Under the pieces are notes generated by a model that had not been told where the DNA came from, did no database searches, and saw nothing but the letters and a program-made list of their open reading frames with translations. This document shows, one piece after another, positions 1-64,000 of a stretch of 64,000 nt of DNA (within the stretch, counting starts at the first letter, position 1; the number at the start of each line of letters is the position of its first letter). Source of the DNA: Deltaproteobacteria bacterium (lineage in GTDB: Bacteria > Desulfobacterota > Deferrimicrobia > Deferrimicrobiales > Deferrimicrobiaceae); NCBI GenBank assembly GCA_021815305.1, contig JAKAHC010000006.1, forward strand, positions 1-64,000, in the 5' to 3' direction. A program made the translations under genes and the position numbers.

Positions 1-744
<744 letters not shown>

Positions 745-1248
745 TCACAGTTTTGATGGTTTGCGACGTGGCCGGCCTGTCACATTGGTCCTTCCGGCGA
801 CGGTCTCCTTCGCGCAGGCTGCGCATACCCCTCGGACTTCGACGTGCGTCGCCAGGACACTTCCAAATTTCTTCACGGAGGCGGGTATCGAGAGCGCGTT
901 CAGATCCGGGCTCTCGAAGTCCATGGCCCGTCCGCACTGCACGCAGAGGAAATGGTGATGGTGCGCGAGGTTGGGGTCGAATCGGACGCTCTCCCGGCGC
1001 GGGCCGAGGGTGGTGATTAACCCGAGTCCGTCGAGGAGCCAGAGCGTCCGGTACACGGTGTCGAGGGATACCGTCGGGACCCGCGCACGGACGCCCCGGT
1101 AAACAGTTTCCGCATCGGGGTGCTCCGAGCTTCCGGCGATCTCGCGGAAGATCTCGAGGCGCTGGTGGGTGAGCTTCACGCCCGCTTTCCGGCATGCGGC
1201 CTGGAACCGCTCGAACCTCCGCCCGATTTCGACATTCCCGGTTTTCAA
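745..1248 (-). CDS. perR: Fur-family peroxide regulator (PerR-like)
   Basis: A 167-residue Fur-superfamily repressor. The N-terminal winged helix (about residues 20-85) is followed by a His-rich metal site HHHHF at 96-100 and two CxxC pairs (Cys102/Cys105 and Cys142/Cys145) that would form the structural zinc site. Asp91 and the Asp at about 110 sit where PerR proteins place ligands of the regulatory metal. Position directly upstream of katG on the same strand supports a peroxide-sensing rather than iron-sensing role. It probably represses katG and itself through the AT-rich site upstream. Fur or Zur cannot be excluded from sequence alone. Confidence 0.88.
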   Translation of the reverse strand: MKTGNVEIGRRFERFQAACRKAGVKLTHQRLEIFREIAGSSEHPDAETVYRGVRARVPTVSLDTVYRTLWLLDGLGLITTLGPRRESVRFDPNLAHHHHFLCVQCGRAMDFESPDLNALSIPASVKKFGSVLATHVEVRGVCAACAKETVAGRTNVTGRPRRKPSKL

Positions 1249-1264
1249 GGACAGGTTCCTATCT

Positions 1265-1297
1265 GCGTATAATACCTATTTACTATCATAACGACAT
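1265..1297 (-). promoter_or_regulatory. Probable promoter and PerR-box-like site upstream of perR-katG
   Basis: An AT-rich island in GC-rich DNA, just upstream of perR. Read on the minus strand it contains TATTAT (1274-1269), usable as a -10 box, inside an imperfect inverted repeat TTATGATAG...GGTATTATA. This resembles the AT-rich dyads bound by PerR repressors. The -35 is weak. The operator assignment is inference from position and composition. Confidence 0.4.
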
Positions 1298-1406
1298 CTA
1301 CGAAGCGTGTCAAGGATCGTCGTTCCGGCGGGATTTTCGTCGGCTGGCGATCAGGTTGCGCCGATGAAGGCGCCCCCGGGAGGATATAAGGGAAGATTAC
1401 CTAAAA

Positions 1407-1456
1407 CGGAGAGCGTGGCAGAGGCACGCTCTCCGGAAAATCGCTGGCTCCCTGGG
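1407..1456 (-). other. Remnant tRNA-Asn 3' end with terminator hairpin (att-like)
   Basis: A hairpin with arms 1408-1417 and 1425-1434 (GGAGAGCGTG/CACGCTCTCC) is followed at 1445-1456 by TGGCTCCCTGGG. These 12 bases equal the 3' end, including CCA, of the tRNA-Asn at 17692-17767 in the same orientation. The layout (hairpin beside tRNA 3' end) matches those near 14.4 and 17.5 kb. It is likely the old end of an element inserted at the tRNA. The match alone is short; the repeated layout is the evidence. Confidence 0.5.
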
Positions 1457-1640
1457 TTGGCCACACTACGAATGTTAGTAGTGCGACCCATCCGGGCCAC
1501 CCTGAAACAACCCAAGACGAATCAGGGCGTTACGAGGTTGAAAACGACCGAATGTGCCGCTCTACTAACCAATCGCGCGCTGCGGGGCCAGAAATCTGGT
1601 TCCGGATCGTCCACTCCGTACGGTCAGGTACGGGAGTTCC
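1457..1640 (+). repeat. Repeat A, partial copy (left part)
   Basis: This stretch starts with TTGGCCACACTACGAATG and runs through CATCCGGGCCACC and CAGGGCGTTACGAGG to TCTGGTTCCGGATCGTCCA. The same blocks occur in order at 8409-9135, with diverged copies at 6962 and (inverted) 31905-32580. The copy stops before the helix-turn-helix coding part. It abuts the tRNA-Asn 3' remnant. An open frame crosses it at 1307-1732 but has no recognisable protein. The rest of 1641-1728 shows nothing recognisable. Confidence 0.6.
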
Positions 1641-1728
1641 AGTGGTTCTTTCGCTACGCGGTTGACCTATCCTTCTTCCCGCGGCCGGCGCAGGCGGTCC
1701 CGAATCCCTTCCCGGGGTATTGCCCCCG

Positions 1729-2664
1729 CTAACCGGCCGCCGGTTGCCGCAAACTCGCGATGTCGCGCAACGGCGGCGCGCCAAACAGGCGGCCATACTC
1801 ACGGCTGAACTGCGAAGGGCTCTCGTACCCGACCTGGAACGCCGCGGTCGCGGCATCCAGATTTTCCGCCAGCATCAAACGCCTGGCTTCTTGCAGGCGC
1901 AGCTTCTTCTGGAACTGCAATGGGCTTAACGCGGTCATCGAGCGGAAATGATGATGAAACGTGGAGGTGCTCATGCGGACCTGGGCAGCGAGTTCGTCGA
2001 TGCGCAACGGCCGCGTAAAGTTGCTCTTCAACCATTCGATTGCCCTCGCTATCTGGTTACTCTGGCTTCCCGCCGACGCAATCTGGCGCAGACGCGCACC
2101 TTGATCGCCCACAAGCAACCGGTAGATGATTTCCCGCTGGATGATCGGCGCCAGGATCGGAATGTCCACCGGTTCGGCAAGCAAGTCGATCAACCGTTGG
2201 AAGGCCGTGAGCAGGGGCAACGTCACCTCGCCGGTCGCCATTCCGCGGCTCGCCTGCCGCACGCGCGGCGGGGGAAGATGGCTGTCCACCATCAACTGCG
2301 ACATCTCGCGCTGATCCAGTTTCAGCATGAGCCCCAGGCAAGGTCTCTCCCGGCTGGCATCGATGATCTGTACGACCGTGGGCAGATGCACGGAGGTAAG
2401 CAGAAAATGGTGTGCGTCATATACGAACGTATCGTCCCCCAGCAGAACGCGCTTGGCCCCTTGCGCCATAAGGCAGACGCTCGGTTCGTACATGCCGTTC
2501 ATCGGCGGGGTTGGTTCATCCCGTCGAAAAAGGAACAAGTCCGGGATCGCGGTCGTGACGCTGTCTGGATTGTCGGTCCATCGGGCAATGCTCGTTCCCA
2601 ATATTTCGAGCGCAGCTTCTACGCGGTTGTCCTCTAATGCCTGCTTTAGCGGATGATTCCTCAT
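1729..2664 (-). CDS. AraC-family transcriptional regulator (AraC_N type)
   Basis: A 311-residue regulator with an N-terminal AraC_N-type effector domain (about residues 15-180) and a C-terminal AraC double helix-turn-helix (about 200-300; GYESPSQFSREYGRLFG is the second recognition region). An upstream in-frame start is possible, but the ATG at 2664 has GGAGGAATCG directly before it. It is transcribed away from the aldo/keto reductase at 2833, a common regulator/target layout, so it probably controls that gene in response to an aldehyde or other small molecule. It is clearly related to the AraC protein at 15935-16891. Confidence 0.87.
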   Translation of the reverse strand: MRNHPLKQALEDNRVEAALEILGTSIARWTDNPDSVTTAIPDLFLFRRDEPTPPMNGMYEPSVCLMAQGAKRVLLGDDTFVYDAHHFLLTSVHLPTVVQIIDASRERPCLGLMLKLDQREMSQLMVDSHLPPPRVRQASRGMATGEVTLPLLTAFQRLIDLLAEPVDIPILAPIIQREIIYRLLVGDQGARLRQIASAGSQSNQIARAIEWLKSNFTRPLRIDELAAQVRMSTSTFHHHFRSMTALSPLQFQKKLRLQEARRLMLAENLDAATAAFQVGYESPSQFSREYGRLFGAPPLRDIASLRQPAAG

Positions 2665-2814
2665 CGATTCCTCCGCCCACATAGTATCTGACCCCACCTC
2701 GCGTTACAACTATTATCCATGGTATCGCAGGATCAGGCAAATATTCAGCGGGATTGGTATACCTCCCCTTGTTCGCTCCGGGGGACAATATCACCATCCG
2801 CAAGATGGGCATGA

Positions 2815-3848
<1,034 letters not shown>

Positions 3849-3871
3849 TCACTCGACAGAAGCGATCGGTC

Positions 3872-3925
3872 GATGATTTCAGCGCCGCCGTGGACTTTTT
3901 GGGCACCCGCCCGTTTGTGAACCGT
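3872..3925 (+). pseudogene. Fragment of a YcjY-type alpha/beta hydrolase
   Basis: About 18 codons reading DDFSAAVDFLGTRPFVNR closely match EDFSAAVDFLGLHPSVDR in the hydrolase at 14644-15720. Nothing else of the gene remains on either side. It sits right after the aldo/keto reductase, so a hydrolase gene was probably deleted here and only this internal piece was left. Confidence 0.5.
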
Positions 3926-4040
3926 CTTTTTTGCCGAACATCTGCAATAAGGCGAGGGCCCGGAAAGTCCGGAGCCGCTGACCGGCCAGTAACCACATCA
4001 CATCCGACAGTGGAGGTCATATGTACAAATCCAGAGCATA

Positions 4041-4513
4041 CTCGGTTTCCAATTCGGAGCCCAAGTCTTCGTCTTCACCACCTCGCCCGGGAAGAAGAAG
4101 GACGCGATCCGGCTCGGCGCCGACGAGGTCGTCATTTCCCGGAACGAAAACGAGATGAAGAAACACGCGGGAAGCTTCGACTTCATCCTCGACACCGTCT
4201 CCGCCGATCACGACATCAACGCCTATATCAGCCAACTCGGCCCCCGCGGCAACATGACCCTCGTCGGGGCTCCGGAGAAGCCTCTTGCCATCTCCTCCTT
4301 CGGCCTGATCCTCGGACGGCGCAGCGTTTCCGGCTCGAACATCGGCGGCATCCCCGAAACGCAGGAGATGCTCGACTTCTGCGGTGTAAACACATAACCG
4401 CCGATGTCGAGGTAATCCCCATCCGGAAGGTCAACGAGGCCTACGACCGGCTGGTCAAGTCCGACGTGAAGTACCGTTTCTCCATCGATATGGCTTCCCT
4501 GAAATCCGAGTAG
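4041..4513 (+). pseudogene. Zinc-type alcohol dehydrogenase (YahK/CAD-like), truncated and frameshifted
   Basis: The C-terminal half of an NADP-dependent zinc alcohol dehydrogenase. Recognisable segments in order are FGAQVFVFTTSP, RLGADEVV, SFDFILDTVSADHDINAY, MTLVGAPEKPLA, LILGRRSVSGS and ETQEMLDFCG. The frame breaks near 4388-4396 and the rest (ITADVEVIPIRKVNEAYDRL, then YRFSIDMASL) continues one frame over to the stop at 4513. The N-terminal catalytic domain with its zinc ligands is absent. The gene cannot make a working enzyme. Confidence 0.75.
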
Positions 4514-4567
4514 CCGGACGGCAAGGGAGAAACCGCATTACGAGTCGATTACACTCGAGGAAATTGC

Positions 4568-4698
4568 CACGGGCGGCGGATAGACGCCGACCAGGTCGTG
4601 CGCGTCGTCCCGTCGGCCCGGGGCATTCTAAGGCCGACGGGTCCCAAGACCTCCCGTGTGACCGAGCTCCTCCGCATGGCTATAGAGTGGAGGCAGCA
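4568..4698 (+). repeat. Repeat A, partial copy (middle part)
   Basis: About 130 bp matching the centre of repeat A: GGCGGATAGACGCCGACCAG, GTCGTGCGCGTCGTC, GGCATTCTAAGGCCG and GACCGAGCTCCTCCGCATGG. It ends shortly before the helix-turn-helix coding part. It lies between the broken alcohol dehydrogenase and the core-looking thioesterase gene and so may mark an island boundary. Confidence 0.65.
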
Positions 4699-4743
4699 CA
4701 CTAGATTGAGCCAGTACCCGGTTCACCGCATCCTCCATTCCGG

Positions 4744-5172
4744 TCATCTCCCCCGGGCCATCTCGCCCCCGAGAACCGAGCAGGTGGAGACCGCGTGGGC
4801 GACGAGTTTTCCCTCCCCGTTGAGGACGTCGCACTCGACGAGGCCGATGGACTTCCCCCGGTGGATCAGGCGGGCCGTCGCCTTCAGGTGCCCGCCGAAG
4901 ACGGGACGGAGGTAGTTGATCTTGAGCTCCACGGTGGTGAAGGACTCCCCGGGGCCCAGGGTCGAGGCGAAGGCGAATCCCATGGCCGAGTCCGCCAGGG
5001 CGGACAGGATCCCGCCGTGAACCGTTCCCATCGGGTTATGATGGCTTCTGTTCGCCTCCATTTCGAAGATCGCTTCTCCGTTCCCGACGGCCGTCGGGTA
5101 GATCCCGACCAGGCGCGCCGCCGGCGCGCTCCAGTCGCCGGCCTTGAAGCGTTCCGAAAATGCCGCTTGCAT
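4744..5172 (-). CDS. PaaI-family hotdog thioesterase
   Basis: A 142-residue single-domain hotdog-fold acyl-CoA thioesterase. The family segment HHNPMGTVHGGILSALADSA contains the HGG turn and the catalytic acidic residue region; ELKINYLRPV forms the next strand. The start ATG at 5172 has AAAGGAG seven bases before it. It lies downstream of the QueG-like and TetR genes on the same strand. A close paralogue of the same length is at 18851-19279. The natural acyl-CoA substrate cannot be told from sequence. Confidence 0.88.
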   Translation of the reverse strand: MQAAFSERFKAGDWSAPAARLVGIYPTAVGNGEAIFEMEANRSHHNPMGTVHGGILSALADSAMGFAFASTLGPGESFTTVELKINYLRPVFGGHLKATARLIHRGKSIGLVECDVLNGEGKLVAHAVSTCSVLGGEMARGR

Positions 5173-5255
5173 GCCAGAACTCCTTTCCGGACTCCCATGC
5201 ACCTCCACGCGGCCGGTCCGTGAACCGACGGTCCTGCGCGGCGCCGCGGGAGGGC

Positions 5256-6029
5256 TTACGCCGTCGCCGCCCGCCCCACGGGGCAGACGCTCATGCACTT
5301 GAAGCAGAAGTACTGCGGGCCGATGTGGCCGGCCTGGTAGAGGCGCCAGAAGTGGGAGTCCTTGAGCATGGCCTTCCTCTCCGCCGCCGCGGCCTCGCCG
5401 AACCGGCTCCAGAAACGGATGGCCCCGCCCAGCCCGTACGGCTGGCTGTTCCTGATGCACTTCATGAGGTCGGTCCGGCCCGGCTCGCCCAGCGCCCCTG
5501 CGGGGCACTCTCGGACGCAGAGGCCGCACTCGGTGCAGGGATTCTTTTCGAGGGCGGGGTCGGTCGACAGGTCCAGGTCGGAGAGGACGGCCGAGAAGAC
5601 GACCCGGCTTCCCAAGCGGGGGTGGACGACGATGTTGTGGCTCCCGAAGGCGCCCAGCCCCGCGGTTACGGCGGCGTGGCGCAGCGACACCTGTCCGACC
5701 GCGCCCTTGGTTTCCTCCTTCATCTCCATGGGATACGACACCGGGACCGTCATGGCCCGGGCCCCGAAAGTCCTCTGGAGGTGGCGGGACACCTTGTAGT
5801 TGCAGGACCGGGAGAACTCCATGAGGTCCATCCGGCCGTTCATGGCGACGTGGGAATCGGGGCTGTCGCAGGAGTCGAGCTCCCCGTAGGCCAGGACGAC
5901 GAGCGACCGGGCGCCCGGAAAGATCGTGTCCAGCGGCGGCGACTGGGGGCTCGCGTAGTCCCGCGCCGAGACGAACCCCACATCGTCCACTCCCAGGTCC
6001 AGGGCAAAGCGACGGATCGTTTCCTTCAT
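5256..6029 (-). CDS. QueG-like iron-sulfur protein
   Basis: A 257-residue protein of the epoxyqueuosine reductase/reductive dehalogenase superfamily. The N-terminal part (residues 1-160) has the corrinoid-domain-like pattern, including GLGAFGSHNIVVHPRLG. The C-terminal part has a ferredoxin motif CTECGLCVRECP and a second cluster set CFKCMSVCP, enough for two 4Fe-4S clusters. It is shorter than typical QueG (about 310-380 residues), so true queuosine synthesis is uncertain although queE and queC are elsewhere in the window. It is co-directional with the TetR gene upstream and the thioesterase downstream. Confidence 0.8.
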   Translation of the reverse strand: MKETIRRFALDLGVDDVGFVSARDYASPQSPPLDTIFPGARSLVVLAYGELDSCDSPDSHVAMNGRMDLMEFSRSCNYKVSRHLQRTFGARAMTVPVSYPMEMKEETKGAVGQVSLRHAAVTAGLGAFGSHNIVVHPRLGSRVVFSAVLSDLDLSTDPALEKNPCTECGLCVRECPAGALGEPGRTDLMKCIRNSQPYGLGGAIRFWSRFGEAAAAERKAMLKDSHFWRLYQAGHIGPQYFCFKCMSVCPVGRAATA

Positions 6030-6149
6030 CTCCGTATCCCTCCTTGGGTCATGGCCGGCATGCCGAAGAAGCGCTACTCGCTGGCTTGCGACCGGTCGGT
6101 ATCAATACTCCATCGGGCGGCCCGGGGGCGGCCGGGGCCGTCGTCCTCC

Positions 6150-6746
6150 TTAAGCTCTCAACAACTCGATGTAGGTGCGAAGCTGGCGCTCGATCGCGCG
6201 GGGAAAACGGGGGTCGCGCGTGGCGGCGTAGAGGGCGGCGGCGCCATTGATGGACGTTACGATGAAATCGGCGACCTCGCGGGTCTGGACCCCGGGCTTG
6301 AGCCGGCCCGCCCGGTTCGCCTCTTCGATCCAGGAGGCCAGGAGATCCGAGAACTGCATGAATCCCCGGACGATGCGGCTGCCCATCGTGTGGGACTGTC
6401 CCGGGAGCTCGACGAGCATGTTGAAGAAGAAACATCCGCCCTCGAATGTCTCCCCGCAAACATAGTCCCGCAGGTCGTTCTCGATCGTCTTGACGATCCG
6501 GTCCAGCGGGTCGGAGACGTCCCGGACCCCTTTGAAGACGACGCCCCGCCAGATCTCCACGGCCCTTTCATAGGCGGCGCTCCAGAGCGCCTCCTTGCTG
6601 TCGAAGTGGGCGTAGAGCCCGCCCTTGGTCAGGCCGGTCGCCTCCATGACGTCGCTGACGGAGGTGTTGAAGAAACCCTTCACCGAGAAGATCTGGAGGG
6701 ATTTCTCGATGACGTTATGGCGCGTGAGGCTGCCGTCCTTTCTCAT
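6150..6746 (-). CDS. TetR-family transcriptional regulator
   Basis: A 198-residue repressor with an N-terminal helix-turn-helix (about residues 8-55; VSDVMEATGLTKGGLYAHFDSKEAL is split across the recognition helix and the following helix) and a C-terminal ligand-binding domain of the AcrR/TetR_C type. I chose the ATG at 6746; a TTG at 6776 would add ten residues. It heads the group TetR, QueG-like protein, thioesterase on the minus strand and may regulate it. About 215 bp upstream (6747-6961) hold no recognisable gene. Confidence 0.87.
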   Translation of the reverse strand: MRKDGSLTRHNVIEKSLQIFSVKGFFNTSVSDVMEATGLTKGGLYAHFDSKEALWSAAYERAVEIWRGVVFKGVRDVSDPLDRIVKTIENDLRDYVCGETFEGGCFFFNMLVELPGQSHTMGSRIVRGFMQFSDLLASWIEEANRAGRLKPGVQTREVADFIVTSINGAAALYAATRDPRFPRAIERQLRTYIELLRA

Positions 6747-6961
6747 GAACCGGCCCCGCGAAGAAAAGGATACCAACCGGTCTTAATCTAACGCAGAGAA
6801 GAGGCCGTGTCAAGAGAGGCGTTATCGATACACGAGGTCGATACGCGATCTCAGTTCGTTATCTCCACTCATCGTTCCTTGTATGCTGTAACACAAGAGC
6901 AAAAAGGCGAAAAAGTGTGAACCGATACAGGTTAGGTCGAATCTTGGAAATATCCCCAACA

Positions 6962-7590
6962 GGGTCACACTACGAACGTTAGTAGTGCGACCCATCCGGG
7001 TTCCCCCGAAATAATCCAATATGAATCAGGACGTTACGAGGCAGAAAAAAATGGCAGGTCAGGCTCTGCGAACCTGGCGCACACCAAATGCCCCGAGATC
7101 TGGTTCCGAATCGTCCACGCCGCCGTATCCCGCCAAAATGACACCGACCTGGCGGCCTACCGCGAACAGGAGGTTGAAGTCGCGTTCGGCCCCCTGGGGG
7201 TCCTCGAAAATTGCGACGTCGGCACCCTGTCGCGGCGAATAGACGCCGACCAGGTCGTGCGCGTCGTCTCGTCGGCCCGGGGCATTCTAAGGCCGGCGGG
7301 TCCCAAGACTTCCCGTGTGACCGAGCTCCTCCGCATGGCCATGGAGTGGAGGCGGCAGGTCGACGCCGGCGAGGTCCAGAACAAAGCCGAAATCGCTCGA
7401 CGGGAGGGTACCACACGAGCCCGGGTGACCCAGGTCATGTCTCTTCTCCGCCTTGCCCCGGAATTCCGGAAACAGATCCTGACCATGTCGGATATCATCA
7501 GGACGTCGGCGGTCACCGAGAGGCGGTTGCGGCCTATCGTCAGCGGAACAGAGCAGGCGCGCCATGAAGGGCCAAGCGCCTCCTTGATGC
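6962..7590 (+). repeat. Repeat A, near-full copy
   Basis: It begins at GGTCACACTACGAACG, where CACTAC and GTAGTG form a small hairpin, and continues through CAGGACGTTACGAGG and GAGATCTGGTTCCGAATCG into the helix-turn-helix ORF ending about 7590. It is colinear with the copies at 8409-9135 and 31905-32580. Internal sequence differs from the 8409 copy mainly around 7120-7150 (CCCGCCAAAATGACACCGAC), where it matches the inverted copy instead, so the copies are mosaics. Confidence 0.75.
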
Positions 7591-7595
7591 CCTAA
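7257..7595 (+). CDS. Helix-turn-helix protein encoded by repeat A
   Basis: A 112-residue reading frame with KAEIARREGTTRARVTQVMS, a clear helix-turn-helix of the kind found in ParB-like proteins and in the tails of some serine recombinases, followed by LLRLAPEF and ERRLRPI. No Shine-Dalgarno sequence supports its start, and the copies differ in where they begin and end: the copy at 8505-8975 stops before LRPI. It is probably a remnant of a mobile-element gene rather than a working protein. Its function is unknown. Confidence 0.4.
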   Translation: MRVVSSARGILRPAGPKTSRVTELLRMAMEWRRQVDAGEVQNKAEIARREGTTRARVTQVMSLLRLAPEFRKQILTMSDIIRTSAVTERRLRPIVSGTEQARHEGPSASLMP

Positions 7596-7598
7596 CCG

Positions 7599-7928
7599 TC
7601 AACCCCTTGCGCCGCCAGCGGCCGCGATCACCTTCGCCAGCTCCTTTTCCGAGGATCCCAGGGCCAGAAGCGACCGGACAAGCAGGTCAAGCGACACCGA
7701 CGGATCGGCGGCCTCCATTTTCGCCACGCGCGACTGGCTCGAACTTACGAGCTTCGCGAGCATTTCCTGAGACAATCTCCGGCTGCGTCGGCGTCTCTTC
7801 AGATGCTCACCCAGCGCAAGCTTGAGCTCAATGTACCGGTTCTCCTCCGGAGTCAGGTCCAGGAACTCGGCGGCCGACCCGATTCGCCAGCCCTTTTTCT
7901 CCAAACGCTTCCTCTTCGTCTTGTCCAT
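7599..7928 (-). CDS. XRE-family antitoxin
   Basis: A 109-residue protein with a Cro/C1-type helix-turn-helix (about residues 38-85; LSQEMLAKLVSSSQSRVAKME). The basic N-terminus MDKTKRKRLEKKGW and overall size fit antitoxins of the HigA type. The ATG at 7928 lies 14 bp after the toxin gene stop. It would neutralise the toxin and repress the operon through the dyad upstream at 8287-8308. Confidence 0.85.
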   Translation of the reverse strand: MDKTKRKRLEKKGWRIGSAAEFLDLTPEENRYIELKLALGEHLKRRRRSRRLSQEMLAKLVSSSQSRVAKMEAADPSVSLDLLVRSLLALGSSEKELAKVIAAAGGARG

Positions 7929-7942
7929 GGCTTCTCTCCCGG

Positions 7943-8272
7943 TCAGGCGTCGTAATCCCTGAGGCGTCGTCTGCACGCGTCGATCACCGACTGCGGCGTC
8001 TTCCGTGTCTTCTTCTCGAACACCTCGACGATCACGACGGCATCATGGTCCACCCGGTATACGATCCGCCAATCCACTCGCTCATCGACGATCCGCAATT
8101 CGTGGCACCGCGGCCCGATGGACGGCATCGGACGGGAGTGCGGCATCGACAACTTGTCCCCACGCTGCAAGGCCCGCAGCAGTGAGCCCGCTTCCAGCCT
8201 CGCCGCCTTCGAGAACGGAGGAGTGTGGATTTCTCCGTGCAGCCACGCCAGCGGCTTGTCGCTCGGGCTCAT
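7943..8272 (-). CDS. RelE/HigB-like toxin (phage Gp49-like family)
   Basis: A 109-residue toxin of the Gp49-like/HigB fold, predicted to be a ribosome-dependent mRNA nuclease. Family features are the basic N-terminal helix (SKAARLEAGSLLRALQRGD), the strand ELRIVD, DWRIVYRVD and VVIVEVFEKKTRKTP near the C-terminus. It is the first gene of a toxin-before-antitoxin pair, the usual higBA order. Both genes look intact, so the locus may be active. Confidence 0.85.
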   Translation of the reverse strand: MSPSDKPLAWLHGEIHTPPFSKAARLEAGSLLRALQRGDKLSMPHSRPMPSIGPRCHELRIVDERVDWRIVYRVDHDAVVIVEVFEKKTRKTPQSVIDACRRRLRDYDA

Positions 8273-8286
8273 GGAGAAACAGGGTA

Positions 8287-8308
8287 TGTCATATCTGACA
8301 TGATGTCA
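8287..8308 (-). promoter_or_regulatory. Probable operator of the toxin-antitoxin pair
   Basis: TGTCATATCTGACA (8287-8300) is a perfect 5-bp dyad, TGTCA/TGACA, followed at once by TGATGTCA, which repeats the half-site. It lies 15 bp upstream of the toxin start, where HigA-type antitoxins bind. The operator role is inference. Confidence 0.5.
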
Positions 8309-8408
8309 ACAGCACCGCAAGGAAGTTGGTAGAGCGGCACATCGCGCGGCACATCGGAAGACTGTTAACCAAATAAAATCAACTTATTACAACGCCGTCG
8401 ATCCCCGA

Positions 8409-9135
8409 GTTGGCCACACTACGAATGTTAGTAGCGCGACCCATCCGGGCCATCCCGAAATAACCCACGACGAATCAGGGCGTTACGAGGCGGAAAATGG
8501 CCGGATGTGCCGCTCTACTAACCGATCGCGCCCGGCGGGTCCGGAGATCTGGTTCCGGATCGTCCACGCCGCCATGCCGAGCGAGAATTGCGCCCTCCTG
8601 GCGGCCTACCGCGAACAGGAGGTTGAAGTCGCGTTCGGCCCCCTGGGGGTCCTCGAAGATTGCGACGTCGGCACCCTGTCGCGGCGGATAGACGCCGAAC
8701 AGGTCGTGCGCGTCGTCTCGTCGGCCCGGGTCATTCTAAGGCCGGCGGGTTCCAAGACTTCCCGTGTGACCGAGCTCCTCCGCATGGCCATGGAGTGGAG
8801 GCGGCAGGTCGACGCCGGCGAGGTCCAGAACAAAGCCGAGATCGCTCGACGGGAGGGTACCACACGAGCCCGGGTGACCCAGGTCATGTCTCTTCTCCGC
8901 CTTGCCCCGGAATTCCAGGAACAGATTTTGAGCATGCCAGACATCACCCGGAGGTCGGCAATCACCGAAAGGTAGCTACGACCCATGATCATCGAAGCAG
9001 AAGGGGCGCGCCACGAAGGGCCAATCGCCCCGTTGATGCCCTGACCCGTCATCCTTCCCGTTTCGTCTTAGGTCGCATCAGCAGGGAAATCCGCCGCATC
9101 GTATTCACTTAGGGCAGAGGAGGTCGCGCCGGCGG
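8409..9135 (+). repeat. Repeat A, longest copy
   Basis: It begins with TTGGCCACACTACGAATG and runs colinearly with the other copies. The right part, GCGCGCCACGAAGGGCCAAT through CCCGTTTCGTCTTAGGTCGC and CGTATTCACTTAGGGCAGAG to about 9135, reappears inverted at 31905-32050 with almost no change. It holds the ORF 8505-8975 (156 codons), which includes the same helix-turn-helix as 7257-7595. The 160 bp to the next gene (9136-9296) show no gene. Confidence 0.8.
8505..8975 (+). CDS. Helix-turn-helix ORF in repeat A (156 codons)
   Basis: The longest open form of the repeat A protein. The segment PEIWFRIVHAAMP and then GPLGVLEDCDVGTLSRRIDA precede the shared helix-turn-helix AEIARREGTTRARVTQVMSL. 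A TAG follows ITER, where the copy at 7257-7595 reads on into RLRPI, so this one is probably truncated. No family is recognised for the first 70 residues. It may be a decayed accessory gene of a recombinase-type element; no recombinase is visible nearby. Confidence 0.4.
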   Translation: MCRSTNRSRPAGPEIWFRIVHAAMPSENCALLAAYREQEVEVAFGPLGVLEDCDVGTLSRRIDAEQVVRVVSSARVILRPAGSKTSRVTELLRMAMEWRRQVDAGEVQNKAEIARREGTTRARVTQVMSLLRLAPEFQEQILSMPDITRRSAITER

Positions 9136-9296
9136 CGCCTATTTGGCCTCCGGGCCATCAAGGTACGTGACCGTGGCACAGTACATGATGGGCGGCGAAT
9201 GAAGGCATTTAACGGTGGCTGCGCAGGACGTCGATCGAAGGTGGGACGAAAGGGAACAAACGATGAAGGGCAACCCGAAGGAAGGAGACAAGACCG

Positions 9297-10019
9297 ATGA
9301 CGAAGCACAAGACCGGGACACGTGAAGAGTGGCTCGCAGCTCGGCTCAAGCTGCTCAAGGAGGAGAAAGAACTAACACGGCGCAGCGACGAGCTGGCGCG
9401 TCGGCGGCAGGAACTGCCGTGGGTTCGCATCGACAAGGAGTATCAATTCAAATCCGATGAGGGGAGCGCGTCGCTGGCGGAACTCTTCCAAGGGCGCTCG
9501 CAGCTCCTCGTTTACCACTTCATGTTCGGCTACGGATTCCGGCTCACTGCCGAGCGCCGGGGATGCACCGGATGCACCCTTATCGCCGATCACTTCGACG
9601 GCGTCATCCCCCACTTGAATGGCCGAAACATTACCCTCGTTTGTGCATCGATCGCCCCATTACAAGAGCTCCAGAACTACAAGCGGCAAATGGGCTGGCG
9701 ATTTCCGTGGGTTTCGTCGCTCGGGAGCGACTTCAATTACGATTTTGGCGTCGCCTTCACCGAGGAGCAGCAGAGAAACGGTGCCGACTACAACTACCGG
9801 CACGTCGACAAAGCCGAGCCGCAGAAGGAGGGCATGAGCGTCTTCGCGCTCCAGGGCGGCGTTGTCCACCACACCTATTCCACCTACGCCCGTGGCACCG
9901 AGGCATTGATGGGGACTTACCGTTTCCTCGACCTCGCCCCGTGGGGCAGGAACGAGGACGGGCTCGAAGAAATCTGGTGGCGTCGCCACGATGAGTACGA
10001 CAAGCGCAAAGCGGCGTAG
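9297..10019 (+). CDS. DUF899 family thioredoxin-like protein
   Basis: A 240-residue protein of the DUF899 family, which has a thioredoxin-like fold. After a charged helical N-terminus (residues 1-40) come the family segments QLLVYHFMFG, GCTGCTLIADHFDG (a CxxC in the position of the thioredoxin active site), FPWVSSLGSDFNYDFGV and SVFALQGGVVHHTYSTYARG. The biochemical role of the family is not established. The start at 9297 is preceded by GGAAGGAGACAAGACCG. It is followed 41 bp later by the DUF2182 gene, and these two families often occur together in accessory DNA. Confidence 0.87.
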   Translation: MTKHKTGTREEWLAARLKLLKEEKELTRRSDELARRRQELPWVRIDKEYQFKSDEGSASLAELFQGRSQLLVYHFMFGYGFRLTAERRGCTGCTLIADHFDGVIPHLNGRNITLVCASIAPLQELQNYKRQMGWRFPWVSSLGSDFNYDFGVAFTEEQQRNGADYNYRHVDKAEPQKEGMSVFALQGGVVHHTYSTYARGTEALMGTYRFLDLAPWGRNEDGLEEIWWRRHDEYDKRKAA

Positions 10020-10060
10020 CAGTCGCCGCGGCGTAACTGCGGAAGGAGATCTCACGGCGC

Positions 10061-10861
10061 ATGGATTTCGATCGCACCTCCGAGCAAGCGTTTCTTGGCG
10101 TGTGTGCGCTGCTCTTCGTTGCCAGTGCGGCGGGAACGATCGTCTGGTGCACATCGATGTCGGCGATGGGCGGGATGCCGATGCCCGGCGGATGGACGAT
10201 GTCGATGGTATGGATGCGGATGCCCGGACAGACGTGGCCTGGCGCCGCGGCGTCGTTCCTTGGGATGTGGATCGTGATGATGGTGGCGATGATGCTGCCG
10301 TCCCTGGTCCCGATGCTTCGGCGCTACCGCCGGGCGGTCGCTAGAACGAGCGATATCCCTTTGGGTTGGCTGACCACGCTTGTGGGCGCGGGTTACTTCT
10401 TCTTGTGGACAGTGTTCGGTATAGCCGCCTTTCTGCTTGGCGAAGCACTCGCGGCGGTCGCGATGCGGAACCCGGCATTTGCGCACGCAGTTCCACTCGC
10501 TATCGGTATCGTGGTCCTGCTCGGTGGCGCGCTCCAGTTCACCGCGTGGAAGGCATATCATCTTGCCTGTTGCCGGAAAGCACCCGGACGCGGCTATACA
10601 TTGCCCGCCGATATTGGCAGGGCCTGGCGACACGGCCTGCGTCTTGGGCTCCACTGCAGCCGCTGCTGTGTCGGTTTGATGGCGATCCTGCTGGTCATCG
10701 GGGTCATGGACCTTCGCGCGATGGCTGTCGTGGCGGCAGCCATCACCGTGGAACGTCTCGTACCTGCCGGCGAGCGTGTCGGGCGAGCTATCGGGGCGGC
10801 CGTCATCGGGGCAGGTTTGTTTCTGTTGGCACGGGCAGCCGGGCTCGGGCAACTGCCTTGA
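10061..10861 (+). CDS. DUF2182 integral membrane protein
   Basis: A 266-residue protein with about six to seven predicted membrane segments and many methionines (WTMSMVWMRMPG, MWIVMMVAMMLPSLVPM). These, with the HCSRCC motif near residue 203, match the DUF2182 family, annotated as predicted metal-binding membrane proteins. The metal, if any, is unknown. The upstream GGAAGGAGATCTCACGGCGC gives a ribosome-binding site. It probably forms an operon with the DUF899 gene. Confidence 0.85.
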   Translation: MDFDRTSEQAFLGVCALLFVASAAGTIVWCTSMSAMGGMPMPGGWTMSMVWMRMPGQTWPGAAASFLGMWIVMMVAMMLPSLVPMLRRYRRAVARTSDIPLGWLTTLVGAGYFFLWTVFGIAAFLLGEALAAVAMRNPAFAHAVPLAIGIVVLLGGALQFTAWKAYHLACCRKAPGRGYTLPADIGRAWRHGLRLGLHCSRCCVGLMAILLVIGVMDLRAMAVVAAAITVERLVPAGERVGRAIGAAVIGAGLFLLARAAGLGQLP

Positions 10862-10930
10862 GCAGACAGAGAGCACGATAGAAGTACAACAGCGCCTGGC
10901 GAAGCCAGGATCGAGTCAGGGAGAACTCCC

Positions 10931-11068
10931 ATGAGAAAAGTGATCGTCGGCGCGATGGTTTCGATGGATGGCGTGATGCAGGCCCCGGGCGGCCCGGAAG
11001 AAGACCCCACCGGGAATATAGAGGCACGCGATGAGAAAACTGATCATGTGGAATATCATCACGCTTGA
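10931..11068 (+). pseudogene. N-terminal fragment of a RibD-C/dihydrofolate-reductase-like gene
   Basis: A 45-codon ORF that starts MRKVIVGAMVSMDGVMQAPG, the typical N-terminus of RibD C-terminal-domain proteins, and then loses similarity after EEDPTGN. It overlaps the start of the intact relative at 11031. A deletion or recombination between two tandem relatives would leave this fragment. Confidence 0.65.
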
Positions 11069-11588
11069 TGGTTATTTTGAAGGCGTCAATAACTGGGACT
11101 TGCCTTGGCATGAGCAGGTTTGGGGCGAGGAACTTGAGCGATTCTCCCTAGAACAGTTGGGGTCGGCGGACATGCTTGTGTTTGGCCGCGTGACCTATGA
11201 GGGCATGGCTGCCTATTGGACAACGGCCCAGGGAGCGATAGCCGATTACATGAACAGGCTTCCGAAGCTGGTCTGTTCCCGCACTCTTCATACGGCCACC
11301 TGGAACAATACGACACTGGTGAAGGACAACGTGGCAGGGGAGGTGGCCCGACTGAAGCAGCAGGGCAGCGGAAACATGTTCGTCTTCGGAAGCGCCAACC
11401 TCTCAAGGACCCTGATGAACGAAGGACTCTTCGACGAGTTTCGCATTGCGATTGCACCGGTCATCCATGGCCGCGGCATGCTTCTTTTCGGCGACGTACA
11501 CAATCCGCTAAGACTTCGATTGCTTGAAGCACGCTCTCTTTCGACGGGCTGCGTCATCCTTCATTATTTGGCTGAAAAAGCCGCATGA
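11031..11588 (+). CDS. RibD C-terminal domain / dihydrofolate-reductase-like protein
   Basis: A 185-residue single-domain protein of the RibD C-terminal family (YyaP/YwjB-like). Landmarks are MRKLIMWNIITLDGYFEG at the start, the nucleotide-binding segment MLVFGRVTYEGMAAYW and NMFVFGSANLSRTLMNEGLFDE. Relatives bind NADPH, but the substrate of this subgroup is generally unknown. It may be co-transcribed with the VOC gene 9 bp downstream. No full-length riboflavin deaminase is nearby, so a riboflavin role is unlikely. Confidence 0.85.
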   Translation: MRKLIMWNIITLDGYFEGVNNWDLPWHEQVWGEELERFSLEQLGSADMLVFGRVTYEGMAAYWTTAQGAIADYMNRLPKLVCSRTLHTATWNNTTLVKDNVAGEVARLKQQGSGNMFVFGSANLSRTLMNEGLFDEFRIAIAPVIHGRGMLLFGDVHNPLRLRLLEARSLSTGCVILHYLAEKAA

Positions 11589-11597
11589 CCCCCCGAC

Positions 11598-12038
11598 ATG
11601 ACGCTTAAACGAATGGACAACGTTCTCATCGTGGTCGATGACCTTGATGCCGCGAAGGCATTCTTTGTCGAACTTGGTATGGAACTGGAGGGCGAGATGC
11701 CAGTGGAGGGACCTTGGGTGGACCTTGTCGTTGGGCTCGAGAACGTTCGGGCCGAGATTGCGATGATGCGGACCCCGGACGGCCACGGTCGGGTTGAGCT
11801 GACCAAGTTCCACGCGCCGACGGCAATCAGAGCGGAGCCGAAGAACGCACCAGCGAACACGTTAGGTATACGTCGCATCATGTTCGCCGTCGATGACATC
11901 GACGACGTTCTCGCGCGCTTGCGCGCCCATGGCGCTGAGCTCGTAGGCGAGGTTGCCCAGTACGAGAACATGTACCGGCTTTGTTTCATACGCGGCCCCG
12001 AGGGCATCCTTGTCGGCCTTGCCGAGCAGCTCCGGTAA
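11598..12038 (+). CDS. VOC-family (glyoxalase/bleomycin resistance-like) protein
   Basis: A 146-residue protein with two beta-alpha-beta-beta-beta modules of the vicinal oxygen chelate fold: KRMDNVLIVVDDLDAAKAFF at the start and IRRIMFAVDDIDDVLARLRAHGAEL in the second half. The end IRGPEGILVGLAEQL gives the usual metal-ligand Glu region, here partly changed. The substrate cannot be assigned. It lies 9 bp after the RibD-C gene. Downstream the DNA switches to the minus-strand AbiE remnant. Confidence 0.85.
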   Translation: MTLKRMDNVLIVVDDLDAAKAFFVELGMELEGEMPVEGPWVDLVVGLENVRAEIAMMRTPDGHGRVELTKFHAPTAIRAEPKNAPANTLGIRRIMFAVDDIDDVLARLRAHGAELVGEVAQYENMYRLCFIRGPEGILVGLAEQLR

Positions 12039-12057
12039 GGATTCCGCATGGGCGCAG

Positions 12058-12228
12058 TTAGGCAGCGGGCATGATGGCAGCACGACAACGATGACGCCGC
12101 GTTTTCAGGAATGGATGGCTGTTCAGGGCATCGAGAAGCGCCATCAGGCGGAAGACTTTTTCGAGCGGTTCCACGCCGAAACCGGTCGCGGCGGCTTCAC
12201 GGGCCAGCGTTTGCGGGGTCAGATTCAT
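12058..12228 (-). pseudogene. AbiEii-type toxin, truncated to its N-terminus
   Basis: The ATG at 12228 overlaps the stop of the AbiEi gene, the normal AbiE operon arrangement. Translation gives MNLTPQTLAREAAATGFG and then MALLDALNSHPFLKT, the start of AbiEii nucleotidyltransferase toxins, but similarity ends after about 43 codons and a stop follows at codon 57. The catalytic GSxxxDxD nucleotidyltransferase motif is missing, so the toxin is dead. Confidence 0.7.
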
Positions 12229-13031
12229 GTGACCTCCGCCCAGGTTCGGTTGAGCACTCGTGCGGGCACCACGAGGTTCCATCGGGAAAGCAGTTTGCCC
12301 GGCTCGCGCTTGCCGCGCTCGAGATACATCGGTTGGGAAGGCGCATGCTCCCGAAGACGGTCCAGGTGCCACTCCTCTACCATAAGCTCCTCGCGGTGCT
12401 GTTCGAGGTAGAAACCGACCTTCGCGACCGTCACCGCCGAATCGAGCTTCAGGACATAGTTGGTGACCGCGTCGAGGTCGAAGAACTCCACGGACTCGAG
12501 CGAGCGCCAGATCTCCTCCCACCCGCCTCCGTGGCGCGGGGCGTCGAGAACGTCGACGAGGGTTCGCTCAAGGGTGGTGACCCGCACGGGGGCGCCGTCG
12601 CGGTCCTTCTCAAGGATGCCGCCGCCAAGGTCCGACAAGCTGCGAAGCGGAGGCTTCACCGGGACCGGGACGAACTCGGAGTCCCGGAACACGAACGGCT
12701 TGACGCGGGTGCAGGTCAGAAATGGATACCTGCGGAAGACCGAGTGAGCCTTGCCGTGGAACTGGAGCGCGCCGTGGAAGGCGACGACCGCGTCCTTCGC
12801 CAGGCGGCTCGCCAAAACGTACGGGTCGACCGGTACGGTTTCAGGAGTTTGGCCGCGCGGCACGACCGCGTAGAGGCCCCGCCGGACGCGAAGGAGATGC
12901 CCGGCGCGCACGTGCTGCTTGAGGACTGCGAGGCTGGCCTCGGGTTTGCGCGCCTCCCCCTCGCGGTGCGAGGACGCGAAGTCCTCGAACCGGAACACGG
13001 GGTGCGTGGCGAAGTAGTCTACCGGCTTCAT
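12225..13031 (-). CDS. AbiEi-type antitoxin/regulator
   Basis: A 268-residue type IV antitoxin. The N-terminal winged-helix region (ASLAVLKQHVRAGHLLRVRR, GLYAVVP) and the family core (VAFHGALQFHG, VTTLERTLVDVLDAP) match AbiEi proteins that control an abortive infection locus and counter AbiEii. The start ATG is followed by PVDYFATHPVFRFEDF. A TATAAT-like -10 (13070-13065, minus strand) lies 34 bp upstream. The partner toxin is truncated, leaving an orphan antitoxin. Confidence 0.8.
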   Translation of the reverse strand: MKPVDYFATHPVFRFEDFASSHREGEARKPEASLAVLKQHVRAGHLLRVRRGLYAVVPRGQTPETVPVDPYVLASRLAKDAVVAFHGALQFHGKAHSVFRRYPFLTCTRVKPFVFRDSEFVPVPVKPPLRSLSDLGGGILEKDRDGAPVRVTTLERTLVDVLDAPRHGGGWEEIWRSLESVEFFDLDAVTNYVLKLDSAVTVAKVGFYLEQHREELMVEEWHLDRLREHAPSQPMYLERGKREPGKLLSRWNLVVPARVLNRTWAEVT

Positions 13032-13303
13032 GATGTTTGCCGTTTATCCCTCCAACGGGAGCATATTATATCTGTTTAGGAGATGAATGGCATTTTCTTT
13101 CTTTGGGATCTTGCCATTTTGCGCCCAAAGGAAGAGCGAGAATTGCTGTTTCAGAGACGAACGGCAACCGACTGGATCGAGAAAGGAGATGCTCGGGAGC
13201 CTCGTGGACAACTTCGAGAAGGTGATGGCCCAGTAATCCGTACGAAGCGGAATTTGTCTCGTCAACAGAGTTCGCGATCCCCGCGCGGGAAGGAGGTCGA
13301 TCG

Positions 13304-13606
13304 ATGGGCAACACGTTATGCCGATGCCGGAAACTTGCGGGGCCGGATGTCGCATTGCACCCGCGCTGTTTCGGGCAGGTCTGGATCTTCGAGGGCATCC
13401 CCCCGGAGGCGTGGGAGAGCCTTGCCGGAGATCTGGTGCGCAGGCGCCTCTCCGCGGGCGAAGACCTGTTCCAGCAGGGCGAACCGGCCGAAAGTATGTG
13501 GCTCATCACGGCGGGCTCGGTGAAGCTGTGGAAGATCACCGAGGACGGACGGATCCTGACCCTCGACATCCGCAAGGCGGGGGACCTCCTGGGGGAGAAC
13601 GTATAA
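13304..13606 (+). pseudogene. Crp/Fnr-family regulator, N-terminal domain only
   Basis: 100 codons covering most of the cyclic-nucleotide-binding-like domain of a Crp/Fnr protein: FEGIPPEAWESLAGDLVRR, GEDLFQQGEPAESMWLITAG, VKLWKITEDGR and DIRKAGDLLGE. The early cysteines (CRCRK, HPRCFG) may be remnants of a cluster-binding N-terminus. A stop directly follows GENV, and the helix-turn-helix DNA-binding domain is missing; the DNA beyond encodes another protein. About 270 bp upstream (13032-13303) contain no recognised gene. Confidence 0.7.
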
Positions 13607-13611
13607 GACAG

Positions 13612-13820
13612 AGGGTAACGTTGCCCACAACCCCGATGTGCTGATTACGCTGGGAAGCAGCAAGGTCAAGGGCTTGCACGGGGCAGGTGCCGGGTTTTTG
13701 ATCAAGGGAAAGGCGACCTTTATAACATCCGGACCTGATTTTGATTTCATGAAAGCGAAGTTCAGTTGGCTGCGAGCCACGTTGGCCGTTACCATCGATT
13801 CCGCTACACAAACCTGGTAG
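13612..13820 (+). pseudogene. C-terminal fragment of a pyridoxamine-5'-phosphate-oxidase-like flavoprotein
   Basis: About 69 codons read EGNVAHNPDVLITLGSSKV, then GAGFLIKGKATFITSGPDFD and WLRATLAVTIDSATQTW before a TAG. The pattern resembles the second half of small FMN-binding split-barrel proteins (PPOX family), where a GxGxxxKGKA-type strand and a late WxRAxLxV strand occur. It has no start codon and joins the broken Crp/Fnr gene directly. The family call is from memory of the pattern and is moderate. Confidence 0.45.
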
Positions 13821-13926
13821 GTGATTGGACAGTCTGTGCATTGCGGTTTCGGGGTTTTGGCAACCCCTCAAACGTCGCCTCTCACGTCCTTGCTCCACCG
13901 GACGACGCGATGACCTTCGCCAAATC

Positions 13927-14337
13927 CTATAAAATCTTGAGGCGAAGTGTTATTCCTTGTCTTTTCAGTAAGTTCCCCCAATTTGCGATACGCGCGTTCG
14001 ATGATACGAGGACCGCGCTTCTGTTAACGGCAGCAAGAACAACAAGAATGTCCCGGAAGTGATCCCGGACCTGGGAGTTGCCGCGGAATCTCGTGAATCG
14101 CTCCACCAGGATACCGCCCCGTGCCCAATCGTCCTCCCTCGGGGCTTCGTAGGCGGATAAAATCTTCATGGATTCGACGAACTGATCCAGCAGTCGCTTC
14201 TCCGCCGAGGATCTGGCCCCGGCATAGAGTTCCATGGCCACAACCGAAGACAGGACGACCCGGCCACTTTCCGTGGCCCGGTCCACCAGAACCGAATGCT
14301 CTTTTCTGCGGATATATGAGATATAGACCGGACATTT
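13927..14337 (-). pseudogene. PIN-domain toxin lacking its N-terminus
   Basis: The frame opens after a TAG and reads VYISYIRRKEHSVLVDRATE, then VVLSSVVAMELYAGARS, RDILVVLAAVNRSAVLVSSN and ARIANWGNLL. This is a PIN ribonuclease of the VapC type: the internal acidic residues (E in MELYAG, D in FRDILV) remain, but the first catalytic Asp of the usual N-terminal LDTS motif and any start codon are gone. A GTG at 14286 could start a shorter product, probably inactive. No antitoxin partner is visible. Confidence 0.6.
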
Positions 14338-14404
14338 CTACTTGTCAACGACAGCACTTGGGATCTAGAGTCAGGCTTGAGAACCGGCCAAGGGCCAGGC
14401 CGTG

Positions 14405-14461
14405 GAAAAAAATGCCCACGAAGGAAACCTCCCCCGTGGGCATCGAAAGATCTGGCTCCCC
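14405..14461 (-). other. Remnant tRNA-Asn 3' end with strong terminator
   Basis: On the minus strand GGGGAGCCA, as at the 3' end of a tRNA-Asn, is followed by a hairpin (arms 14435-14443 and 14412-14420, ATGCCCACG/CGTGGGCAT) and then seven Ts (14411-14405), a textbook intrinsic terminator. The same order is seen beside the intact tRNA-Asn. It is likely the former end of an inserted element. On its plus-strand side it is followed by a repeat A fragment. Confidence 0.55.
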
Positions 14462-14494
14462 TTATGTGCCAGTACGCGAACCCGCCCCGGGGCG

Positions 14495-14615
14495 CTAGAG
14501 CCCGAGGTCTGGTTCCAAATCGTCCATCTCGCCCAAGTGGGCCAAAATAGGCCCCTTTCGGCCCATTACCGCGAACATACTGTTGAGGTCGCCTTGGGGC
14601 CTAACGGGATGCTCG
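14495..14615 (+). repeat. Repeat A, diverged partial copy
   Basis: GAGGTCTGGTTCCAAATCGT, TACCGCGAACA and GTTGAGGTCGCCTTGGGGCC match the middle of repeat A (GAGATCTGGTTCCGAATCGT, TACCGCGAACAGGAGG, GTTGAAGTCGCGTTCGGCCC) with more changes than the other copies. It is the oldest-looking copy in the window. Confidence 0.55.
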
Positions 14616-14643
14616 AAAGCGCGTCCTCTCGACCGGACACTCA

Positions 14644-15720
14644 TCATTTCAAGTTCTTGCCGAAGAACTCCGTGATCTTGTCGAAGGGGATCTTGTCCAC
14701 GCGGTCGTACAGGTCGACGTGATTGGCGTTCGTGATGATCATCAGCTCCTTCGGCTGCGCCGCGGCCTTGTAGGCGTCTTCGCTGAAGTATCGGGAGTGG
14801 GCATTCTCCCCCGTGATCAGCAGGATCGGACGCGGTGAGATCTCATCGATGTACGTCAGGAGCGGAAAGTTCATGAACGATATCGGACCGGTGGCCGTCC
14901 AGGCGCCGCTGGAGTTCGGCGAGCGCTTGTGGAAACCACGAGGCGTGCGATAGTAGTCGAAATACATTCGAATGACGGGATCGGTGATGCCTTCCAGCGT
15001 CTCGGGCAGAATCCGCGGGCCCGCGACAGGGGAACCCTTTTCGGCGTCAACCCAGCGCTGCTGGCTCATCTGTTCCAGCATCTGCGCGCGCTGTTCCCTG
15101 GTACGGGTGTCGTAATAACCTTTTGCCATCACTCGCGACATGTCGTACATGCTCGTCGTGACGACGGCCTTGATGCGCTTGTCGACCGCCGCGGCATTCA
15201 GCCCCATGCCGCCGAAGCCGCAAATCCCGATGATGCCGATGCGGTTGCGATCGACCGAAGGGTGCAGGCCGAGAAAGTCGACGGCCGCGCTGAAGTCTTC
15301 GGTGTTGATGTCCGGCGAAGGCACGTTGCGGGGCTCGCCGCCGCTCTCTCCCGTGTACGACGGATCGAACGCGAGGGTGATGTATCCACGTTCTGTCATG
15401 GTTTGCGCATACAGGCCGGATGATTGTTCTTTCACAGCGCCGAACGGTCCGCTGACGGCGAGCGCTGCCAGCCGCTGACCGGCGCGGTTCTTCGGCAGGT
15501 ACAGATCGCCCGCCAGGGTGATGCCGTAGCGGTTCTTGAATGTCACTTTTTGATGATCCACCTTCTCGCTCTTGGGGAAGATCTTGTCCCACTCCTGGGT
15601 CAGTTGCACGGCAGTCTCCTTGCTCGTTGGGGGAAGTGCTCGAACCAAACTGAGTTGACCGCTCACCAGTGTTGCTGCGCAGGCAACGACCGCGCTCCAG
15701 ATGAATCTGTTGCGAAACAT
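14644..15720 (-). CDS. Secreted YcjY-type alpha/beta hydrolase
   Basis: A 358-residue exported alpha/beta hydrolase of the YcjY/dienelactone-hydrolase-like group. A signal peptide covers about residues 1-29 (hydrophobic core WSAVVACAATLVSG). The family core includes GITLAGDLYLP, AVSGPFGAVKEQSSG, AFDPSYTGESGGEPR and IGIIGICGFGGMGLNAAAVD. The usual nucleophile elbow GxSxG is replaced by CGFGG, normal for this group as I recall it. The ATG at 15720 has AAAGGAG seven bases upstream. It is divergent from an AraC regulator at 15935, its probable controller. Substrate unknown. Confidence 0.82.
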   Translation of the reverse strand: MFRNRFIWSAVVACAATLVSGQLSLVRALPPTSKETAVQLTQEWDKIFPKSEKVDHQKVTFKNRYGITLAGDLYLPKNRAGQRLAALAVSGPFGAVKEQSSGLYAQTMTERGYITLAFDPSYTGESGGEPRNVPSPDINTEDFSAAVDFLGLHPSVDRNRIGIIGICGFGGMGLNAAAVDKRIKAVVTTSMYDMSRVMAKGYYDTRTREQRAQMLEQMSQQRWVDAEKGSPVAGPRILPETLEGITDPVIRMYFDYYRTPRGFHKRSPNSSGAWTATGPISFMNFPLLTYIDEISPRPILLITGENAHSRYFSEDAYKAAAQPKELMIITNANHVDLYDRVDKIPFDKITEFFGKNLK

Positions 15721-15934
15721 CAGACTCTCCTTTCTCATATGCGTTACCTCCGGGATCCTCTATTCACGGTTCGCTTCGATGGTTCGGGTTCGACATACGA
15801 TAATCCTAGCAACGCGGCCGGTGGAGGGGGTAGAACGATCCTCCATCGTTCTTGCCTAATTCTCCATTGTCCGTAGGATCTTGACATCAAAATGCGCCTG
15901 GGATAGCCTTTTTCTCCGAGGCGAAGCAAACGGC

Positions 15935-16891
15935 ATGACATACGACAACACGGGGCTGCCCCCAGACATGATTCGCGCGGCGCTGGCGCGCACGATCGGG
16001 CGCTGGACCGAAGGCACGGAGGATCGGTCTACGCCGATCCCGGATCTCGCGTTCTTCCGTCGCGAGGCGCCGACGCCACCGGGCATCTGCCGCGTCGAGC
16101 CCAGCGTCGTCCTCGTCGTCCAGGGGGCGAAGCGGATGCTGATGGGAGACGACACCTACGCTTACGACTGCGAGCGCTTCCTGATCGCGTCGCTCGATAT
16201 CCCCGCGAGCTCCGAGGTCGTCAAGGCGAGTCGGGAGCGGCCCTGCCTGGGTCTGGTCCTGAAGCTCGATCTGCGCATGATGGCCGAGCTGGTCGCGCAG
16301 AGCCACTTGCCGCCGCCGAAGGATCGCTCGGTCGCCAGGGGGATGGCGCTCGGCACGGTCACGCCAATGCTGCTGGAGTCGTTCAAGCGGCTCACGGACC
16401 TGCTCGACGAGCCGGATGCGATCGAGGTGCTCGCGCCGCTGGTGCAGCGCGAGATCCACTACCGGCTGCTGACGAGCGATCAGGCGGGACGCTTGCGTCA
16501 GCTCGCGTCGGTCGGCAGCCAGAGCCACTTCGTCGCCCGGGCCATCGAGTGGCTGAAGACGAACTACGCCTCGCCGTTGCGCATCGAGGATCTTGCAGAA
16601 CGCGTGCACATGAGCACGTCGAGCCTGCACCACCACTTCCGCCGGCTCACCGCGATGAGCCCGCTGCAGTACCAAAAATGGCTGCGGCTGAACGAGGCGA
16701 GGCGGTTGATGCTGAACAACGGCCTTGATGCGGCGAGCGCCGCGTTCGGGGTCGGCTACGAAAGCCCGTCGCAGTTCAGCCGCGAGTACGCCCGACTCTT
16801 CGGTGCACCACCCAAACGCGACGTGGTCAGCCTGCGGAGCAAGGCCGCGCCCGCCCAGCGCTCGCCCGGTGCGATCCGGGCGGATGCGTAA
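15935..16891 (+). CDS. AraC-family transcriptional regulator (AraC_N type)
   Basis: A 318-residue regulator with an AraC_N domain (about residues 10-175) and a C-terminal AraC DNA-binding domain (SPLRIEDLAERVHMSTSSLH is the first helix-turn-helix; GVGYESPSQFSREYARLFG the second). It is a clear paralogue of the protein at 1729-2664. The ATG at 15935 fits the paralogue's length; a TTG at 15881 would add 18 residues. It is divergent from the secreted hydrolase, with a 214-bp intergenic region that would hold both promoters. Confidence 0.87.
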   Translation: MTYDNTGLPPDMIRAALARTIGRWTEGTEDRSTPIPDLAFFRREAPTPPGICRVEPSVVLVVQGAKRMLMGDDTYAYDCERFLIASLDIPASSEVVKASRERPCLGLVLKLDLRMMAELVAQSHLPPPKDRSVARGMALGTVTPMLLESFKRLTDLLDEPDAIEVLAPLVQREIHYRLLTSDQAGRLRQLASVGSQSHFVARAIEWLKTNYASPLRIEDLAERVHMSTSSLHHHFRRLTAMSPLQYQKWLRLNEARRLMLNNGLDAASAAFGVGYESPSQFSREYARLFGAPPKRDVVSLRSKAAPAQRSPGAIRADA

Positions 16892-17000
16892 CGGCCGACG
16901 GGCGGGGGAAACCCCGCCCGTCGTGGTCCCCTTCCCCGAACAGGACGCTTCCCAAGGTGTTCCCAAAGTGATACACTCGTCCCGAAAGGAGGAGATGTCG

Positions 17001-17228
17001 ATGCCTGCCAGAAATCCGAGGGTCAACGTGGTCCTCGAAAAACCGTTGTTCGATGCGGTCGGTCACCTCGCCGAGGAGGAAGGCGTATCGCTTTCGACGG
17101 TGGTGCGCGATCTCGTCAAGGAAGCGATCGAGATTCGGGAAGACGTCAATCTCGGACGGGTTGCGGAAACGCGTGCAAGGACGCTAAGGCGTTCCCGGGC
17201 GCTCTCTCACAAGGACGTCTGGGGATAG
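17001..17228 (+). CDS. Ribbon-helix-helix antitoxin
   Basis: A 75-residue antitoxin. The N-terminal strand RVNVVLEKPLFDAVGHLAEE and helices EGVSLSTVVRDLVKEAIE form a ribbon-helix-helix DNA-binding fold. The C-terminal tail would wrap the toxin. AAAGGAGG at 16985-16992 favours the ATG at 17001 over one at 16995. It ends two bases before the RelE-type toxin, so the genes are co-translated. It probably represses its own operon. Confidence 0.83.
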   Translation: MPARNPRVNVVLEKPLFDAVGHLAEEEGVSLSTVVRDLVKEAIEIREDVNLGRVAETRARTLRRSRALSHKDVWG

Positions 17229-17229
17229 C

Positions 17230-17508
17230 GTGGCGTTTACCGTCAAGTATCACCCCGACGTCAAGAGCAACGACCTTCCGCCGATCAACGCGAAGATGCG
17301 GGAGCGCATCAAGCGGGCGATCGAAACCCGCTTGATGACCGCACCCCAGGAATACGGCCTTCCGCTGAGGAAGAATCTCGGGGGGTACTGGAAGCTCCGG
17401 GTAGGAGATTACCGCGTCGTCTTCAAGGTCGAAGGGGAAATCGTCTACGTCCTCGCCATCCGTCACCGGAAACATGTCTACGAAGACGTAACGGCGCGAA
17501 TAAAATAA
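17230..17508 (+). CDS. RelE/ParE-family toxin
   Basis: A 92-residue RelE-fold toxin with a GTG start. Typical features are VKYHPDVKSNDLPPINAKMR in the first helix region, LRKNLGGYWKLRVGDYRVVF (strand with Arg and Tyr used in mRNA cleavage by RelE proteins) and VYVLAIRHRKHVYED at the end. It pairs with the ribbon-helix-helix antitoxin upstream. The closing KLRxGDYRVxF and IxHRKxVYE pattern is closest to RelE rather than ParE. Confidence 0.87.
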   Translation: MAFTVKYHPDVKSNDLPPINAKMRERIKRAIETRLMTAPQEYGLPLRKNLGGYWKLRVGDYRVVFKVEGEIVYVLAIRHRKHVYEDVTARIK

Positions 17509-17571
17509 AAACGGAGAGCGCACCCCGAGGCACCCTCTCCGGTAACTCGCCGGCTCCCTGGGCAGGACTCG
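17504..17571 (-). other. Remnant tRNA-Asn 3' end with terminator
   Basis: GGCTCCCTGGGCAGGACTCG at 17552-17571 is a 20-base exact copy of the 3' part of the tRNA-Asn at 17692-17767. On the minus strand it is followed by a hairpin (GGAGAG/CTCTCC, 17540-17513) and a T-rich run, TTTTTATTTTA. It also sits just after the relE stop and may end that transcript. This copy is the best evidence for element insertion at the tRNA 3' end. Confidence 0.6.
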
Positions 17572-17651
17572 GCTCCCCGAGGGCGCCTTCATCCTTCAAC
17601 CGTCGGCGCGCGCCTCGCTTCGAGTCCTGCATCTCGAGCCAGAACATGAAA

Positions 17652-17681
17652 GGGCCACCTGCGGGAAGTCGCAGGTGGCCC
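17652..17681 (-). terminator. Terminator hairpin after tRNA-Asn
   Basis: GGGCCACCTGC and GCAGGTGGCCC form a perfect 11-bp stem with an 8-base loop, 11 bp downstream of the tRNA on its own strand. The following tract is only moderately T-rich (TTTCATGTT). Confidence 0.7.
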
Positions 17682-17691
17682 TGAGACGTCA

Positions 17692-17767
17692 TGGCTCCCT
17701 GGGCAGGACTCGAACCTGCAACCTAGTGGTTAACAGCCACCCGCTCTGCCGGTTGAGCTACCAGGGA
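17692..17767 (-). tRNA. tRNA-Asn (anticodon GTT)
   Basis: A 76-base tRNA with encoded CCA. On the minus strand it begins TCCCTGGTAGCTC, has the anticodon loop CTGTTAACC (anticodon GTT), the T loop GGTTCGAGTCC and ends CCCAGGGAGCCA. The acceptor stem TCCCTGG/CCAGGGA pairs fully. It is the apparent anchor of the accessory region to its left: three partial copies of its 3' end lie at about 17.55, 14.46 and 1.45 kb. Confidence 0.97.
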
Positions 17768-17887
17768 ACGTGTCGCGGCAGACAGAGAAATATAATCCCG
17801 GCCTCCCCGTCCGTCAAGCGGAATGGTCACCCGCATCGGGATGGTCATGCGCGGGATGGCCATGCGGGTGGGTTCACGGAGAAATCC

Positions 17888-18847
17888 TCAGGGGAGGGGC
17901 GCCTGGAGCGCCGCCTCCTCCGCCGCCTTGGGCTGGGTGGGCAGCCCCAGCCGGATCCAGGCGTCGAACCCGCCGTGGATCACGCCGACCCGGTCGTAGC
18001 CCCTTCGCATGAGGATCCGCGCCAAACTGGCGCTGGTGGCCTCTCCGGGTCAGGAACAGTAGAAGATCAGGTCGCGGTCCCGCGGAAGGTGGTGCGCCCG
18101 CCGGTGAAACGAGGCGGGCCGCACGCGCACGGCCCCGGCCACCATCCGGTCGGAAGAGGCGTACTCCTCGTCCTGGCGCAGGTCGAGGACGAGGGGATCT
18201 TCCCCCGCCTCCATCTTGCGGTGCACCTCCTCCGGCGCGAGGCGGAACGCGGCGTACCGCTTCACCAGCCAGTACCTGTAGATGGCCCGCCACGCCACCG
18301 TGCCGGCGAGCCCCGCAAGGAGCAGCCACCCCAGCGCCCCCTGGAATCCCCGCGCCGACTCCGCGATCCGTTCCCCGAAAACGTATCCCAGGAGCACCCC
18401 GGACCCTGCCCAAAGAAGCGCGCCGGCGGAATCGAGGAGAAGGAAGGAGGGAAACGGCATCGCCGAGGCGCCGGCGAGCGGGGGGGTGATCGTGTTCACG
18501 CCGGGAAGGAATTTCGCGAAAAGGATCGCGGTCCCCCTCCTTCGGCGGAACCCCAGCTCGGACCGCTCCACGCAGGCGTCGGGGTTGAACGAGACGCGGC
18601 AGAGGTGGCCGAGCACGCGCCTCCCCCCCCAACGACCGATGTGGTACCAAGTCCCGTCCGCCAGGAGCGCCCCCGCGACCGCGGCTCCCAGGATCAGGGG
18701 GAGGGCGGATTCCCGCGTGGAAACGTACGCCCCGGCGATCATCAGTACGGGGAACGCCGGCACCGGAAGCCCGGCGTTCTCCAGGAACGTGAAGAGGAAC
18801 ACCGCCGCCACGCCGTACCGGGCGACGAAGGCAACGAAATCCCCCAT
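17888..18847 (-). CDS. DedA-rhodanese fusion, candidate selenoprotein (in-frame TGA)
   Basis: A DedA/VTT membrane domain (about residues 1-200: FLENAGLPVPAFPVL, LFAKFLPGVNTITPPLAGAS) fused to a C-terminal rhodanese domain (about 210-319). The first stop, TGA at 18052-18050 (codon 266), falls in FYCS-TGA-PGEATSA. Family members as I recall them read YCSCPNEATSA, so TGA replaces the second Cys. Translation continues in frame for 53 codons with a normal rhodanese end (GVIHGGFDAWIRLGLPT) to TGA at 17890-17888. A stem-loop with a G at the start of its loop lies 17-31 bases past the TGA. I infer selenocysteine; a nonsense mutation or sequencing error is the alternative. Confidence 0.75.
18011..18043 (-). 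promoter_or_regulatory. SECIS-like stem-loop
   Basis: Counting from the base after the in-frame TGA, GCGCCA (17-22) and TGGCGC (26-31) form a perfect 6-bp stem with loop GTT; GAGG (7-10) and CCTC (36-39) can extend it below an internal loop. A short upper stem with a G in the first two loop positions, roughly 16-37 bases after the UGA, is the general bacterial SECIS pattern read by SelB. Confidence 0.6.
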
Positions 18848-18850
18848 CGC

Positions 18851-19279
18851 TCACCTTCCCTTCGCCGTCTCTCCCCGGAGCACCGAGCAGGTGGAAACCG
18901 CCCTGGCCACGAGCCGGCCGCCATCGTCGGCGACGTCGCACTCCACCATCCCCACCGTCCTGCCCCGGTGGACCACCTTCGCCTTCGCGACGAGGATCCC
19001 CTCGAAGACGGGGCGCAGGTAGTTGATCTTGAGCTCCAGGGTGGTGAACGTTTCACCGTCCTCCAGCGTGGAGGCGAACGCCATCCCCATCGCGGAATCC
19101 GCCAGGGTGCACAGGATCCCGCCGTGCACGGTACCCATCGGGTTGTGGTGCTTCGTTCCGGCCTTCATTTCGAAGAGGGACTCCCCCTTTTCGCAGGAGA
19201 GCATCCGGAAACCGACGAGCGCCGCGGCGGGCGGCATAAGATCTCCGCTCTTGATCCGGCGGGTAAGGGAAGGGTCCAC
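18851..19279 (-). CDS. PaaI-family hotdog thioesterase
   Basis: A 142-residue hotdog thioesterase, paralogous to the one at 4744-5172 and of identical length when the GTG at 19279 is used. That GTG is preceded by GGAGG with five-base spacing. The core HHNPMGTVHGGILCTLADSA and ELKINYLRPVFEG match the paralogue. The gene ends three bases before the DedA-rhodanese start, so the two are probably co-transcribed, which hints at a shared role at the membrane or in lipid metabolism. Substrate unknown. Confidence 0.87.
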   Translation of the reverse strand: MDPSLTRRIKSGDLMPPAAALVGFRMLSCEKGESLFEMKAGTKHHNPMGTVHGGILCTLADSAMGMAFASTLEDGETFTTLELKINYLRPVFEGILVAKAKVVHRGRTVGMVECDVADDGGRLVARAVSTCSVLRGETAKGR

Positions 19280-19403
19280 GGTTTCCTCCGAACGAGTTGG
19301 TTCGCGCCCTTGGGATGCGTTGCGGGGGGGATCTGATGCCGGATTCCCGCCTGGAGCGCCGGAAATCAAGGAGACGGATTCCCCGCGACGCGGCCGGAAA
19401 ACC

Positions 19404-20471
19404 TCAGAGCCACTTCTTCCGTCGGAAGTAGAGAAGCATCCCCCCGGCGATGACGGCCATGAGGAGCAGCACGGCCGGATACCCGTAGGCCCACCGCAGT
19501 TCGGGCAGGTTGTAGGGCGACGCCTTCGTGTCGAAGTTCATCCCGTACACCCCCACGATGAAGGTGAGCGGGATGAAGATCGTGGCGATGACCGTCAGGA
19601 CCTTCATGATCTCGTTCATCCGGTTGGAGACCGCGGACATGTATTCGTCCACCAGCCCGGACGCCATCTCGCGGAACGTCTCCACCATGTCCATCAGCTG
19701 GATCGTGTGGTCGTAGCAGTCCCGGAGAAACACCTTGGTCCCGGGGCGGATCAGGGCGCGCTCCTCGATCAGGAGCAGGTTCAGCGCGTCGCGGGCAGGC
19801 CACACGGCGTGGCGCACGACGAGGAGTTCCCGCTTCAACGCCCGGATGGCGAGGAATGTCTCCGGGACCGGGGAAACGAGCACCTTTTCCTCCATGTCCT
19901 CCACGGCGTCCCCCAGGCGCTCCAGGGTCGGGAAGAAGGCGTCCAGCACGGCGTCACAGAGGGAATAGAGGAGGAAATCCGCTCCCTCGGACCGCATCCG
20001 TCCCTGCCCTTGCCGGATGCGTTCGCGGACGGGCTCGAAGGAGTCCCCAGCGCGTTCCTGGAAGGAGACCACCACCCGGTCTCCGAGGAAAAACGACATC
20101 TGCTCGGGAGGTTCCGGGTACCGTACCTCCCGGAGGACCACCAGCAGATGGTCCCCGTACCACTCCACTTTCGGTCGTTGCGGCACGTTCAGCACGTCTT
20201 CCTGCGCCAGCGGGTGGAACCCGAACCGGTCCCCGATCGCCTTGACGACGGACGGGTCGGACAGCCCCGTCACGTCGATCCACAACACGCCCCCTTCCGG
20301 GGGGGAAAGAGCGGGAATCGCCTCCGGGGAGACTTCCCGTTCTTCAAACTTCCTCGCGTCGTAGAGGATGGCGTGGATCCGTACAGGCGCGCCCTGCGCC
20401 TCGGCATGCGCCGACAATGTTCCGGGCGGCGTGCCCGGCGGGTGGTACCGCTTCCTGCGCTTGTTCCCCAT
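19404..20471 (-). CDS. corA: CorA-type magnesium/cobalt transporter
   Basis: A 355-residue CorA-family divalent cation channel. A large cytoplasmic N-terminal domain (to about residue 290) precedes two membrane helices; the first ends in the signature YGMNF that forms the pore entrance. The C-terminus RRKKWL is basic, as usual. Conserved helices such as DAVEDMEEKV and LLVVRHAVWPARDALN support the call. The ion could be Mg2+, Co2+ or Ni2+. It lies upstream of the thioesterase/DedA pair on the same strand, about 120 bp away. Confidence 0.93.
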   Translation of the reverse strand: MGNKRRKRYHPPGTPPGTLSAHAEAQGAPVRIHAILYDARKFEEREVSPEAIPALSPPEGGVLWIDVTGLSDPSVVKAIGDRFGFHPLAQEDVLNVPQRPKVEWYGDHLLVVLREVRYPEPPEQMSFFLGDRVVVSFQERAGDSFEPVRERIRQGQGRMRSEGADFLLYSLCDAVLDAFFPTLERLGDAVEDMEEKVLVSPVPETFLAIRALKRELLVVRHAVWPARDALNLLLIEERALIRPGTKVFLRDCYDHTIQLMDMVETFREMASGLVDEYMSAVSNRMNEIMKVLTVIATIFIPLTFIVGVYGMNFDTKASPYNLPELRWAYGYPAVLLLMAVIAGGMLLYFRRKKWL

Positions 20472-20604
20472 CGCATCCCTCCCCGGTGCGAACGATCCGC
20501 TCCTGCATCCTTTATAGCAGACATGGGATCATGCCATAACTGGCGATGCGCGCTGGAGGAGCCGCTCGCCCACGGGACGATTCGGGCAGGAGAGTAGGCG
20601 TATA

Positions 20605-21720
20605 ATGAGACTTTTACCGCAAACGAAAGGACACGCCTTGGCCAAGGAACCGTTCCTTCCGAAATGGATCGCCTGGGAAGTGACCGGGCGGTGCAACCTG
20701 AACTGCATCCACTGCCGCGCCTCGTCCTCCATGACGTCCCACGACACGGATTTCACCACCGAGGAGGCCAAGACCCTCCTCGACGACATCGCGGAGGTTT
20801 CCACGCCGGTCCTGGTCCTTTCGGGAGGCGAACCGCTCCTGCGCCGGGATCTCTTCGAGATCGCGAAGTACGGGACCGAGAAGGGGTTTCGCATGTGCAT
20901 CGCCACGAACGGGGTGCTGGTAACGGACGAGATCGTGGGGAAGATGAAGGACGCGGGTGTCAGGATCTGCTCCCTGTCGCTGGACGGATCGACCGCGGCG
21001 GTACACGACGACTTCCGGAAGCAGCCGGGCGCCTTCGAGGCGACGCTGCGGGCGGCGGAAACCTTCAAGCGCAACGGGATGCAGTTCATCGTCAACTCTT
21101 CCTTCGCGAAGCGGAACCAGCACGACATCGCGGCCACCTGCAAGCTGGCGAAATCGATCGGCGCCCATGCCTGGTACATGTTCATGATCGTCCCCACGGG
21201 CCGGGGCCAGGAGATCATGAGCGAACTGATCAGCAAGGAGGATTACGAGGAAATCCTCGAGTGGCATTACCGGATGGAGAAACAGGAGACGGAGATGCTT
21301 GTCCGTCCTACCTGCGCCCCGCACTATTACCGGGTGCGGCTCCAGAAGATGAAGGAGGAGGGGGAAAAATTCACGCCGCGGTCCCTGACCTTCTCCACCG
21401 GAGGAGGCAAGGGGTGCATCTGCGCCCAGTCGATCTGCTTCATCGATTCGAAAGGGAACGTCCAGCCGTGTTCCTACTTTCCCGTGGCGGCCGGCAACGT
21501 GAAGAGGCGGAAGTTCGGCGAGATCTGGCACCACTCGGAGCTGTTCGAGTCGCTTCGGACGTTCGAGAAGTACAAGGGGCGGTGCGGCGAGTGCGAGTAT
21601 CTCAATGTGTGCGGCGGCTGCCGCGCCCGGGCAGATGCGGTCCTAGAGGATTACCTCGCCGAGGAGCCGTTCTGTAACTACATCCCCCTGAAAACCCGCC
21701 ACCAACAAAAGGGGACGTAG
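20605..21720 (+). CDS. Radical SAM/SPASM protein of the AhbC/AhbD type
   Basis: A radical SAM enzyme with the cluster motif CNLNCIHC (C-x3-C-x2-C) near residue 32 and a C-terminal SPASM domain with several cysteines ([29 protein letters not shown]). This is the layout of AhbC/AhbD, which act in the sirohaem-to-haem route. It directly precedes hemE-hemH-hemG, supporting a haem-related role. TTG at 20638 has AAAGGA at good spacing and is an alternative start; the ATG at 20605 overlaps a TATAAT. The last residues (QQKGT) and the stop are encoded by a palindromic repeat. Confidence 0.82.
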
Positions 21721-21786
21721 CTACAATTCTCGCAGAGGCTTCATCTTCCGCTTCGAAGAGAATTGTAGCTACGTCCCCTTTTGTTG
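21703..21786. repeat. Palindromic repeat B1 (29-bp arms)
   Basis: A near-perfect hairpin: the left arm 21703-21731 starts CAACAAAAGGGGACGTAGCT and continues ACAATTCTC; the right arm 21758-21786 is its exact reverse complement; the loop is 26 bases. The core GGGGACGTAGCTACAA recurs in repeat B2 at 29208-29316. Such dispersed palindromes resemble REP elements moved by IS200-like transposases. The left arm supplies the stop codon of the radical SAM gene. Confidence 0.85.
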
Positions 21787-21902
21787 CGCCCCCTTTTCCG
21801 GTTCGCCGATACAATGTAAAGTGGACCCTTGGTCCGGTTCGAACATCTTCGGGGCGGGGGGGAATCCTGCAACGCCGTCCCTGTTCCTGCGACGAGGCCG
21901 CA

Positions 21903-22937
21903 ATGACGGAATACCGTTTCCTGAAGGCGTGCCGGCGCGAGCCGGTGGACATCACCCCGGTGTGGATCATGCGGCAGGCGGGGCGGTACCTCCCGGAGTA
22001 CCAGAAGATCCGCGGGAACCACTCGTTCCTTACGATGTGCAAGACGCCGGAGCTGGCGGCCCAAGTGACGATCCAGCCCGTCGAGCGCCTGGGAGTGGAC
22101 GCGGCGATCCTCTTCTCCGACATCCTCATCCCGGTCGAGGCGATGGGGGTCCCCCTCGAGTTCCACGACGGGAAGGGACCGTTGCTCGGCAAGGCCATCC
22201 AAAACCAGAGGGACGTAGACGCACTCGCGATCCCCGACCCGGAAGAGAAGGTGCCTTTCGTGATGGAGGCGATCCGCATCCTTCGGAAGGCGTTCGAGGG
22301 AAAGGTACCGCTCATCGGCTTCTCCGGGGCACCGTTCACCCTGGCCTCGTACATCGTGGAAGGCGGCACGTCCAAAAACTTCGTCCGGCTCAAGAAGCTG
22401 ATGTACCAGGCGCCGGAGGTCTACCGGTCCCTGATGGAGAAGATCACGAGGACCGTGATCGCGTACCTGAACGCACAGATCGCCGCGGGGGCCCAAGCGG
22501 TGCAAATCTTCGACACGTGGGCGGGAATCCTGACTCCCGGGGATTACGAGGAGTACGCCCTCCCGTACACGCGCCACGTGGTGGCGGGGCTTGTCCGCAG
22601 GGACGTGCCCGTGATCCACTTCGCCAACGACTGCGCGACGCTGCTTCCGGCCATCCGGACGCTCCCCGTCGACGTCGTGGCCGTGGACTGGCGCATCCCG
22701 CTGGACACGGCGGCGATGGTCGTCGGCCCGGGCAAGGCGCTGCAGGGGAACATGGACCCCACGATGCTCTTCCATCCCCCGGAAAAGATCGACGACTGCG
22801 TGCGGGACATCCTCCACCGGGGGGAGAAGGCCGCCTCCCACGTCTTCAACCTCGGGCACGGGATCCTTCCGCCCACCAACCCCGAGCACGCCGTGGCCAT
22901 GGTCGAGGCGGTCCACCGTCTCGGCAGGAAAGCATAA
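21903..22937 (+). CDS. hemE: Uroporphyrinogen decarboxylase
   Basis: A 344-residue cytoplasmic enzyme that removes four acetate carboxyls from uroporphyrinogen III to give coproporphyrinogen III. The N-terminal signature PVWIMRQAGRYLPEY (with substrate-binding Arg residues) and the second signature GFSGAPFTLASYIVEG are both present. The closing segment FNLGHGILPPTNPEHAVAMV is also typical. It is followed 26 bp later by hemH and then hemG. Confidence 0.96.
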   Translation: MTEYRFLKACRREPVDITPVWIMRQAGRYLPEYQKIRGNHSFLTMCKTPELAAQVTIQPVERLGVDAAILFSDILIPVEAMGVPLEFHDGKGPLLGKAIQNQRDVDALAIPDPEEKVPFVMEAIRILRKAFEGKVPLIGFSGAPFTLASYIVEGGTSKNFVRLKKLMYQAPEVYRSLMEKITRTVIAYLNAQIAAGAQAVQIFDTWAGILTPGDYEEYALPYTRHVVAGLVRRDVPVIHFANDCATLLPAIRTLPVDVVAVDWRIPLDTAAMVVGPGKALQGNMDPTMLFHPPEKIDDCVRDILHRGEKAASHVFNLGHGILPPTNPEHAVAMVEAVHRLGRKA

Positions 22938-22963
22938 GGCCAAGAAGAAGGCACGGAGATCCG

Positions 22964-23932
22964 TTGTTGGAACCGAACGGCCCGCTCACCGGCGTCGTCC
23001 TTCTCAACATGGGAGGACCGGATTCCCTGAACGCCGTACGCCCCTTTCTCGCCCGGCTCTTCTCCGACAGGGAACTGATCCGGCTTCCCGCGGCGCCGGT
23101 CACCCAGCCGCTCTTCGCCTGGATCGTTTCGGGGTTGCGCGCCCGCAAGGTCCGGGAGTATTACAAGAACATCGGCGGCGGATCCCCCCTTGCCGCGCTC
23201 ACGGAGCGCCAGCGGGCCGCTCTCCAGGAAGCGCTCAAGGAAACGGGAGGGAATTTCAAGGTGTACGTGGGGATGCGGTACTGGCACCCGCTGTCCCGGC
23301 ACGCCGCGCTCGAGATGAAGGAGGACGGGGTGGCGCAGGCGATCGCCCTGCCCCTTTATCCGCAATACTGCTCGGCGACCACCGGATCGAGCCTGGCCGA
23401 CCTGCGCAGGGGCCTGTCGTGGGCGGGGTGCACCTTTCCCGTCAGGGAGGTACGATCCTACCCCGATCATCCGGGGTACATCCGGGCACTGTCGGAAACG
23501 GTGGCCGTTGCGGTCCGGGCCGCGGGCAGCGAGGGGCTGTTCCTCCTCTTCAGCGCCCACGGGGTGCCGAAGCGCCTCATCGACTCCGGAGACCCGTACC
23601 GCGCGGAGACGGAACGAACGGTGGCCGCCGTGATGCAGGACTTCCCCGGCGTCCCGCATGCCATCTCCTTCCAGAGCCGGGCGGGGCGAGCCGAATGGCT
23701 CCAACCCGACACGGTGGGTGAGGTGATGCGGCTGGGGCGGAAAGGGGTGAGGGCGATGGTGGTCGTCCCGGTGAGCTTCGTGTCCGACCACATCGAGACG
23801 CTCCACGAGCTCGACATCCGCCTCGCCGCGCGGGCGAGGGAGGCCGGCATACCGTCGTTCCTGCGTGCCCCCGCGCTGAACGACTCGCCCGCGTTCATCT
23901 CCGCGCTGAAAGACATCGTGCTGGAGGCATAG
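22964..23932 (+). CDS. hemH: Ferrochelatase
   Basis: A 322-residue ferrochelatase (TTG start with GGAG upstream; a second TTG follows at once). The catalytic His lies in FSAHGVP near residue 200, and SFVSDHIETLHELDI near residue 276 holds the conserved Glu. LPLYPQYCSATTGSS is the family signature. Depending on the organism's route it inserts iron into protoporphyrin IX or coproporphyrin III. Its stop is one base from the hemG start. Confidence 0.95.
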   Translation: MLEPNGPLTGVVLLNMGGPDSLNAVRPFLARLFSDRELIRLPAAPVTQPLFAWIVSGLRARKVREYYKNIGGGSPLAALTERQRAALQEALKETGGNFKVYVGMRYWHPLSRHAALEMKEDGVAQAIALPLYPQYCSATTGSSLADLRRGLSWAGCTFPVREVRSYPDHPGYIRALSETVAVAVRAAGSEGLFLLFSAHGVPKRLIDSGDPYRAETERTVAAVMQDFPGVPHAISFQSRAGRAEWLQPDTVGEVMRLGRKGVRAMVVVPVSFVSDHIETLHELDIRLAARAREAGIPSFLRAPALNDSPAFISALKDIVLEA

Positions 23933-23933
23933 G

Positions 23934-25331
23934 ATGCCGCGGATCGTCGTCATCGGCGCCGGCCTCTCTGGCCTGTGCACGGCGCACTACCTGGTGCGGA
24001 ACCTCTCCGACGCGGGGAAAGAGGCAGAGATCCTTCTCCTGGAGGCGGATGGGGTTCCGGGAGGGAAGATGCGCACGATCCGGGAGGACGGGTTCCGGAT
24101 GGAGTGGGGGCCTAACGGGTTCCTCACAAACAAGCCGTACGGGATGGAGCTGGTGCAGGAGCTGGGGATTTCGGCCCGGCTCGCCCCTTCTTCGGACCTC
24201 GCCCGAAAGCGGTTCATCTTCTCCGGAGGAACGCTCCACCGGCTTCCCGAAACGCCTCCCGCCTTCTTCCGCTCGAACCTCCTCTCGTTCCAGGGAAGGC
24301 TGCGGATCGCCTGGGAGCCGTTCGCTCCCGGCCCTCCGGAAAACGTGGACGAATCGCTCGGCGATTTCGCGCGGCGCCGTCTGGGGTCGGAGGCGCTGGA
24401 GAAGCTGATCGATCCGATGGTCACCGGGATCTATGCCGGGGACCCGGACACGATGTCGCTGCGCGCGTGCTTTCCCCTGATCTACGACCTGGAGCGCAAG
24501 TACCAGGGCCTCGTCCGGGGGATGCTCGCGCTGAAACGGGAACGCTCCCGTCAGGGGGTAAGGAGCGAGATGTCGGCCGGACCCGGCGGGGTGCTGATGT
24601 CCTTCGATGAAGGGGTGCAGACGCTCTCCGACGTGCTGGCAGGGAATCTTTCGGAAGGTCTGCACCTTTCCGTCTCCGTCGAGCGGGTGGAGCGTCGTGG
24701 GGAGGGATACGTCCTCCTGCTCTCGGAGGACGGGCAGCGGGAGGAGATGTCCGCCGATATCGTGGTGGTCGCCACGCCGGCCTATGCCGCCGCGCGGATT
24801 CTCGCGTCCCTGGACGAGGCGCTGGCGGAGAGCCTCGCGGCGATCCCCTATTCCCCGATCACCGTCGCGGCGCTGGGGTACGACGCGGCGACGCTCGGCA
24901 ACCCCCTCGACGGGTTCGGCTTCCTCATCCCGCGCGGGGAGAGGCGGAAGATCCTCGGGGCGCTGTGGGATTCCAGCGTCTTCCCGAACCGCGCGCCCGA
25001 GGGGAAGGCGCTCCTCCGCGTGATGGTCGGAGGCGTCCGCGCCCCCGGGCTGGCCGCGCTGCCGGAGAACGAACTGGTCGCCATGGCGCGCAGCGAACTC
25101 CGGGACATCATGGGAGTCGGCGCCGAACCGATCCTCGCAAGGACGTTCTTCCACGACCGGGGGATCCCGCAGTACCTGGTGGGGCACGGCAAGATCCTGG
25201 AACGGATCGAGGCGCGCCTGGCCGGGCTTCCCGGGATCCACCTCAACAGCAACGCCTACCGGGGGATCGCCCTCAACGACTGCGTCCTGCAGTCGCGCCT
25301 GACCGCGGGGCGGATCGCGAAGTCGATGTAG
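23934..25331 (+). CDS. hemY: Protoporphyrinogen/coproporphyrinogen oxidase (HemG/HemY type)
   Basis: A 465-residue FAD-dependent oxidase of the HemY type. The N-terminal dinucleotide fold reads IVVIGAGLSGLCTAHYL, with FAD contacts in EWGPNGFLTN. The C-terminal GHGKILERIEARLAGLPGIHL closes the FAD site, but the following segment GNAYRGI-type end is typical of the family (here NSNAYRGIALNDCV). It completes the hemE-hemH-hemY operon. Whether it oxidises proto- or coproporphyrinogen cannot be decided from sequence alone. Confidence 0.92.
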   Translation: MPRIVVIGAGLSGLCTAHYLVRNLSDAGKEAEILLLEADGVPGGKMRTIREDGFRMEWGPNGFLTNKPYGMELVQELGISARLAPSSDLARKRFIFSGGTLHRLPETPPAFFRSNLLSFQGRLRIAWEPFAPGPPENVDESLGDFARRRLGSEALEKLIDPMVTGIYAGDPDTMSLRACFPLIYDLERKYQGLVRGMLALKRERSRQGVRSEMSAGPGGVLMSFDEGVQTLSDVLAGNLSEGLHLSVSVERVERRGEGYVLLLSEDGQREEMSADIVVVATPAYAAARILASLDEALAESLAAIPYSPITVAALGYDAATLGNPLDGFGFLIPRGERRKILGALWDSSVFPNRAPEGKALLRVMVGGVRAPGLAALPENELVAMARSELRDIMGVGAEPILARTFFHDRGIPQYLVGHGKILERIEARLAGLPGIHLNSNAYRGIALNDCVLQSRLTAGRIAKSM

Positions 25332-25341
25332 CGTTTCGGGG

Positions 25342-26247
25342 CTATTTCCCGGAGTACGACTTCGTGTCGATGAACGGCACCGCGCCGCCCGTGACGCTGG
25401 GCATCACCCCGTTCCACTTCCGTATCGCCTCCTGGATCGCCTCGATCCGCCGCAGTTCGATCAGTTCCGGCGTGACGTTCTGCCGCTGCAGGCGCAGCGC
25501 CTCGGCCTCGGCCTGCGCCTGGGCGACCTTCTGCTGCGCCTCGATCTTGATCCGCTCGAGATCCCGCTGGGCCTTCAAGGCCATCTGCTCCGCGGTCTGC
25601 TTGTTCTCGATCGCCTGGGTGAACTGGGCGCTGAACTTGAAATCCACGATGGAGACGTCCACCACGGCGATGTTGTAGGCCAGGAGCCGGTCCTTCAGCA
25701 TTTCCTTGAGCTCCGTCCGGACCTTCTCCCGCATCGTGATCAGTTCGAGGGCCGTGTACTTCGCCGTGACCGCCTTCACGACCTCCTGGGTCACCGGGTC
25801 GACCACCCGGGCCTTGTACCCCAGCCCGATGTGCTGGAACACCCAGCTCGCCTTCTCGGGGATGATGTTGAAATTCACTGCGATCGTGGAGTGGGTGTCC
25901 TGAAGGTCCTTCGAGGCCGCCGCCGCCTCGGTCACCTCCTTCTGGACCCGCACATCCATCTTCTGCACTTCCTGGTACACGGGGACCTTGAAGTGCAGGC
26001 CCTCGTCCCACACGTTGGGCGACACAGCCCCGAAGTTCAGCAGCACCCCGCGCTGGCCGGGCCCCACGATCACGAGGGCGCCGGACAGGATGACGAAGGC
26101 CACCACCGCAATCGCTGCGAATTTGATCCATCCGAGTTTCGGGGGCATGCTCCCTCCTCCGGGAACGGTTCTTCCCTGCGCAGCCTGCGCCTTGCCGAGG
26201 GCCTCCTTGTACCGGCGGAAAAGATCGGAGAGATCGGAACCGGGCAC
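25342..26247 (-). CDS. Prohibitin-like SPFH-domain membrane protein
   Basis: A 301-residue SPFH/band 7 protein. One N-terminal membrane helix (about residues 41-63, FAAIAVVAFVILSGALVIV) is followed by the SPFH domain starting GQRGVLLNFGAVSPNVWDEG and by a long alpha-helical coiled-coil region rich in Gln, Ala and Glu (about 200-275). This is the architecture of bacterial prohibitin homologues and HflK/HflC, which form large membrane assemblies. No HflB protease gene is next to it. It is convergent with hemY. Confidence 0.88.
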   Translation of the reverse strand: MPGSDLSDLFRRYKEALGKAQAAQGRTVPGGGSMPPKLGWIKFAAIAVVAFVILSGALVIVGPGQRGVLLNFGAVSPNVWDEGLHFKVPVYQEVQKMDVRVQKEVTEAAAASKDLQDTHSTIAVNFNIIPEKASWVFQHIGLGYKARVVDPVTQEVVKAVTAKYTALELITMREKVRTELKEMLKDRLLAYNIAVVDVSIVDFKFSAQFTQAIENKQTAEQMALKAQRDLERIKIEAQQKVAQAQAEAEALRLQRQNVTPELIELRRIEAIQEAIRKWNGVMPSVTGGAVPFIDTKSYSGK

Positions 26248-26425
26248 GGGGACCTCCTTCCTGGGCGCGTTCGCGGCCGCTCGCGCGGTCCCGGAATCGC
26301 CGTTTCCCTGAACTGTACCGTAACCCGGGGATGCCGTTCAACGGGGCATCTGCTATCCTCGGAGAAAACGTTTCCGGAAGAACCGGCGCTTTGCGACCCG
26401 GAACAGGGCGCCCGAGGAGGAAAGA

Positions 26426-27682
26426 GTGGGACATATCCGCAGCGGGAAAGGGGTGTACGGGCGTCTCCAGCAGCGGCTGGACCGATTCCCCATCGGCGCG
26501 CCGCCCGCCCAGGCGCTCTACGAGATCCTTTCGCGCCTCTACACCGAGGAGGAGGCGGAGGTCGGCGCCCGGATGCCGATCCGCTTCACGGACCTGGCCG
26601 GGATCGCACGCCGTACAGGGAAATCCCCCGAGGAACTTCGGCCCATCCTCCAACGCATGGCGGACAAGGGGCTCGTGATGGATTTCGAACACCGTGGGAA
26701 GCCCACCTACATCCTCTCCCCCACCGTCCTCGGCTTCTTCGAGTTCACCTACATGCGCGTGCGGGACGACCTCCCCCAGAAGGAGATCGCGCGTCACATG
26801 GTGGCCTACGCCCACGACGAACCCGACTTCGCCCGCGCCGTCTTCGCGGGAAAGACCCAGGCCGGACGCGCCCTGGTTCACGAGGACCAGGTGGAACCCG
26901 AAGACCTCACGCAGATCCTCGACCACGAGAAGGCCACGCAGGTCGTGCGGAGCGCGAAGGCGTGGGCGGTCTCCCTCTGCTACTGCCGTCACATCCAGGA
27001 ACACGAAGGGAAGGCGTGCGGCAAGCCCCTTGGCGTGTGCACGACCCTGAACGCCGCCGCGGATTACGTCGTGCGGCACGGACTGGGGCGCAAGATCTCC
27101 CGCGAAGAGGCGCTGGACATCTTCGCCCGAACGAGGGCGGAGGGGCTGGTCCACATCGGGGACAACGTGAGGCGACGCCCCGCTTATGTATGCCACTGTT
27201 GCGGATGCTGCTGCGCCATGCTGTCCGCCGTCAACCGGTTCCGAATGTTCGACGCCGTCGTCACCTCTCCTTTCGAGGCGGCGTTCGATCCCGACCGCTG
27301 CAACGGATGCGGTCTCTGCGCGAAGAAGTGTCCCGTGTCCGCGATACGGATCGAGGGGGAGGGGAACCGAAAGAAGGCCGCGCTCTGCCGAGAGGTGTGC
27401 CTGGGATGCGGGGTGTGCAGGCCCGCATGCGCCCGGGGGGCTCTCTCGATGGCGCCCCGCAAGGAGCGGGTGGTGGTCCCGGAGACCGCCTGGCAGCGGG
27501 TGGTGGTGATGTCCCTCGAACGGGGGAAGTTCCAGAACCTGCTCTTCGACGACTTCGACCGGCTCGATCACGCGGCCTTGCGCGCGATCACGAGGATCAT
27601 CGTCGGACTGCCGCCGGTGAAAAAGGCGCTGTTGTCCGAACAGGTCCAGTCGCGCTTCTTCCGCGCGCTGGCGAAGAAGTGA
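26426..27682 (+). CDS. 4Fe-4S ferredoxin protein with N-terminal winged helix
   Basis: A 418-residue protein with a GTG start after AGGAGGAAAGA. Residues 30-95 look like a winged helix (FTDLAGIARRTGKSPEELRP, MADKGLVMDFEHRGKPTYIL). A central Cys-rich region (SLCYCRHIQ, VCHCCGCCC) and two ferredoxin motifs CNGCGLCAKKCP and CLGCGVCRPACA could hold two 4Fe-4S clusters plus another metal site. Such proteins are common in sulfate- and metal-reducing bacteria; the redox partner is unknown. It is followed 15 bp later by the yjbQ-like gene. Confidence 0.83.
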   Translation: MGHIRSGKGVYGRLQQRLDRFPIGAPPAQALYEILSRLYTEEEAEVGARMPIRFTDLAGIARRTGKSPEELRPILQRMADKGLVMDFEHRGKPTYILSPTVLGFFEFTYMRVRDDLPQKEIARHMVAYAHDEPDFARAVFAGKTQAGRALVHEDQVEPEDLTQILDHEKATQVVRSAKAWAVSLCYCRHIQEHEGKACGKPLGVCTTLNAAADYVVRHGLGRKISREEALDIFARTRAEGLVHIGDNVRRRPAYVCHCCGCCCAMLSAVNRFRMFDAVVTSPFEAAFDPDRCNGCGLCAKKCPVSAIRIEGEGNRKKAALCREVCLGCGVCRPACARGALSMAPRKERVVVPETAWQRVVVMSLERGKFQNLLFDDFDRLDHAALRAITRIIVGLPPVKKALLSEQVQSRFFRALAKK

Positions 27683-27697
27683 GGGAGGTTCGCTGCG

Positions 27698-28117
27698 ATG
27701 AAAAGCTACCGGAAGGAGCTGTGGTTCGATCTTCCGAAACGGATGGCGTTCGTCAACATCACGGGGGACGTGGAGTCGTGCCTTGCGCAGAGCGGCGTGA
27801 GGGAGGGGCTATGCCTCGTGAACGCGATGCACATCACTGCCTCGGTCTTCGTCAACGACGACGAAGAGGGACTTCACAAGGATTACGCGCGATGGCTGGA
27901 GAAGCTCGCCCCCCACGAACCCGTTTCGGAATACCTCCACAACCGGACGGGCGAGGACAACGCGGATGCGCACCTCAAGCGGCAGGTGATGGGACGCGAG
28001 GTCGTGGTGGCGGTGACGGGGGGAAAACTCGACTTCGGACCGTGGGAGCGGATCTTCTACGGGGAGTTCGACGGACGGCGCAAGAAGAGGGTCCTGGTGA
28101 AGATCATCGGCGAGTGA
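27698..28117 (+). CDS. YjbQ/UPF0047 family protein
   Basis: A 139-residue protein of the UPF0047 (YjbQ) family. The core [20 protein letters not shown] and [30 protein letters not shown] (split) includes the conserved His residues thought to bind a metal. Family members are annotated as secondary thiamine-phosphate synthase because they can complement thiE mutants, but the natural role is uncertain. It is probably co-transcribed with the ferredoxin upstream. Confidence 0.9.
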
Positions 28118-28214
28118 CGGGGCGCAGCGGGAGCGACCCGCGATCCATGCGACACCTGCACGTCCCGTAGGCATCCCATGATGGGTGCGACGGAAACGAC
28201 CTGACGGAGGGAAC

Positions 28215-28913
28215 ATGGAGGAACTTACCGGCGGCGATATGTGGCGCGTGTTCCGGATCATGAGCGAGTTCGTGGACGGGTTCGAGGAACTCAAGGACGT
28301 CGGTCCGGCCATCTCCATCTTCGGAAGCGCCCGGACCAGGAAGGACGATGCGTGGTACAAGGCCGCGGTCAAGGTGGCGGAACACCTTGCCCGGCGGGGC
28401 TTCGCCATCATCTCCGGCGGGGGCCCGGGGATCATGGAGGCGGCCAATCGGGGCGCCCGCCAGGGGAAGGGGCTGTCGATCGGGCTGAACATCCAGCTTC
28501 CCAAGGAGCAAAAGCCGAACCGGTACCAGGACAAATCGCTCAGCTTCCGCCACTTCTTCGCCCGGAAGGTGATGTTCGTCAAGTACGCATCGGGGTACGT
28601 CATCCTGCCGGGGGGGTTCGGCACGCTGGACGAGTTCTTCGAATCGCTGACCCTCATCCAGACGGGGAAGATCCGCCGGTTTCCCGTCGTTCTGATCGGC
28701 CGGAAATACTGGGAGGGGCTTCTCCGATGGATGGAGCACACGCTGATCGAAGACGGCACGATCTCCCCCCCGGACCTGAACCTTTTCTATCTCACGGACG
28801 ACCCCGAGGACGCGGCGGAGTACATCGTCAAATTCCACCTCGATTCGATCCGCTCCGTCGGGGAACGGCGGAAACGCAGCCCGCTTCCGACCAGGAAATC
28901 GCAGACTTTGTAA
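28215..28913 (+). CDS. LOG-family (TIGR00730) nucleotide phosphoribohydrolase-like protein
   Basis: A 232-residue Rossmann-fold protein. FGSARTR, ISGGGPGIMEAANRGA and the signature PGGFGTLDEFFE define the LOG/lysine-decarboxylase-like family, whose members cleave nucleoside 5'-monophosphates (cytokinin-activating in plants). The bacterial role is nucleotide turnover or unknown. The ATG at 28215 has GGAGGGAAC before it; an earlier in-frame start at 28185 lacks one. A glutaredoxin-like gene follows 27 bp later. Confidence 0.9.
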   Translation: MEELTGGDMWRVFRIMSEFVDGFEELKDVGPAISIFGSARTRKDDAWYKAAVKVAEHLARRGFAIISGGGPGIMEAANRGARQGKGLSIGLNIQLPKEQKPNRYQDKSLSFRHFFARKVMFVKYASGYVILPGGFGTLDEFFESLTLIQTGKIRRFPVVLIGRKYWEGLLRWMEHTLIEDGTISPPDLNLFYLTDDPEDAAEYIVKFHLDSIRSVGERRKRSPLPTRKSQTL

Positions 28914-28940
28914 CGGAGATTCGAGGGAAGGAGCGCCAAG

Positions 28941-29198
28941 ATGGGGAAGAGAATCGTCATCTACACCACCCCGTGGTGCCGTGACTGCAAGGCGACCAAA
29001 CGGTTCCTCGACGAACGCGGAATCCCCTACGAGGAGATCGACATCGAGCAGCACCCCGAAGCGGCAGAGATCGTGATGAAGCTCAACGACGGGATGCGGA
29101 GAGTCCCCACGCTGGACGTGGAGGGGACGATCGTGTCGGGCGACCGGTTCGACGCCGCCCGGTTCGAGAAGGACCTGCGCGACTCCGGCGCCCTCTGA
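28941..29198 (+). CDS. Glutaredoxin/NrdH-like redox protein
   Basis: An 85-residue thioredoxin-fold protein. The active site is PWCRDC (Cys13 and Cys16), followed by KRFLDERGIPYEEIDIEQ and the cis-proline segment RVPTLDVEGT. The size and CxxC fit glutaredoxins of the NrdH/Mrx type, reduced by thioredoxin reductase or mycothiol/glutathione systems. It is the last gene before the palindromic repeat B2. Confidence 0.88.
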   Translation: MGKRIVIYTTPWCRDCKATKRFLDERGIPYEEIDIEQHPEAAEIVMKLNDGMRRVPTLDVEGTIVSGDRFDAARFEKDLRDSGAL

Positions 29199-29207
29199 CA
29201 ACAGAAG

Positions 29208-29316
29208 GACCAACAATAGGGGACGTAGCTACAAATCTCCGCAAAGGGAACCTATAATCCCAATCGGAGATTTGTAGCTACGTCCCCTATTGTTGGCGTC
29301 CCCTATTGTTGGTCCT
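29208..29316. repeat. Palindromic repeat B2 (31-bp arms, with extra partial arm)
   Basis: The left arm 29211-29241 (CAACAATAGGGGACGTAGCT then ACAAATCTCCG) pairs perfectly with 29265-29295. The right side then repeats CGTCCCCTATTGTTGGTCC (29298-29316), which pairs with GGACCAACAATAGGGGACG at 29208-29226, so one arm segment is duplicated. The core equals that of B1. The hairpin separates convergent genes and may also end both transcripts. Confidence 0.85.
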
Positions 29317-30109
29317 ATTGTCGCAGGAAGGAAAGGACTTCGAGGTTGAAGGCGTCGGCGGTTTCCGCGAACAGGCGATGCGGCGCCCCGGGGAGAACAA
29401 CCAGCCTTGCGCCGGGAATCCGCCCCGCGATCCGCAGGGAGTTCTCCCAACCGACCAGCCGGTCCGCATCCCCGGTGATGACCAGGGTTCCGGCCCGGAT
29501 CCGTTCCAGTCGCTCCGACGCGTCGTGGGACACGGCGGCGGCGAGCTGGGCGAGGTACCCCTCTCTCGGAGCCGGGTTCGCCAGGCGCCTCCGCACGAAA
29601 GCCTCGATCTCCCCGGGCCTCTCCCGAATGCAGGCATCGGTGTAGAGAAACGGGATCATCCGCCGCAAATCGGCTTCCGGATCCGCCTCTCCCGCCAGTG
29701 CGAACGCCGCCATCGCCTCCGGAGAAGGATGGACGGAGAGCCTGCCGCCGGGGCTGGTGCATCCGAGGACCAACCGCTCCACCTGCCCCGGGTGCAGCAG
29801 CGCCATCTCCTGCGCGATCATCCCCCCCAGCGAGACGCCGAGGACATGCGCCTTCGGGATCCCCAGGTCGGCCAGCAGGGCGGCGGCGTCGTCCGCCATC
29901 TGCGCCGTCGTGTAGGGGCCGGGAGGAACATCGCTTTCCCCGACGCCGCGATTGTCGAAGACGACCACGCGGAAGTGCGGCGCATACGCAGGCACCTGGT
30001 ACAGCCATTCCATGTGGTCGCTCCCCAGCCCGTTAACCAGCAGCAGCGGGAAACCGTCCCCATGGGTTTCGTAGTACATCCGGAAGCCGGCTGCATCGGT
30101 GTACGGCAT
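29315..30109 (-). CDS. Alpha/beta hydrolase
   Basis: A 264-residue alpha/beta hydrolase of the PcaD/haloperoxidase-like group. The nucleophile is Ser in GVSLGG (about residue 93), the catalytic Asp lies in GDADRLVGW and the His in PGAPHRLFAE. LLLVNGLGSDHMEW holds the oxyanion hole. The last codons and the TAG at 29315-29317 fall at the edge of repeat B2, so the repeat may have replaced the original end. Substrate unknown. Confidence 0.9.
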   Translation of the reverse strand: MPYTDAAGFRMYYETHGDGFPLLLVNGLGSDHMEWLYQVPAYAPHFRVVVFDNRGVGESDVPPGPYTTAQMADDAAALLADLGIPKAHVLGVSLGGMIAQEMALLHPGQVERLVLGCTSPGGRLSVHPSPEAMAAFALAGEADPEADLRRMIPFLYTDACIRERPGEIEAFVRRRLANPAPREGYLAQLAAAVSHDASERLERIRAGTLVITGDADRLVGWENSLRIAGRIPGARLVVLPGAPHRLFAETADAFNLEVLSFLRQ

Positions 30110-30184
30110 GGCGTGGTTCCTCCCCGCCCGCCATTATAGCCCCGCGTCGACGGCCCCCCCAACCGGCGTAGAATAGGGACCGGA

Positions 30185-31843
30185 ATGGACGCCTTCCTCC
30201 TCAAGCGGATCGTGGCCGAGCTCGCCTCCTCCCTTTCCGGCGCGCTGGTCTCCAGGGTCCACCAGCCCGGGGAAAAGGAAATCGTCCTTGTTCTTTGGAC
30301 CGGGAGGGAAGAGAAGCGGCTGCTCCTCTCGGCCGACCCGGAAGTCTGCCGCCTGCACCTGACAACCCGCAAGGTTCCCAACCCGGCCACCCCGCCGAGA
30401 TTCTGCCAGTATCTCCGCAGGCACATGGAGGGGATGCGGATCGCTTCGTTTTCCCTCGCGCCGTACGACCGCTCCGTGCGGATCGACTTTCTTTCCGGCC
30501 GCCCGGACGCGGAGCATGCTCGGACCTCCCTCTACGCGGAACTGTTCGGACGCCACGCCAACCTGATCTACGTCGACGGGGACGGGACGATCCTCGAGCC
30601 GCTGCGTGCCGTTTCCGCGGAGGAGAGCCGGGTCCGCGAACTCTCCCCGGGGATCCCGTACCGGCCGCTGCCGAAACCCGCACGGGTGTTCCTGCCGGAC
30701 GTGACGCCGGACGATGCCGTCCGCATCCATGCCCAGGAATGGGAGGGGTTGGCGAAGGCGTTGCAGGAGGCCGTGACGGGGTTGGGCCGGGAAGTGGCGC
30801 ACGAGGCGGCGGCGCGCGGCAGGGAAAGCGCCGAGGCCCTCTACCGGGCGTTGCGGGAGCTCGTCCGCAGGTATGAAGAGGGGGATTTTTCTCCGTGCAT
30901 CGGCACGCTTCCGAACGGGAAGCGGCGGATCCTCCCGTTCCCCTGCCCCGCGGCGGGATTCGTCGAATTTCAGCCGTCCCCCACCGCCAACGAGGCGGCG
31001 GACCGGTATTACGCCGGCGTTTCGGAGGAACGGGAGCTCGCCGTCCTCCGCCAGCAGCTCTCCTCCCGCATCGTCGCGCTGCTGAAAAAAGAGCGCCGCA
31101 AGCTGGAAAACGTCGGCGGGGACGAGGAGCGGATCCAGGAAGGGCTTGCCGGGGGCGTGCACGGGGAGACACTGAAGGCGAGTCTGGGGGAGCTCAGGAA
31201 AGGGATGGAATCGTTCCACGGCATCCCGCTGGACCCCGCGAAATCGCCCGTGGAGAACATGAACCGGTACTTCCGGCTCGCGCGGAAGGCGAAAGGCGCT
31301 ATGGAGATCGTCCGGAAACGGAAGCGCGAGGTGGCGGAAGGGGTCTACTACATCGAATCGCTGGAGGCGCAGCTCGCCTCCGCGCATGCGCGGGACGAAC
31401 TGATTGCGGTGCGGCAGGAGCTCTCCTCGTCCCTCGCCTCCCGTGCGAAGCCTCCCGCGAAGCGGAAAGGCGTCCGGAGGGACGCGCCGAGGCCGATCGC
31501 ACCGCAGGTGGATACCGTCGCCTTCCGCGGCTACACGATCCTCGTGGGGCGCAACAACGTGGGGAACGACCGGATCGTGAAGGAGCTCTCCTCTTCCGAG
31601 GATCTTTGGCTGCACGCACAGGGGATCCCGGGGAGCCACGTGCTCATCAAGCGCCCCGCCGGCAAGGAAATCCCGAGAGAAGTGATCGAGGAAGGGGCGC
31701 GCCTGGCGGTCTTCCACAGCAAGGCGAAAGGGTCGCAGAACGTCCCCGTATTTCTCGCCGAGGCCCGGAACGTCTCGAAGTTCAAAGGGGCCAAACCCGG
31801 TCTGGTGCGGATCGCGAAATATTCGATCGTCTTCGTGCGGTAG
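30185..31843 (+). CDS. rqcH: Ribosome quality control protein RqcH (NFACT family)
   Basis: A 552-residue NFACT protein. The NFACT-N domain (LLKRIVAELASSLSGALVSRVHQPGEKEIVL, split here as LLKRIVAELASSLSGALVSR and beyond) is followed by helix-hairpin-helix and coiled-coil regions (about 300-400) and the NFACT-R domain with DLWLHAQGIPGSHVLIKRP. RqcH binds stalled 50S subunits and adds C-terminal alanine tails to the nascent chain. It is divergent from the hydrolase at 29315-30109. Confidence 0.9.
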   Translation: MDAFLLKRIVAELASSLSGALVSRVHQPGEKEIVLVLWTGREEKRLLLSADPEVCRLHLTTRKVPNPATPPRFCQYLRRHMEGMRIASFSLAPYDRSVRIDFLSGRPDAEHARTSLYAELFGRHANLIYVDGDGTILEPLRAVSAEESRVRELSPGIPYRPLPKPARVFLPDVTPDDAVRIHAQEWEGLAKALQEAVTGLGREVAHEAAARGRESAEALYRALRELVRRYEEGDFSPCIGTLPNGKRRILPFPCPAAGFVEFQPSPTANEAADRYYAGVSEERELAVLRQQLSSRIVALLKKERRKLENVGGDEERIQEGLAGGVHGETLKASLGELRKGMESFHGIPLDPAKSPVENMNRYFRLARKAKGAMEIVRKRKREVAEGVYYIESLEAQLASAHARDELIAVRQELSSSLASRAKPPAKRKGVRRDAPRPIAPQVDTVAFRGYTILVGRNNVGNDRIVKELSSSEDLWLHAQGIPGSHVLIKRPAGKEIPREVIEEGARLAVFHSKAKGSQNVPVFLAEARNVSKFKGAKPGLVRIAKYSIVFVR

Positions 31844-31904
31844 CCCGGCGGCGTCCCGCCGGGCACGGAACCTTTTCTATTTCCCTTTCAGCAGGAATGT
31901 GGGG

Positions 31905-32580
31905 GGACGCCGGCGCGACCTCCTCTGCCCTAAGTGAATACGATGCGGCGGATTTACCTGCTGATGCGACCTAAGACGAAACGGGAAGGATGACGGGTCA
32001 GGGCATCAACGGGGCGATTGGCCCTTCGTGGCGCGCCCCTTCTGCTTCGATGATCATGGGTCGTAGCTACCTTTCGGTGATTGCCGACCTCCGGGTGATG
32101 TCTGGCATGCTCAAAATCTGTTCCTGGAATTCCGGGGCAAGGCGGAGAAGAGACATGACCTGGGTCACCCGAGCTCGTGTGGTACCCTCCCGTCGAGCGA
32201 TTTCGGCTTTGTTCTGGACCTCGCCAGCGTCGATCTGCCGCCTCCACTCCATGGCCATGCGGAGGAGCTCGGTCACACGGGAAGTCTTGGAACCCGCCGG
32301 CCTTAGAATGCCCCGGGCCGACGAGACGACGCGCACGACCTGGTCGGCGTCTATTCGCCGCGACAGGGTGCCGACGTCGCAATCTTCGAGAACCCCCAGG
32401 AGGCCAAACGCGACTTCAACCCCTGTTCGCGGTAGGCCGCCAGGTCGGTGTCATTTTGGCGGGATACGGCGGCGTGGACGATCCGGAACCAGATCTCGGG
32501 GCCTCTGGCGTGCGCCCGGTTAGTAGAGCGGCACATCCGGCCGCCTTCCACCTCGTAACGCCCTGGGCCAACGTGCGGTG
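31905..32580 (-). repeat. Repeat A, inverted copy
   Basis: The reverse complement of repeat A. Its outer part (31905-32050) matches 8985-9135 almost base for base, while the inner part near 32440-32470 (CATTTTGGCGGGATACGG) matches the 6962-7590 copy. So it is a mosaic of the two. It contains an ORF on the minus strand, 32067-32336, with the same helix-turn-helix (KAEIARREGTTRARVTQVMS). It starts about 60 bp after the rqcH stop, the left end of the second accessory patch. Confidence 0.8.
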
Positions 32581-32604
32581 TTTCGCGGCGCCCATCTCGT
32601 CCCC

Positions 32605-32820
32605 CTACTCGTCGAGCCCGTGGATCTTCCGGGCGCGCTCGAATCCGACCCACTCGCCATGCAAGCCCAGGCCCCGGGAGGCCAGCTCCTCCCGGGCGAT
32701 CCGATTCAGGTCAATCTCGCCCCTGGCGACCGCCGCCAGTACCTTTGCATCGGCGATCTGGATGAACCCGATCTCGTCCACCGAGAACGGCCCCGCCGAG
32801 TATCCGCTCTTCTTCGCCAT
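32605..32820 (-). CDS. Small mobile-element-associated protein, function unknown
   Basis: A 71-residue protein starting MAKKSGYSAGPFSVDEIGF, with NRIAREELASRGLGLHGEW and VGFERARKIHGL at the end. Small proteins with an AREELASRGL-GEWVGF pattern are, from memory, common on plasmids and integrated elements, without known function. The ATG at 32820 has GAGGTGGAGAAG before it, a strong ribosome-binding site. It lies next to the inverted repeat A copy. Confidence 0.65.
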   Translation of the reverse strand: MAKKSGYSAGPFSVDEIGFIQIADAKVLAAVARGEIDLNRIAREELASRGLGLHGEWVGFERARKIHGLDE

Positions 32821-33075
32821 CTTCTCTCCACCTCGTAAGTTATTGTTTTTAATCATGTTTCCCCTCATTGCATGGACACTCCTACCTCGCGGGGTACCCC
32901 AAATCAAGGCAATTCTTCCGCGGCCAATGGACGGGTCTCCTATAAGGTAAAAGGCCCTTTTCGCGCGATTTGGGGGACAGGCCCGGACGGCGCTAAAAAC
33001 TGGGCGCCTATCTCCGTGTGTGGGCGGTCAGCGAAAAGTGGCCGGGGTCGCGAACGGAAAGCGTTCAGGCGGCGA

Positions 33076-33104
33076 TTGACGGCGCATACAAGATTTTGTA
33101 TACT
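33076..33104 (+). promoter_or_regulatory. Promoter with overlapping operator of the HigBA-type pair
   Basis: TTGACG (33076-33081) and TATACT (33099-33104) are spaced by 17 bases, a strong sigma-70 promoter. ATACAA and TTGTAT form a perfect 6-bp dyad (33086-33101) lying inside the spacer and running into the -10, where the antitoxin can block polymerase. The expected transcription start coincides with the GTG at 33110, so the toxin may be translated from a leaderless message. Confidence 0.65.
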
Positions 33105-33109
33105 GCGCC

Positions 33110-33448
33110 GTGTCCTCGAAGCCGATCATATGGGCGGGAACGCCCCTCGAGAATATCAGGGCGTTTCCGGAAGATGCGCGGCGCCTTGTCGGACAGAGTC
33201 TTCGAATGGTTCAGGAGGGATTGGAGCCACCCGACTGGAAGCCGATGCCGAGCGTCGGCGCGGGTGTCACCGAGATTCGGATTCGCACGGGGGTCGAACA
33301 CCGCGTTTTCTACGTTGCCAAGTTCCGCAATGCGATCTATGTGCTCCACGCGTTCGAGAAACGGACAAGGAAGACAGCGAAGAAGGACATCGAGCTGGCC
33401 GCGAAGCGTTACAGAGAGCTGATTCGCGACCGCCAAGCGCAACGATGA
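33110..33448 (+). CDS. HigB-like toxin (phage Gp49-like family)
   Basis: A 112-residue toxin with a GTG start. The family pattern is clear: PLENIRAFPEDARRLVGQSL, QEGLEPPDWKPMPSVGAGV, EIRIRTGVEHRVFYVAKF and IYVLHAFEKRTRKTAKKDIE. It is predicted to be a ribosome-dependent mRNA nuclease. It precedes the antitoxin gene by 22 bp. It is a separate family member from the toxin at 7943-8272. Both partners look intact. Confidence 0.9.
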   Translation: MSSKPIIWAGTPLENIRAFPEDARRLVGQSLRMVQEGLEPPDWKPMPSVGAGVTEIRIRTGVEHRVFYVAKFRNAIYVLHAFEKRTRKTAKKDIELAAKRYRELIRDRQAQR

Positions 33449-33470
33449 TCGCAGAGAAGGCAGGTGCGAT

Positions 33471-33779
33471 ATGAAAATGAAACTGACCCCGTCGAGTGGG
33501 AACGTATTTCAGGATCTTGGCTTTCCCCCTGAGGAGGCCGAGCACCTCAAGATCCGATCGGACCTGATGATCGACCTCTGCAAGGTCATCAAGGCGAAGG
33601 GCTTGAAGCAGGCCGAGGCGGCAAGGCTGTTTGGGGTGACTCAACCGCGAATCAGCGATCTATTCAAAGGCAAGATCCATCTCTTCAGCATCGACACCCT
33701 GATCGACATGCTTTCGCACGCGGGCGTCCACGTCAGAATCGTCGTCTCGTCACAGAAGCGGAAGCAGAAGGTCGCGTGA
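33471..33779 (+). CDS. XRE-family antitoxin (HigA-like)
   Basis: A 102-residue antitoxin. SSGNVFQDLGFPPEEAEHLK at the N-terminus and the helix-turn-helix KGLKQAEAARLFGVTQPRIS (about residues 45-65) are characteristic of XRE antitoxins that follow Gp49-like toxins. FKGKIHLFSIDTLIDMLSHAG completes the domain. It likely binds the toxin and the dyad at 33086-33101 to repress the operon. Confidence 0.9.
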   Translation: MKMKLTPSSGNVFQDLGFPPEEAEHLKIRSDLMIDLCKVIKAKGLKQAEAARLFGVTQPRISDLFKGKIHLFSIDTLIDMLSHAGVHVRIVVSSQKRKQKVA

Positions 33780-33816
33780 CGCTCCGCTTCAGCCCGCAGG
33801 AAAATGAGCGATTATA

Positions 33817-34101
33817 CTAATCAACGCTCGTCGCCAGAACATTTATTGATTTTTCGGCATCGACAATGAGTTTCCCAACGTTGGATTTCCAGTCGTCAAT
33901 ATTCACCCGCTCACCATCGATAGAGCCTTCGATGGGATTGATTGCTTGATAAAACACCGATCGGTGTAAATTGTACAGTACATCGTGCTTTATGGACGGT
34001 GGAGCAACATCGTTGAATTGGCCCGCGGAAGTTTGACACCCTGTATTCGATAAGCCCTTTATTATCGTGGCCTTATGTATGACGCACAGCCGTTTTTTAT
34101 A
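33817..34101 (-). pseudogene. C-terminal fragment of an unrecognised protein, lower GC than its surroundings
   Basis: On the minus strand the frame opens after a TAG and reads YKKRLCVIHKATIIKGLSNT, then SAGQFNDVAPPSIKHDVLYN, HRSVFYQAINPIEGSIDGER and KLIVDAEKSINVLATSVD to a TAG at 33817. It has no start codon, so it is the end of a longer gene. Codon use is far more AT-rich than its neighbours, indicating a different origin. I do not recognise a family. The 5' break lies next to the transposase remnant. Confidence 0.5.
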
Positions 34102-34121
34102 CTACAACCTTGGTTTTCCTG

Positions 34122-34382
34122 TCAGATTGACGACGGGAGCGGCGGAACGCCCAGCGTTTCCAGCAACGCCTGCTGCTCGGGGACCGATCGTGACACCGCC
34201 CGGGTGGTCTTCCCCCCGACCTCGATCTCGCCGACCTTGATCCTCTGCAAGGAGCGAATCGCTTTCGGCACCGAGGAGACGTCTTTCATCTGCCGCCGCA
34301 TTCAGCGTTCGACTTGCAGGGCGAGTACGCAGACGAAGACGTGCGCCCGGATCCGGCGCTCCGTCCAGTGAAAGACGGGCCG
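34122..34382 (-). pseudogene. C-terminal remnant of an IS1634/IS4-type transposase
   Basis: The minus-strand frame reads [26 protein letters not shown], then a [43 protein letters not shown] and [14 protein letters not shown]. The [18 protein letters not shown] segment is the C-terminal part of the DDE domain of IS1634-type transposases. It is joined directly to the hsdM remnant and has an internal stop. No inverted repeats or upstream part remain. Confidence 0.7.
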
Positions 34383-34860
34383 CAGAGTAGAAGAGCTGCC
34401 CCGGCAGCGCCACCATGCAGTCCACGAGATCGGCCTCGATGATGTTCTTCCGGATCTCTCCCTCTCCCGACTGGTTGGACGACATGGAGCCGTTGGCGAG
34501 GACGAACCCCGCGATTCCCGTGGGCGAAAGGTGATGGATGAAGTGCTGCACCCAGGCGAAGTTGGCGTTGCCGGCGGGCGGGGTGCCGTAGACCCAGCGC
34601 TTGTCGTCCTTCAGCAGCTCCCCCCGCCAGTCGCTGTCGTTGAACGGGGGGTTGGCCAGAACGTAGTCGGCCTTCAGGTCGGGATTCCGATCGTTGTGGA
34701 ACGTGTCGCCGTGGGCGATCCGGGCGGCGAGGCCGAGGACGACGTGCTTGTACTCCGCCGCGTCCATGTTATTGCGCAGCGCATCGGCGGTCTGCCACAG
34801 TTTCGCTTCGAAACCGAGGAGCGCGCCGTTTTCGTGGTTCTTCGCCCTGCCTCTCGCCAT
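34383..34860 (-). pseudogene. hsdM: Type I restriction-modification methylase HsdM, internally deleted and truncated
   Basis: It starts like HsdM ([35 protein letters not shown]) and jumps to [20 protein letters not shown], then NPPFNDSDW (the catalytic NPPF motif), and [16 protein letters not shown]. About 200 residues, including the SAM-binding motif, are missing in frame at the jump near 34730, and the 3' end runs into transposase sequence. The N6-adenine methylase cannot work. No hsdS or hsdR is present. Confidence 0.8.
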
Positions 34861-34892
34861 GGGCCGCCTTCCCGGTGTTCTCCCGATTTCCG

Positions 34893-36515
34893 CTACCCGT
34901 TCGATCGGTTCGTGATCGGCATCCGCCGGTCCTTCCCCAATGCCCTAGGGGTGATCTTCACCCCCGGCGGGGCCTGCCGCCGCTTGTACTCGCTCCGGTC
35001 CACCAGGGACACGACCCGCCGCACGACATCTTCCGGGTACCTCGCCGCCACCATCTCCGGGACGCTTTTGTCCTCCTCCACGTACATCCGGAGGATCGGG
35101 TCGAGGACGTCGTATTCGGGCAGCGAATCGGAATCCTTCTGATTCTCCCGCAGCTCCGCGGACGGGGGTTTCGTCAGCACCCGCTCCGGGATCACCGCCC
35201 GACCGCGGCACTCGTTGTACCAGCGGGACACGCGGCACACCATCGTTTTGAAGAGGTCCTTGATGACCGCGAACCCACCCGCCATGTCGCCGTAGAGGGT
35301 GGCGTATCCCACGCTCATCTCGCTCTTGTTCCCCGTGGTGAGCACGAGGTCGCCGAACTTGTTGGAGAGGGCCATGAGGATCGTGCCGCGGATGCGGGCC
35401 TGAAGGTTCTCCTCCGTGGTGTCCTGCGCGCGCCCCGCGAACGGTTCCGCGAGCGTCTTCCCGAGCGCCGCGAACGGTTCCCCGATCGACAGGTCGATGC
35501 GGCGGATGCCCAGGTTCGCCGCCAGCGCATGCGCGTCCTCCACGCTTTCGCGCGAGGTGTACGGCGACGAAAGCGTCACGCCCAGCACCCGCGAAGGGGA
35601 GAGCGCCTCCGCCGCCACCACGGCGACCAGGGACGAGTCGATCCCGCCGGACAAACCGATGATCGTCCCGGGAAAGCGGTTCTTCTCCACGTAGTCGCGC
35701 GTCCCCAGCACCAGGGCACGGAAGATTTCCTCCTCGATGCCGGGGATCGGCGCCACGGCTCCCCCTTCCGACGGCCCGCCGATGTCGCACAGCAGCAGCT
35801 CCTCCGTGAACATCGCCGCCCGCGCCAGCACCTTCCCATCCGGCGAGACCACGAAGCTCCCGCCGTCGAACACCAGCTCGTCCTGCGCCCCGACGAGGTT
35901 GCAGTACGCCACCGGCACCCCGCTGCGGCGCGCGTGCGCGGCCACGAGGTCCCGCCGCTCCTCCCACTTCCCGGCGTGATACGGCGACGCGGAGATGTTG
36001 ACGACCAGCCGCGCGCCCTCCCTGGCCTCCCGCGCCAGCGGCCCGCCGCGAACCCAGATGTCCTCGCACACGGTGATCCCCACCCGCGACCGCCCGACGG
36101 GGAACACCATCGGCTCCGTACCCCGGCGGAAGTAGCGCATCTCGTCGAAGACGCCGTAGTTGGGCAGGTGCATCTTCCGGTAGACGCCGCGCGCCTTCCC
36201 CTCCCGTGCGATCCCCGCCGCGTTGTACGCGCGCCCCTTCGCATCGCGGTCGACGAACCCCACGACCGCCGTGATCCCCTTCGTGCCTCGCGCAACCTCC
36301 TTCCACCCGGCGAGGTTCTCGTCGATGAAGGAAGAGCGCAGGAGCAGGTCCTCCGGCGGGTAACCGGGGATCGCCATCTCCGGAAAGACCACGAGGTCGG
36401 CGTCCGCCTCCCGCGCGCGGGCGCAGGCGGACAGGACCTTCCGGACGTTCCCCTTCACGTCCCCGACGGTGGCGTTGACCTGGGCGAGGGCCAGGCGCAA
36501 GCGGCGATGACTCAT
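34893..36515 (-). CDS. nadE: Glutamine-dependent NAD+ synthetase
   Basis: A 540-residue two-domain enzyme. The N-terminal nitrilase-type glutaminase has Glu46 in [15 protein letters not shown], a Lys in [14 protein letters not shown] and a Cys in [10 protein letters not shown]. The C-terminal NAD synthase carries the PP-loop [11 protein letters not shown] and [17 protein letters not shown]. It makes NAD+ from nicotinate adenine dinucleotide, ATP and glutamine. The ATG at 36515 gives the usual length. pncA and a nicotinate phosphoribosyltransferase at 48-50 kb feed the same pathway. Confidence 0.95.
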
Positions 36516-36728
36516 GACCCCATTCTCCCGGAAACCGGCGGGGGGGGAAAGCCCCCGATTTCGCATCGGTACACTTCCCGATTCTCCCCCTGCTCCGTAA
36601 TCGTCGACTTTCTCCCCGCGTACCGGTATCGCCTCGGGATCGCGAAAGGGCCATCGGACTGCGGATGGTCCCGGGAGGGGTCCCACCCGAGGTCGGAGCC
36701 GCCGCATTCTTCGCTTCGGATCCCTCGT

Positions 36729-37436
36729 TCAGGAAGAAAGCAGCGTCTTCCGAACCCGCGCCATGAGATCGGGGATGTCCGCGTCGGATTTCCCCGCGGT
36801 CGGGATGGGGTCGAACAGATCGACGACCACATGGCCGGGCCGCACCCGGACGGATCCGGACGGCACGATGTCGTGGCTCCCCGACACGCGCACGGGGACG
36901 ATCGGCAGCCCCGCGTGGACGGCGATGAAGAATCCCCCTTTTTTGAGCGGCTGCAGCCTGCCGTCCTTGCTGCGGGTGCCTTCCGGGTAGATCATGATCG
37001 AGTTGTTCCCGGCAAGCCCTTTCGCCGCCTCGTACAGGGCGCCGCGCGCCTGCAAGGCATCCTTGCGGTCCACCATGACCTGACCGAGCGACAGGAGCAC
37101 CCAACCGAGAACCGGGACCTTCGAAAGCTCCTTCTTGAACACCCAGTGCATCGGGCGGGGTAGGGACATCGCCAGGGCGATGGAGTCGATGTGGCTTACG
37201 TGGTTGGACATGAACACGTAGGGTGCGGACGGGTCGATCCGGGGCAGGCCGCGCGTCTCCAGGGTCACTCCGAACAGGAGGAGGACGATCCGGGAGTAGG
37301 TGCGGGACACCCATCCGAAAAGCCTCCCCTTGAGGGTCCGGTTCGGGAGGAGCAACCCGACCAGGATCGCCGGGGTGCCCAGCAGAAGCGTCCAGGCGCC
37401 GAGAAGGATCAGCCGGACCGTGTCGGCGATCTTCAT
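36729..37436 (-). CDS. plsC: 1-acyl-sn-glycerol-3-phosphate acyltransferase
   Basis: A 235-residue PlsC-family membrane enzyme that adds the second acyl chain to lysophosphatidic acid. Hydrophobic helices cover about residues 8-60. The catalytic motif NHVSHID (NHx4D) is near residue 82 and the glycerol-phosphate motif PEGTRS near 155. The ATG overlaps the stop of the endonuclease III-like gene upstream (ATGA), so the two are translationally coupled. The 213 bp between it and nadE hold no gene. Confidence 0.92.
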   Translation of the reverse strand: MKIADTVRLILLGAWTLLLGTPAILVGLLLPNRTLKGRLFGWVSRTYSRIVLLLFGVTLETRGLPRIDPSAPYVFMSNHVSHIDSIALAMSLPRPMHWVFKKELSKVPVLGWVLLSLGQVMVDRKDALQARGALYEAAKGLAGNNSIMIYPEGTRSKDGRLQPLKKGGFFIAVHAGLPIVPVRVSGSHDIVPSGSVRVRPGHVVVDLFDPIPTAGKSDADIPDLMARVRKTLLSS

Positions 37437-38143
37437 AAGGGTCCGGCCTTCCCGCCGGTCCGCCGCAGGCCTTCCGGGCACAGCGACAGGAGGGGGCACG
37501 AAGGGCACAGCGGGTTGCGCGGCCTGCACACCTCCCGGCCCAGGCGGATAAGGTTCAGATGCAGCGGCATGTGCTCTCCCGGGGGGATGCGCGGCTCCAG
37601 GGAGAGGGCGGCCTTCGCAAGGGTCGCCGGCGGCGGAACCAGCCCGAGCCGTTTCGTCACCCGCAGGATATGGGTGTCCACGGGGAAAGCGGGGAAGCCG
37701 AAGCAGAACAGGAGCAGGATGTTCGCCGTCTTGACGCCCACTCCGTGGAACGAGGTGAGGTAGGAACGCGCGTCCGCCAGCGTCATCGACCGCAGGAAGT
37801 CGAGGGTGTAGTCTCCGCGCTCCTCCTTCAGCCGCCGGAGCGCCGACAGGATCGAGGCCGCCTTGGCTTTCGCCAGTCCCCCCGTCCGGATCGCCTCCTC
37901 CACCTCCGCCGCGCCCGCCGCGGCAAGCCGGGGAAGCGTCGGGAAGCGCGCCAAGAGATCGGCGAAGGCGCGGTCGCGGTTGGCGTCGGTCGTGTTCTGG
38001 GAGAGGATCGTCAGGACCAGGTTCGGCACCGGCGCGATTTCGTGGCCGCACGATCCCGGACGGCCGAACCGCCGGTCCAGCGCCCGGGCGATCCCGCGCA
38101 GCCGGGCGGAAAGCTCCCCGTCTCCCCGGGGGGCTCCCGCCAT
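37433..38143 (-). CDS. Endonuclease III-like HhH-GPD DNA glycosylase
   Basis: A 236-residue DNA base-excision glycosylase. The helix-hairpin-helix FHGVGVKTANILL has the catalytic Lys, and PVDTHILRVTKRLGL the catalytic Asp. Four C-terminal cysteines spaced C-x6-C-x2-C-x5-C would bind a 4Fe-4S cluster. It differs enough from standard Nth (TILSQNTTDANRDRAFADLL instead of the usual ends) that I leave the symbol open. The start at 38143 shares its base with the small wHTH gene stop. Confidence 0.9.
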   Translation of the reverse strand: MAGAPRGDGELSARLRGIARALDRRFGRPGSCGHEIAPVPNLVLTILSQNTTDANRDRAFADLLARFPTLPRLAAAGAAEVEEAIRTGGLAKAKAASILSALRRLKEERGDYTLDFLRSMTLADARSYLTSFHGVGVKTANILLLFCFGFPAFPVDTHILRVTKRLGLVPPPATLAKAALSLEPRIPPGEHMPLHLNLIRLGREVCRPRNPLCPSCPLLSLCPEGLRRTGGKAGPL

Positions 38144-38391
38144 CAGGAGGTTCCTTCCCCGGACAGATCGATGGAAACGCGGAGCCCTTCCGGCGTCAGG
38201 CGGACCGCCGGCTGCAATTCCCAATATTCGAGGAGCCCCCTGTCGCGCAATCCCCGCACCGCCTCCTGCAGTTCCCACGGTTCCAGTCCCGCCTCCTCGT
38301 CCAGCCCCCGCAACGCCGGGGTCGCCGCCGGGCCGATCTCCCGGTAGAAGCCCAGGAGAGTCAGGAGAAGCTTCCGCTCGATGCCGGTCAT
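38143..38391 (-). CDS. Small winged-helix-like protein
   Basis: An 82-residue protein, MTGIERKLLLTLLGFYREIG..., with helices followed by LQEAVRGLRDRGLLEYWELQ and VRLTPEGLRVSIDL, a pattern that suggests a winged helix. I do not recognise a named family. It overlaps both neighbours (lapA upstream by 4 bp, the glycosylase downstream by 1 bp), so it is part of the lapA-wHTH-glycosylase-plsC operon. Confidence 0.65.
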   Translation of the reverse strand: MTGIERKLLLTLLGFYREIGPAATPALRGLDEEAGLEPWELQEAVRGLRDRGLLEYWELQPAVRLTPEGLRVSIDLSGEGTS

Positions 38392-38702
38392 CCCGCACCC
38401 GTTCCGGGTTTCTCTCCCGGCCTGGGAGCCGCCGTCCTGCCGGGAAGCGCCGCGACCTCGGCTTCCAGCTCGCGGACCCTCCGCTTCGCCGCGGCGACTT
38501 CCGACTTCCTTCGGAACAGGGCCGGCAGGCTCGCCAGAGCGCCGGCCAGCACCCCCGCGCCGAACGCAACGACGATCACCACCAGCAGGGAGGTGTCCCC
38601 GGCAAGGGACAGAAAACGCACCGTGATGATCCCGGGGTTCTGCACGGCGAACACCGCGACCACCGCCAGGAGAACGACGAGAACGAAAAGAACGAATTTC
38701 AC
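38388..38702 (-). CDS. LapA-domain (DUF1049) membrane protein
   Basis: A 104-residue protein with two membrane helices (about residues 2-20 and 40-62) joined by AVQNPGIITVRFLSLAG, the signature of LapA-type lipopolysaccharide assembly proteins, and a C-terminal coiled coil (KSEVAAAKRRVRELEAEVAAL). In E. coli LapA works with LapB in controlling LPS synthesis; no lapB is seen here. It is the first gene of the four-gene operon ending with plsC. Confidence 0.83.
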   Translation of the reverse strand: MKFVLFVLVVLLAVVAVFAVQNPGIITVRFLSLAGDTSLLVVIVVAFGAGVLAGALASLPALFRRKSEVAAAKRRVRELEAEVAALPGRTAAPRPGEKPGTGAG

Positions 38703-38759
38703 GTTCCGCTCCTTTCCCGCATCGGTTGTCCCCGCATTCGGCGACTCCCCGGAATCCCG

Positions 38760-39779
38760 CTACGCGCCGTTCCCGGCACGCGGCGCGGTTCCGTTCTTTC
38801 CCGCCCGCCCGGGGCCGGGAAGCTCGCGGATCCGCTCCCGCACACGGGCGCACTCGTGGGGGCCGGGGCACTCCACGTCGCACGGGTCCATGTGGGTCAC
38901 CACGTGGGCGTGACCCAGAAGGTCCCGGATCTCCGACTCGAGGTGGTCCGCCACCCGGTGGGCATCCTCCAGGGAATATTCGCGGCACACCACGACGTGG
39001 AAATCCACCTGCTTCTCCGAGCCCGAGCGGCGCGTCCGGAGATCGTGCCAGTCGACGACCATCGGGCGGTGGGCGTCGATGAGATCCGTGATCTGCGCCA
39101 CCGTCCCCTCGGGGAGCCGGTGATCCATCAGGTCCTCCCCCGCCTCCTTCAGGAGGGGGACCGCGGCGGCGAAGATATAGACCCCCACGGCCAGGGCGAC
39201 CCCGGGGTCCAGCCACCTCCACCCCGTGAAACGGTACAGGAGGAGGGAAACGAGGATGCCGCCCCCTGAGTAGACGTCCGTGCGGAAGTGCAGGGAGTCC
39301 GCCGCAAGCGCCGTGGAACCGGTGGCTTTCCCCGCCCTGCGGATCCGGTCGGAGATGAGCCATGACGCCGCAACGGAGAGGACCATCACGAGGATGCCCA
39401 CGTCGAGCCCCAACCCTTCCGGCGCCAACCCCAACCGAAGTCGCCGGATCGCCTCCCAGACCACGCCGATCCCCGTGAGGGCGATCACCGCTCCCTGGAA
39501 CAGGGTGGCCAGCGACTCCACCTTCCCGTGGCCGTACGGGTGGCTGTCGTCCGCCGGGTCCAGCGCCTTCCGGATGGAGAAGAGGTTCACGGCGGACATG
39601 AAGATGTCCGCCACGTTGTCCAGTGCCGAGGCGAGGACCCCCAGAGAGCCGGAAAAAACCCCCGCGATCAGCTTCAGCGCGCAGAGGGTGACCGCGCTCC
39701 CAAGGGAGAAGCGGGCGGTCCGCAGGCGGAGCCGCCGGTTTTCCGGTGTTCCGGCGGGGACGGTGGGCGTTTCCGACAA
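38760..39779 (-). CDS. Cation diffusion facilitator (CDF) transporter
   Basis: A CDF-family cation/proton antiporter, about 339 residues from the TTG at 39779, which has AAAGGA upstream; an ATG at 39873 would add 31 residues. The first metal-site segment [10 protein letters not shown] replaces the common HxxxD, and the second reads [23 protein letters not shown] and the cytoplasmic C-terminal domain ([27 protein letters not shown]) are typical. The Asn and Asp positions suggest Fe2+, Mn2+ or a broad-range substrate rather than strictly Zn2+; that is inference. Confidence 0.88.
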
Positions 39780-39896
39780 AAGAGGTGCGTCCTTTCCCCG
39801 GATCGCTGGCGCGCCCGGCGTGCGGATCACGGCGATTTGACACCGGTTCCCGCTGTTGCAAGAATAGCACATCACATCGGTCCGGGAGGGGCGCCC

Positions 39897-40814
39897 TTGG
39901 TTCAGAAGGGAAGGAAGATCTGGTTCGACGGGAAGTTCGCGGCTTGGGAGGAGGCGCAGGTCCATGTCCTCTCCCACACCCTGCATTACGGGGTGGGGGT
40001 GTTCGAAGGGATCCGCTGCTACAAGACCGAGGACGGCAAGTCCGCCGTCTTCCGGCTGAAGGAGCATGTCGACCGGCTCTTCGACTCGGCCCACATCGTC
40101 CTGCTGGAAATCCCGTTCTCGCGGGAGGAGATCTGCGCCGCCATCCGGAAAACCTTGCGGGCGAACGAGCTGACCGAGGGATACATCCGTCCGATCGTGT
40201 TCCTCGGGGCGGGGGAGATGGGGCTGTTCGTTCGCACCAACCCGGTCCACGTGGCGATCGCCGTCTGGCCCTGGGGTGCGTACCTGGGCGAGAAAGCGCT
40301 CAGGAAGGGGATCCGCGCCAAGGTGTCGTCCTTCAACCGCCACCATGTCAACGCCGCGATGTCCAAGGGGAAGGTGAACGGGTACTACGTCAACTCGGTG
40401 CTGGCGAAGTGGGAGGTGGTGAAGGGGGGGTACGACGAGGCGGTGCTCCTGGACACGGAAGGCTACGTGGCGGAAGGATCGGGGGAGAACATCTTCATGG
40501 TCCGGAACGGGACGCTGCAGACCCCGCCGCTCACCTCCGTCCTCCCCGGGATCACCCGGGACGCGGTGATCACGATCGCCCAGCGGCTCGACATCCCGGT
40601 GAAGGAGGCGCGGTTCACCCGCGACGAGCTGTACATCGCCGACGAGATGTTCTTCACCGGAACGGCGGCGGAGATCACTCCCGTGCGGGAATTGGACGAC
40701 CGGAAGATCGGCGCCGGCAAGCCGGGACCGGTCACCCGGCAGATCCAGGCCGCCTTCTTCGACATCATCCGGGGGAAGATCCCTCTCTTCCACCACTGGC
40801 TCGACAGGATCTGA
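39897..40814 (+). CDS. ilvE: Branched-chain amino acid aminotransferase
   Basis: A 305-residue class IV PLP aminotransferase, about the family length, from a TTG start with GGGAGGGG upstream. [19 protein letters not shown] is the N-terminal signature. The PLP lysine lies in [17 protein letters not shown], and [18 protein letters not shown] and the phosphate-binding [15 protein letters not shown] follow. It makes leucine, isoleucine and valine from their keto acids with glutamate. No other ilv or leu genes are nearby. Confidence 0.93.
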
Positions 40815-40896
40815 ACGGGGCTCCCCGGCCGTCGTCGCCCCGGGAGATCCGCCGGCCCCGGCCGGACGTCCCGGGGCGCCGTGTTAGAATATCCCG

Positions 40897-41535
40897 ATGC
40901 TTACGGTCACCGAGATCTTCGCCAGCATCCAGGGAGAGACGACCTGGTCCGGGTATCCGTTTGCCTTCGTCCGGCTCACGGGGTGCAACCTGCGATGCCG
41001 CTACTGCGACACGACCTACGCGTACGACGGCGGCGAGGAGTTCTCCCCCGAAGAGGTGGTCTCCCGCGTTGCGGCCTTCGGCATCCCGCGCGCGTGCGTC
41101 ACCGGGGGAGAACCGTTGCTGCAGCCCGAGGCCCGCGTGCTCGTTTCGGCGCTTCTCGACCGGGGAATGGAGGTCCTCGTGGAGACCAACGGGACCGTTC
41201 CCCTCGATCCGCTCGACCCGCGGGCGATAAGGATCATGGACGTGAAGTGCCCCGGCTCCGGGGAACACGGGAAGATGCTGTGGGACAACTTCCGCAGGCT
41301 CCGCGACCGGGACGAGGTGAAGTTCGTGATCGGTTCCGAGGAGGATTACCGGTACGCGGTCGAAACGGTGGCGCGGGAGCGCGGAGGAAGCCGGTGGACC
41401 GTCCTTCTCTCCCCCGCTTTCGGGCTCCTTCCCCCGGAAAGGCTTGCCGGCTGGATGGTGGGGGATGGGGTAGACGCGCGGTTCCAGCTCCAGCTTCACA
41501 AGCTCGTGTGGGGACCGGACCGCCGTGGGGTATGA
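40897..41535 (+). CDS. queE: 7-carboxy-7-deazaguanine synthase
   Basis: A 212-residue radical SAM enzyme of the queuosine pathway, converting 6-carboxytetrahydropterin to 7-carboxy-7-deazaguanine. The start TEIFASIQGETTWSGYPFAF and the cluster motif CNLRCRYC, followed by DTTYAYDGG, are diagnostic. CVTGGEPLLQP and MDVKCPGSGE complete the core. It overlaps queC by 11 bp. The QueG-like protein at 5256 might act later in the pathway but is short for that. Confidence 0.95.
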   Translation: MLTVTEIFASIQGETTWSGYPFAFVRLTGCNLRCRYCDTTYAYDGGEEFSPEEVVSRVAAFGIPRACVTGGEPLLQPEARVLVSALLDRGMEVLVETNGTVPLDPLDPRAIRIMDVKCPGSGEHGKMLWDNFRRLRDRDEVKFVIGSEEDYRYAVETVARERGGSRWTVLLSPAFGLLPPERLAGWMVGDGVDARFQLQLHKLVWGPDRRGV

Positions 41536-42241
41536 AACCGTGGCCGGGCCCGCGAAACCGGCGGGGATCGCCCTCGTGAGCGGGGGAATGGACAGCCTCG
41601 TGATGGCGGAGTTCTGCAAGCGCGAATCCGAACTCTCCCTCCTCCACGTGAACTACGGGCAGCGGACCGAGGCGAAGGAGCTCACCTGCTTCCACGCCAT
41701 CGCCTCGTACCTGAAGGTGCCGGAACACCGCCGCCTGGTGGCGGACATCGGGTACCTGAAGCGGATCGGCGGAAGCGCGCTGACCGACCCGGACATCGAC
41801 ATCCCCTCCGCCGACCTTGCGCGCGAGGGGGTCCCTCTCACCTACGTGCCGTTCCGGAACGCGCACCTGGTCTCCATCGCCGTCTCCTGGGCCGAGGCGG
41901 CCGGTGCGAAGAACATCTACATCGGCGCCGTGGCGGTCGACTCTTCCGGCTATCCCGACTGCCGCCCCGAGTTCTACGAGGCGATGAACGAGGCGATCCG
42001 GCGGGGGACGAAGGAGGGAAGCGACATCGTGGTGAAGGCTCCGTTCCTCCACCTGAAGAAGAAGGACATCGTCCTGATGGGGAAGTCGATGGGCGTCCCC
42101 TTCGAACATTCCTGGTCGTGCTACAGGGAAGGGGAAGCCGCGTGCGGGGTGTGCGATTCGTGCGCCCTCCGCCTGCGCGCCTTCGCCGAGGCCGGGGTTT
42201 CCGACCCGCTTCCGTACGAGACCCGTCCCGACTACCGGTAA
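41525..42241 (+). CDS. queC: 7-cyano-7-deazaguanine synthase
   Basis: A 238-residue ATP-dependent enzyme that turns 7-carboxy-7-deazaguanine into preQ0, the next step after QueE. The PP-loop is SGGMDSLVMAEF; zinc cysteines are in SWSCYREGEAACGVCDSCALR (split: Cys at SWSC, then CGVCDSC). NIYIGAVAVDSSGYPDCRPEF (first part NIYIGAVAVDSSGYPDCRPE) is also conserved. The GTG start overlaps queE, indicating coupled translation. Confidence 0.95.
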   Translation: MGYETVAGPAKPAGIALVSGGMDSLVMAEFCKRESELSLLHVNYGQRTEAKELTCFHAIASYLKVPEHRRLVADIGYLKRIGGSALTDPDIDIPSADLAREGVPLTYVPFRNAHLVSIAVSWAEAAGAKNIYIGAVAVDSSGYPDCRPEFYEAMNEAIRRGTKEGSDIVVKAPFLHLKKKDIVLMGKSMGVPFEHSWSCYREGEAACGVCDSCALRLRAFAEAGVSDPLPYETRPDYR

Positions 42242-42256
42242 CTTCGAAGCAACGGC

Positions 42257-43828
42257 GTGCGCCTCCCCATCGACGGCAAGCAGACCGCGCGGCGCGTTTC
42301 CCAGGCGGGGTTCCTCGCCCTCTTCCTCGTCCTCCTCGTCAAGACCGACTACGGCGGACGCAACGAGCTCGCCTACCCCGTGAAGATCTTCCTCGATGCC
42401 GACCTGCTCGTGTTCGCCACGTCGTTCCTGTCGGCGCACAAGCTTCCCGCGGCGCTCTTCCTCGCCCTGCTGTTCCTGCCGGTGACGCTGCTCTTCGGGC
42501 GGGCGTTCTGCGGCTGGGTGTGCCCCTTCGGCACCCTGCACCACGCGGTGAGTTTCGCCGGAAAACCGGAGGCGGCGGAGCGCGGCGTGAAGACGCGGGG
42601 AAGCCGGTGGAAGTTCCTCACGCTCCTGTTCTTTGCGGGCGCCGCCCTCTTCGGCCTTCAGGTCTCGGGGCTGCTCGACCCGATTTCCTTCCTCATCCGC
42701 TCCCTCTCCCTCTCGATCCTGCCTGCGGTCGATGCCTGCCTGCGGGCGTTCCTGGACTGGGGGTACGCCCTCCCGTTTCGTCCCGTATCGGACCGGTTCG
42801 ACGGGGCATACGTCTTCCTGCGGGCCCACTTCCTGTCGTTCTACCCGTCGCGGTACGGGCAGGCGTTCCTCTTCTTCCTCCTCTTCACCGGAGTCCTTGC
42901 GCTGAACCGGTACCGGACGCGCTTTTTCTGCCGCTTCGTCTGCCCGCTGGGGGGCCTGCTCGGCCTCCTCTCCCGCCTGGGGCTCCTGCGCCTGTCGATG
43001 GACGACAGCTGCACCCGTTGCATGAAGTGCCGCGACGCGTGCGCGGGGGGGGCGAACCCGCACTGCGGCGGGAACTGGTCCTCCTCGGAGTGCGTGACGT
43101 GCTTCAACTGCTCTTCCGTATGCCCCGAAGGAGCGCTGTCGTGGAAATTCGCGGCGGCGCGCGGGACGCGGGACCGCGTGGACACCCGTCGCAGGGCGGT
43201 GCTGGCGGCGATGTCGTTCGGCGCGGCTTCCGCGTGGGTCCTTTCGACCTCGCCGGCGGCAGCGCACCCCGCCCCTTCCCTGGTCCGCCCCCCCGGCTCG
43301 CGGAAAGAGGACGAATTCCTCTCCCGGTGCGTGCGGTGCGGGGAATGCATGAAGGTCTGCATCACCGGCGGGTTGCAGCCGACGCTGCTGGAAGCGGGAG
43401 TGGAGGGACTGTGGACCCCCGTCCTCGCGCCGCGGATCGGCTACTGCGAATACAACTGCACGCTCTGCGGGCAGGTTTGTCCCACCTCGGCCATACGGAG
43501 CCTCCCGGGCGACGAGAAGCGCAGGACCGTCATCGGGCTGGCCTTCGTGGACCCGTCCCGGTGCATTCCCTTCGCCCAGGGGAGTCCCTGCATCGTCTGC
43601 GAGGAGCATTGCCCCACACCGAAAAAGGCCATCGTTTTCCGGCAGCGGCCGGGGAAGGGCGGCGTCCCCGTCAAGGTACCGGTGGTGGAAACGGACCTGT
43701 GCATCGGCTGCGGCATCTGCGAGTACAAGTGCCCCGTGGTCGACCTTGCCGGCATCCGCGTCACCTCGGTGGGCGAAACCCGCGACCCCGACAACCGCCT
43801 GAAACTCCCCGGCTTTTCCTACGGGTGA
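42257..43828 (+). CDS. NapH/NapG-like polyferredoxin membrane protein (fusion)
   Basis: A 523-residue fusion. The N-terminal half (about 1-265) resembles NapH/CcoG-type proteins: five or so membrane helices and the paired motifs FCGWVCPFGTLHH and FCRFVCPLGGLLG. Then come ferredoxin motifs CTRCMKCRDAC and CVTCFNCSSVCPEGA. A twin-Arg-like RRRAVLAAMSFGAASA near residue 312 begins a NapG-like part with CVRCGECMKVC, CTLCGQVCP, CIVCEEHCP and CIGCGICEYKCP. It probably passes electrons from quinol to a periplasmic acceptor. The start GTG is 15 bp after queC. Confidence 0.85.
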   Translation: MRLPIDGKQTARRVSQAGFLALFLVLLVKTDYGGRNELAYPVKIFLDADLLVFATSFLSAHKLPAALFLALLFLPVTLLFGRAFCGWVCPFGTLHHAVSFAGKPEAAERGVKTRGSRWKFLTLLFFAGAALFGLQVSGLLDPISFLIRSLSLSILPAVDACLRAFLDWGYALPFRPVSDRFDGAYVFLRAHFLSFYPSRYGQAFLFFLLFTGVLALNRYRTRFFCRFVCPLGGLLGLLSRLGLLRLSMDDSCTRCMKCRDACAGGANPHCGGNWSSSECVTCFNCSSVCPEGALSWKFAAARGTRDRVDTRRRAVLAAMSFGAASAWVLSTSPAAAHPAPSLVRPPGSRKEDEFLSRCVRCGECMKVCITGGLQPTLLEAGVEGLWTPVLAPRIGYCEYNCTLCGQVCPTSAIRSLPGDEKRRTVIGLAFVDPSRCIPFAQGSPCIVCEEHCPTPKKAIVFRQRPGKGGVPVKVPVVETDLCIGCGICEYKCPVVDLAGIRVTSVGETRDPDNRLKLPGFSYG

Positions 43829-43898
43829 TCCATTCCCTGTTGACAGGGGCGGTTCCGGCCACTACATTCTTATTCCCAACACGGGCGAGGGAGAATCG

Positions 43899-44150
43899 AT
43901 GAATCTTTTCTCCCGGCGCTCCGTCCAATCTGCAGAGGAAACGATGGCGTACTTCTACGAGAAAAAAGACGACGCCGACGCCAGCTGGGAGGACGTGGGG
44001 GGGTTCAACGCCCACCTTCTGACCGAGCTGCGAAACGCGATGATCTCCGTGGAGAACGAGGGAAATCCGGCGGGTACCGTGCAGACCGTGGTGGCCGAGT
44101 GGATCCGGCGCCTTCCGGTCTTCGACTTTCCCGACGACGAGGTCGGCTAG
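43899..44150 (+). CDS. Small acidic protein, function unknown
   Basis: An 83-residue protein with helices NAHLLTELRNAMISVENEGN and VQTVVAEWIRRLPVFDFPDD. No family is recognised. It is preceded by CGAGGGAGAATCG, a fair ribosome-binding site, and by TTGACAG (43838-43844) with TACATTCTT about 17 bp later (43861-43869), so it may have its own promoter. It converges on glnE, whose stop is 3 bp away. Confidence 0.6.
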   Translation: MNLFSRRSVQSAEETMAYFYEKKDDADASWEDVGGFNAHLLTELRNAMISVENEGNPAGTVQTVVAEWIRRLPVFDFPDDEVG

Positions 44151-44153
44151 CCG

Positions 44154-47100
44154 CTATCCGGGAAGATCCAGAAGGTCCAGGTAGACCTTCCGGATCCTTT
44201 CCGTTTCCATCCTGTACCGGTCGAGAAGCTCCGGGGCCAGGACCTGCGGGTCGAACCGGTCGATGGACGCGTCGTGCGCAAGGCGCATCCTGACTTCGAG
44301 CGAACGCAGGAACCGGTACCCCTCATCGAGCGCGACGTAACGGTCCAAGGGGATGATCCCCGCCCGCTGCAGTTCGTAGAGCGCCCGCAGGGTCCCCCGC
44401 GCCCGCACGGCGGGGTGCCTTCCCCCGTGGACCAGCTGCAGGTACTGGACGGCGAACTCCACGTCCACCACGCCGCCGCGCCCCACCTTCAGGTCCAGCC
44501 GGTCCTCCCGCTCCCTCCCCAGCTCGACCTCCATCCTCATCCGAAGCCGATGGATCTCCTCGGCCGCGTTCCCCGGCAGGGGCCGGTCGAAGATGAATCC
44601 CCGCGCTTTCTCCTCCACCCTCTTCCCGAACTCCCGGTCTCCGGCGACGAACCGGCATTTGAGAAGCGCCTGCCGCTCCCACAGCTGCGCGGACGCCTCG
44701 TGATACCGGACGAAGGCGTCGAGGGAGGACACCAGCGGCCCCGCGTTGCCGGAGGGACGCAGGCGAGTATCCAGGCGGTAGACGTGGCCTTCCCGGGTGG
44801 AGGTGGTGAGGATGGAGATGAGGCGCTGCGCGACCTTGGCGAAATACTCGTGGTTGGAGAGCCTGCGGAACTCCGGTCCGTCCGGCTCCCCGGTTGTCTG
44901 CCGGTTTTCCCCCGGTCCCGAGTACAGGAAGAGGATGTCGAGATCGCTGTGGTAGGAGAGCTCCTCCGACCCGAGCTTCCCCATCCCGAGGATGCAGAAC
45001 GACGCCTGCCGCCCCGTGGCCGCGTCCACGGGCACGCCGAAGCGGCGGCGCACTTCCCTCTGCGCGAAAGAGAGCGCGTAGGAGAGGAGCACTTCCGCCA
45101 GCGCGGAGAGCTGGAACGTCCCCTCCTCCAGGGAGAGGTTCCCCCCCATGTCGTGGATGCCGATCCGCAGCGTCTCCAGGTTCTTGATGCGACGCAGCTC
45201 GTCGAGCTCCTGTTCGAAGTCGCCGCACATCGCCAGCGTCTCGCCGACCTCCCCCCGAAGATCCGCCTTCGATTTGACCAGCGGCGAGAGGTCGTGGCGG
45301 AGGAACGTGTCCAGCAGCTCCGGGTGGCGCAGCAGGTAGCCGGAGAGGAAACGCGAACTGCCGAACAGCCGCACCAGCGCATCGACGACCTTCGGTTTCT
45401 CGTACAGCAACGCGTAGAACATCGTGCGCGCGCCGATCGCCGTAAGGAACCGTTCGGCGTGGGTGAGGGCAAGGTCCGGGTCGGGGGCGACCGCCGCGCT
45501 GTGCAGGATCTGCGGGCCGATCCGGTCGAGGTAGTGCCGCGCCCGCTGCGGGATCCGCACATGGGGGGGGCCGTCCCGCAGGATCTCCAGGTTCCGCCGC
45601 GCGGCCGCGGCGTCGCGGAACCCGAGGCGCCGGAGATGCTCCTCCACGTCCTCCGGCAGGGAGCCGGGAAGGAAGAGCGACTGCACCTCTGCGGGGACTC
45701 CGGACGGTTCCTCCCTGCGCGCCCCGCCGAACAGGCGCTCGTAGATCCCGTGGACGGCGGAGGTGCGGCGGTCAAGCTCCGACAGAAGCGCCGGAGGATC
45801 GGCCAGGCCCATCGCGCGCGCGAGCCGGGAGAGGTCCTCCTCCTTCCGGGGGAGGACGTGGGTCTGCCGCTCCCGGTGCGCCTGGATCCGGTGTTCCAGC
45901 CGGCGCAGGAAATCGTAGGCCGCCGTGAGCTCCTTCCGCTCCTCTTCGCTCACGATCCGCAACCGCGAAAGGATGGAGAGGACCTCGAGGGTGCCGCGCA
46001 CCCTGAGGGAAGGCTCCTTCCCGCCGTAGATGAGCTGGTGCGCCTGGACGAAGAACTCGATCTCCCGGACCCCGCCCAGCCCCAGCTTCACGTCCCGCTC
46101 GTTCTTCTGGGAGCGCGCCGCCACCAGGTTGATCCGGTCCTTCATCCCCTTGATCTCCTCGATGGAGGTGAAATCCATGTACTTCCGGTAGACGAACGGG
46201 ACGATCGACCGCAGGAACTCCTCTCCCAGGGAGACGTCGCCGGCCACGGGGCGGGCCTTGATAAGCGCCGCCCTTTCCCACGTCTGCCCCCACGACTCGT
46301 AGTAGGTTTCCGCGGCCCGCAAGGAGTTGGCGAGCTCTCCGCGCGTGCCCTCGGGACGAAGGCGCAGATCCACGCGGAAGATGAAGCCGTCCTCCGTCGC
46401 CTCCGACACGATCCGCGTGACCGCCTCGCACAGCCGGACGAAGTACTGGTGCACCGAGATGGGGTTCGGGCGGACCGAGGCCACCACCCCATCCGACTCG
46501 TAGAGGTAGATCAGGTCGATGTCGGAGCTGAAGTTGAGCTCCACCCCCCCCAGCTTCCCCATTCCCAGCACGACGAACCGGCACGGTTGCATCGTGCCGT
46601 CCGGGAGGAGCGCCATCGGCTCTCCGGTCCTGGCCGAAAGGGACCTCCGGGCGAACCGGGCGGCGGCGGAAAGGGCGGCCTCCGCCAGCCGGGAGAGGTC
46701 CTCCGTCACCTCGGCGAGAGGACAAAGGCCCGCCAGATCGCGCGCCGCGATCCTGGCCACCTCCCGGTGCTTGATCCGCCGCAGCTCCCGTTTCAGCTCT
46801 TCCTCGGTGAGGCAGCAGTCCGCCGCGGAGAGAGCTTCCTCCTCCACCAAGCCGCGCGGAGGACGCCGCAGGGCGCCGCCCTGGAGAAAGAGGGACGCGA
46901 AGATCTCGGTGCGGCGCGCCACCTGCTCGGGGAGGAACTCCGACCCGCCCAGGAGCCCCCCGAGCAGCGGAAGGAGCTCCCGGCGGCAAAACACCTCCGC
47001 GAGATCCGAAGACGGCAGGGCATCGACCCACCGGGAGAGGTTGAGGAAGAAAAGGTCCGGGTCGGGAGCCGAGGCGGCGGCCCCGAAAATGCCCTCCCAG

Positions 47101-47234
47101 GCGGGGTGCTCCCCCGGGAGGCGCCGGAGAAGGTCGGCGAGAAGGGCCAGGGACCGGCGGGTGTTCCGCACGCCGATCTCCCCCAGGCGATCGGAGGGGG
47201 AGGCGTGCGACCCTTCGCGCGGGGACGGGGTCAA
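44154..47234 (-). CDS. glnE: Glutamine synthetase adenylyltransferase/deadenylylase
   Basis: About 1026 residues from the TTG at 47234, which overlaps the mtnA stop; a GTG at 47171 (21 codons in) is an alternative. Two GlnE nucleotidyltransferase units are present, each with the pattern GMGKLGG..LNFSSDIDLIY and GMGKLGSEELSYHSDLDILF; each is followed by a helical domain. The enzyme adds or removes AMP on glutamine synthetase according to nitrogen status. It is the last gene of a long minus-strand operon with gatCAB, pncA, pncB and mtnA. Confidence 0.93.
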   Translation of the reverse strand: MTPSPREGSHASPSDRLGEIGVRNTRRSLALLADLLRRLPGEHPAWEGIFGAAASAPDPDLFFLNLSRWVDALPSSDLAEVFCRRELLPLLGGLLGGSEFLPEQVARRTEIFASLFLQGGALRRPPRGLVEEEALSAADCCLTEEELKRELRRIKHREVARIAARDLAGLCPLAEVTEDLSRLAEAALSAAARFARRSLSARTGEPMALLPDGTMQPCRFVVLGMGKLGGVELNFSSDIDLIYLYESDGVVASVRPNPISVHQYFVRLCEAVTRIVSEATEDGFIFRVDLRLRPEGTRGELANSLRAAETYYESWGQTWERAALIKARPVAGDVSLGEEFLRSIVPFVYRKYMDFTSIEEIKGMKDRINLVAARSQKNERDVKLGLGGVREIEFFVQAHQLIYGGKEPSLRVRGTLEVLSILSRLRIVSEEERKELTAAYDFLRRLEHRIQAHRERQTHVLPRKEEDLSRLARAMGLADPPALLSELDRRTSAVHGIYERLFGGARREEPSGVPAEVQSLFLPGSLPEDVEEHLRRLGFRDAAAARRNLEILRDGPPHVRIPQRARHYLDRIGPQILHSAAVAPDPDLALTHAERFLTAIGARTMFYALLYEKPKVVDALVRLFGSSRFLSGYLLRHPELLDTFLRHDLSPLVKSKADLRGEVGETLAMCGDFEQELDELRRIKNLETLRIGIHDMGGNLSLEEGTFQLSALAEVLLSYALSFAQREVRRRFGVPVDAATGRQASFCILGMGKLGSEELSYHSDLDILFLYSGPGENRQTTGEPDGPEFRRLSNHEYFAKVAQRLISILTTSTREGHVYRLDTRLRPSGNAGPLVSSLDAFVRYHEASAQLWERQALLKCRFVAGDREFGKRVEEKARGFIFDRPLPGNAAEEIHRLRMRMEVELGREREDRLDLKVGRGGVVDVEFAVQYLQLVHGGRHPAVRARGTLRALYELQRAGIIPLDRYVALDEGYRFLRSLEVRMRLAHDASIDRFDPQVLAPELLDRYRMETERIRKVYLDLLDLPG

Positions 47235-48268
47235 CGGAACAGCTTCCGGATGGCGCCCGCAAGCGGCGCCGTGAGAACCCCTTTCTCGGTCACGATCGCT
47301 GAAACGTACCGGGCCGGCGTCACGTCGAAGGCGGGGTTGTACACGGACACCCCGTAAGGCGCCACGCGCTTCCCCATCAGGTGGGTCACCTCCGAGGAAT
47401 CGCGCTCCTCGATGGGGATCTCCTTCCCGCTCCGGAGCTTCGGATCGATCGTGGACAGCGGGGCCGCCACGTAGAACGGCACCTTGTGCGTCCTGCACAG
47501 CACCGCCACGGTGTAGGTTCCGATCTTGTTCGCCACGTCCCCGTTCCCGGCGACCCGGTCCGCCCCCACGACGGCGGCGTCGATCTTCCCCGCGGCGATG
47601 ATCGCGCCCGCCATGCTGTCCGTCACGAGGGTGCACGGGATGCCGTCCTTCATCAGTTCCCAGGCGGTCAGGCGCGCCCCCTGCAGGAACGGCCGCGTCT
47701 CGTCAACGTAGACGTGGATCTCCTTCCCCGCCGCGACGGCGGCGCGGATCACTCCCAGCGCGGTGCCGTATCCCGCCGTGGCAAGCGCCCCGGCATTGCA
47801 ATGCGTGAGCACGCCGGCCCGGGCGGGAAGGAGCTTCGACCCGTGGGTTCCCATCGCCCGGTTCGCCGCCACATCCTCGTCGAAGATGGCGATCGCCTCC
47901 CTTTCGAGGCTCGCCAGAGCCGCGGCGGCATCGTCCGGAAGCGCCGCCGCCGTTCCCCGCATCCGCTCGATCGCCCAGAACAGGTTGACCGCGGTGGGGC
48001 GCGTCCCGACCAGCAGGGTCGCCGCATCGTCGAACGCCCTGCGCCACGGCCGTCCTTTCTTCCGGGCCGCCTGGACGGCGAGCACCAGGCCGAAGGCGGC
48101 GGTCACTCCGATCGCCGGCGCGCCGCGGACCACCATCGTCCGGATGGCGTCCGCGACGGCGACGGGATCGGTGAGCCTCGCCGTCGACTCCACCACCGGA
48201 AGCACCCGCTGGTCCAGCAGCAGGAGGGCGTCGCCCTCCCAGGCGATCGTCCGGAACGTTCCGCTCAC
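47231..48268 (-). CDS. mtnA: Methylthioribose-1-phosphate isomerase
   Basis: A 345-residue MtnA (eIF2B-alpha-like) enzyme of methionine salvage that converts methylthioribose-1-phosphate to methylthioribulose-1-phosphate. The catalytic Cys is in LTHCNAGALATAGYG (about residue 160) and the Asp in VVGADRVAGNGDVANKIGTY (about 240). TMVVRGAPAIGVTAAFG near the N-terminus is typical. The GTG start overlaps the upstream gene by four bases. No other mtn genes are in the window. Confidence 0.94.
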   Translation of the reverse strand: MSGTFRTIAWEGDALLLLDQRVLPVVESTARLTDPVAVADAIRTMVVRGAPAIGVTAAFGLVLAVQAARKKGRPWRRAFDDAATLLVGTRPTAVNLFWAIERMRGTAAALPDDAAAALASLEREAIAIFDEDVAANRAMGTHGSKLLPARAGVLTHCNAGALATAGYGTALGVIRAAVAAGKEIHVYVDETRPFLQGARLTAWELMKDGIPCTLVTDSMAGAIIAAGKIDAAVVGADRVAGNGDVANKIGTYTVAVLCRTHKVPFYVAAPLSTIDPKLRSGKEIPIEERDSSEVTHLMGKRVAPYGVSVYNPAFDVTPARYVSAIVTEKGVLTAPLAGAIRKLFR

Positions 48269-49437
48269 GGCGTCTTCCCCCGCGCGTGGAATGCCTCCAC
48301 CTGCCGCAGCACCCGCTGCCGGATCTCCCGCGGGGGAGACGGGGCCGAAAGCGCCTTCCCTCCGCGAATCACGGGCCGAAGCAGCGCTTCCGGAGAGGTT
48401 CCGCAGCAACCCGCCGCCGGAACGCCCTCGGGGAGGACCGACCGTTTCCCGCACGCTCCGCACGCGTAGACCTGCTTTCTTCCGGACCACTTCCCCCGTT
48501 TCGCGAACGGCACTCCCTCCACCTCCACGAGATCGAGGGCGAAGTCGACCGTGGGGGCGTTGCTCAGGCTGGTCCCCACGCCGAAGCCGTCCGCCACGTC
48601 GCGCAGGGCCCGCACGTCCTCCTCCCCGAGCCCTCCGGATGCGATGAGACGCACGTGGGAGAGGCCCCGCAGATCCAGCTCCCAGCGGACTTCCTCGAGG
48701 ATCTTCCGGAAGTCTCCCCGGCGAGATCCCGGCGTGTCCAGCCGCACCGCGGTGAGCCGCTCCCGCAACGCTTCCGCAATCCGCACGGCCTCGAACTTCT
48801 CGTCCTGGAGCGTGTCGATCAGGCACACGCGCGGGACGGAGGGATCCACCGCGGCGTCGAAAGCCCGCATCGCCGCGAGCGTGTCCCCGAAGACCAGAAC
48901 GAGGGCGTGCGGCATCGTCCCCTGCGGGGTCTCCCCGAGGTATGAAGCGCTGCGGATCACCGACACGCCGTCCGCTCCGCCGACGAACGCGTTCCGGTCG
49001 ATGACGGTGGAGAGGGCCGGATGCATGCGCCTCGCCCCGAAGCTCAACACCTGCTTTTCCCCGGCGGCGAATTTCACGCGGGACGCGGCGGTCGCGATCC
49101 CCGACGCCTGGCAGAGCACGCCAAGCATCGCCGTCTCCATCTCGCAGAAGGCGCCGTACGGGCCCGCAATGCGGAAGACCGGCTCGAAGGGGTGGAAGAT
49201 CGTCCCCTCTTCCATCGCGTCCACGTCGATCCCGAGGCCGGAAAGGAGCGACACCATCTCGTCCATGCCCGACAGGATGCCGTAACCGTAGGACCCCGGA
49301 AGGCTCTTCACGATCCCTTCGGCGGCCACGGGCGTGCGGTCCCTCCCCGAGACCCGCAGCACCTCCATCGTCCGGCGGAAGTAGACGTCCGTAGTGTCTC
49401 CGCGCCGGATCTCCTCGCGGGTGGGGATCAGATCCAT
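48265..49437 (-). CDS. Nicotinate phosphoribosyltransferase-like enzyme
   Basis: A 390-residue member of the NAPRTase/QPRTase superfamily (PncB-like archaeal/short type). TTDVYFRRTMEVL at the start, SFGARRMHPALSTVIDRNAF, CLIDTLQDEKFEAVRIAEAL and RLIASGGLGEEDV are the active-site segments. A C-terminal extension has paired cysteines (CGACGK, AAGCCG). It would make nicotinate mononucleotide from nicotinate, matching the nicotinamidase gene 26 bp upstream. The ATG at 49437 has GGAGGCACCG before it. Confidence 0.87.
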   Translation of the reverse strand: MDLIPTREEIRRGDTTDVYFRRTMEVLRVSGRDRTPVAAEGIVKSLPGSYGYGILSGMDEMVSLLSGLGIDVDAMEEGTIFHPFEPVFRIAGPYGAFCEMETAMLGVLCQASGIATAASRVKFAAGEKQVLSFGARRMHPALSTVIDRNAFVGGADGVSVIRSASYLGETPQGTMPHALVLVFGDTLAAMRAFDAAVDPSVPRVCLIDTLQDEKFEAVRIAEALRERLTAVRLDTPGSRRGDFRKILEEVRWELDLRGLSHVRLIASGGLGEEDVRALRDVADGFGVGTSLSNAPTVDFALDLVEVEGVPFAKRGKWSGRKQVYACGACGKRSVLPEGVPAAGCCGTSPEALLRPVIRGGKALSAPSPPREIRQRVLRQVEAFHARGKTP

Positions 49438-49463
49438 CGGTGCCTCCTGCCGTGGGGGAGGAT

Positions 49464-50033
49464 TCATCGGCGGGCGGATATCCGCGCCCGGGGAACCACC
49501 CGAACGCCAAGCACGCGCCCCATCTCGTTCAGGGCGAAGGCGTGCGTCCGCGGCGAAAGCCCCGCCACGAACCGCTCGTCCACCGTGACGTCATAGCCGC
49601 GCATGGCGGCATCGGCGGCGGTGTAGAGGACGCAGATATCGGTGACGCATCCCGAAAGGGTCAGCCCGGAGACCCCGTTCCGCCGGAGGACCGCGTCGAG
49701 GGCGGTCCTGTAGAAGCCGGAATACGTCCGCTTCTCCACCACCACGTCGCCAGGCTGCGGGGAGAGGGGAGGGACGATGGCCGCACCGGGGGTACCCGCC
49801 ACCGCGTGGGAGGGCCACCCCATCCGGGCGAACTCGGGGTCCTTCTTCCGATGCGAATCGCAGACGTACACCACGAGCTCTCCGTCCCGTCGGGCTTTCG
49901 CGATCCGGCGCCGAAGCCCGGGGAGGATCTTCCGCGTGTCCGGCACTTCCAGCGGCGCTCCCGCGCGGACGAAGTCGTTCAGCATGTCGATGACGACCAG
50001 CGCCTTTTTCCCCTTCCCTCCGGACATGGGCAT
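49464..50033 (-). CDS. pncA: Nicotinamidase-like cysteine hydrolase (isochorismatase fold)
   Basis: A 189-residue protein of the PncA/isochorismatase fold. The catalytic triad is Asp16 (IDMLNDF), Lys101 (EKRTYSGF) and Cys129 (SGCVTDIC). It would deamidate nicotinamide to nicotinate, supplying the phosphoribosyltransferase encoded next. It begins three bases after the gatB stop in the same direction. Family members with other amide substrates exist, but the neighbour favours nicotinamide. Confidence 0.87.
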   Translation of the reverse strand: MPMSGGKGKKALVVIDMLNDFVRAGAPLEVPDTRKILPGLRRRIAKARRDGELVVYVCDSHRKKDPEFARMGWPSHAVAGTPGAAIVPPLSPQPGDVVVEKRTYSGFYRTALDAVLRRNGVSGLTLSGCVTDICVLYTAADAAMRGYDVTVDERFVAGLSPRTHAFALNEMGRVLGVRVVPRARISARR

Positions 50034-50036
50034 CCC

Positions 50037-51452
50037 CTATCCCAGCTTCCTCTTCAGCGTCTCTTGCACGACCTTGGGGTTGGCCTTCCCCCGGCTCTCC
50101 TTCATCACCTGCCCGACGAAGTAGGAGAGCAGCCCCGCCTTGCCGCCGCGGTAGCTTTCGACCTCCTTCGGGCTGGCGGCGATCACCCTGTCCACGATGG
50201 CATCCAGGGCGGATGCGTCGGAGAGCTGGGTGAGGCCCTGCTCGTCGCGGAGCGCGCGGATCGGCTTCCCCGTCTCGAGGACCAGCTCCACCAGCTTCTT
50301 GGAGGCGGTGGCGGAGATCGTCCCGCTTTCCCGGTCCTCCACGGCGTGGGCGATCGTCCCCGGGGAAAGACGTCCGGAGAGGATCACGTCCTTCCAATGG
50401 ATGCACTCGTTCGCCGTCGTCTTCGGGTTGCCCCGGTACAGCGCCGCCGCCGCCTCGAAAAAGTCCGCGAGCGCCCTCGAGGAGGCGAGAATCCCGGCGT
50501 CGTACCGGGGGATGCCGTACCCGGCGGACAACCGCGCGACTTTCTCCGCCGGCAACTCCGGGATGGTTTTCCGCAGTTCCTCGACCCATTCGTCCGCAAC
50601 GAGCAGCGGAAGGAGGTCCGGGTCCGGGAAGTACCGGTAGTCGTGCGCCTCCTCCTTCCTTCGCATCGACAGGGTGACGCCCGCGTTCGCGTCCCACAGC
50701 CGCGTCTCCTGGACCACGGAGCCGCCGTCCTCGATCAGCTCGACCTGCCTGCGGATCTCGTACTCCAGCGCCTTCTCGACGTTGCGGAAGGAGTTCATGT
50801 TCTTCAGCTCCGCCTTCGTCCCGAACCCCTCCCGCCCCTTCGGCCGGACGGAAACGTTGGCGTCGCACCGGAACGACCCCTCTTCCATGTTCCCGTCGCA
50901 CACCTCGAGGTAGACGAGGATGTCGTGTAGCCTGCGAAGGTACGCACCCCCCTCCTCCGGCGTGCGCATGTCGGGCTCGGAGACGATCTCCATCAGCGGG
51001 ACGGAGCACCGGTTGAGATCGGCCAGCGACGCCTGCGCGCCGGCGAACTCCCCTTCGTGGACGAGCTTGCCCGCATCCTCCTCCATGTGGATCCGGGTGA
51101 TCCCGATCCGCTTCGTCCCGCCGGGCAGCTCGATGTCGATGTGCCCGCCCAGGGCGAGCGGGAGCTCGTACTGGGAGATCTGGTACGCCTTCGGGAGGTC
51201 GGGGTAGAAGTAGTTCTTTCGGGCGAAGACGCTTTTCCGCTGCACCGAGCACGAGGTGGCCAGGGCCGTGCGGATCGCACACTCCACCGCCTTGCGGTTC
51301 AGGACCGGGAGCACTCCCGGCATGCCGGTGCACACCGGGCAGGTGTTTTCGTTGGGTGGGGCGCCGAACTTCGCGGAGCAGGAGCAGAAGATCTTGCTCT
51401 CCGTGAGGAGCTGGGCGTGCACTTCCAGGCCGATGACCGCTTCGAATTCCAT
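50037..51452 (-). CDS. gatB: Asp-tRNA(Asn)/Glu-tRNA(Gln) amidotransferase subunit B
   Basis: A 471-residue GatB. The start [20 protein letters not shown], the zinc ligands around CSCSAKF and CPVCTGMPG, and [13 protein letters not shown] are diagnostic. The C-terminal YqeY-like tail ([20 protein letters not shown]) binds tRNA. With GatA and GatC it amidates Glu-tRNA(Gln) and often Asp-tRNA(Asn). It is 5 bp after gatA. Confidence 0.96.
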
Positions 51453-51457
51453 CGTCG

Positions 51458-52933
51458 CTATCCCTCGATCGGCGAGACGCGCGGGAGCGGCACCGCGCGT
51501 TCGACCGCTCCCGCCGCGGCAAACAGGGTCTCCTCCCGGAAATGGTTCGACAGGAGCTGCGCCCCGATGGGGAGCCCTTCCGGGGAAAGGCCGCACGGGA
51601 CCGAGATCCCCGGGATGCCCGCCAAATTGCACGGGATGGTGAAGATGTCGGACAAATACATCGTCAGCGGGTCGTCCGTCTTCTCCCCGAGCCGGAATGC
51701 CGGGGTCGGAGCGGTGGGGGTGAGGAGCACGTCCGCCTTCCCGAAGGCGGACGTGAAGTCGTCCCGGATGAGGGTCCGGACCTTCTGCGCCTTCCCGTAG
51801 AACGCGTCGTAATATCCGGCGGAGAGCGCGTAGGTGCCGATCATGATGCGGCGCTTCACCTCGGGGCCGAACCCTTCGGCGCGCGTCCTGGACATCATCT
51901 CGATCAGACCGGACGCCCCTTTCGCCCGGTGGCCGTAGCGGACGCCGTCGTACCGGGCCAGGTTCGAGGAAGCCTCCGCCGGGGCGATGAGGTAATACGC
52001 CGAGAGGGCGAACGTAGTGTGCGGCAGCGAAACCTCGACCGCCGTCGCCCCCTGGTCGATGAGCGCGGAAAGGGCTTTCGATACCGCCGCCTTGACCGCG
52101 GGGGAGAGCCCCCCGCTCTCGAAGTACTCCTTCGGGAGGCCGATCCGCAGACCCTTGACCGGCCTGTCCACGGCGGCAAGGTAGTCGGGCGTCGGGACAT
52201 CCGCGCACGTGGAGTCGCGCCGGTCGTGCCCGGCGATGACGGACAGCATGCGCGCCGCATCCGGCACCGTGCGCGTGATCGGCCCGGCCTGGTCCAGCGA
52301 CGAGGCGAAGGCGACCATCCCGTAGCGGGACACGCGCCCGTAGGTGGGCTTCATTCCCACCACGCCGCACAGCGACGCGGGCTGCCGTATGGAGCCGCCC
52401 GTGTCGGTCCCCACCCCCGCGAACGCCATCGCCGCCGACACCGCCGCCGCCGTCCCGCCCGAGGACCCCCCGGGAATCCGCGTCACGTCCCACGGGTTGC
52501 GCGTGGCGCCGAAACAGGACGTCTCCGTGGAGGAGCCCATCGCGAACTCGTCCATGTTCTGCTTGCCCAGAAGGACCGCCCCGGCCCGAAGCACCTTCTC
52601 GGTCACGCAGGCGTCGTAGGGAGGGAGGAAGTCGGCGAGGATCCGGCTGCCGCAAGTGGTCCGCACGCCCCGGGTGCAGAAGATGTCCTTCAGGCCCATG
52701 GGCACGCCGTGAAGAGGCCCCCGCAACTCCCCGCGGGCCTGTGCCTCGTCGAGCTCCGCCGCCTGCGCCATCGCTCTTTCCGGCAACACGGTGATGTACG
52801 CGTTGATCCCGGGGTTCAGCCGTTCGATCCTCGCGAGGAGCGCACCCGTCAGGTCGCGGGAGGAGATCTCCTTCTCCCGCACCTTTCGCGCCGCCTCAAG
52901 GAGAGTCCATTCATGGACGGGAACGTCGGCCAT
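51458..52933 (-). CDS. gatA: Asp-tRNA(Asn)/Glu-tRNA(Gln) amidotransferase subunit A
   Basis: A 491-residue amidase-signature enzyme that supplies ammonia from glutamine to GatB. The Ser-cisSer-Lys triad is Lys82 (GLKDIF), Ser157/158 in PGGSSGG and the nucleophile Ser181 in [10 protein letters not shown]. Length and start ([18 protein letters not shown]) agree with the family. It lies between gatC (22 bp upstream) and gatB. Confidence 0.96.
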
Positions 52934-52955
52934 GGCGATAGTCGCCTCTTGCTTC

Positions 52956-53246
52956 CTAATCTTCGATGATCCGCGGAACGCGAAAGAAACCGTCCTCGCG
53001 GTCGGGGGCGTTCGAAAGGATCGCTTCCGGATCCCCGAACGGGAGCACCGTGTCCTCGCGGAACGGGGTCCCCATCTCGACGGCATGGGAGGTGGGAACG
53101 ACGCCGCTCGTGTCCAGTCCGTCGAGCTGCTTCATGTATTCGAGGAGATCCCCCAGCTGTTCGCGGAGCCGATCGGCGTCCGCGTCGGAAAGCGCGAGGC
53201 GCGCAAGCCGCGCGACGTGCAGCACCTCTTCCCGCGTGATCGCCAT
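52956..53246 (-). CDS. gatC: Asp-tRNA(Asn)/Glu-tRNA(Gln) amidotransferase subunit C
   Basis: A 96-residue GatC, the small subunit that wraps GatA and joins it to Gat[21 protein letters not shown] and the C-terminal [20 protein letters not shown] with FFRVPRIIE are the family segments. The ATG at 53246 sits after a G-rich tract. It is the first gene of the gatCAB-pncA-pncB-mtnA-glnE run and is divergent from the methyltransferase at 53391; their shared 144-bp gap must hold both promoters. Confidence 0.94.
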
Positions 53247-53390
53247 GCATTGCCCCCCGTTGAAGTCGAAAGGAGAATTTACCATACCATCGCGGGGAGA
53301 GGCAAAACGTGGAGGGAGACACTCCTTCCCTTCCCCCCGTCCGAACCCGGAGTGTCCCCCTCGACCCTTGCCGCGGGGTATGATGGGCCG

Positions 53391-54521
53391 ATGGGGAATC
53401 ACCGGTTTTTCGCCACGACGTTCAAGGGGCTCGAGGAGGTGCTGGCGGGCGAAGTCGCCGCGCTCGGGGGGGAGGAGGTCGGAATCGGCGCCGGGAGCGT
53501 GTCGTTTTCCGGCGACATGGCGCTGTGCTACCGCGGCAATCTCCGGCTGCGGTCCGCCAACCGCGTGGTGATGCTCCTGTCCGGGTTCCCCGCCCCGACT
53601 CCCGCCGCCCTGTACGAAGGGGCCCGCGACATCCCGTGGACCGAGCTGTTCGCGCCGGAGCGGACGATCGCCGTGGACGCCACCGTGCGCGACTCCGGGA
53701 TCACCCATTCCCACTTCGCCGCGCAGAAGACCAAGGACGCGGTGGTGGACCGGTTCCGGGATGCCACGGGGCGCAGGCCGGACGTGGACACGGCATCGCC
53801 GGATGTGCGGATCGTCGTGCGGATCGTCCGCGACGCGGCTTCCGTGTCGCTGGACACCTCGGGTGAAAGCCTGAACCGCCGCGGCTATCGCGCCCACCCC
53901 ACCGAAGCGTCCCTGAAGGAAACGCTTGCCGCCGGGCTGATCCTGCTCGCCGGCTGGCAGGGGGGCGAACCGCTGGTCGACCCCGCCTGCGGCGCAGGGA
54001 CGATCCCGATCGAGGCGGCCCTGATCGCCGGGAACATCGCCCCCGGCTCCTTGGGACGATCCTTCGGGTTCCAGCGCCTGCTCGGATACGACCGGAAGCG
54101 GTGGGAGAGGCTCCTTGCGGAGGCCCGCGCGGAGGCGCGGCGCTCCGGTTCCGTCCGGATCGAGGGGAGCGACGTATCCCCGGAGGCCGTCGGCTGGGCC
54201 ATCCGGAATGCGCAAAACGCGAAACTGGCCGAACGGATCCGTTTTACCGCTCGTTCGATCCGTATTTTCTCCCCTGGCGAGGGACCGGGGACGATCCTCT
54301 GCAACCCGCCGTACGGGACCCGCCTGCCCGGCGGGACGCAGGCGGAGGCCTTCTATCGGGAGATGGGCGAGGCGCTGAAGAAACGGAGCCGCGGCTGGAC
54401 CGCGTTCCTCCTCTCGGGAAACCCCGAACTCACCGGTTTCCTCGGCCTGAAGGCATCCCGCAAGATTCCCGTGATGAACGGTCCCATCGACTGCCGCCTG
54501 CTGAAATACGAACTGTATTAG
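53391..54521 (+). CDS. RlmL-type 23S rRNA guanine-N2 methyltransferase
   Basis: A 376-residue THUMP-methyltransferase. The N-terminal ferredoxin-like/THUMP region (to about residue 160; ATTFKGLEEVLAGEVAALGG) precedes a Rossmann methyltransferase domain with the SAM motif VDPACGAGTIPIEAALI and the catalytic CNPPYGTRL near residue 305. It matches the N-terminal half of E. coli RlmL, which methylates G2445 of 23S rRNA; the second RlmK half is absent. A tRNA target (Trm14-like) is possible. Confidence 0.9.
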   Translation: MGNHRFFATTFKGLEEVLAGEVAALGGEEVGIGAGSVSFSGDMALCYRGNLRLRSANRVVMLLSGFPAPTPAALYEGARDIPWTELFAPERTIAVDATVRDSGITHSHFAAQKTKDAVVDRFRDATGRRPDVDTASPDVRIVVRIVRDAASVSLDTSGESLNRRGYRAHPTEASLKETLAAGLILLAGWQGGEPLVDPACGAGTIPIEAALIAGNIAPGSLGRSFGFQRLLGYDRKRWERLLAEARAEARRSGSVRIEGSDVSPEAVGWAIRNAQNAKLAERIRFTARSIRIFSPGEGPGTILCNPPYGTRLPGGTQAEAFYREMGEALKKRSRGWTAFLLSGNPELTGFLGLKASRKIPVMNGPIDCRLLKYELY

Positions 54522-54577
54522 CCGGTGCGCCGAGCCGCAAATGCACCGGCTTTCGCGCGCCGCCGCATCCGCCCGCC

Positions 54578-55603
54578 CTATCGGCCGAAACGGGCAAGCA
54601 CCCCCTCCAGTCGGTTTCGCCCGGCGGCGGACTCCTCGAACGGGTCTTCCTTCAGGCGATGCGGCAACGCCAGGCGGAAAGCGTCGGAGAGGCACTCCTC
54701 GTCGGGAGATGGGATCCCCTTGAGCGCCGCGAGGGCCTTCGCCGCCTTCAGCACCATGATGTCCCCGCGGTGGCCCGCCACGCCCAGCTCCGCCACCACG
54801 CCCACCACCGATTCGAGGATCCCTCCGGAAACATCGATCCCGGAAAGCGCCGCGCGCGCGGCCACCACCCGCTCGCGCAGTGCGCGATCCTCCCGATCCC
54901 ATTTTTCCCGGAATTCCTCGTCGCCCCGCTCGAACAGCAGCACCCGCTCCACGATCGACTTCCGCAGCGATACGTCCCGCTCCCCGGAGATCTCCACGCA
55001 CAGCCCGAACCGGTCCAGCAGCTGCGGACGAAGCTCCCCCTCCTCCGGGTTCATCGTCCCCACCAGCAGAAACCGCGACGGGTGACGGTAGCTCACCCCC
55101 TCACGCATCACCACGTTCACCCCGGACACCGCAACGTCCAGCAGAACGTCCACCACGTGGTCGTCCAGCAGGTTCACCTCGTCGATGTACAGCACGTTCC
55201 CGTTCGCCTTCCCCAATACCCCCATCTCGAACTTCCGCGTACCCGACCGCAGCGCCGCCTCCAGGTCCAGGCTTCCCACCACGCGGTCCTCCGAAGCGTT
55301 CAGCGGAAGATCCACCACCTCCACCGGCCGCTCCTCGTAAGAACGCGTCTCCCCCAACCCCTCCCGCGCCCGGCACTCGTCGCAGGCAACCGCACCCCGA
55401 ACGCACCCGAAACGGCACCCCAGGGCAACCTCCTTCGGCGGGAGAACCGCGGCGAACGACCGCACCGCCGTCGTCTTCCCCGTCCCCTTCTCCCCACGCA
55501 GAAGAACGCCTCCGATCGTCGGGTCCACCGCGTTCACCAGAAGGCCCTTCTTCAACAGCGACTGACCCACGAGGGCGCTGAAAGGAAAGTGCCGGGTCAT
55601 CAT
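54578..55603 (-). CDS. Magnesium-chelatase ATPase-like protein (ChlI/BchI type)
   Basis: A 341-residue AAA+ ATPase. Walker A is GEKGTGKTT (about residues 32-40), Walker B VLYIDEVNLLDD, and LVGTMNPEEGELRPQLLDRF is the ChlI signature. LGCRFGCVRGAVACDECRA has four Cys. Residues 6-235 are encoded by the 689-bp block shared with the ChlD-like gene. The unique C-terminal part is SGILESVVGVVAELGVAGHR-like (ChlI lid). It closes a three-gene operon. No ChlH/CobN subunit is in the window, so the metal and substrate are unknown. Confidence 0.88.
   Translation of the reverse strand: MMTRHFPFSALVGQSLLKKGLLVNAVDPTIGGVLLRGEKGTGKTTAVRSFAAVLPPKEVALGCRFGCVRGAVACDECRAREGLGETRSYEERPVEVVDLPLNASEDRVVGSLDLEAALRSGTRKFEMGVLGKANGNVLYIDEVNLLDDHVVDVLLDVAVSGVNVVMREGVSYRHPSRFLLVGTMNPEEGELRPQLLDRFGLCVEISGERDVSLRKSIVERVLLFERGDEEFREKWDREDRALRERVVAARAALSGIDVSGGILESVVGVVAELGVAGHRGDIMVLKAAKALAALKGIPSPDEECLSDAFRLALPHRLKEDPFEESAAGRNRLEGVLARFGR
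54900..55588 (-). repeat. Direct repeat C, copy 1 (689 bp)
   Basis: This block equals 57481-58169 at a constant offset of 2581 bp; I saw no difference reading the two side by side. It covers the ATPase core of the stand-alone ChlI-like gene. Outside the block the two genes diverge sharply (DREDRALRERVV versus RAEDALVDAAIR just after FREKW). Confidence 0.92.
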
Positions 55604-55992
55604 CCGCCCGCCTTCCCGCGGGAGGCGTCCGCCCCAAGCCACTCCTCGCCGCCCGCGGGACAGAAGGCGCGCCATCGGATCCGGAAGTAGTCGTCGCCGA
55701 GCCAGTCCATGATGTCGGCTCCCCGTTCGCCGGTGAAATCGTACTCCCGGTCGAACTCGACCACCATCACCTTGCGCTGCTCGTTGTCGTAGAAGCGCAG
55801 CCAGTACGTCCCGTCCGGAAGTTCCCCGGCGTCGATGGGGACGAGGTCTCCGTACTGCAGGTTCAGGCGGCGGGAAAGGGTGGGCAGGGCCATAGGCGTC
55901 CCGCCGACGAAGAGGATCTTCTTTCCGTCGCCGATCGGCCCGTACCGCGCCTCGATTTCCCGCCGGGCGATCGTGATCCGTTTTCCTTCCAC
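55600..55992 (-). CDS. Unknown 130-residue protein between the two chelatase-like ATPases
   Basis: From the GTG at 55992, which has AAAGGAGG five bases upstream (an ATG at 56025 overlapping the previous stop is the alternative). The protein reads MEGKRITIARREIEARYGPI, then ILFVGGTPMALPTLSRRLNL, GELPDGTYWLRFYDNEQRKV and DWLGDDYFRIRWRAF. Mostly beta-strand predicted by eye; no family recognised. Its stop overlaps the next gene's start (TGATG), so it is co-translated with the ATPases and may be a cofactor or substrate adaptor of the complex. Confidence 0.75.
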   Translation of the reverse strand: MEGKRITIARREIEARYGPIGDGKKILFVGGTPMALPTLSRRLNLQYGDLVPIDAGELPDGTYWLRFYDNEQRKVMVVEFDREYDFTGERGADIMDWLGDDYFRIRWRAFCPAGGEEWLGADASRGKAGG

Positions 55993-56021
55993 GGCCGCCT
56001 CCTTTTCTCCCGCGGCACCCC

Positions 56022-58178
56022 TCATAACGCCATCCGGCTGCGGATCGCCTTGAGGATCGCCGCACGGCTCATCTCCGCCAGCGAATAGTACTTCGCCCCC
56101 ATCGCGTCCGCCACCGTGCGAGCCGGCCCGTCGGAGAAGATCCCCCGGGTCCTCGCGGATCTCTGCGTCTCCTCCATCGCGGTGCGCAGGGCCGCCGGCC
56201 CCGCAACCATGCGGTCCGTGTCGATGACCAGGGAGGTGACTCCCATCTTCCGGATCGTCCTGCCGACGCTCACCGCCTCTTCCAGCGGTTCCCCGCCGAA
56301 GTACGCCACGTTGGCGCGCCCGTCGGTGATGAGCGCCAGGATCGCCTTGCGGGATGGTTCGCGCACCTGCTCGCGCTCCAGCGTCTTCACGGCGGCAAAC
56401 AGTCCGATGGAAAGCGGCGTGGTCCCTCCCGAAGCGAGCCAGGTGAGCTGCATCGCCGCCAGCGACGCGCTCCCGGTGGGGGGCACCACCACCTCTCCCA
56501 CCGTGTCCCGGAACGCGATGAGCCCCACACGGTCGCGCTTCACATACGCGTCGCGCAGCAGCGACAGGACCGCCCCCTTGGTCGCCACCATCCGCTGCTG
56601 CGTCTCCATCGACGCCGAGGCGTCCAGGACGACGAGGACGAGGTTTCCCACCTTCCGCTCCCGGCGCTTCCCGCGGAGGTCGGAAGGGAGGACGCGCACC
56701 CGGCCCGTGTCCCGGTCGACGTGCCCCGTGGACACCGCGGCGAAGAGGGTCGCGTCGAGCGCCACGTCCCTCCCCTTCTCCCAGGGGCCGCTGCGGACGT
56801 ACCGACCGCGGCTCCCCTTCGCCCGCGCCCTGCTCCGTTTCCCCGCCGCATCGGAGGATCTCCTCCCCTTCGGGGCGGAGATTTTCCGGATCTCGTAGGG
56901 ATCCGACGGGATGACGACGGTATCCTCCGCATACCCCTGGCAGTAGTCGCAGTCGGGGTCCCCGCACGTGGGGGGGCCCTGCTTCCCCGTTGCGGCCTCG
57001 GCCGCCTCGTACCGATGGCGCGCCGCGCCCGCACGCACGATGGCCTGCCGCTCCTGCTCCTCCGGCGACATCGTCGGCGCCCGGAAGATCACGCCGCCCC
57101 GTTTCATGCCGTGCGTCGTCCCCGGCAGCGGCACCACCGGACCCCGGTCCTCCTCCTCCGCCTCTCCCGGAAAGACCCAGGACAGGAGCCGTTCCACCTG
57201 GTACGCACGGGCGGCGCTTACCCCCGTGCGCGGTACGCGGTGGGGCAGCGCCAACCGGATCGCATCGCGAAGATCCGCGGCGGCGAGCGCTTCCGCTCCG
57301 CGCAGGGCGGCCAGGGCGCGGGCCGTCTTGAGCGTGGCCAGGTCGCCCCGGTGCCCGGCGATCCCGAGCGTCGTGTTGACCTCGGCCACCGCCCCCACGA
57401 TGTGGTCCGCGACATACACCCCCGGCAGGCGGGAGCGCGCACCCCGGATCGCGGCATCCACCAGGGCATCCTCGGCGCGCCATTTTTCCCGGAATTCCTC
57501 GTCGCCCCGCTCGAACAGCAGCACCCGCTCCACGATCGACTTCCGCAGCGATACGTCCCGCTCCCCGGAGATCTCCACGCACAGCCCGAACCGGTCCAGC
57601 AGCTGCGGACGAAGCTCCCCCTCCTCCGGGTTCATCGTCCCCACCAGCAGAAACCGCGACGGGTGACGGTAGCTCACCCCCTCACGCATCACCACGTTCA
57701 CCCCGGACACCGCAACGTCCAGCAGAACGTCCACCACGTGGTCGTCCAGCAGGTTCACCTCGTCGATGTACAGCACGTTCCCGTTCGCCTTCCCCAATAC
57801 CCCCATCTCGAACTTCCGCGTACCCGACCGCAGCGCCGCCTCCAGGTCCAGGCTTCCCACCACGCGGTCCTCCGAAGCGTTCAGCGGAAGATCCACCACC
57901 TCCACCGGCCGCTCCTCGTAAGAACGCGTCTCCCCCAACCCCTCCCGCGCCCGGCACTCGTCGCAGGCAACCGCACCCCGAACGCACCCGAAACGGCACC
58001 CCAGGGCAACCTCCTTCGGCGGGAGAACCGCGGCGAACGACCGCACCGCCGTCGTCTTCCCCGTCCCCTTCTCCCCACGCAGAAGAACGCCTCCGATCGT
58101 CGGGTCCACCGCGTTCACCAGAAGGCCCTTCTTCAACAGCGACTGACCCACGAGGGCGCTGAAAGGAAACGGGTTCAT
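56022..58178 (-). CDS. Magnesium-chelatase-like ChlI-ChlD fusion with vWA domain
   Basis: A 718-residue protein. Residues 4-233 are a ChlI-type AAA+ core (Walker A GEKGTGKTT), encoded by direct repeat C. A linker has CGDPDCDYCQG (possible metal site) and Pro/Arg-rich stretches. The C-terminal part (about 530-718) is a von Willebrand A domain with the MIDAS motif DASASM and a Thr in SGGTTPLS. This is the ChlD/BchD architecture with an active Walker A. Together with the 341-residue ChlI it could form a motor complex for metal insertion or protein remodelling. Confidence 0.88.
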   Translation of the reverse strand: MNPFPFSALVGQSLLKKGLLVNAVDPTIGGVLLRGEKGTGKTTAVRSFAAVLPPKEVALGCRFGCVRGAVACDECRAREGLGETRSYEERPVEVVDLPLNASEDRVVGSLDLEAALRSGTRKFEMGVLGKANGNVLYIDEVNLLDDHVVDVLLDVAVSGVNVVMREGVSYRHPSRFLLVGTMNPEEGELRPQLLDRFGLCVEISGERDVSLRKSIVERVLLFERGDEEFREKWRAEDALVDAAIRGARSRLPGVYVADHIVGAVAEVNTTLGIAGHRGDLATLKTARALAALRGAEALAAADLRDAIRLALPHRVPRTGVSAARAYQVERLLSWVFPGEAEEEDRGPVVPLPGTTHGMKRGGVIFRAPTMSPEEQERQAIVRAGAARHRYEAAEAATGKQGPPTCGDPDCDYCQGYAEDTVVIPSDPYEIRKISAPKGRRSSDAAGKRSRARAKGSRGRYVRSGPWEKGRDVALDATLFAAVSTGHVDRDTGRVRVLPSDLRGKRRERKVGNLVLVVLDASASMETQQRMVATKGAVLSLLRDAYVKRDRVGLIAFRDTVGEVVVPPTGSASLAAMQLTWLASGGTTPLSIGLFAAVKTLEREQVREPSRKAILALITDGRANVAYFGGEPLEEAVSVGRTIRKMGVTSLVIDTDRMVAGPAALRTAMEETQRSARTRGIFSDGPARTVADAMGAKYYSLAEMSRAAILKAIRSRMAL
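57481..58169 (-). repeat. Direct repeat C, copy 2 (689 bp)
   Basis: This is the second copy of the block at 54900-55588 and encodes the ATPase core of the ChlI-ChlD fusion. The boundaries fall at MNP|FPFSAL at the start and FREKW|RAED at the end of the shared protein part. Such identity in paralogues with otherwise unlike sequence implies recent gene conversion or an assembly error. Confidence 0.92.
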
Positions 58179-58293
58179 GCGGCGCACAACCTCCTGGACC
58201 GGGAAAGGGAAAAGCATCCGGGCTCCCGACGACGGAGAACACAAGGGAAAGTATACCTTGGAGGGAACTAAGGAGCGTTCCCCGCCGGGGGTT

Positions 58294-58806
58294 TTACGCT
58301 AGGAAGAACTCGTCGTCGGGAGGCAGGGACTCCATCAACCGGGTCACGTGGGCGTCGATCTCCTGCGAGGGGGTCGCGCTTCCCGCCTTCGCCTCCGACA
58401 GGCGCCCGAAATACTCCTTGCAGCCGGGACACGCGGCGCAATGGGTCTCCACGAGGAGGGACGCCATCGAGGAGAGCCGGCCGGCGACGGCCGCCCGGAG
58501 CAGGGAGAGGACCTTCTCCTTCCGCTCCTGCTCCGCCTGGTTCCGGTACTCCTGCATCTTCTCCGGGTATTTCTCCACGGCGGCGATGACGAAAGAGGCG
58601 AGGCGCGCCCGGACCTCGTCGGGAATCTTGTGTTCGATGGATTTCCGGAGCTGGGCCGTCTTCTCGCACGTCTTCCGGAAGGTGTTGGCGAATTTCATGC
58701 ACGGCTCGCACATCGCGAGATGCGTCTCGAGTTCGGACCTGAGCTGCGGGTCCATCGTTCCATCGAAATAGTCCGCGAGAAGGAACGCCAGCTCCTTGCA
58801 GTTCAT
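58294..58806 (-). CDS. Putative zinc-finger anti-sigma factor
   Basis: A 170-residue protein with an N-terminal anti-sigma zinc finger, CKELAFLLADYFDGTMDP to HLAMCEPC (HxxxCxxC), and a second set HCAACPGC about residue 122. No clear membrane helix, so it would act in the cytoplasm (ChrR/RsrA-like). The ATG at 58806 is five bases after the sigma-factor stop. It likely binds and inhibits the sigma factor; the paired cysteines suggest redox or metal sensing. Confidence 0.83.
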   Translation of the reverse strand: MNCKELAFLLADYFDGTMDPQLRSELETHLAMCEPCMKFANTFRKTCEKTAQLRKSIEHKIPDEVRARLASFVIAAVEKYPEKMQEYRNQAEQERKEKVLSLLRAAVAGRLSSMASLLVETHCAACPGCKEYFGRLSEAKAGSATPSQEIDAHVTRLMESLPPDDEFFLA

Positions 58807-58810
58807 GCCG

Positions 58811-59416
58811 TCACTCCGCCTTCCCGTCCCGCAGGTAGCGGGAGAGTTGCTCGCGCAGGTAGAGGCGGGCACGATGCAGCCGGGATTTTACCGCGGGGAC
58901 GGTCAACCCGAGGATCTTCGCCGTCTCCTCGTTGGAAAGCCCCTCGATGTCGCTCAGCACGAACACGACCCGGTACTTCTCGGAAAGTTCGCCCGTGAAC
59001 CTGCGGATCATCTCCCCCAACTCCTCGTTCAGCGCCTTGCGTTCGACTTCCTTGCTCCAGTCGTCGATCGGAGAGGCGTGCATCCCCTCCTCGGTGAAGA
59101 CCGGCATGAACTCCTCGATCGAGACGGTTTCGCTCCGCCGCTTGCCGCGCAGGCGCATCAGGCACGTGTTGACGCAGATCCGGTACATCCACGAGTAGAG
59201 GGCGGAATTCCCCTTGAAGGTGTCCGCCTTCCGGATCACCGTCATGAACACGTCCTGGGTGGCTTCCTCCGCGTCGCTCTCGTTCTTCAGGATCGACATC
59301 GCGAGGTTGAAGATCTTCCCCTGGAACAGGTGGAGCAGTTCCTCCACCGCGCCGGGGGTCCCCTTGCGGAGCCGTTCCAGAAGAACTTCGTCTTCCTTCC
59401 ACCGCTCGGCGGGCAT
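58811..59416 (-). CDS. ECF sigma factor (RpoE-like)
   Basis: A 201-residue sigma-70 family ECF factor. Region 2 (about residues 20-90: QGKIFNLAMSILKNESDAEE and ATQDVFMTVIRKA) recognises the -10, and region 4 (about 140-190: VVFVLSDIEGLSNEETAKIL, VPAVKSRLHRARLYLREQL) the -35. AAGAAGGAG precedes the ATG at 59416. It is co-transcribed with the anti-sigma gene. Target promoters are not evident here; the chelatase-like operon 115 bp after the anti-sigma gene is one candidate. Confidence 0.93.
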   Translation of the reverse strand: MPAERWKEDEVLLERLRKGTPGAVEELLHLFQGKIFNLAMSILKNESDAEEATQDVFMTVIRKADTFKGNSALYSWMYRICVNTCLMRLRGKRRSETVSIEEFMPVFTEEGMHASPIDDWSKEVERKALNEELGEMIRRFTGELSEKYRVVFVLSDIEGLSNEETAKILGLTVPAVKSRLHRARLYLREQLSRYLRDGKAE

Positions 59417-59591
59417 GCACGACTCCTTCTTAAGATTCGGGGACCCGGGGGGAGTTTCCGCAATTCCTTCCGGAAACCCAGAAGTATCACGTTTCTTCCG
59501 AAGGGTGCAAGTCCGCCGCCCGGAAGGCGGAACCGCCGGCGCCCGAAACGGCAGCGTCCCTGAACGGCGGCAACGGAGCGCCCTTACGTGC

Positions 59592-59651
59592 CTTTGGTCC
59601 CGGCTTTGGTCTGCTTTGGTCTTGGCGAAGAGGGGGCGTTTCTCTTACAAT
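59592..59651 (+). promoter_or_regulatory. Promoter with three CTTTGGTC direct repeats
   Basis: CTTTGGTC occurs at 59592-59599, 59604-59611 and 59614-59621, spaced 12 and 10 bp, about one helix turn. They end next to TTGGCG (59622-59627), 18 bp before TACAAT (59646-59651), a plausible sigma-70 promoter for the gene at 59696. The repeats look like activator sites; the protein that binds is unknown. Confidence 0.45.
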
Positions 59652-59695
59652 GGGGTAGCCTTGGGGCCGGACCGCCGGACCCTGGAGGAAACGAA

Positions 59696-59857
59696 GTGAA
59701 GAAAAACCACCTGATGCTCATCGCCATGCTCGCGGCGGGGACGGCGACCTTCCTGATCGCGCTTCTGCGGAGGAGGGAACTCGCTTCCCCGACCCCCTAC
59801 GACCGCCCCCGGGGCGGCGAGAGGGAAGGGGATTTCGAACTCTTCATCGGTTCGTAA
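59696..59857 (+). CDS. Small membrane protein, function unknown
   Basis: A 53-residue protein from a GTG with GGAGGAAACGAA upstream. One membrane helix (LMLIAMLAAGTATFLIALL, residues about 6-24) is followed by RRR and a charged tail ending DFELFIG. The positive residues after the helix suggest the tail is cytoplasmic. No family recognised. It is next to the repeat-bearing promoter and convergent with the helicase gene. Confidence 0.6.
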   Translation: MKKNHLMLIAMLAAGTATFLIALLRRRELASPTPYDRPRGGEREGDFELFIGS

Positions 59858-59860
59858 GGG

Positions 59861-62095
59861 TCACTCGAAAAACTCCATCGACACGGCCCGGACGAGGATC
59901 TTCTTCAGCCCGTAGACCGGGAAGCGGGCGATGATCTTCCGGTCCGCCCCCTCGCCCTCGATCGCCTCGACCCTTCCCTCTCCGAAGATGGGGTGCCGCA
60001 CCTTCCGCGGCCGGTCGTGAGGGATCTCCGTCTCGTACCTGGGTTCCCCGCGATGCAGGGGGGGGCGCGCATCCGCCGGCGGACGGTGGAAGCCTTTTCC
60101 GGGCGTCGCCGCTTCCGCCCGAAAGCCGTCTTCCCACCGCACCGACGCCGCGGGCAGGTCGTTCAGGAACCGGGAAGGAACCGTATCCCGGAAGGAGCCG
60201 AAGAGGTTCCGGCGCCGGGCCAGAGACAGGAACGCCTTCTCCCGGGCCCGCGTCAGCCCCACATAGAACAGGCGGCGCTCCTCCTCCACCTCGGCCGAGG
60301 ATTCCAGCGACCGGGAGTGGGGGAGCAGGCCGTCCTCGAGCCCGACGAGGAAGACCGTGTCGAACTCCAGCCCCTTGGCGTTGTGCAGCGTCATCAGGCG
60401 CACCGCCTCGGACTCCTCTCCCCCCGTCTCCTCCGCCGCCAGCGTCATCTTCTCGAGGAACTCCTGCAACCCGTCCTCGCCCGTACCGGGGAAGCCTTCC
60501 GCCACGCGGAGCAGTTCGCGGACGTTTTCGAGGTCCTCCTCCTTCCCCGATCCTTCCCGGCCCTCCCCCGGCTCCCTCGCCGCCGACTCCATGGCGTCGA
60601 GGAATCCCGCCCCCTTGAGCAGCGCGTAGAGCGCCTCGGCGGGGGACATCTGCGAAAGCTCCGCAAACCACAGATCACGGAAGGAGAAGAGGGGAACGAG
60701 GTTCGGGATGCGGATCAGCGTCCCGGACAGCGGGATGCCCTCGCGCCGCGCCGCCTCGCGGGCCTTCGCGAGCGTCGCATCCCCCACCCCGCGCCGGGGG
60801 AACTTCAGAAGCCTCTTGAGGGACACCGAGTCGTCCGGGTGCAGGAACCATTTCAGGTACGACACCGCGTCGCGCACGGCCGCCCGTTCGTAGAAGGAGA
60901 GCGCCCCCCGGAGCACGTACGGGATCCGCAGCAACCGCAGGGCGTCCTCCAGCGCCCGGGACTGGGCGTTCACGCGGTAGAAAACGGCGATCTCCGTGGG
61001 GGTCGTTCCCCCGCGGACCTCCCGGGCGACCTGGGCGGCCACCTCCTGCGCCTCCACCTCCTGGTCGGCATAGACGGCCATCGAAGGCGGATCGCCGCCC
61101 TCCCGTGCGGGGAGGATGATCTTCTCGCGGCGCATCCGGTTCTTCGCGATGAGCGCGCCGGCGACGGAGAGGATCGCGGCCCTGCTGCGATAGTTCGTGA
61201 CCAGGTGGATCACCTTCGCGTCCGGGTAGCGCCGTTCGAAGGTGAGCATCGGGGCCGCGGAAGCCCCCCTCCACCCGTAGATCGACTGGTCCTCGTCGCC
61301 CACGGCGCAGAACGAGTCGGCCCCCAGCGCGAGGAGCTCGGTGAGTTCCGCCTGGGCGCCGTCCACGTCCTGGAACTCGTCCACGAGCAGATGCCGCACC
61401 GAGGAACGCACCGAGGAGAGGACGTCCGGCGCGCCCCGCAGCAGGGTTACGGGCAGCCGGATCAGGTCGGTGAAATCCACCGCCCCCGCCCCGCGCAGCG
61501 CCTCGTCGTACGCCTTCCCCACACGTTCCACCATGGAGATTCCGCGCCAGCCGGCGGAAAGGGCCGCCGACTCCACGGAGATGCCGTCCCGCTTCGCGCG
61601 CTCGATCAGCCAGGTGAACTTCGACGGGGGGAACTTCTTCTCGTCGATGTTCTGCTCCTTGAGGATCTGCTTCAGCACGTCCAGCTGATCTCGGACGTCG
61701 TAGATGACGAAACGTGGGGAAAGGCCGATGCGCGCCCCGTGGCGGCGCAGGAGGGTGGCGCCGAATGCGTGGAACGTGCCGAGCCACGGGAGATCCGCTC
61801 CGGAGGCCGCTCCGGGAAAAGCGCCGGACAACACGCTCCCCACGGTGGCGTCTTGCCCCTCGCCGCGGGCCCTCGTCACCCGCTCCCGCATCTCTCCCGC
61901 CGCCCGGTTGGTGAAAGTGATGCCCAGGATCGTGCGCGCCGGGACGCCGTCGCGGATCAGCCGCAGGATCCGCGCCACGATCGCGCGCGTCTTGCCGGAT
62001 CCCGCCCCCGCCACCAGCAGGAGCGGCCCCCCGTCGTGCAGGACGGCGCGCCGCTGGTCGGAGTCGAGGGTGGTGAAGATCGGGTCGTCCAGCAT
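59861..62095 (-). CDS. UvrD/PcrA-type superfamily 1 DNA helicase
   Basis: A 744-residue 3'-5' helicase for repair or replication restart. Motif I is GAGSGKTRAI, Ia GITFTNRAAGEM, II DEFQDVDGAQ, III GDEDQSIYGWRGA, IV NYRSRAAIL, V TLHNAKGLEFDTVFLVG and VI VGLTRAREKAFL. The C-terminal HPIFGEGRVEAIEG is the PcrA-type tail that contacts RNA polymerase in relatives. The ATG at 62095 gives MLDDPIFTTLDSDQRRAV, like family starts. Confidence 0.93.
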   Translation of the reverse strand: MLDDPIFTTLDSDQRRAVLHDGGPLLLVAGAGSGKTRAIVARILRLIRDGVPARTILGITFTNRAAGEMRERVTRARGEGQDATVGSVLSGAFPGAASGADLPWLGTFHAFGATLLRRHGARIGLSPRFVIYDVRDQLDVLKQILKEQNIDEKKFPPSKFTWLIERAKRDGISVESAALSAGWRGISMVERVGKAYDEALRGAGAVDFTDLIRLPVTLLRGAPDVLSSVRSSVRHLLVDEFQDVDGAQAELTELLALGADSFCAVGDEDQSIYGWRGASAAPMLTFERRYPDAKVIHLVTNYRSRAAILSVAGALIAKNRMRREKIILPAREGGDPPSMAVYADQEVEAQEVAAQVAREVRGGTTPTEIAVFYRVNAQSRALEDALRLLRIPYVLRGALSFYERAAVRDAVSYLKWFLHPDDSVSLKRLLKFPRRGVGDATLAKAREAARREGIPLSGTLIRIPNLVPLFSFRDLWFAELSQMSPAEALYALLKGAGFLDAMESAAREPGEGREGSGKEEDLENVRELLRVAEGFPGTGEDGLQEFLEKMTLAAEETGGEESEAVRLMTLHNAKGLEFDTVFLVGLEDGLLPHSRSLESSAEVEEERRLFYVGLTRAREKAFLSLARRRNLFGSFRDTVPSRFLNDLPAASVRWEDGFRAEAATPGKGFHRPPADARPPLHRGEPRYETEIPHDRPRKVRHPIFGEGRVEAIEGEGADRKIIARFPVYGLKKILVRAVSMEFFE

Positions 62096-62279
62096 CAAGG
62101 GCAGGGTGCCGCCTCCGTCGGGAAAGGATCCAGGGTACCGCATTGGGGGATGGCTCAGGAACCCCCTGTGCGCCGATTCCGTTCCGGAAAGGGGGAAATG
62201 GGGCACCATCTCCCTTTCCGGGGCATCTATTCCGTGCGGCTTGCTGCGAAACCGCCCACCGTCAAAGAGAGGACCGCGG

Positions 62280-63215
62280 ATGACCCCGTTTCGCCTGCCC
62301 GATGACACGCGGATCGATTCCGCTCGCCTCAAGGTTTCCGCCCGCGCGCAGGCTTTGGCCTTCTACGAGGGAACGCTCGGATTCCACGAGGGGAAACGGG
62401 AAGGGCCCGTGTCGTTCCTGTCGGCCGGCGGGGATCTCCCGTATCCGGTCCGGCTGGAGGAGCACCCCGGCGCCGTCCGAAAACCCGGTGGGACCACGGG
62501 ATTGTACCACGTCGCCCTCCGCCTTCCCGATCGAAAGGGTCTCGCCCGGGCGGTCGCCCGCCTGCTGACCCTGCGGTATCCGCTGCAGGGGTTCGCCGAT
62601 CACCGGGTGAGCGAGGCGGTCTACCTGGCCGACCCGGACGGAAACGGGCTGGAGCTGTATGCGGACCGGCCGCGGGAGACGTGGCAGGCAAAGGGGGGGC
62701 AAGTGAGGATGACCACCGATCCGCTGGACGTGGTGAATCTCCTGTCGGAGGCGGAAAACGGGAAATCCCCCGGGGGGATCGCCCCCGGGACGGAGGTCGG
62801 ACACGTGCATCTCGCCGTGTCCGACCTCGGCCGTACGGAGCGGTTCTACTCGGAGGTCCTCGGCCTGGCGGTCACCCAGCGCAACCTCCCCGGGGCGCTG
62901 TTTTTCTCGGCGGGAGGATACCATCATCACGTCGGCGCGAACGTCTGGGCGGGAACCGACGCTCCCGCACCTCCCCCGGAAACGGCGGGGCTTGCTTCCT
63001 TCACGATCCTGGTGCCCGAGGCAAGGACGGTGCATGTCTTGCGGGAGCGTCTCCTCTCCGCGGGCATGCCCGCGGAACCGGTCCCGGACGATCCCGACGC
63101 GTTGGCCACCCGCGACCCCGACGGCATCGGACTGGAGATCCTTCCGTATCAGCGGGCGGCGGCGATGCCTCGCAGAGCGCCGAGGATCTCAGCAGGGTCC
63201 ATGCGGACGGAGTAG
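62280..63215 (+). CDS. Two-domain VOC protein, catechol 2,3-dioxygenase-like (YfiE/CatE type)
   Basis: A 311-residue protein with two VOC units: the first (about residues 10-125) with YHVALRLPD and NGLELYADRPRE, the second (about 168-295) with GHVHLAVSDLG and GIGLEILPYQR. The His-His-Glu metal set of extradiol dioxygenases seems preserved in the second unit. The YHHHVGANVWAG segment is typical of CatE-like proteins. Substrate unknown. Its 3' end overlaps a short antisense gene. Confidence 0.88.
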   Translation: MTPFRLPDDTRIDSARLKVSARAQALAFYEGTLGFHEGKREGPVSFLSAGGDLPYPVRLEEHPGAVRKPGGTTGLYHVALRLPDRKGLARAVARLLTLRYPLQGFADHRVSEAVYLADPDGNGLELYADRPRETWQAKGGQVRMTTDPLDVVNLLSEAENGKSPGGIAPGTEVGHVHLAVSDLGRTERFYSEVLGLAVTQRNLPGALFFSAGGYHHHVGANVWAGTDAPAPPPETAGLASFTILVPEARTVHVLRERLLSAGMPAEPVPDDPDALATRDPDGIGLEILPYQRAAAMPRRAPRISAGSMRTE

Positions 63216-63358
63216 TCCGGGGCGCGTTCCCCCACGGAAAGACCGCCGGCCCTTCCTTCCGGCCGGATCCGGTCCACTCCCCTCCCGGGGATCGCTTCCC
63301 CCTCCGGAGGGCGATTTCGGGAGGTCTTGAACTCTTCGACCTGTTCCCGCAACGTCAT
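63149..63358 (-). CDS. Short peroxiredoxin-like N-terminal ORF (probably truncated)
   Basis: A 69-residue ORF from an ATG with GGAG six bases upstream: MTLREQVEEFKTSRN, then LSVGERAPDYSV. This resembles the start of AhpC/TSA-like proteins (an N-terminal helix followed by GxxAPDFxL), but the peroxidatic Cys part is missing and the frame ends in the antisense of the VOC gene. It may be a remnant or a small protein in its own right. Confidence 0.4.
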   Translation of the reverse strand: MTLREQVEEFKTSRNRPPEGEAIPGRGVDRIRPEGRAGGLSVGERAPDYSVRMDPAEILGALRGIAAAR

Positions 63359-63493
63359 GGACGTCTCCATTCCGTTCCGCTTGCCGATACGCCGTCGAAA
63401 GGTGAGAATGTCTTACACGATGCCGGATCCTTCCCCTCACGCACCTTTCCGGGCGGACGGCATGGGGCTCTCCCATTGTGAGAGGAGCGGAAA

Positions 63494-64000
63494 ATGAGAA
63501 ACCGGTTGGCGGTATCGCTGGCTTCGGCGCTGTTCCTCTGGGCGGCGTCCTGCATGCCGGCCGCCGCGGAATCCGGCGGTGCGTCCCTCGGCCCCTTCGA
63601 GGTGCTCGGCGGCGGTACCCACTACCTCGACGTCGGGGCGGGGTACTTCAACGTACGGAACCATTTCGACAAACGTTCCCCCGCCGGCAGGATCGAGCTC
63701 CGGATCGGAAAGAAGATCGCCTTCGTCGGACCGGCGGCGGGCCTGGTGGCGAACGACGACGGGGCCCGGTACGGGTACACGGGGATCTACGCGGATTTCG
63801 CGTACGGGAATTTCGTCCTGACGCCCCTCCTGGCGATCGGGGCGTACCACCGGGGAAACAGCGTCGACCTGGGCGGTCCCTTCGAGTTCCGGGAGTCGCT
63901 GGAACTCGCCTACCGGCTCGGCGGCCGTTTCCGGGCCGGGATCTCGCTGGCCCACATCTCGAACGCGAACCTCTACCGGGTGAACCCCGGCCAGCAGGAT
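63494..64000 (+). CDS. PagL-like lipid A 3-O-deacylase (cut by window edge)
   Basis: 169 codons of an outer-membrane beta-barrel protein. A signal peptide covers about residues 1-25 (LAVSLASALFLWAAS, cut near PAAAES). Alternating strands follow, such as GGGTHYLDVGAGYFNV and IGAYHRGNSVDL, and ISLAHISNANLYRVNPG gives the His-x-Ser-Asn motif with the catalytic His and Ser of PagL lipid A deacylases. The gene runs beyond the window. AGAGGAGCGGAAA precedes the ATG. Confidence 0.83.
   Translation, partial: MRNRLAVSLASALFLWAASCMPAAAESGGASLGPFEVLGGGTHYLDVGAGYFNVRNHFDKRSPAGRIELRIGKKIAFVGPAAGLVANDDGARYGYTGIYADFAYGNFVLTPLLAIGAYHRGNSVDLGGPFEFRESLELAYRLGGRFRAGISLAHISNANLYRVNPGQQD

Follow-up and report, generated by a model that had tools for sequence, protein, structure and literature searches.

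Selenoproteins of the rhodanese type are known in several forms, of which form 3, with its CxU motif, corresponds to NF041203 (rhodanese_LYCAU; PMC13188914). Fusions of DedA membrane proteins with rhodaneses have also been noted, and the link between the two was described as unclear (PMC10127716). Here we analyse a gene on the reverse strand of a 64-kb window (the whole stretch of DNA under study) at positions 17888..18847. From its sequence and that of its relatives, this is very probably a genuine selenoprotein gene, predicted to encode a DedA domain joined to a rhodanese with a Cys-Ser-Sec site, in which a hairpin would direct the reading of UGA266 as selenocysteine. Many selenoprotein families are already known from similar evidence.

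The gene starts with the ATG at 18847 and ends with the TGA stop at 17890-17888. Between them runs one continuous frame, broken by a TGA at 18052-18050 (residue 266, in YCS-U-PGEATSA). Under the standard code the open reading frame (ORF) stops at 265 aa, and reading through the TGA yields a complete protein of 319 aa. The first-pass annotation had described this in-frame TGA with 53 more codons behind it and had expected standard annotation to lose the C-terminal part; both points are borne out by the sequence. Two domains were recognized on the reverse strand: a VTT/DedA membrane domain at residues 34-155 (18383..18748; PF09335, 50.1 bits, cut-off 33.9) and a rhodanese domain at residues 205-298 (17954..18235; PF00581, 42.9 bits, gathering cut-off 22.2). 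The latter match spans the TGA, in agreement with the earlier proposal that the rhodanese continues past this codon. Rhodaneses have the consensus active-site loop CRxGxxS. The loop of the window protein, C-S-U-P-G-E-A-T-S, is not this canonical loop but a variant of it, and membership in PF00581 stands, the score being above the cut-off. When the whole 64-kb window was scanned for frames that are bridged by a TGA and show coding usage on either side of it, 18052-18050 was the single candidate inside a gene, and the others, at 18853 and 27680, resemble junctions of adjacent genes.

A hotdog thioesterase gene (18851..19369, reverse strand) lies upstream in the same orientation and ends 3 bp before the ATG of the fusion gene. 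No neighbouring gene is constant among the compared genomes, in which recombinases, a PPDK-like gene, CorA and a thioesterase vary; the context therefore points to no substrate. The hotdog thioesterase is described as a neighbour only. Elsewhere in the window, a ParE-type toxin ORF (PF05016) is found at 17230-17508 on the forward strand, with an antitoxin-like ORF immediately upstream.

The structure of the protein was modelled with AlphaFold using an alignment of 15 rows, from which plasmid-encoded rows were left out (mean pLDDT 80.6, pTM 0.60). The C-terminal domain of the model forms a full rhodanese fold, matching structure 3gk5 with a Z score of 16.0 and 1.6 Å over 100 residues. Further matches include persulfide dioxygenase-rhodanese fusions and CoA-persulfide reductases, a likeness of fold that alone implies no function; all matches of this search cover the rhodanese half, and none the DedA half. 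Cys264 (18056..18058, reverse strand) comes after strand 260-263, where rhodaneses have their catalytic cysteine, and the loop that leads into helix 267-281 holds residue 266. The segment joining membrane and rhodanese domains is rich in K/R in 20/20 fusions, and this juxtamembrane excess suggests, by the positive-inside rule, that the rhodanese domain resides on the cytoplasmic side.

Considering the site alone, the most likely mechanism is that a persulfide on Cys264 is resolved by Sec266. More specifically, Cys264, the usual rhodanese nucleophile, would load sulfane sulfur as a persulfide, and Sec266 would attack that sulfur centre, whereby sulfide would be released or the sulfur handed on. 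This would leave behind a Cys264-Sec266 selenenylsulfide to be opened by a thiol reductant. The gene product may thus act as a membrane-attached persulfide reductase or a fast sulfurtransferase at the cytoplasmic membrane face, with the DedA half serving as anchor and possibly as carrier of the substrate. It is also possible, if rather unlikely, that the protein is a selenoprotein whose CxU site serves as a thiol/selenol redox relay or in metal or metalloid detoxification and does not handle sulfane sulfur. The departure of CSUPGEATS from CRxGxxS would fit such a role, as would the UxU sites of some relatives and the presence of the chromate-resistance rhodanese ChrE among the closest curated neighbours, and most predicted selenoproteins are functionally uncharacterized (PMC13188914). 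Against it, the fold is that of sulfurtransferases, as is the placement of Cys264, and we retain resolution of a persulfide by Sec266 as the preferred mechanism.

Homologues were then compared at the TGA column, as the first-pass annotation had proposed. In the same family, the fusion is full-length in seven genomes and frameshifted in an eighth (L036), with TGA in the column in 8/8; in three further same-family genomes the contigs stop short of the TGA site, which makes them not readable there. Other fusions of the phylum have TGA (four) or TGT (three); in fusions from proteobacterial plasmids the codon is TGC or TGT. Altogether, alignment A3 places TGA in 12 fusions, with the frameshifted L036 as an extra, and Cys in eight. 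Cys264 and residue 266 are both invariant in the fusions of this alignment, as Cys or Sec. A search of genome contigs with the window protein returned, in contrast, only ordinary rhodaneses with a YCKTSGRA loop.

These comparisons bear on the reading of the TGA as a true stop, according to which a 265-aa DedA protein, just the ORF given by the standard code, would end in a truncated rhodanese stub followed by decaying sequence. We regard this as very improbable. The residues past the TGA are needed for the full rhodanese fold. Homologues that truly stop at this point had been named beforehand as the observation that would count against a selenoprotein; none of the homologues found terminates at the TGA site, and they run through it with TGA or Cys. 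For the window gene and seven orthologues from the same family, eight sequences in all, mean pN/pS was 0.487 in the DedA part, 0.442 in the rhodanese before the TGA and 0.433 after it, with only the short C-terminal tail looser (0.784 in the same eight sequences). By this measure the codons past the TGA behave as translated, constrained sequence.

TGA in the same column was also found in 14 solo rhodaneses, in two of which TGA also replaces the first Cys, and a simple look at hydrophobicity indicates a signal-peptide-like segment in 12/14 of these solo relatives. L046 (G032:C24) and L048 (G065:C368) are solo rhodaneses of this UxU type, in which each of the two active-site positions is a TGA. 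L048 and L049 extend for 442 residues beyond Sec through a region rich in CxxCH-like motifs, which may be a fused multiheme cytochrome. The source genome itself has a second TGA rhodanese (L024, G000:C11:120560-120895, reverse strand) with the site YCS-U-LQEATSA, a SECIS-like stem and a signal-peptide-like N-terminus; it scores 134.1 bits against NF041203 and passes the cut-off of that model. A sequencing or assembly error over a real TGC or TGT codon, which the Cys of other homologues at this column might suggest, has a negligible probability, since the identical TGA recurs in independently assembled orthologues from several genera, as well as in solo relatives from across the phylum.

In a tree of the full-length fusions, built without an outgroup, the Sec and Cys labels require three changes and the Cys forms are nested among Sec forms. 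The Cys fusion L066 (G164:C15) has an intact stem and shares 75% identity with the Sec fusion L065 (G213:C103) across 271 residues. The retained stem together with this identity suggests that L066 is a candidate for a recent Sec-to-Cys change; such changes are rare in bacteria (PMC13188914).

The hairpin expected of a selenocysteine codon follows the TGA at 18019..18033 (reverse strand). Its core can be drawn as GCGCC-AGTTT-GGCGC or with 6 bp and a GTT loop, and is backed by folding, conservation and covariation. The first-pass annotation had reported a stem GCGCCA/TGGCGC with loop GTT that resembles bacterial SECIS elements in having a G in its loop, and this stem indeed begins at the 17th base after the TGA. 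The published bSECIS model allows a loop of 3-9 nt, a stem of 4-16 bp, a spacing of 16-37 nt and an energy of at most -7.5 kcal/mol, and needs a G within the first two loop positions (PMC13188914). The hairpin lies within all of these bounds, with a loop of 3 or 5 nt, a stem of 6 or 5 bp, a spacing of 21-22 nt and an energy of -8.7 kcal/mol when folded alone; the loop G (18027; G26) is invariant. An extension of the stem by GAGG/CCTC had also been proposed: it is formed by the window sequence and the two relatives nearest to it, and is absent in the other orthologues. We therefore rejected it as a conserved part of the SECIS element, only the core of 5-6 bp being conserved across orthologues.

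Synonymous recoding of the sequence shows that hairpins are common by chance: a hairpin of at least 6 bp arises anywhere past the TGA in 15-34% of recodings, and a stem in the exact register in about 1%. Accordingly, we place the weight on conservation and not on the single sequence. The register of the hairpin is constant across the aligned TGA sequences, and RNAalifold, run unguided, predicts the same 5-bp stem. Across 26 distinct sequences, 98.5% of the cells are paired and both sides have changed in 11 cells; one pair alternates between C-G (15) and U-A (10), and another between G-C and C-G. The observed covariation score is reached by 0/500 shuffles, and pairing drops to 20-55% in controls with slid partners. 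In the Cys sequences (n=8, including L066 with its kept stem), the same columns are 72.5% paired. The C-G/U-A switch involves the third bases of Ser and Ala codons and is thus not dictated by the protein sequence. Where the same residue is compared, synonymous codon identity is 0.94 in the stem versus 0.55-0.58 elsewhere. One TGA fusion, in genome G034, has a stem that breaks 2/5 consensus pairs, and an alternative hairpin is possible there.

For the codon to be used in this way, SelB and tRNA-Sec would have to insert selenocysteine at UGA266, guided by the hairpin that lies 16 nt downstream. The source genome (2.77 Mb, 97% complete) was searched family by family for selA, selB, selC and selD, a check that had been suggested at the outset, and SelA, SelB, SelD and tRNA-Sec were all found: selA at 538.7 bits, selB at 301.9 bits (above cut-off), selD above cut-off, and tRNA-Sec at 74.1 bits with anticodon TCA (UCA). 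The selD gene has an in-frame TGA of its own in SSCAG-U-ASK, and SelD is probably a selenoprotein too (L010, about 1501-1560; G000:C5:107630-108406). Among the 12 other searched genomes carrying TGA fusions, selB was present in 11; the exception is G034, 85% complete, in which no selB was found at the threshold used. A frame that goes on beyond the interrupting TGA could also result from UGA decoded as another amino acid such as Trp, by general recoding or leaky readthrough, which is exceedingly improbable given that homologues without the TGA have Cys, the usual counterpart of Sec, in the aligned column, that the SECIS hairpin and the complete Sec machinery are present, and that TGA terminates both this gene and its upstream neighbour. 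A general change of the genetic code was rejected on this last ground. The prediction that 17888..18847 encodes a selenoprotein is therefore strongly supported.

The DedA half was compared with the residues described for DedA undecaprenyl phosphate (UndP) flippases, Glu39, Asp51, Arg130 and Arg136 (PMC10127716; YghB numbering), the positions being transferred through DedA paralogues of the same genome and not from YghB itself. Glu23, acidic at the first reentrant tip, matches Glu39, and Asp51 has no acidic equivalent in the window protein. Arg130 corresponds to Lys112, invariant in 20/20 fusions, and Arg136 to Asn118 (region of Lys112 and Asn118 at about 18514-18494 of the window), with other non-basic residues at this position in the remaining fusions, so that the second Arg is missing in 20/20. 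Loss of this second phosphate-binding Arg suggests another function for this branch of DedA, and makes a canonical UndP flippase doubtful for it. We think it improbable that a sulfur or selenium species has replaced lipid phosphate as the substrate and is passed directly to the Cys-x-Sec site at the cytoplasmic face. If so, one chain would unite a transporter and a selenoenzyme, serving to take up chalcogens or dispose of persulfides.

Among known systems, the window protein resembles NF041203 in its CxU at the rhodanese active site, and the solo members found here share the same SECIS register. It differs in being a C-terminal fusion to DedA, while NF041203 describes a solo domain. It has the CxU motif (YCSU) but scores 91.1 bits in full and 93.4 bits for the rhodanese part alone, below the cut-off of 115 bits, and is therefore a relative of NF041203 and not a member. 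As a result, annotation based on this model would probably truncate the window protein at residue 265. The Cys-type DedA/GlpE fusions (Xanthomonas sacchari WP_043095768.1; Cupriavidus) have the same domain order and a CxC(P) site; they carry Cys in place of Sec, share about 31-34% identity with the window protein and have poorly paired SECIS columns. NF045694 TsoB (rhodanese/DsbD fusion-like) also joins a rhodanese to a membrane protein and is a listed selenoprotein (PMC13188914), but with another membrane domain, a UxxxxU motif and a profile of 572 positions, against which the window protein reaches 29.9 bits (cut-off 805). With the COG0586 DedA UndP flippases (UptA, YghB/YqjA) it has in common PF09335 and the acidic first reentrant tip (Glu23), and differs from them in lacking equivalents of Asp51 and Arg136 and in having Lys112 for Arg130. 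The literature matches listed and NCBIfam contained no DedA/VTT or DedA-rhodanese selenoprotein, an absence that is no proof of such a protein being unreported. The first-pass annotation had called the thiol/selenol centre unusual; this holds for the DedA fusion, which is new, and not for the site, CxU rhodanese selenoproteins being already catalogued (PMC13188914, NF041203). The close Sec/Cys pairs, up to the 75% identity of L065 and L066, offer a natural experiment on what selenium contributes to a sulfur-transfer centre. The novelty thus lies in the DedA-fusion architecture and not in the Cys-x-Sec sulfur-transfer site, and the rhodanese selenoproteins gain a membrane-anchored form.
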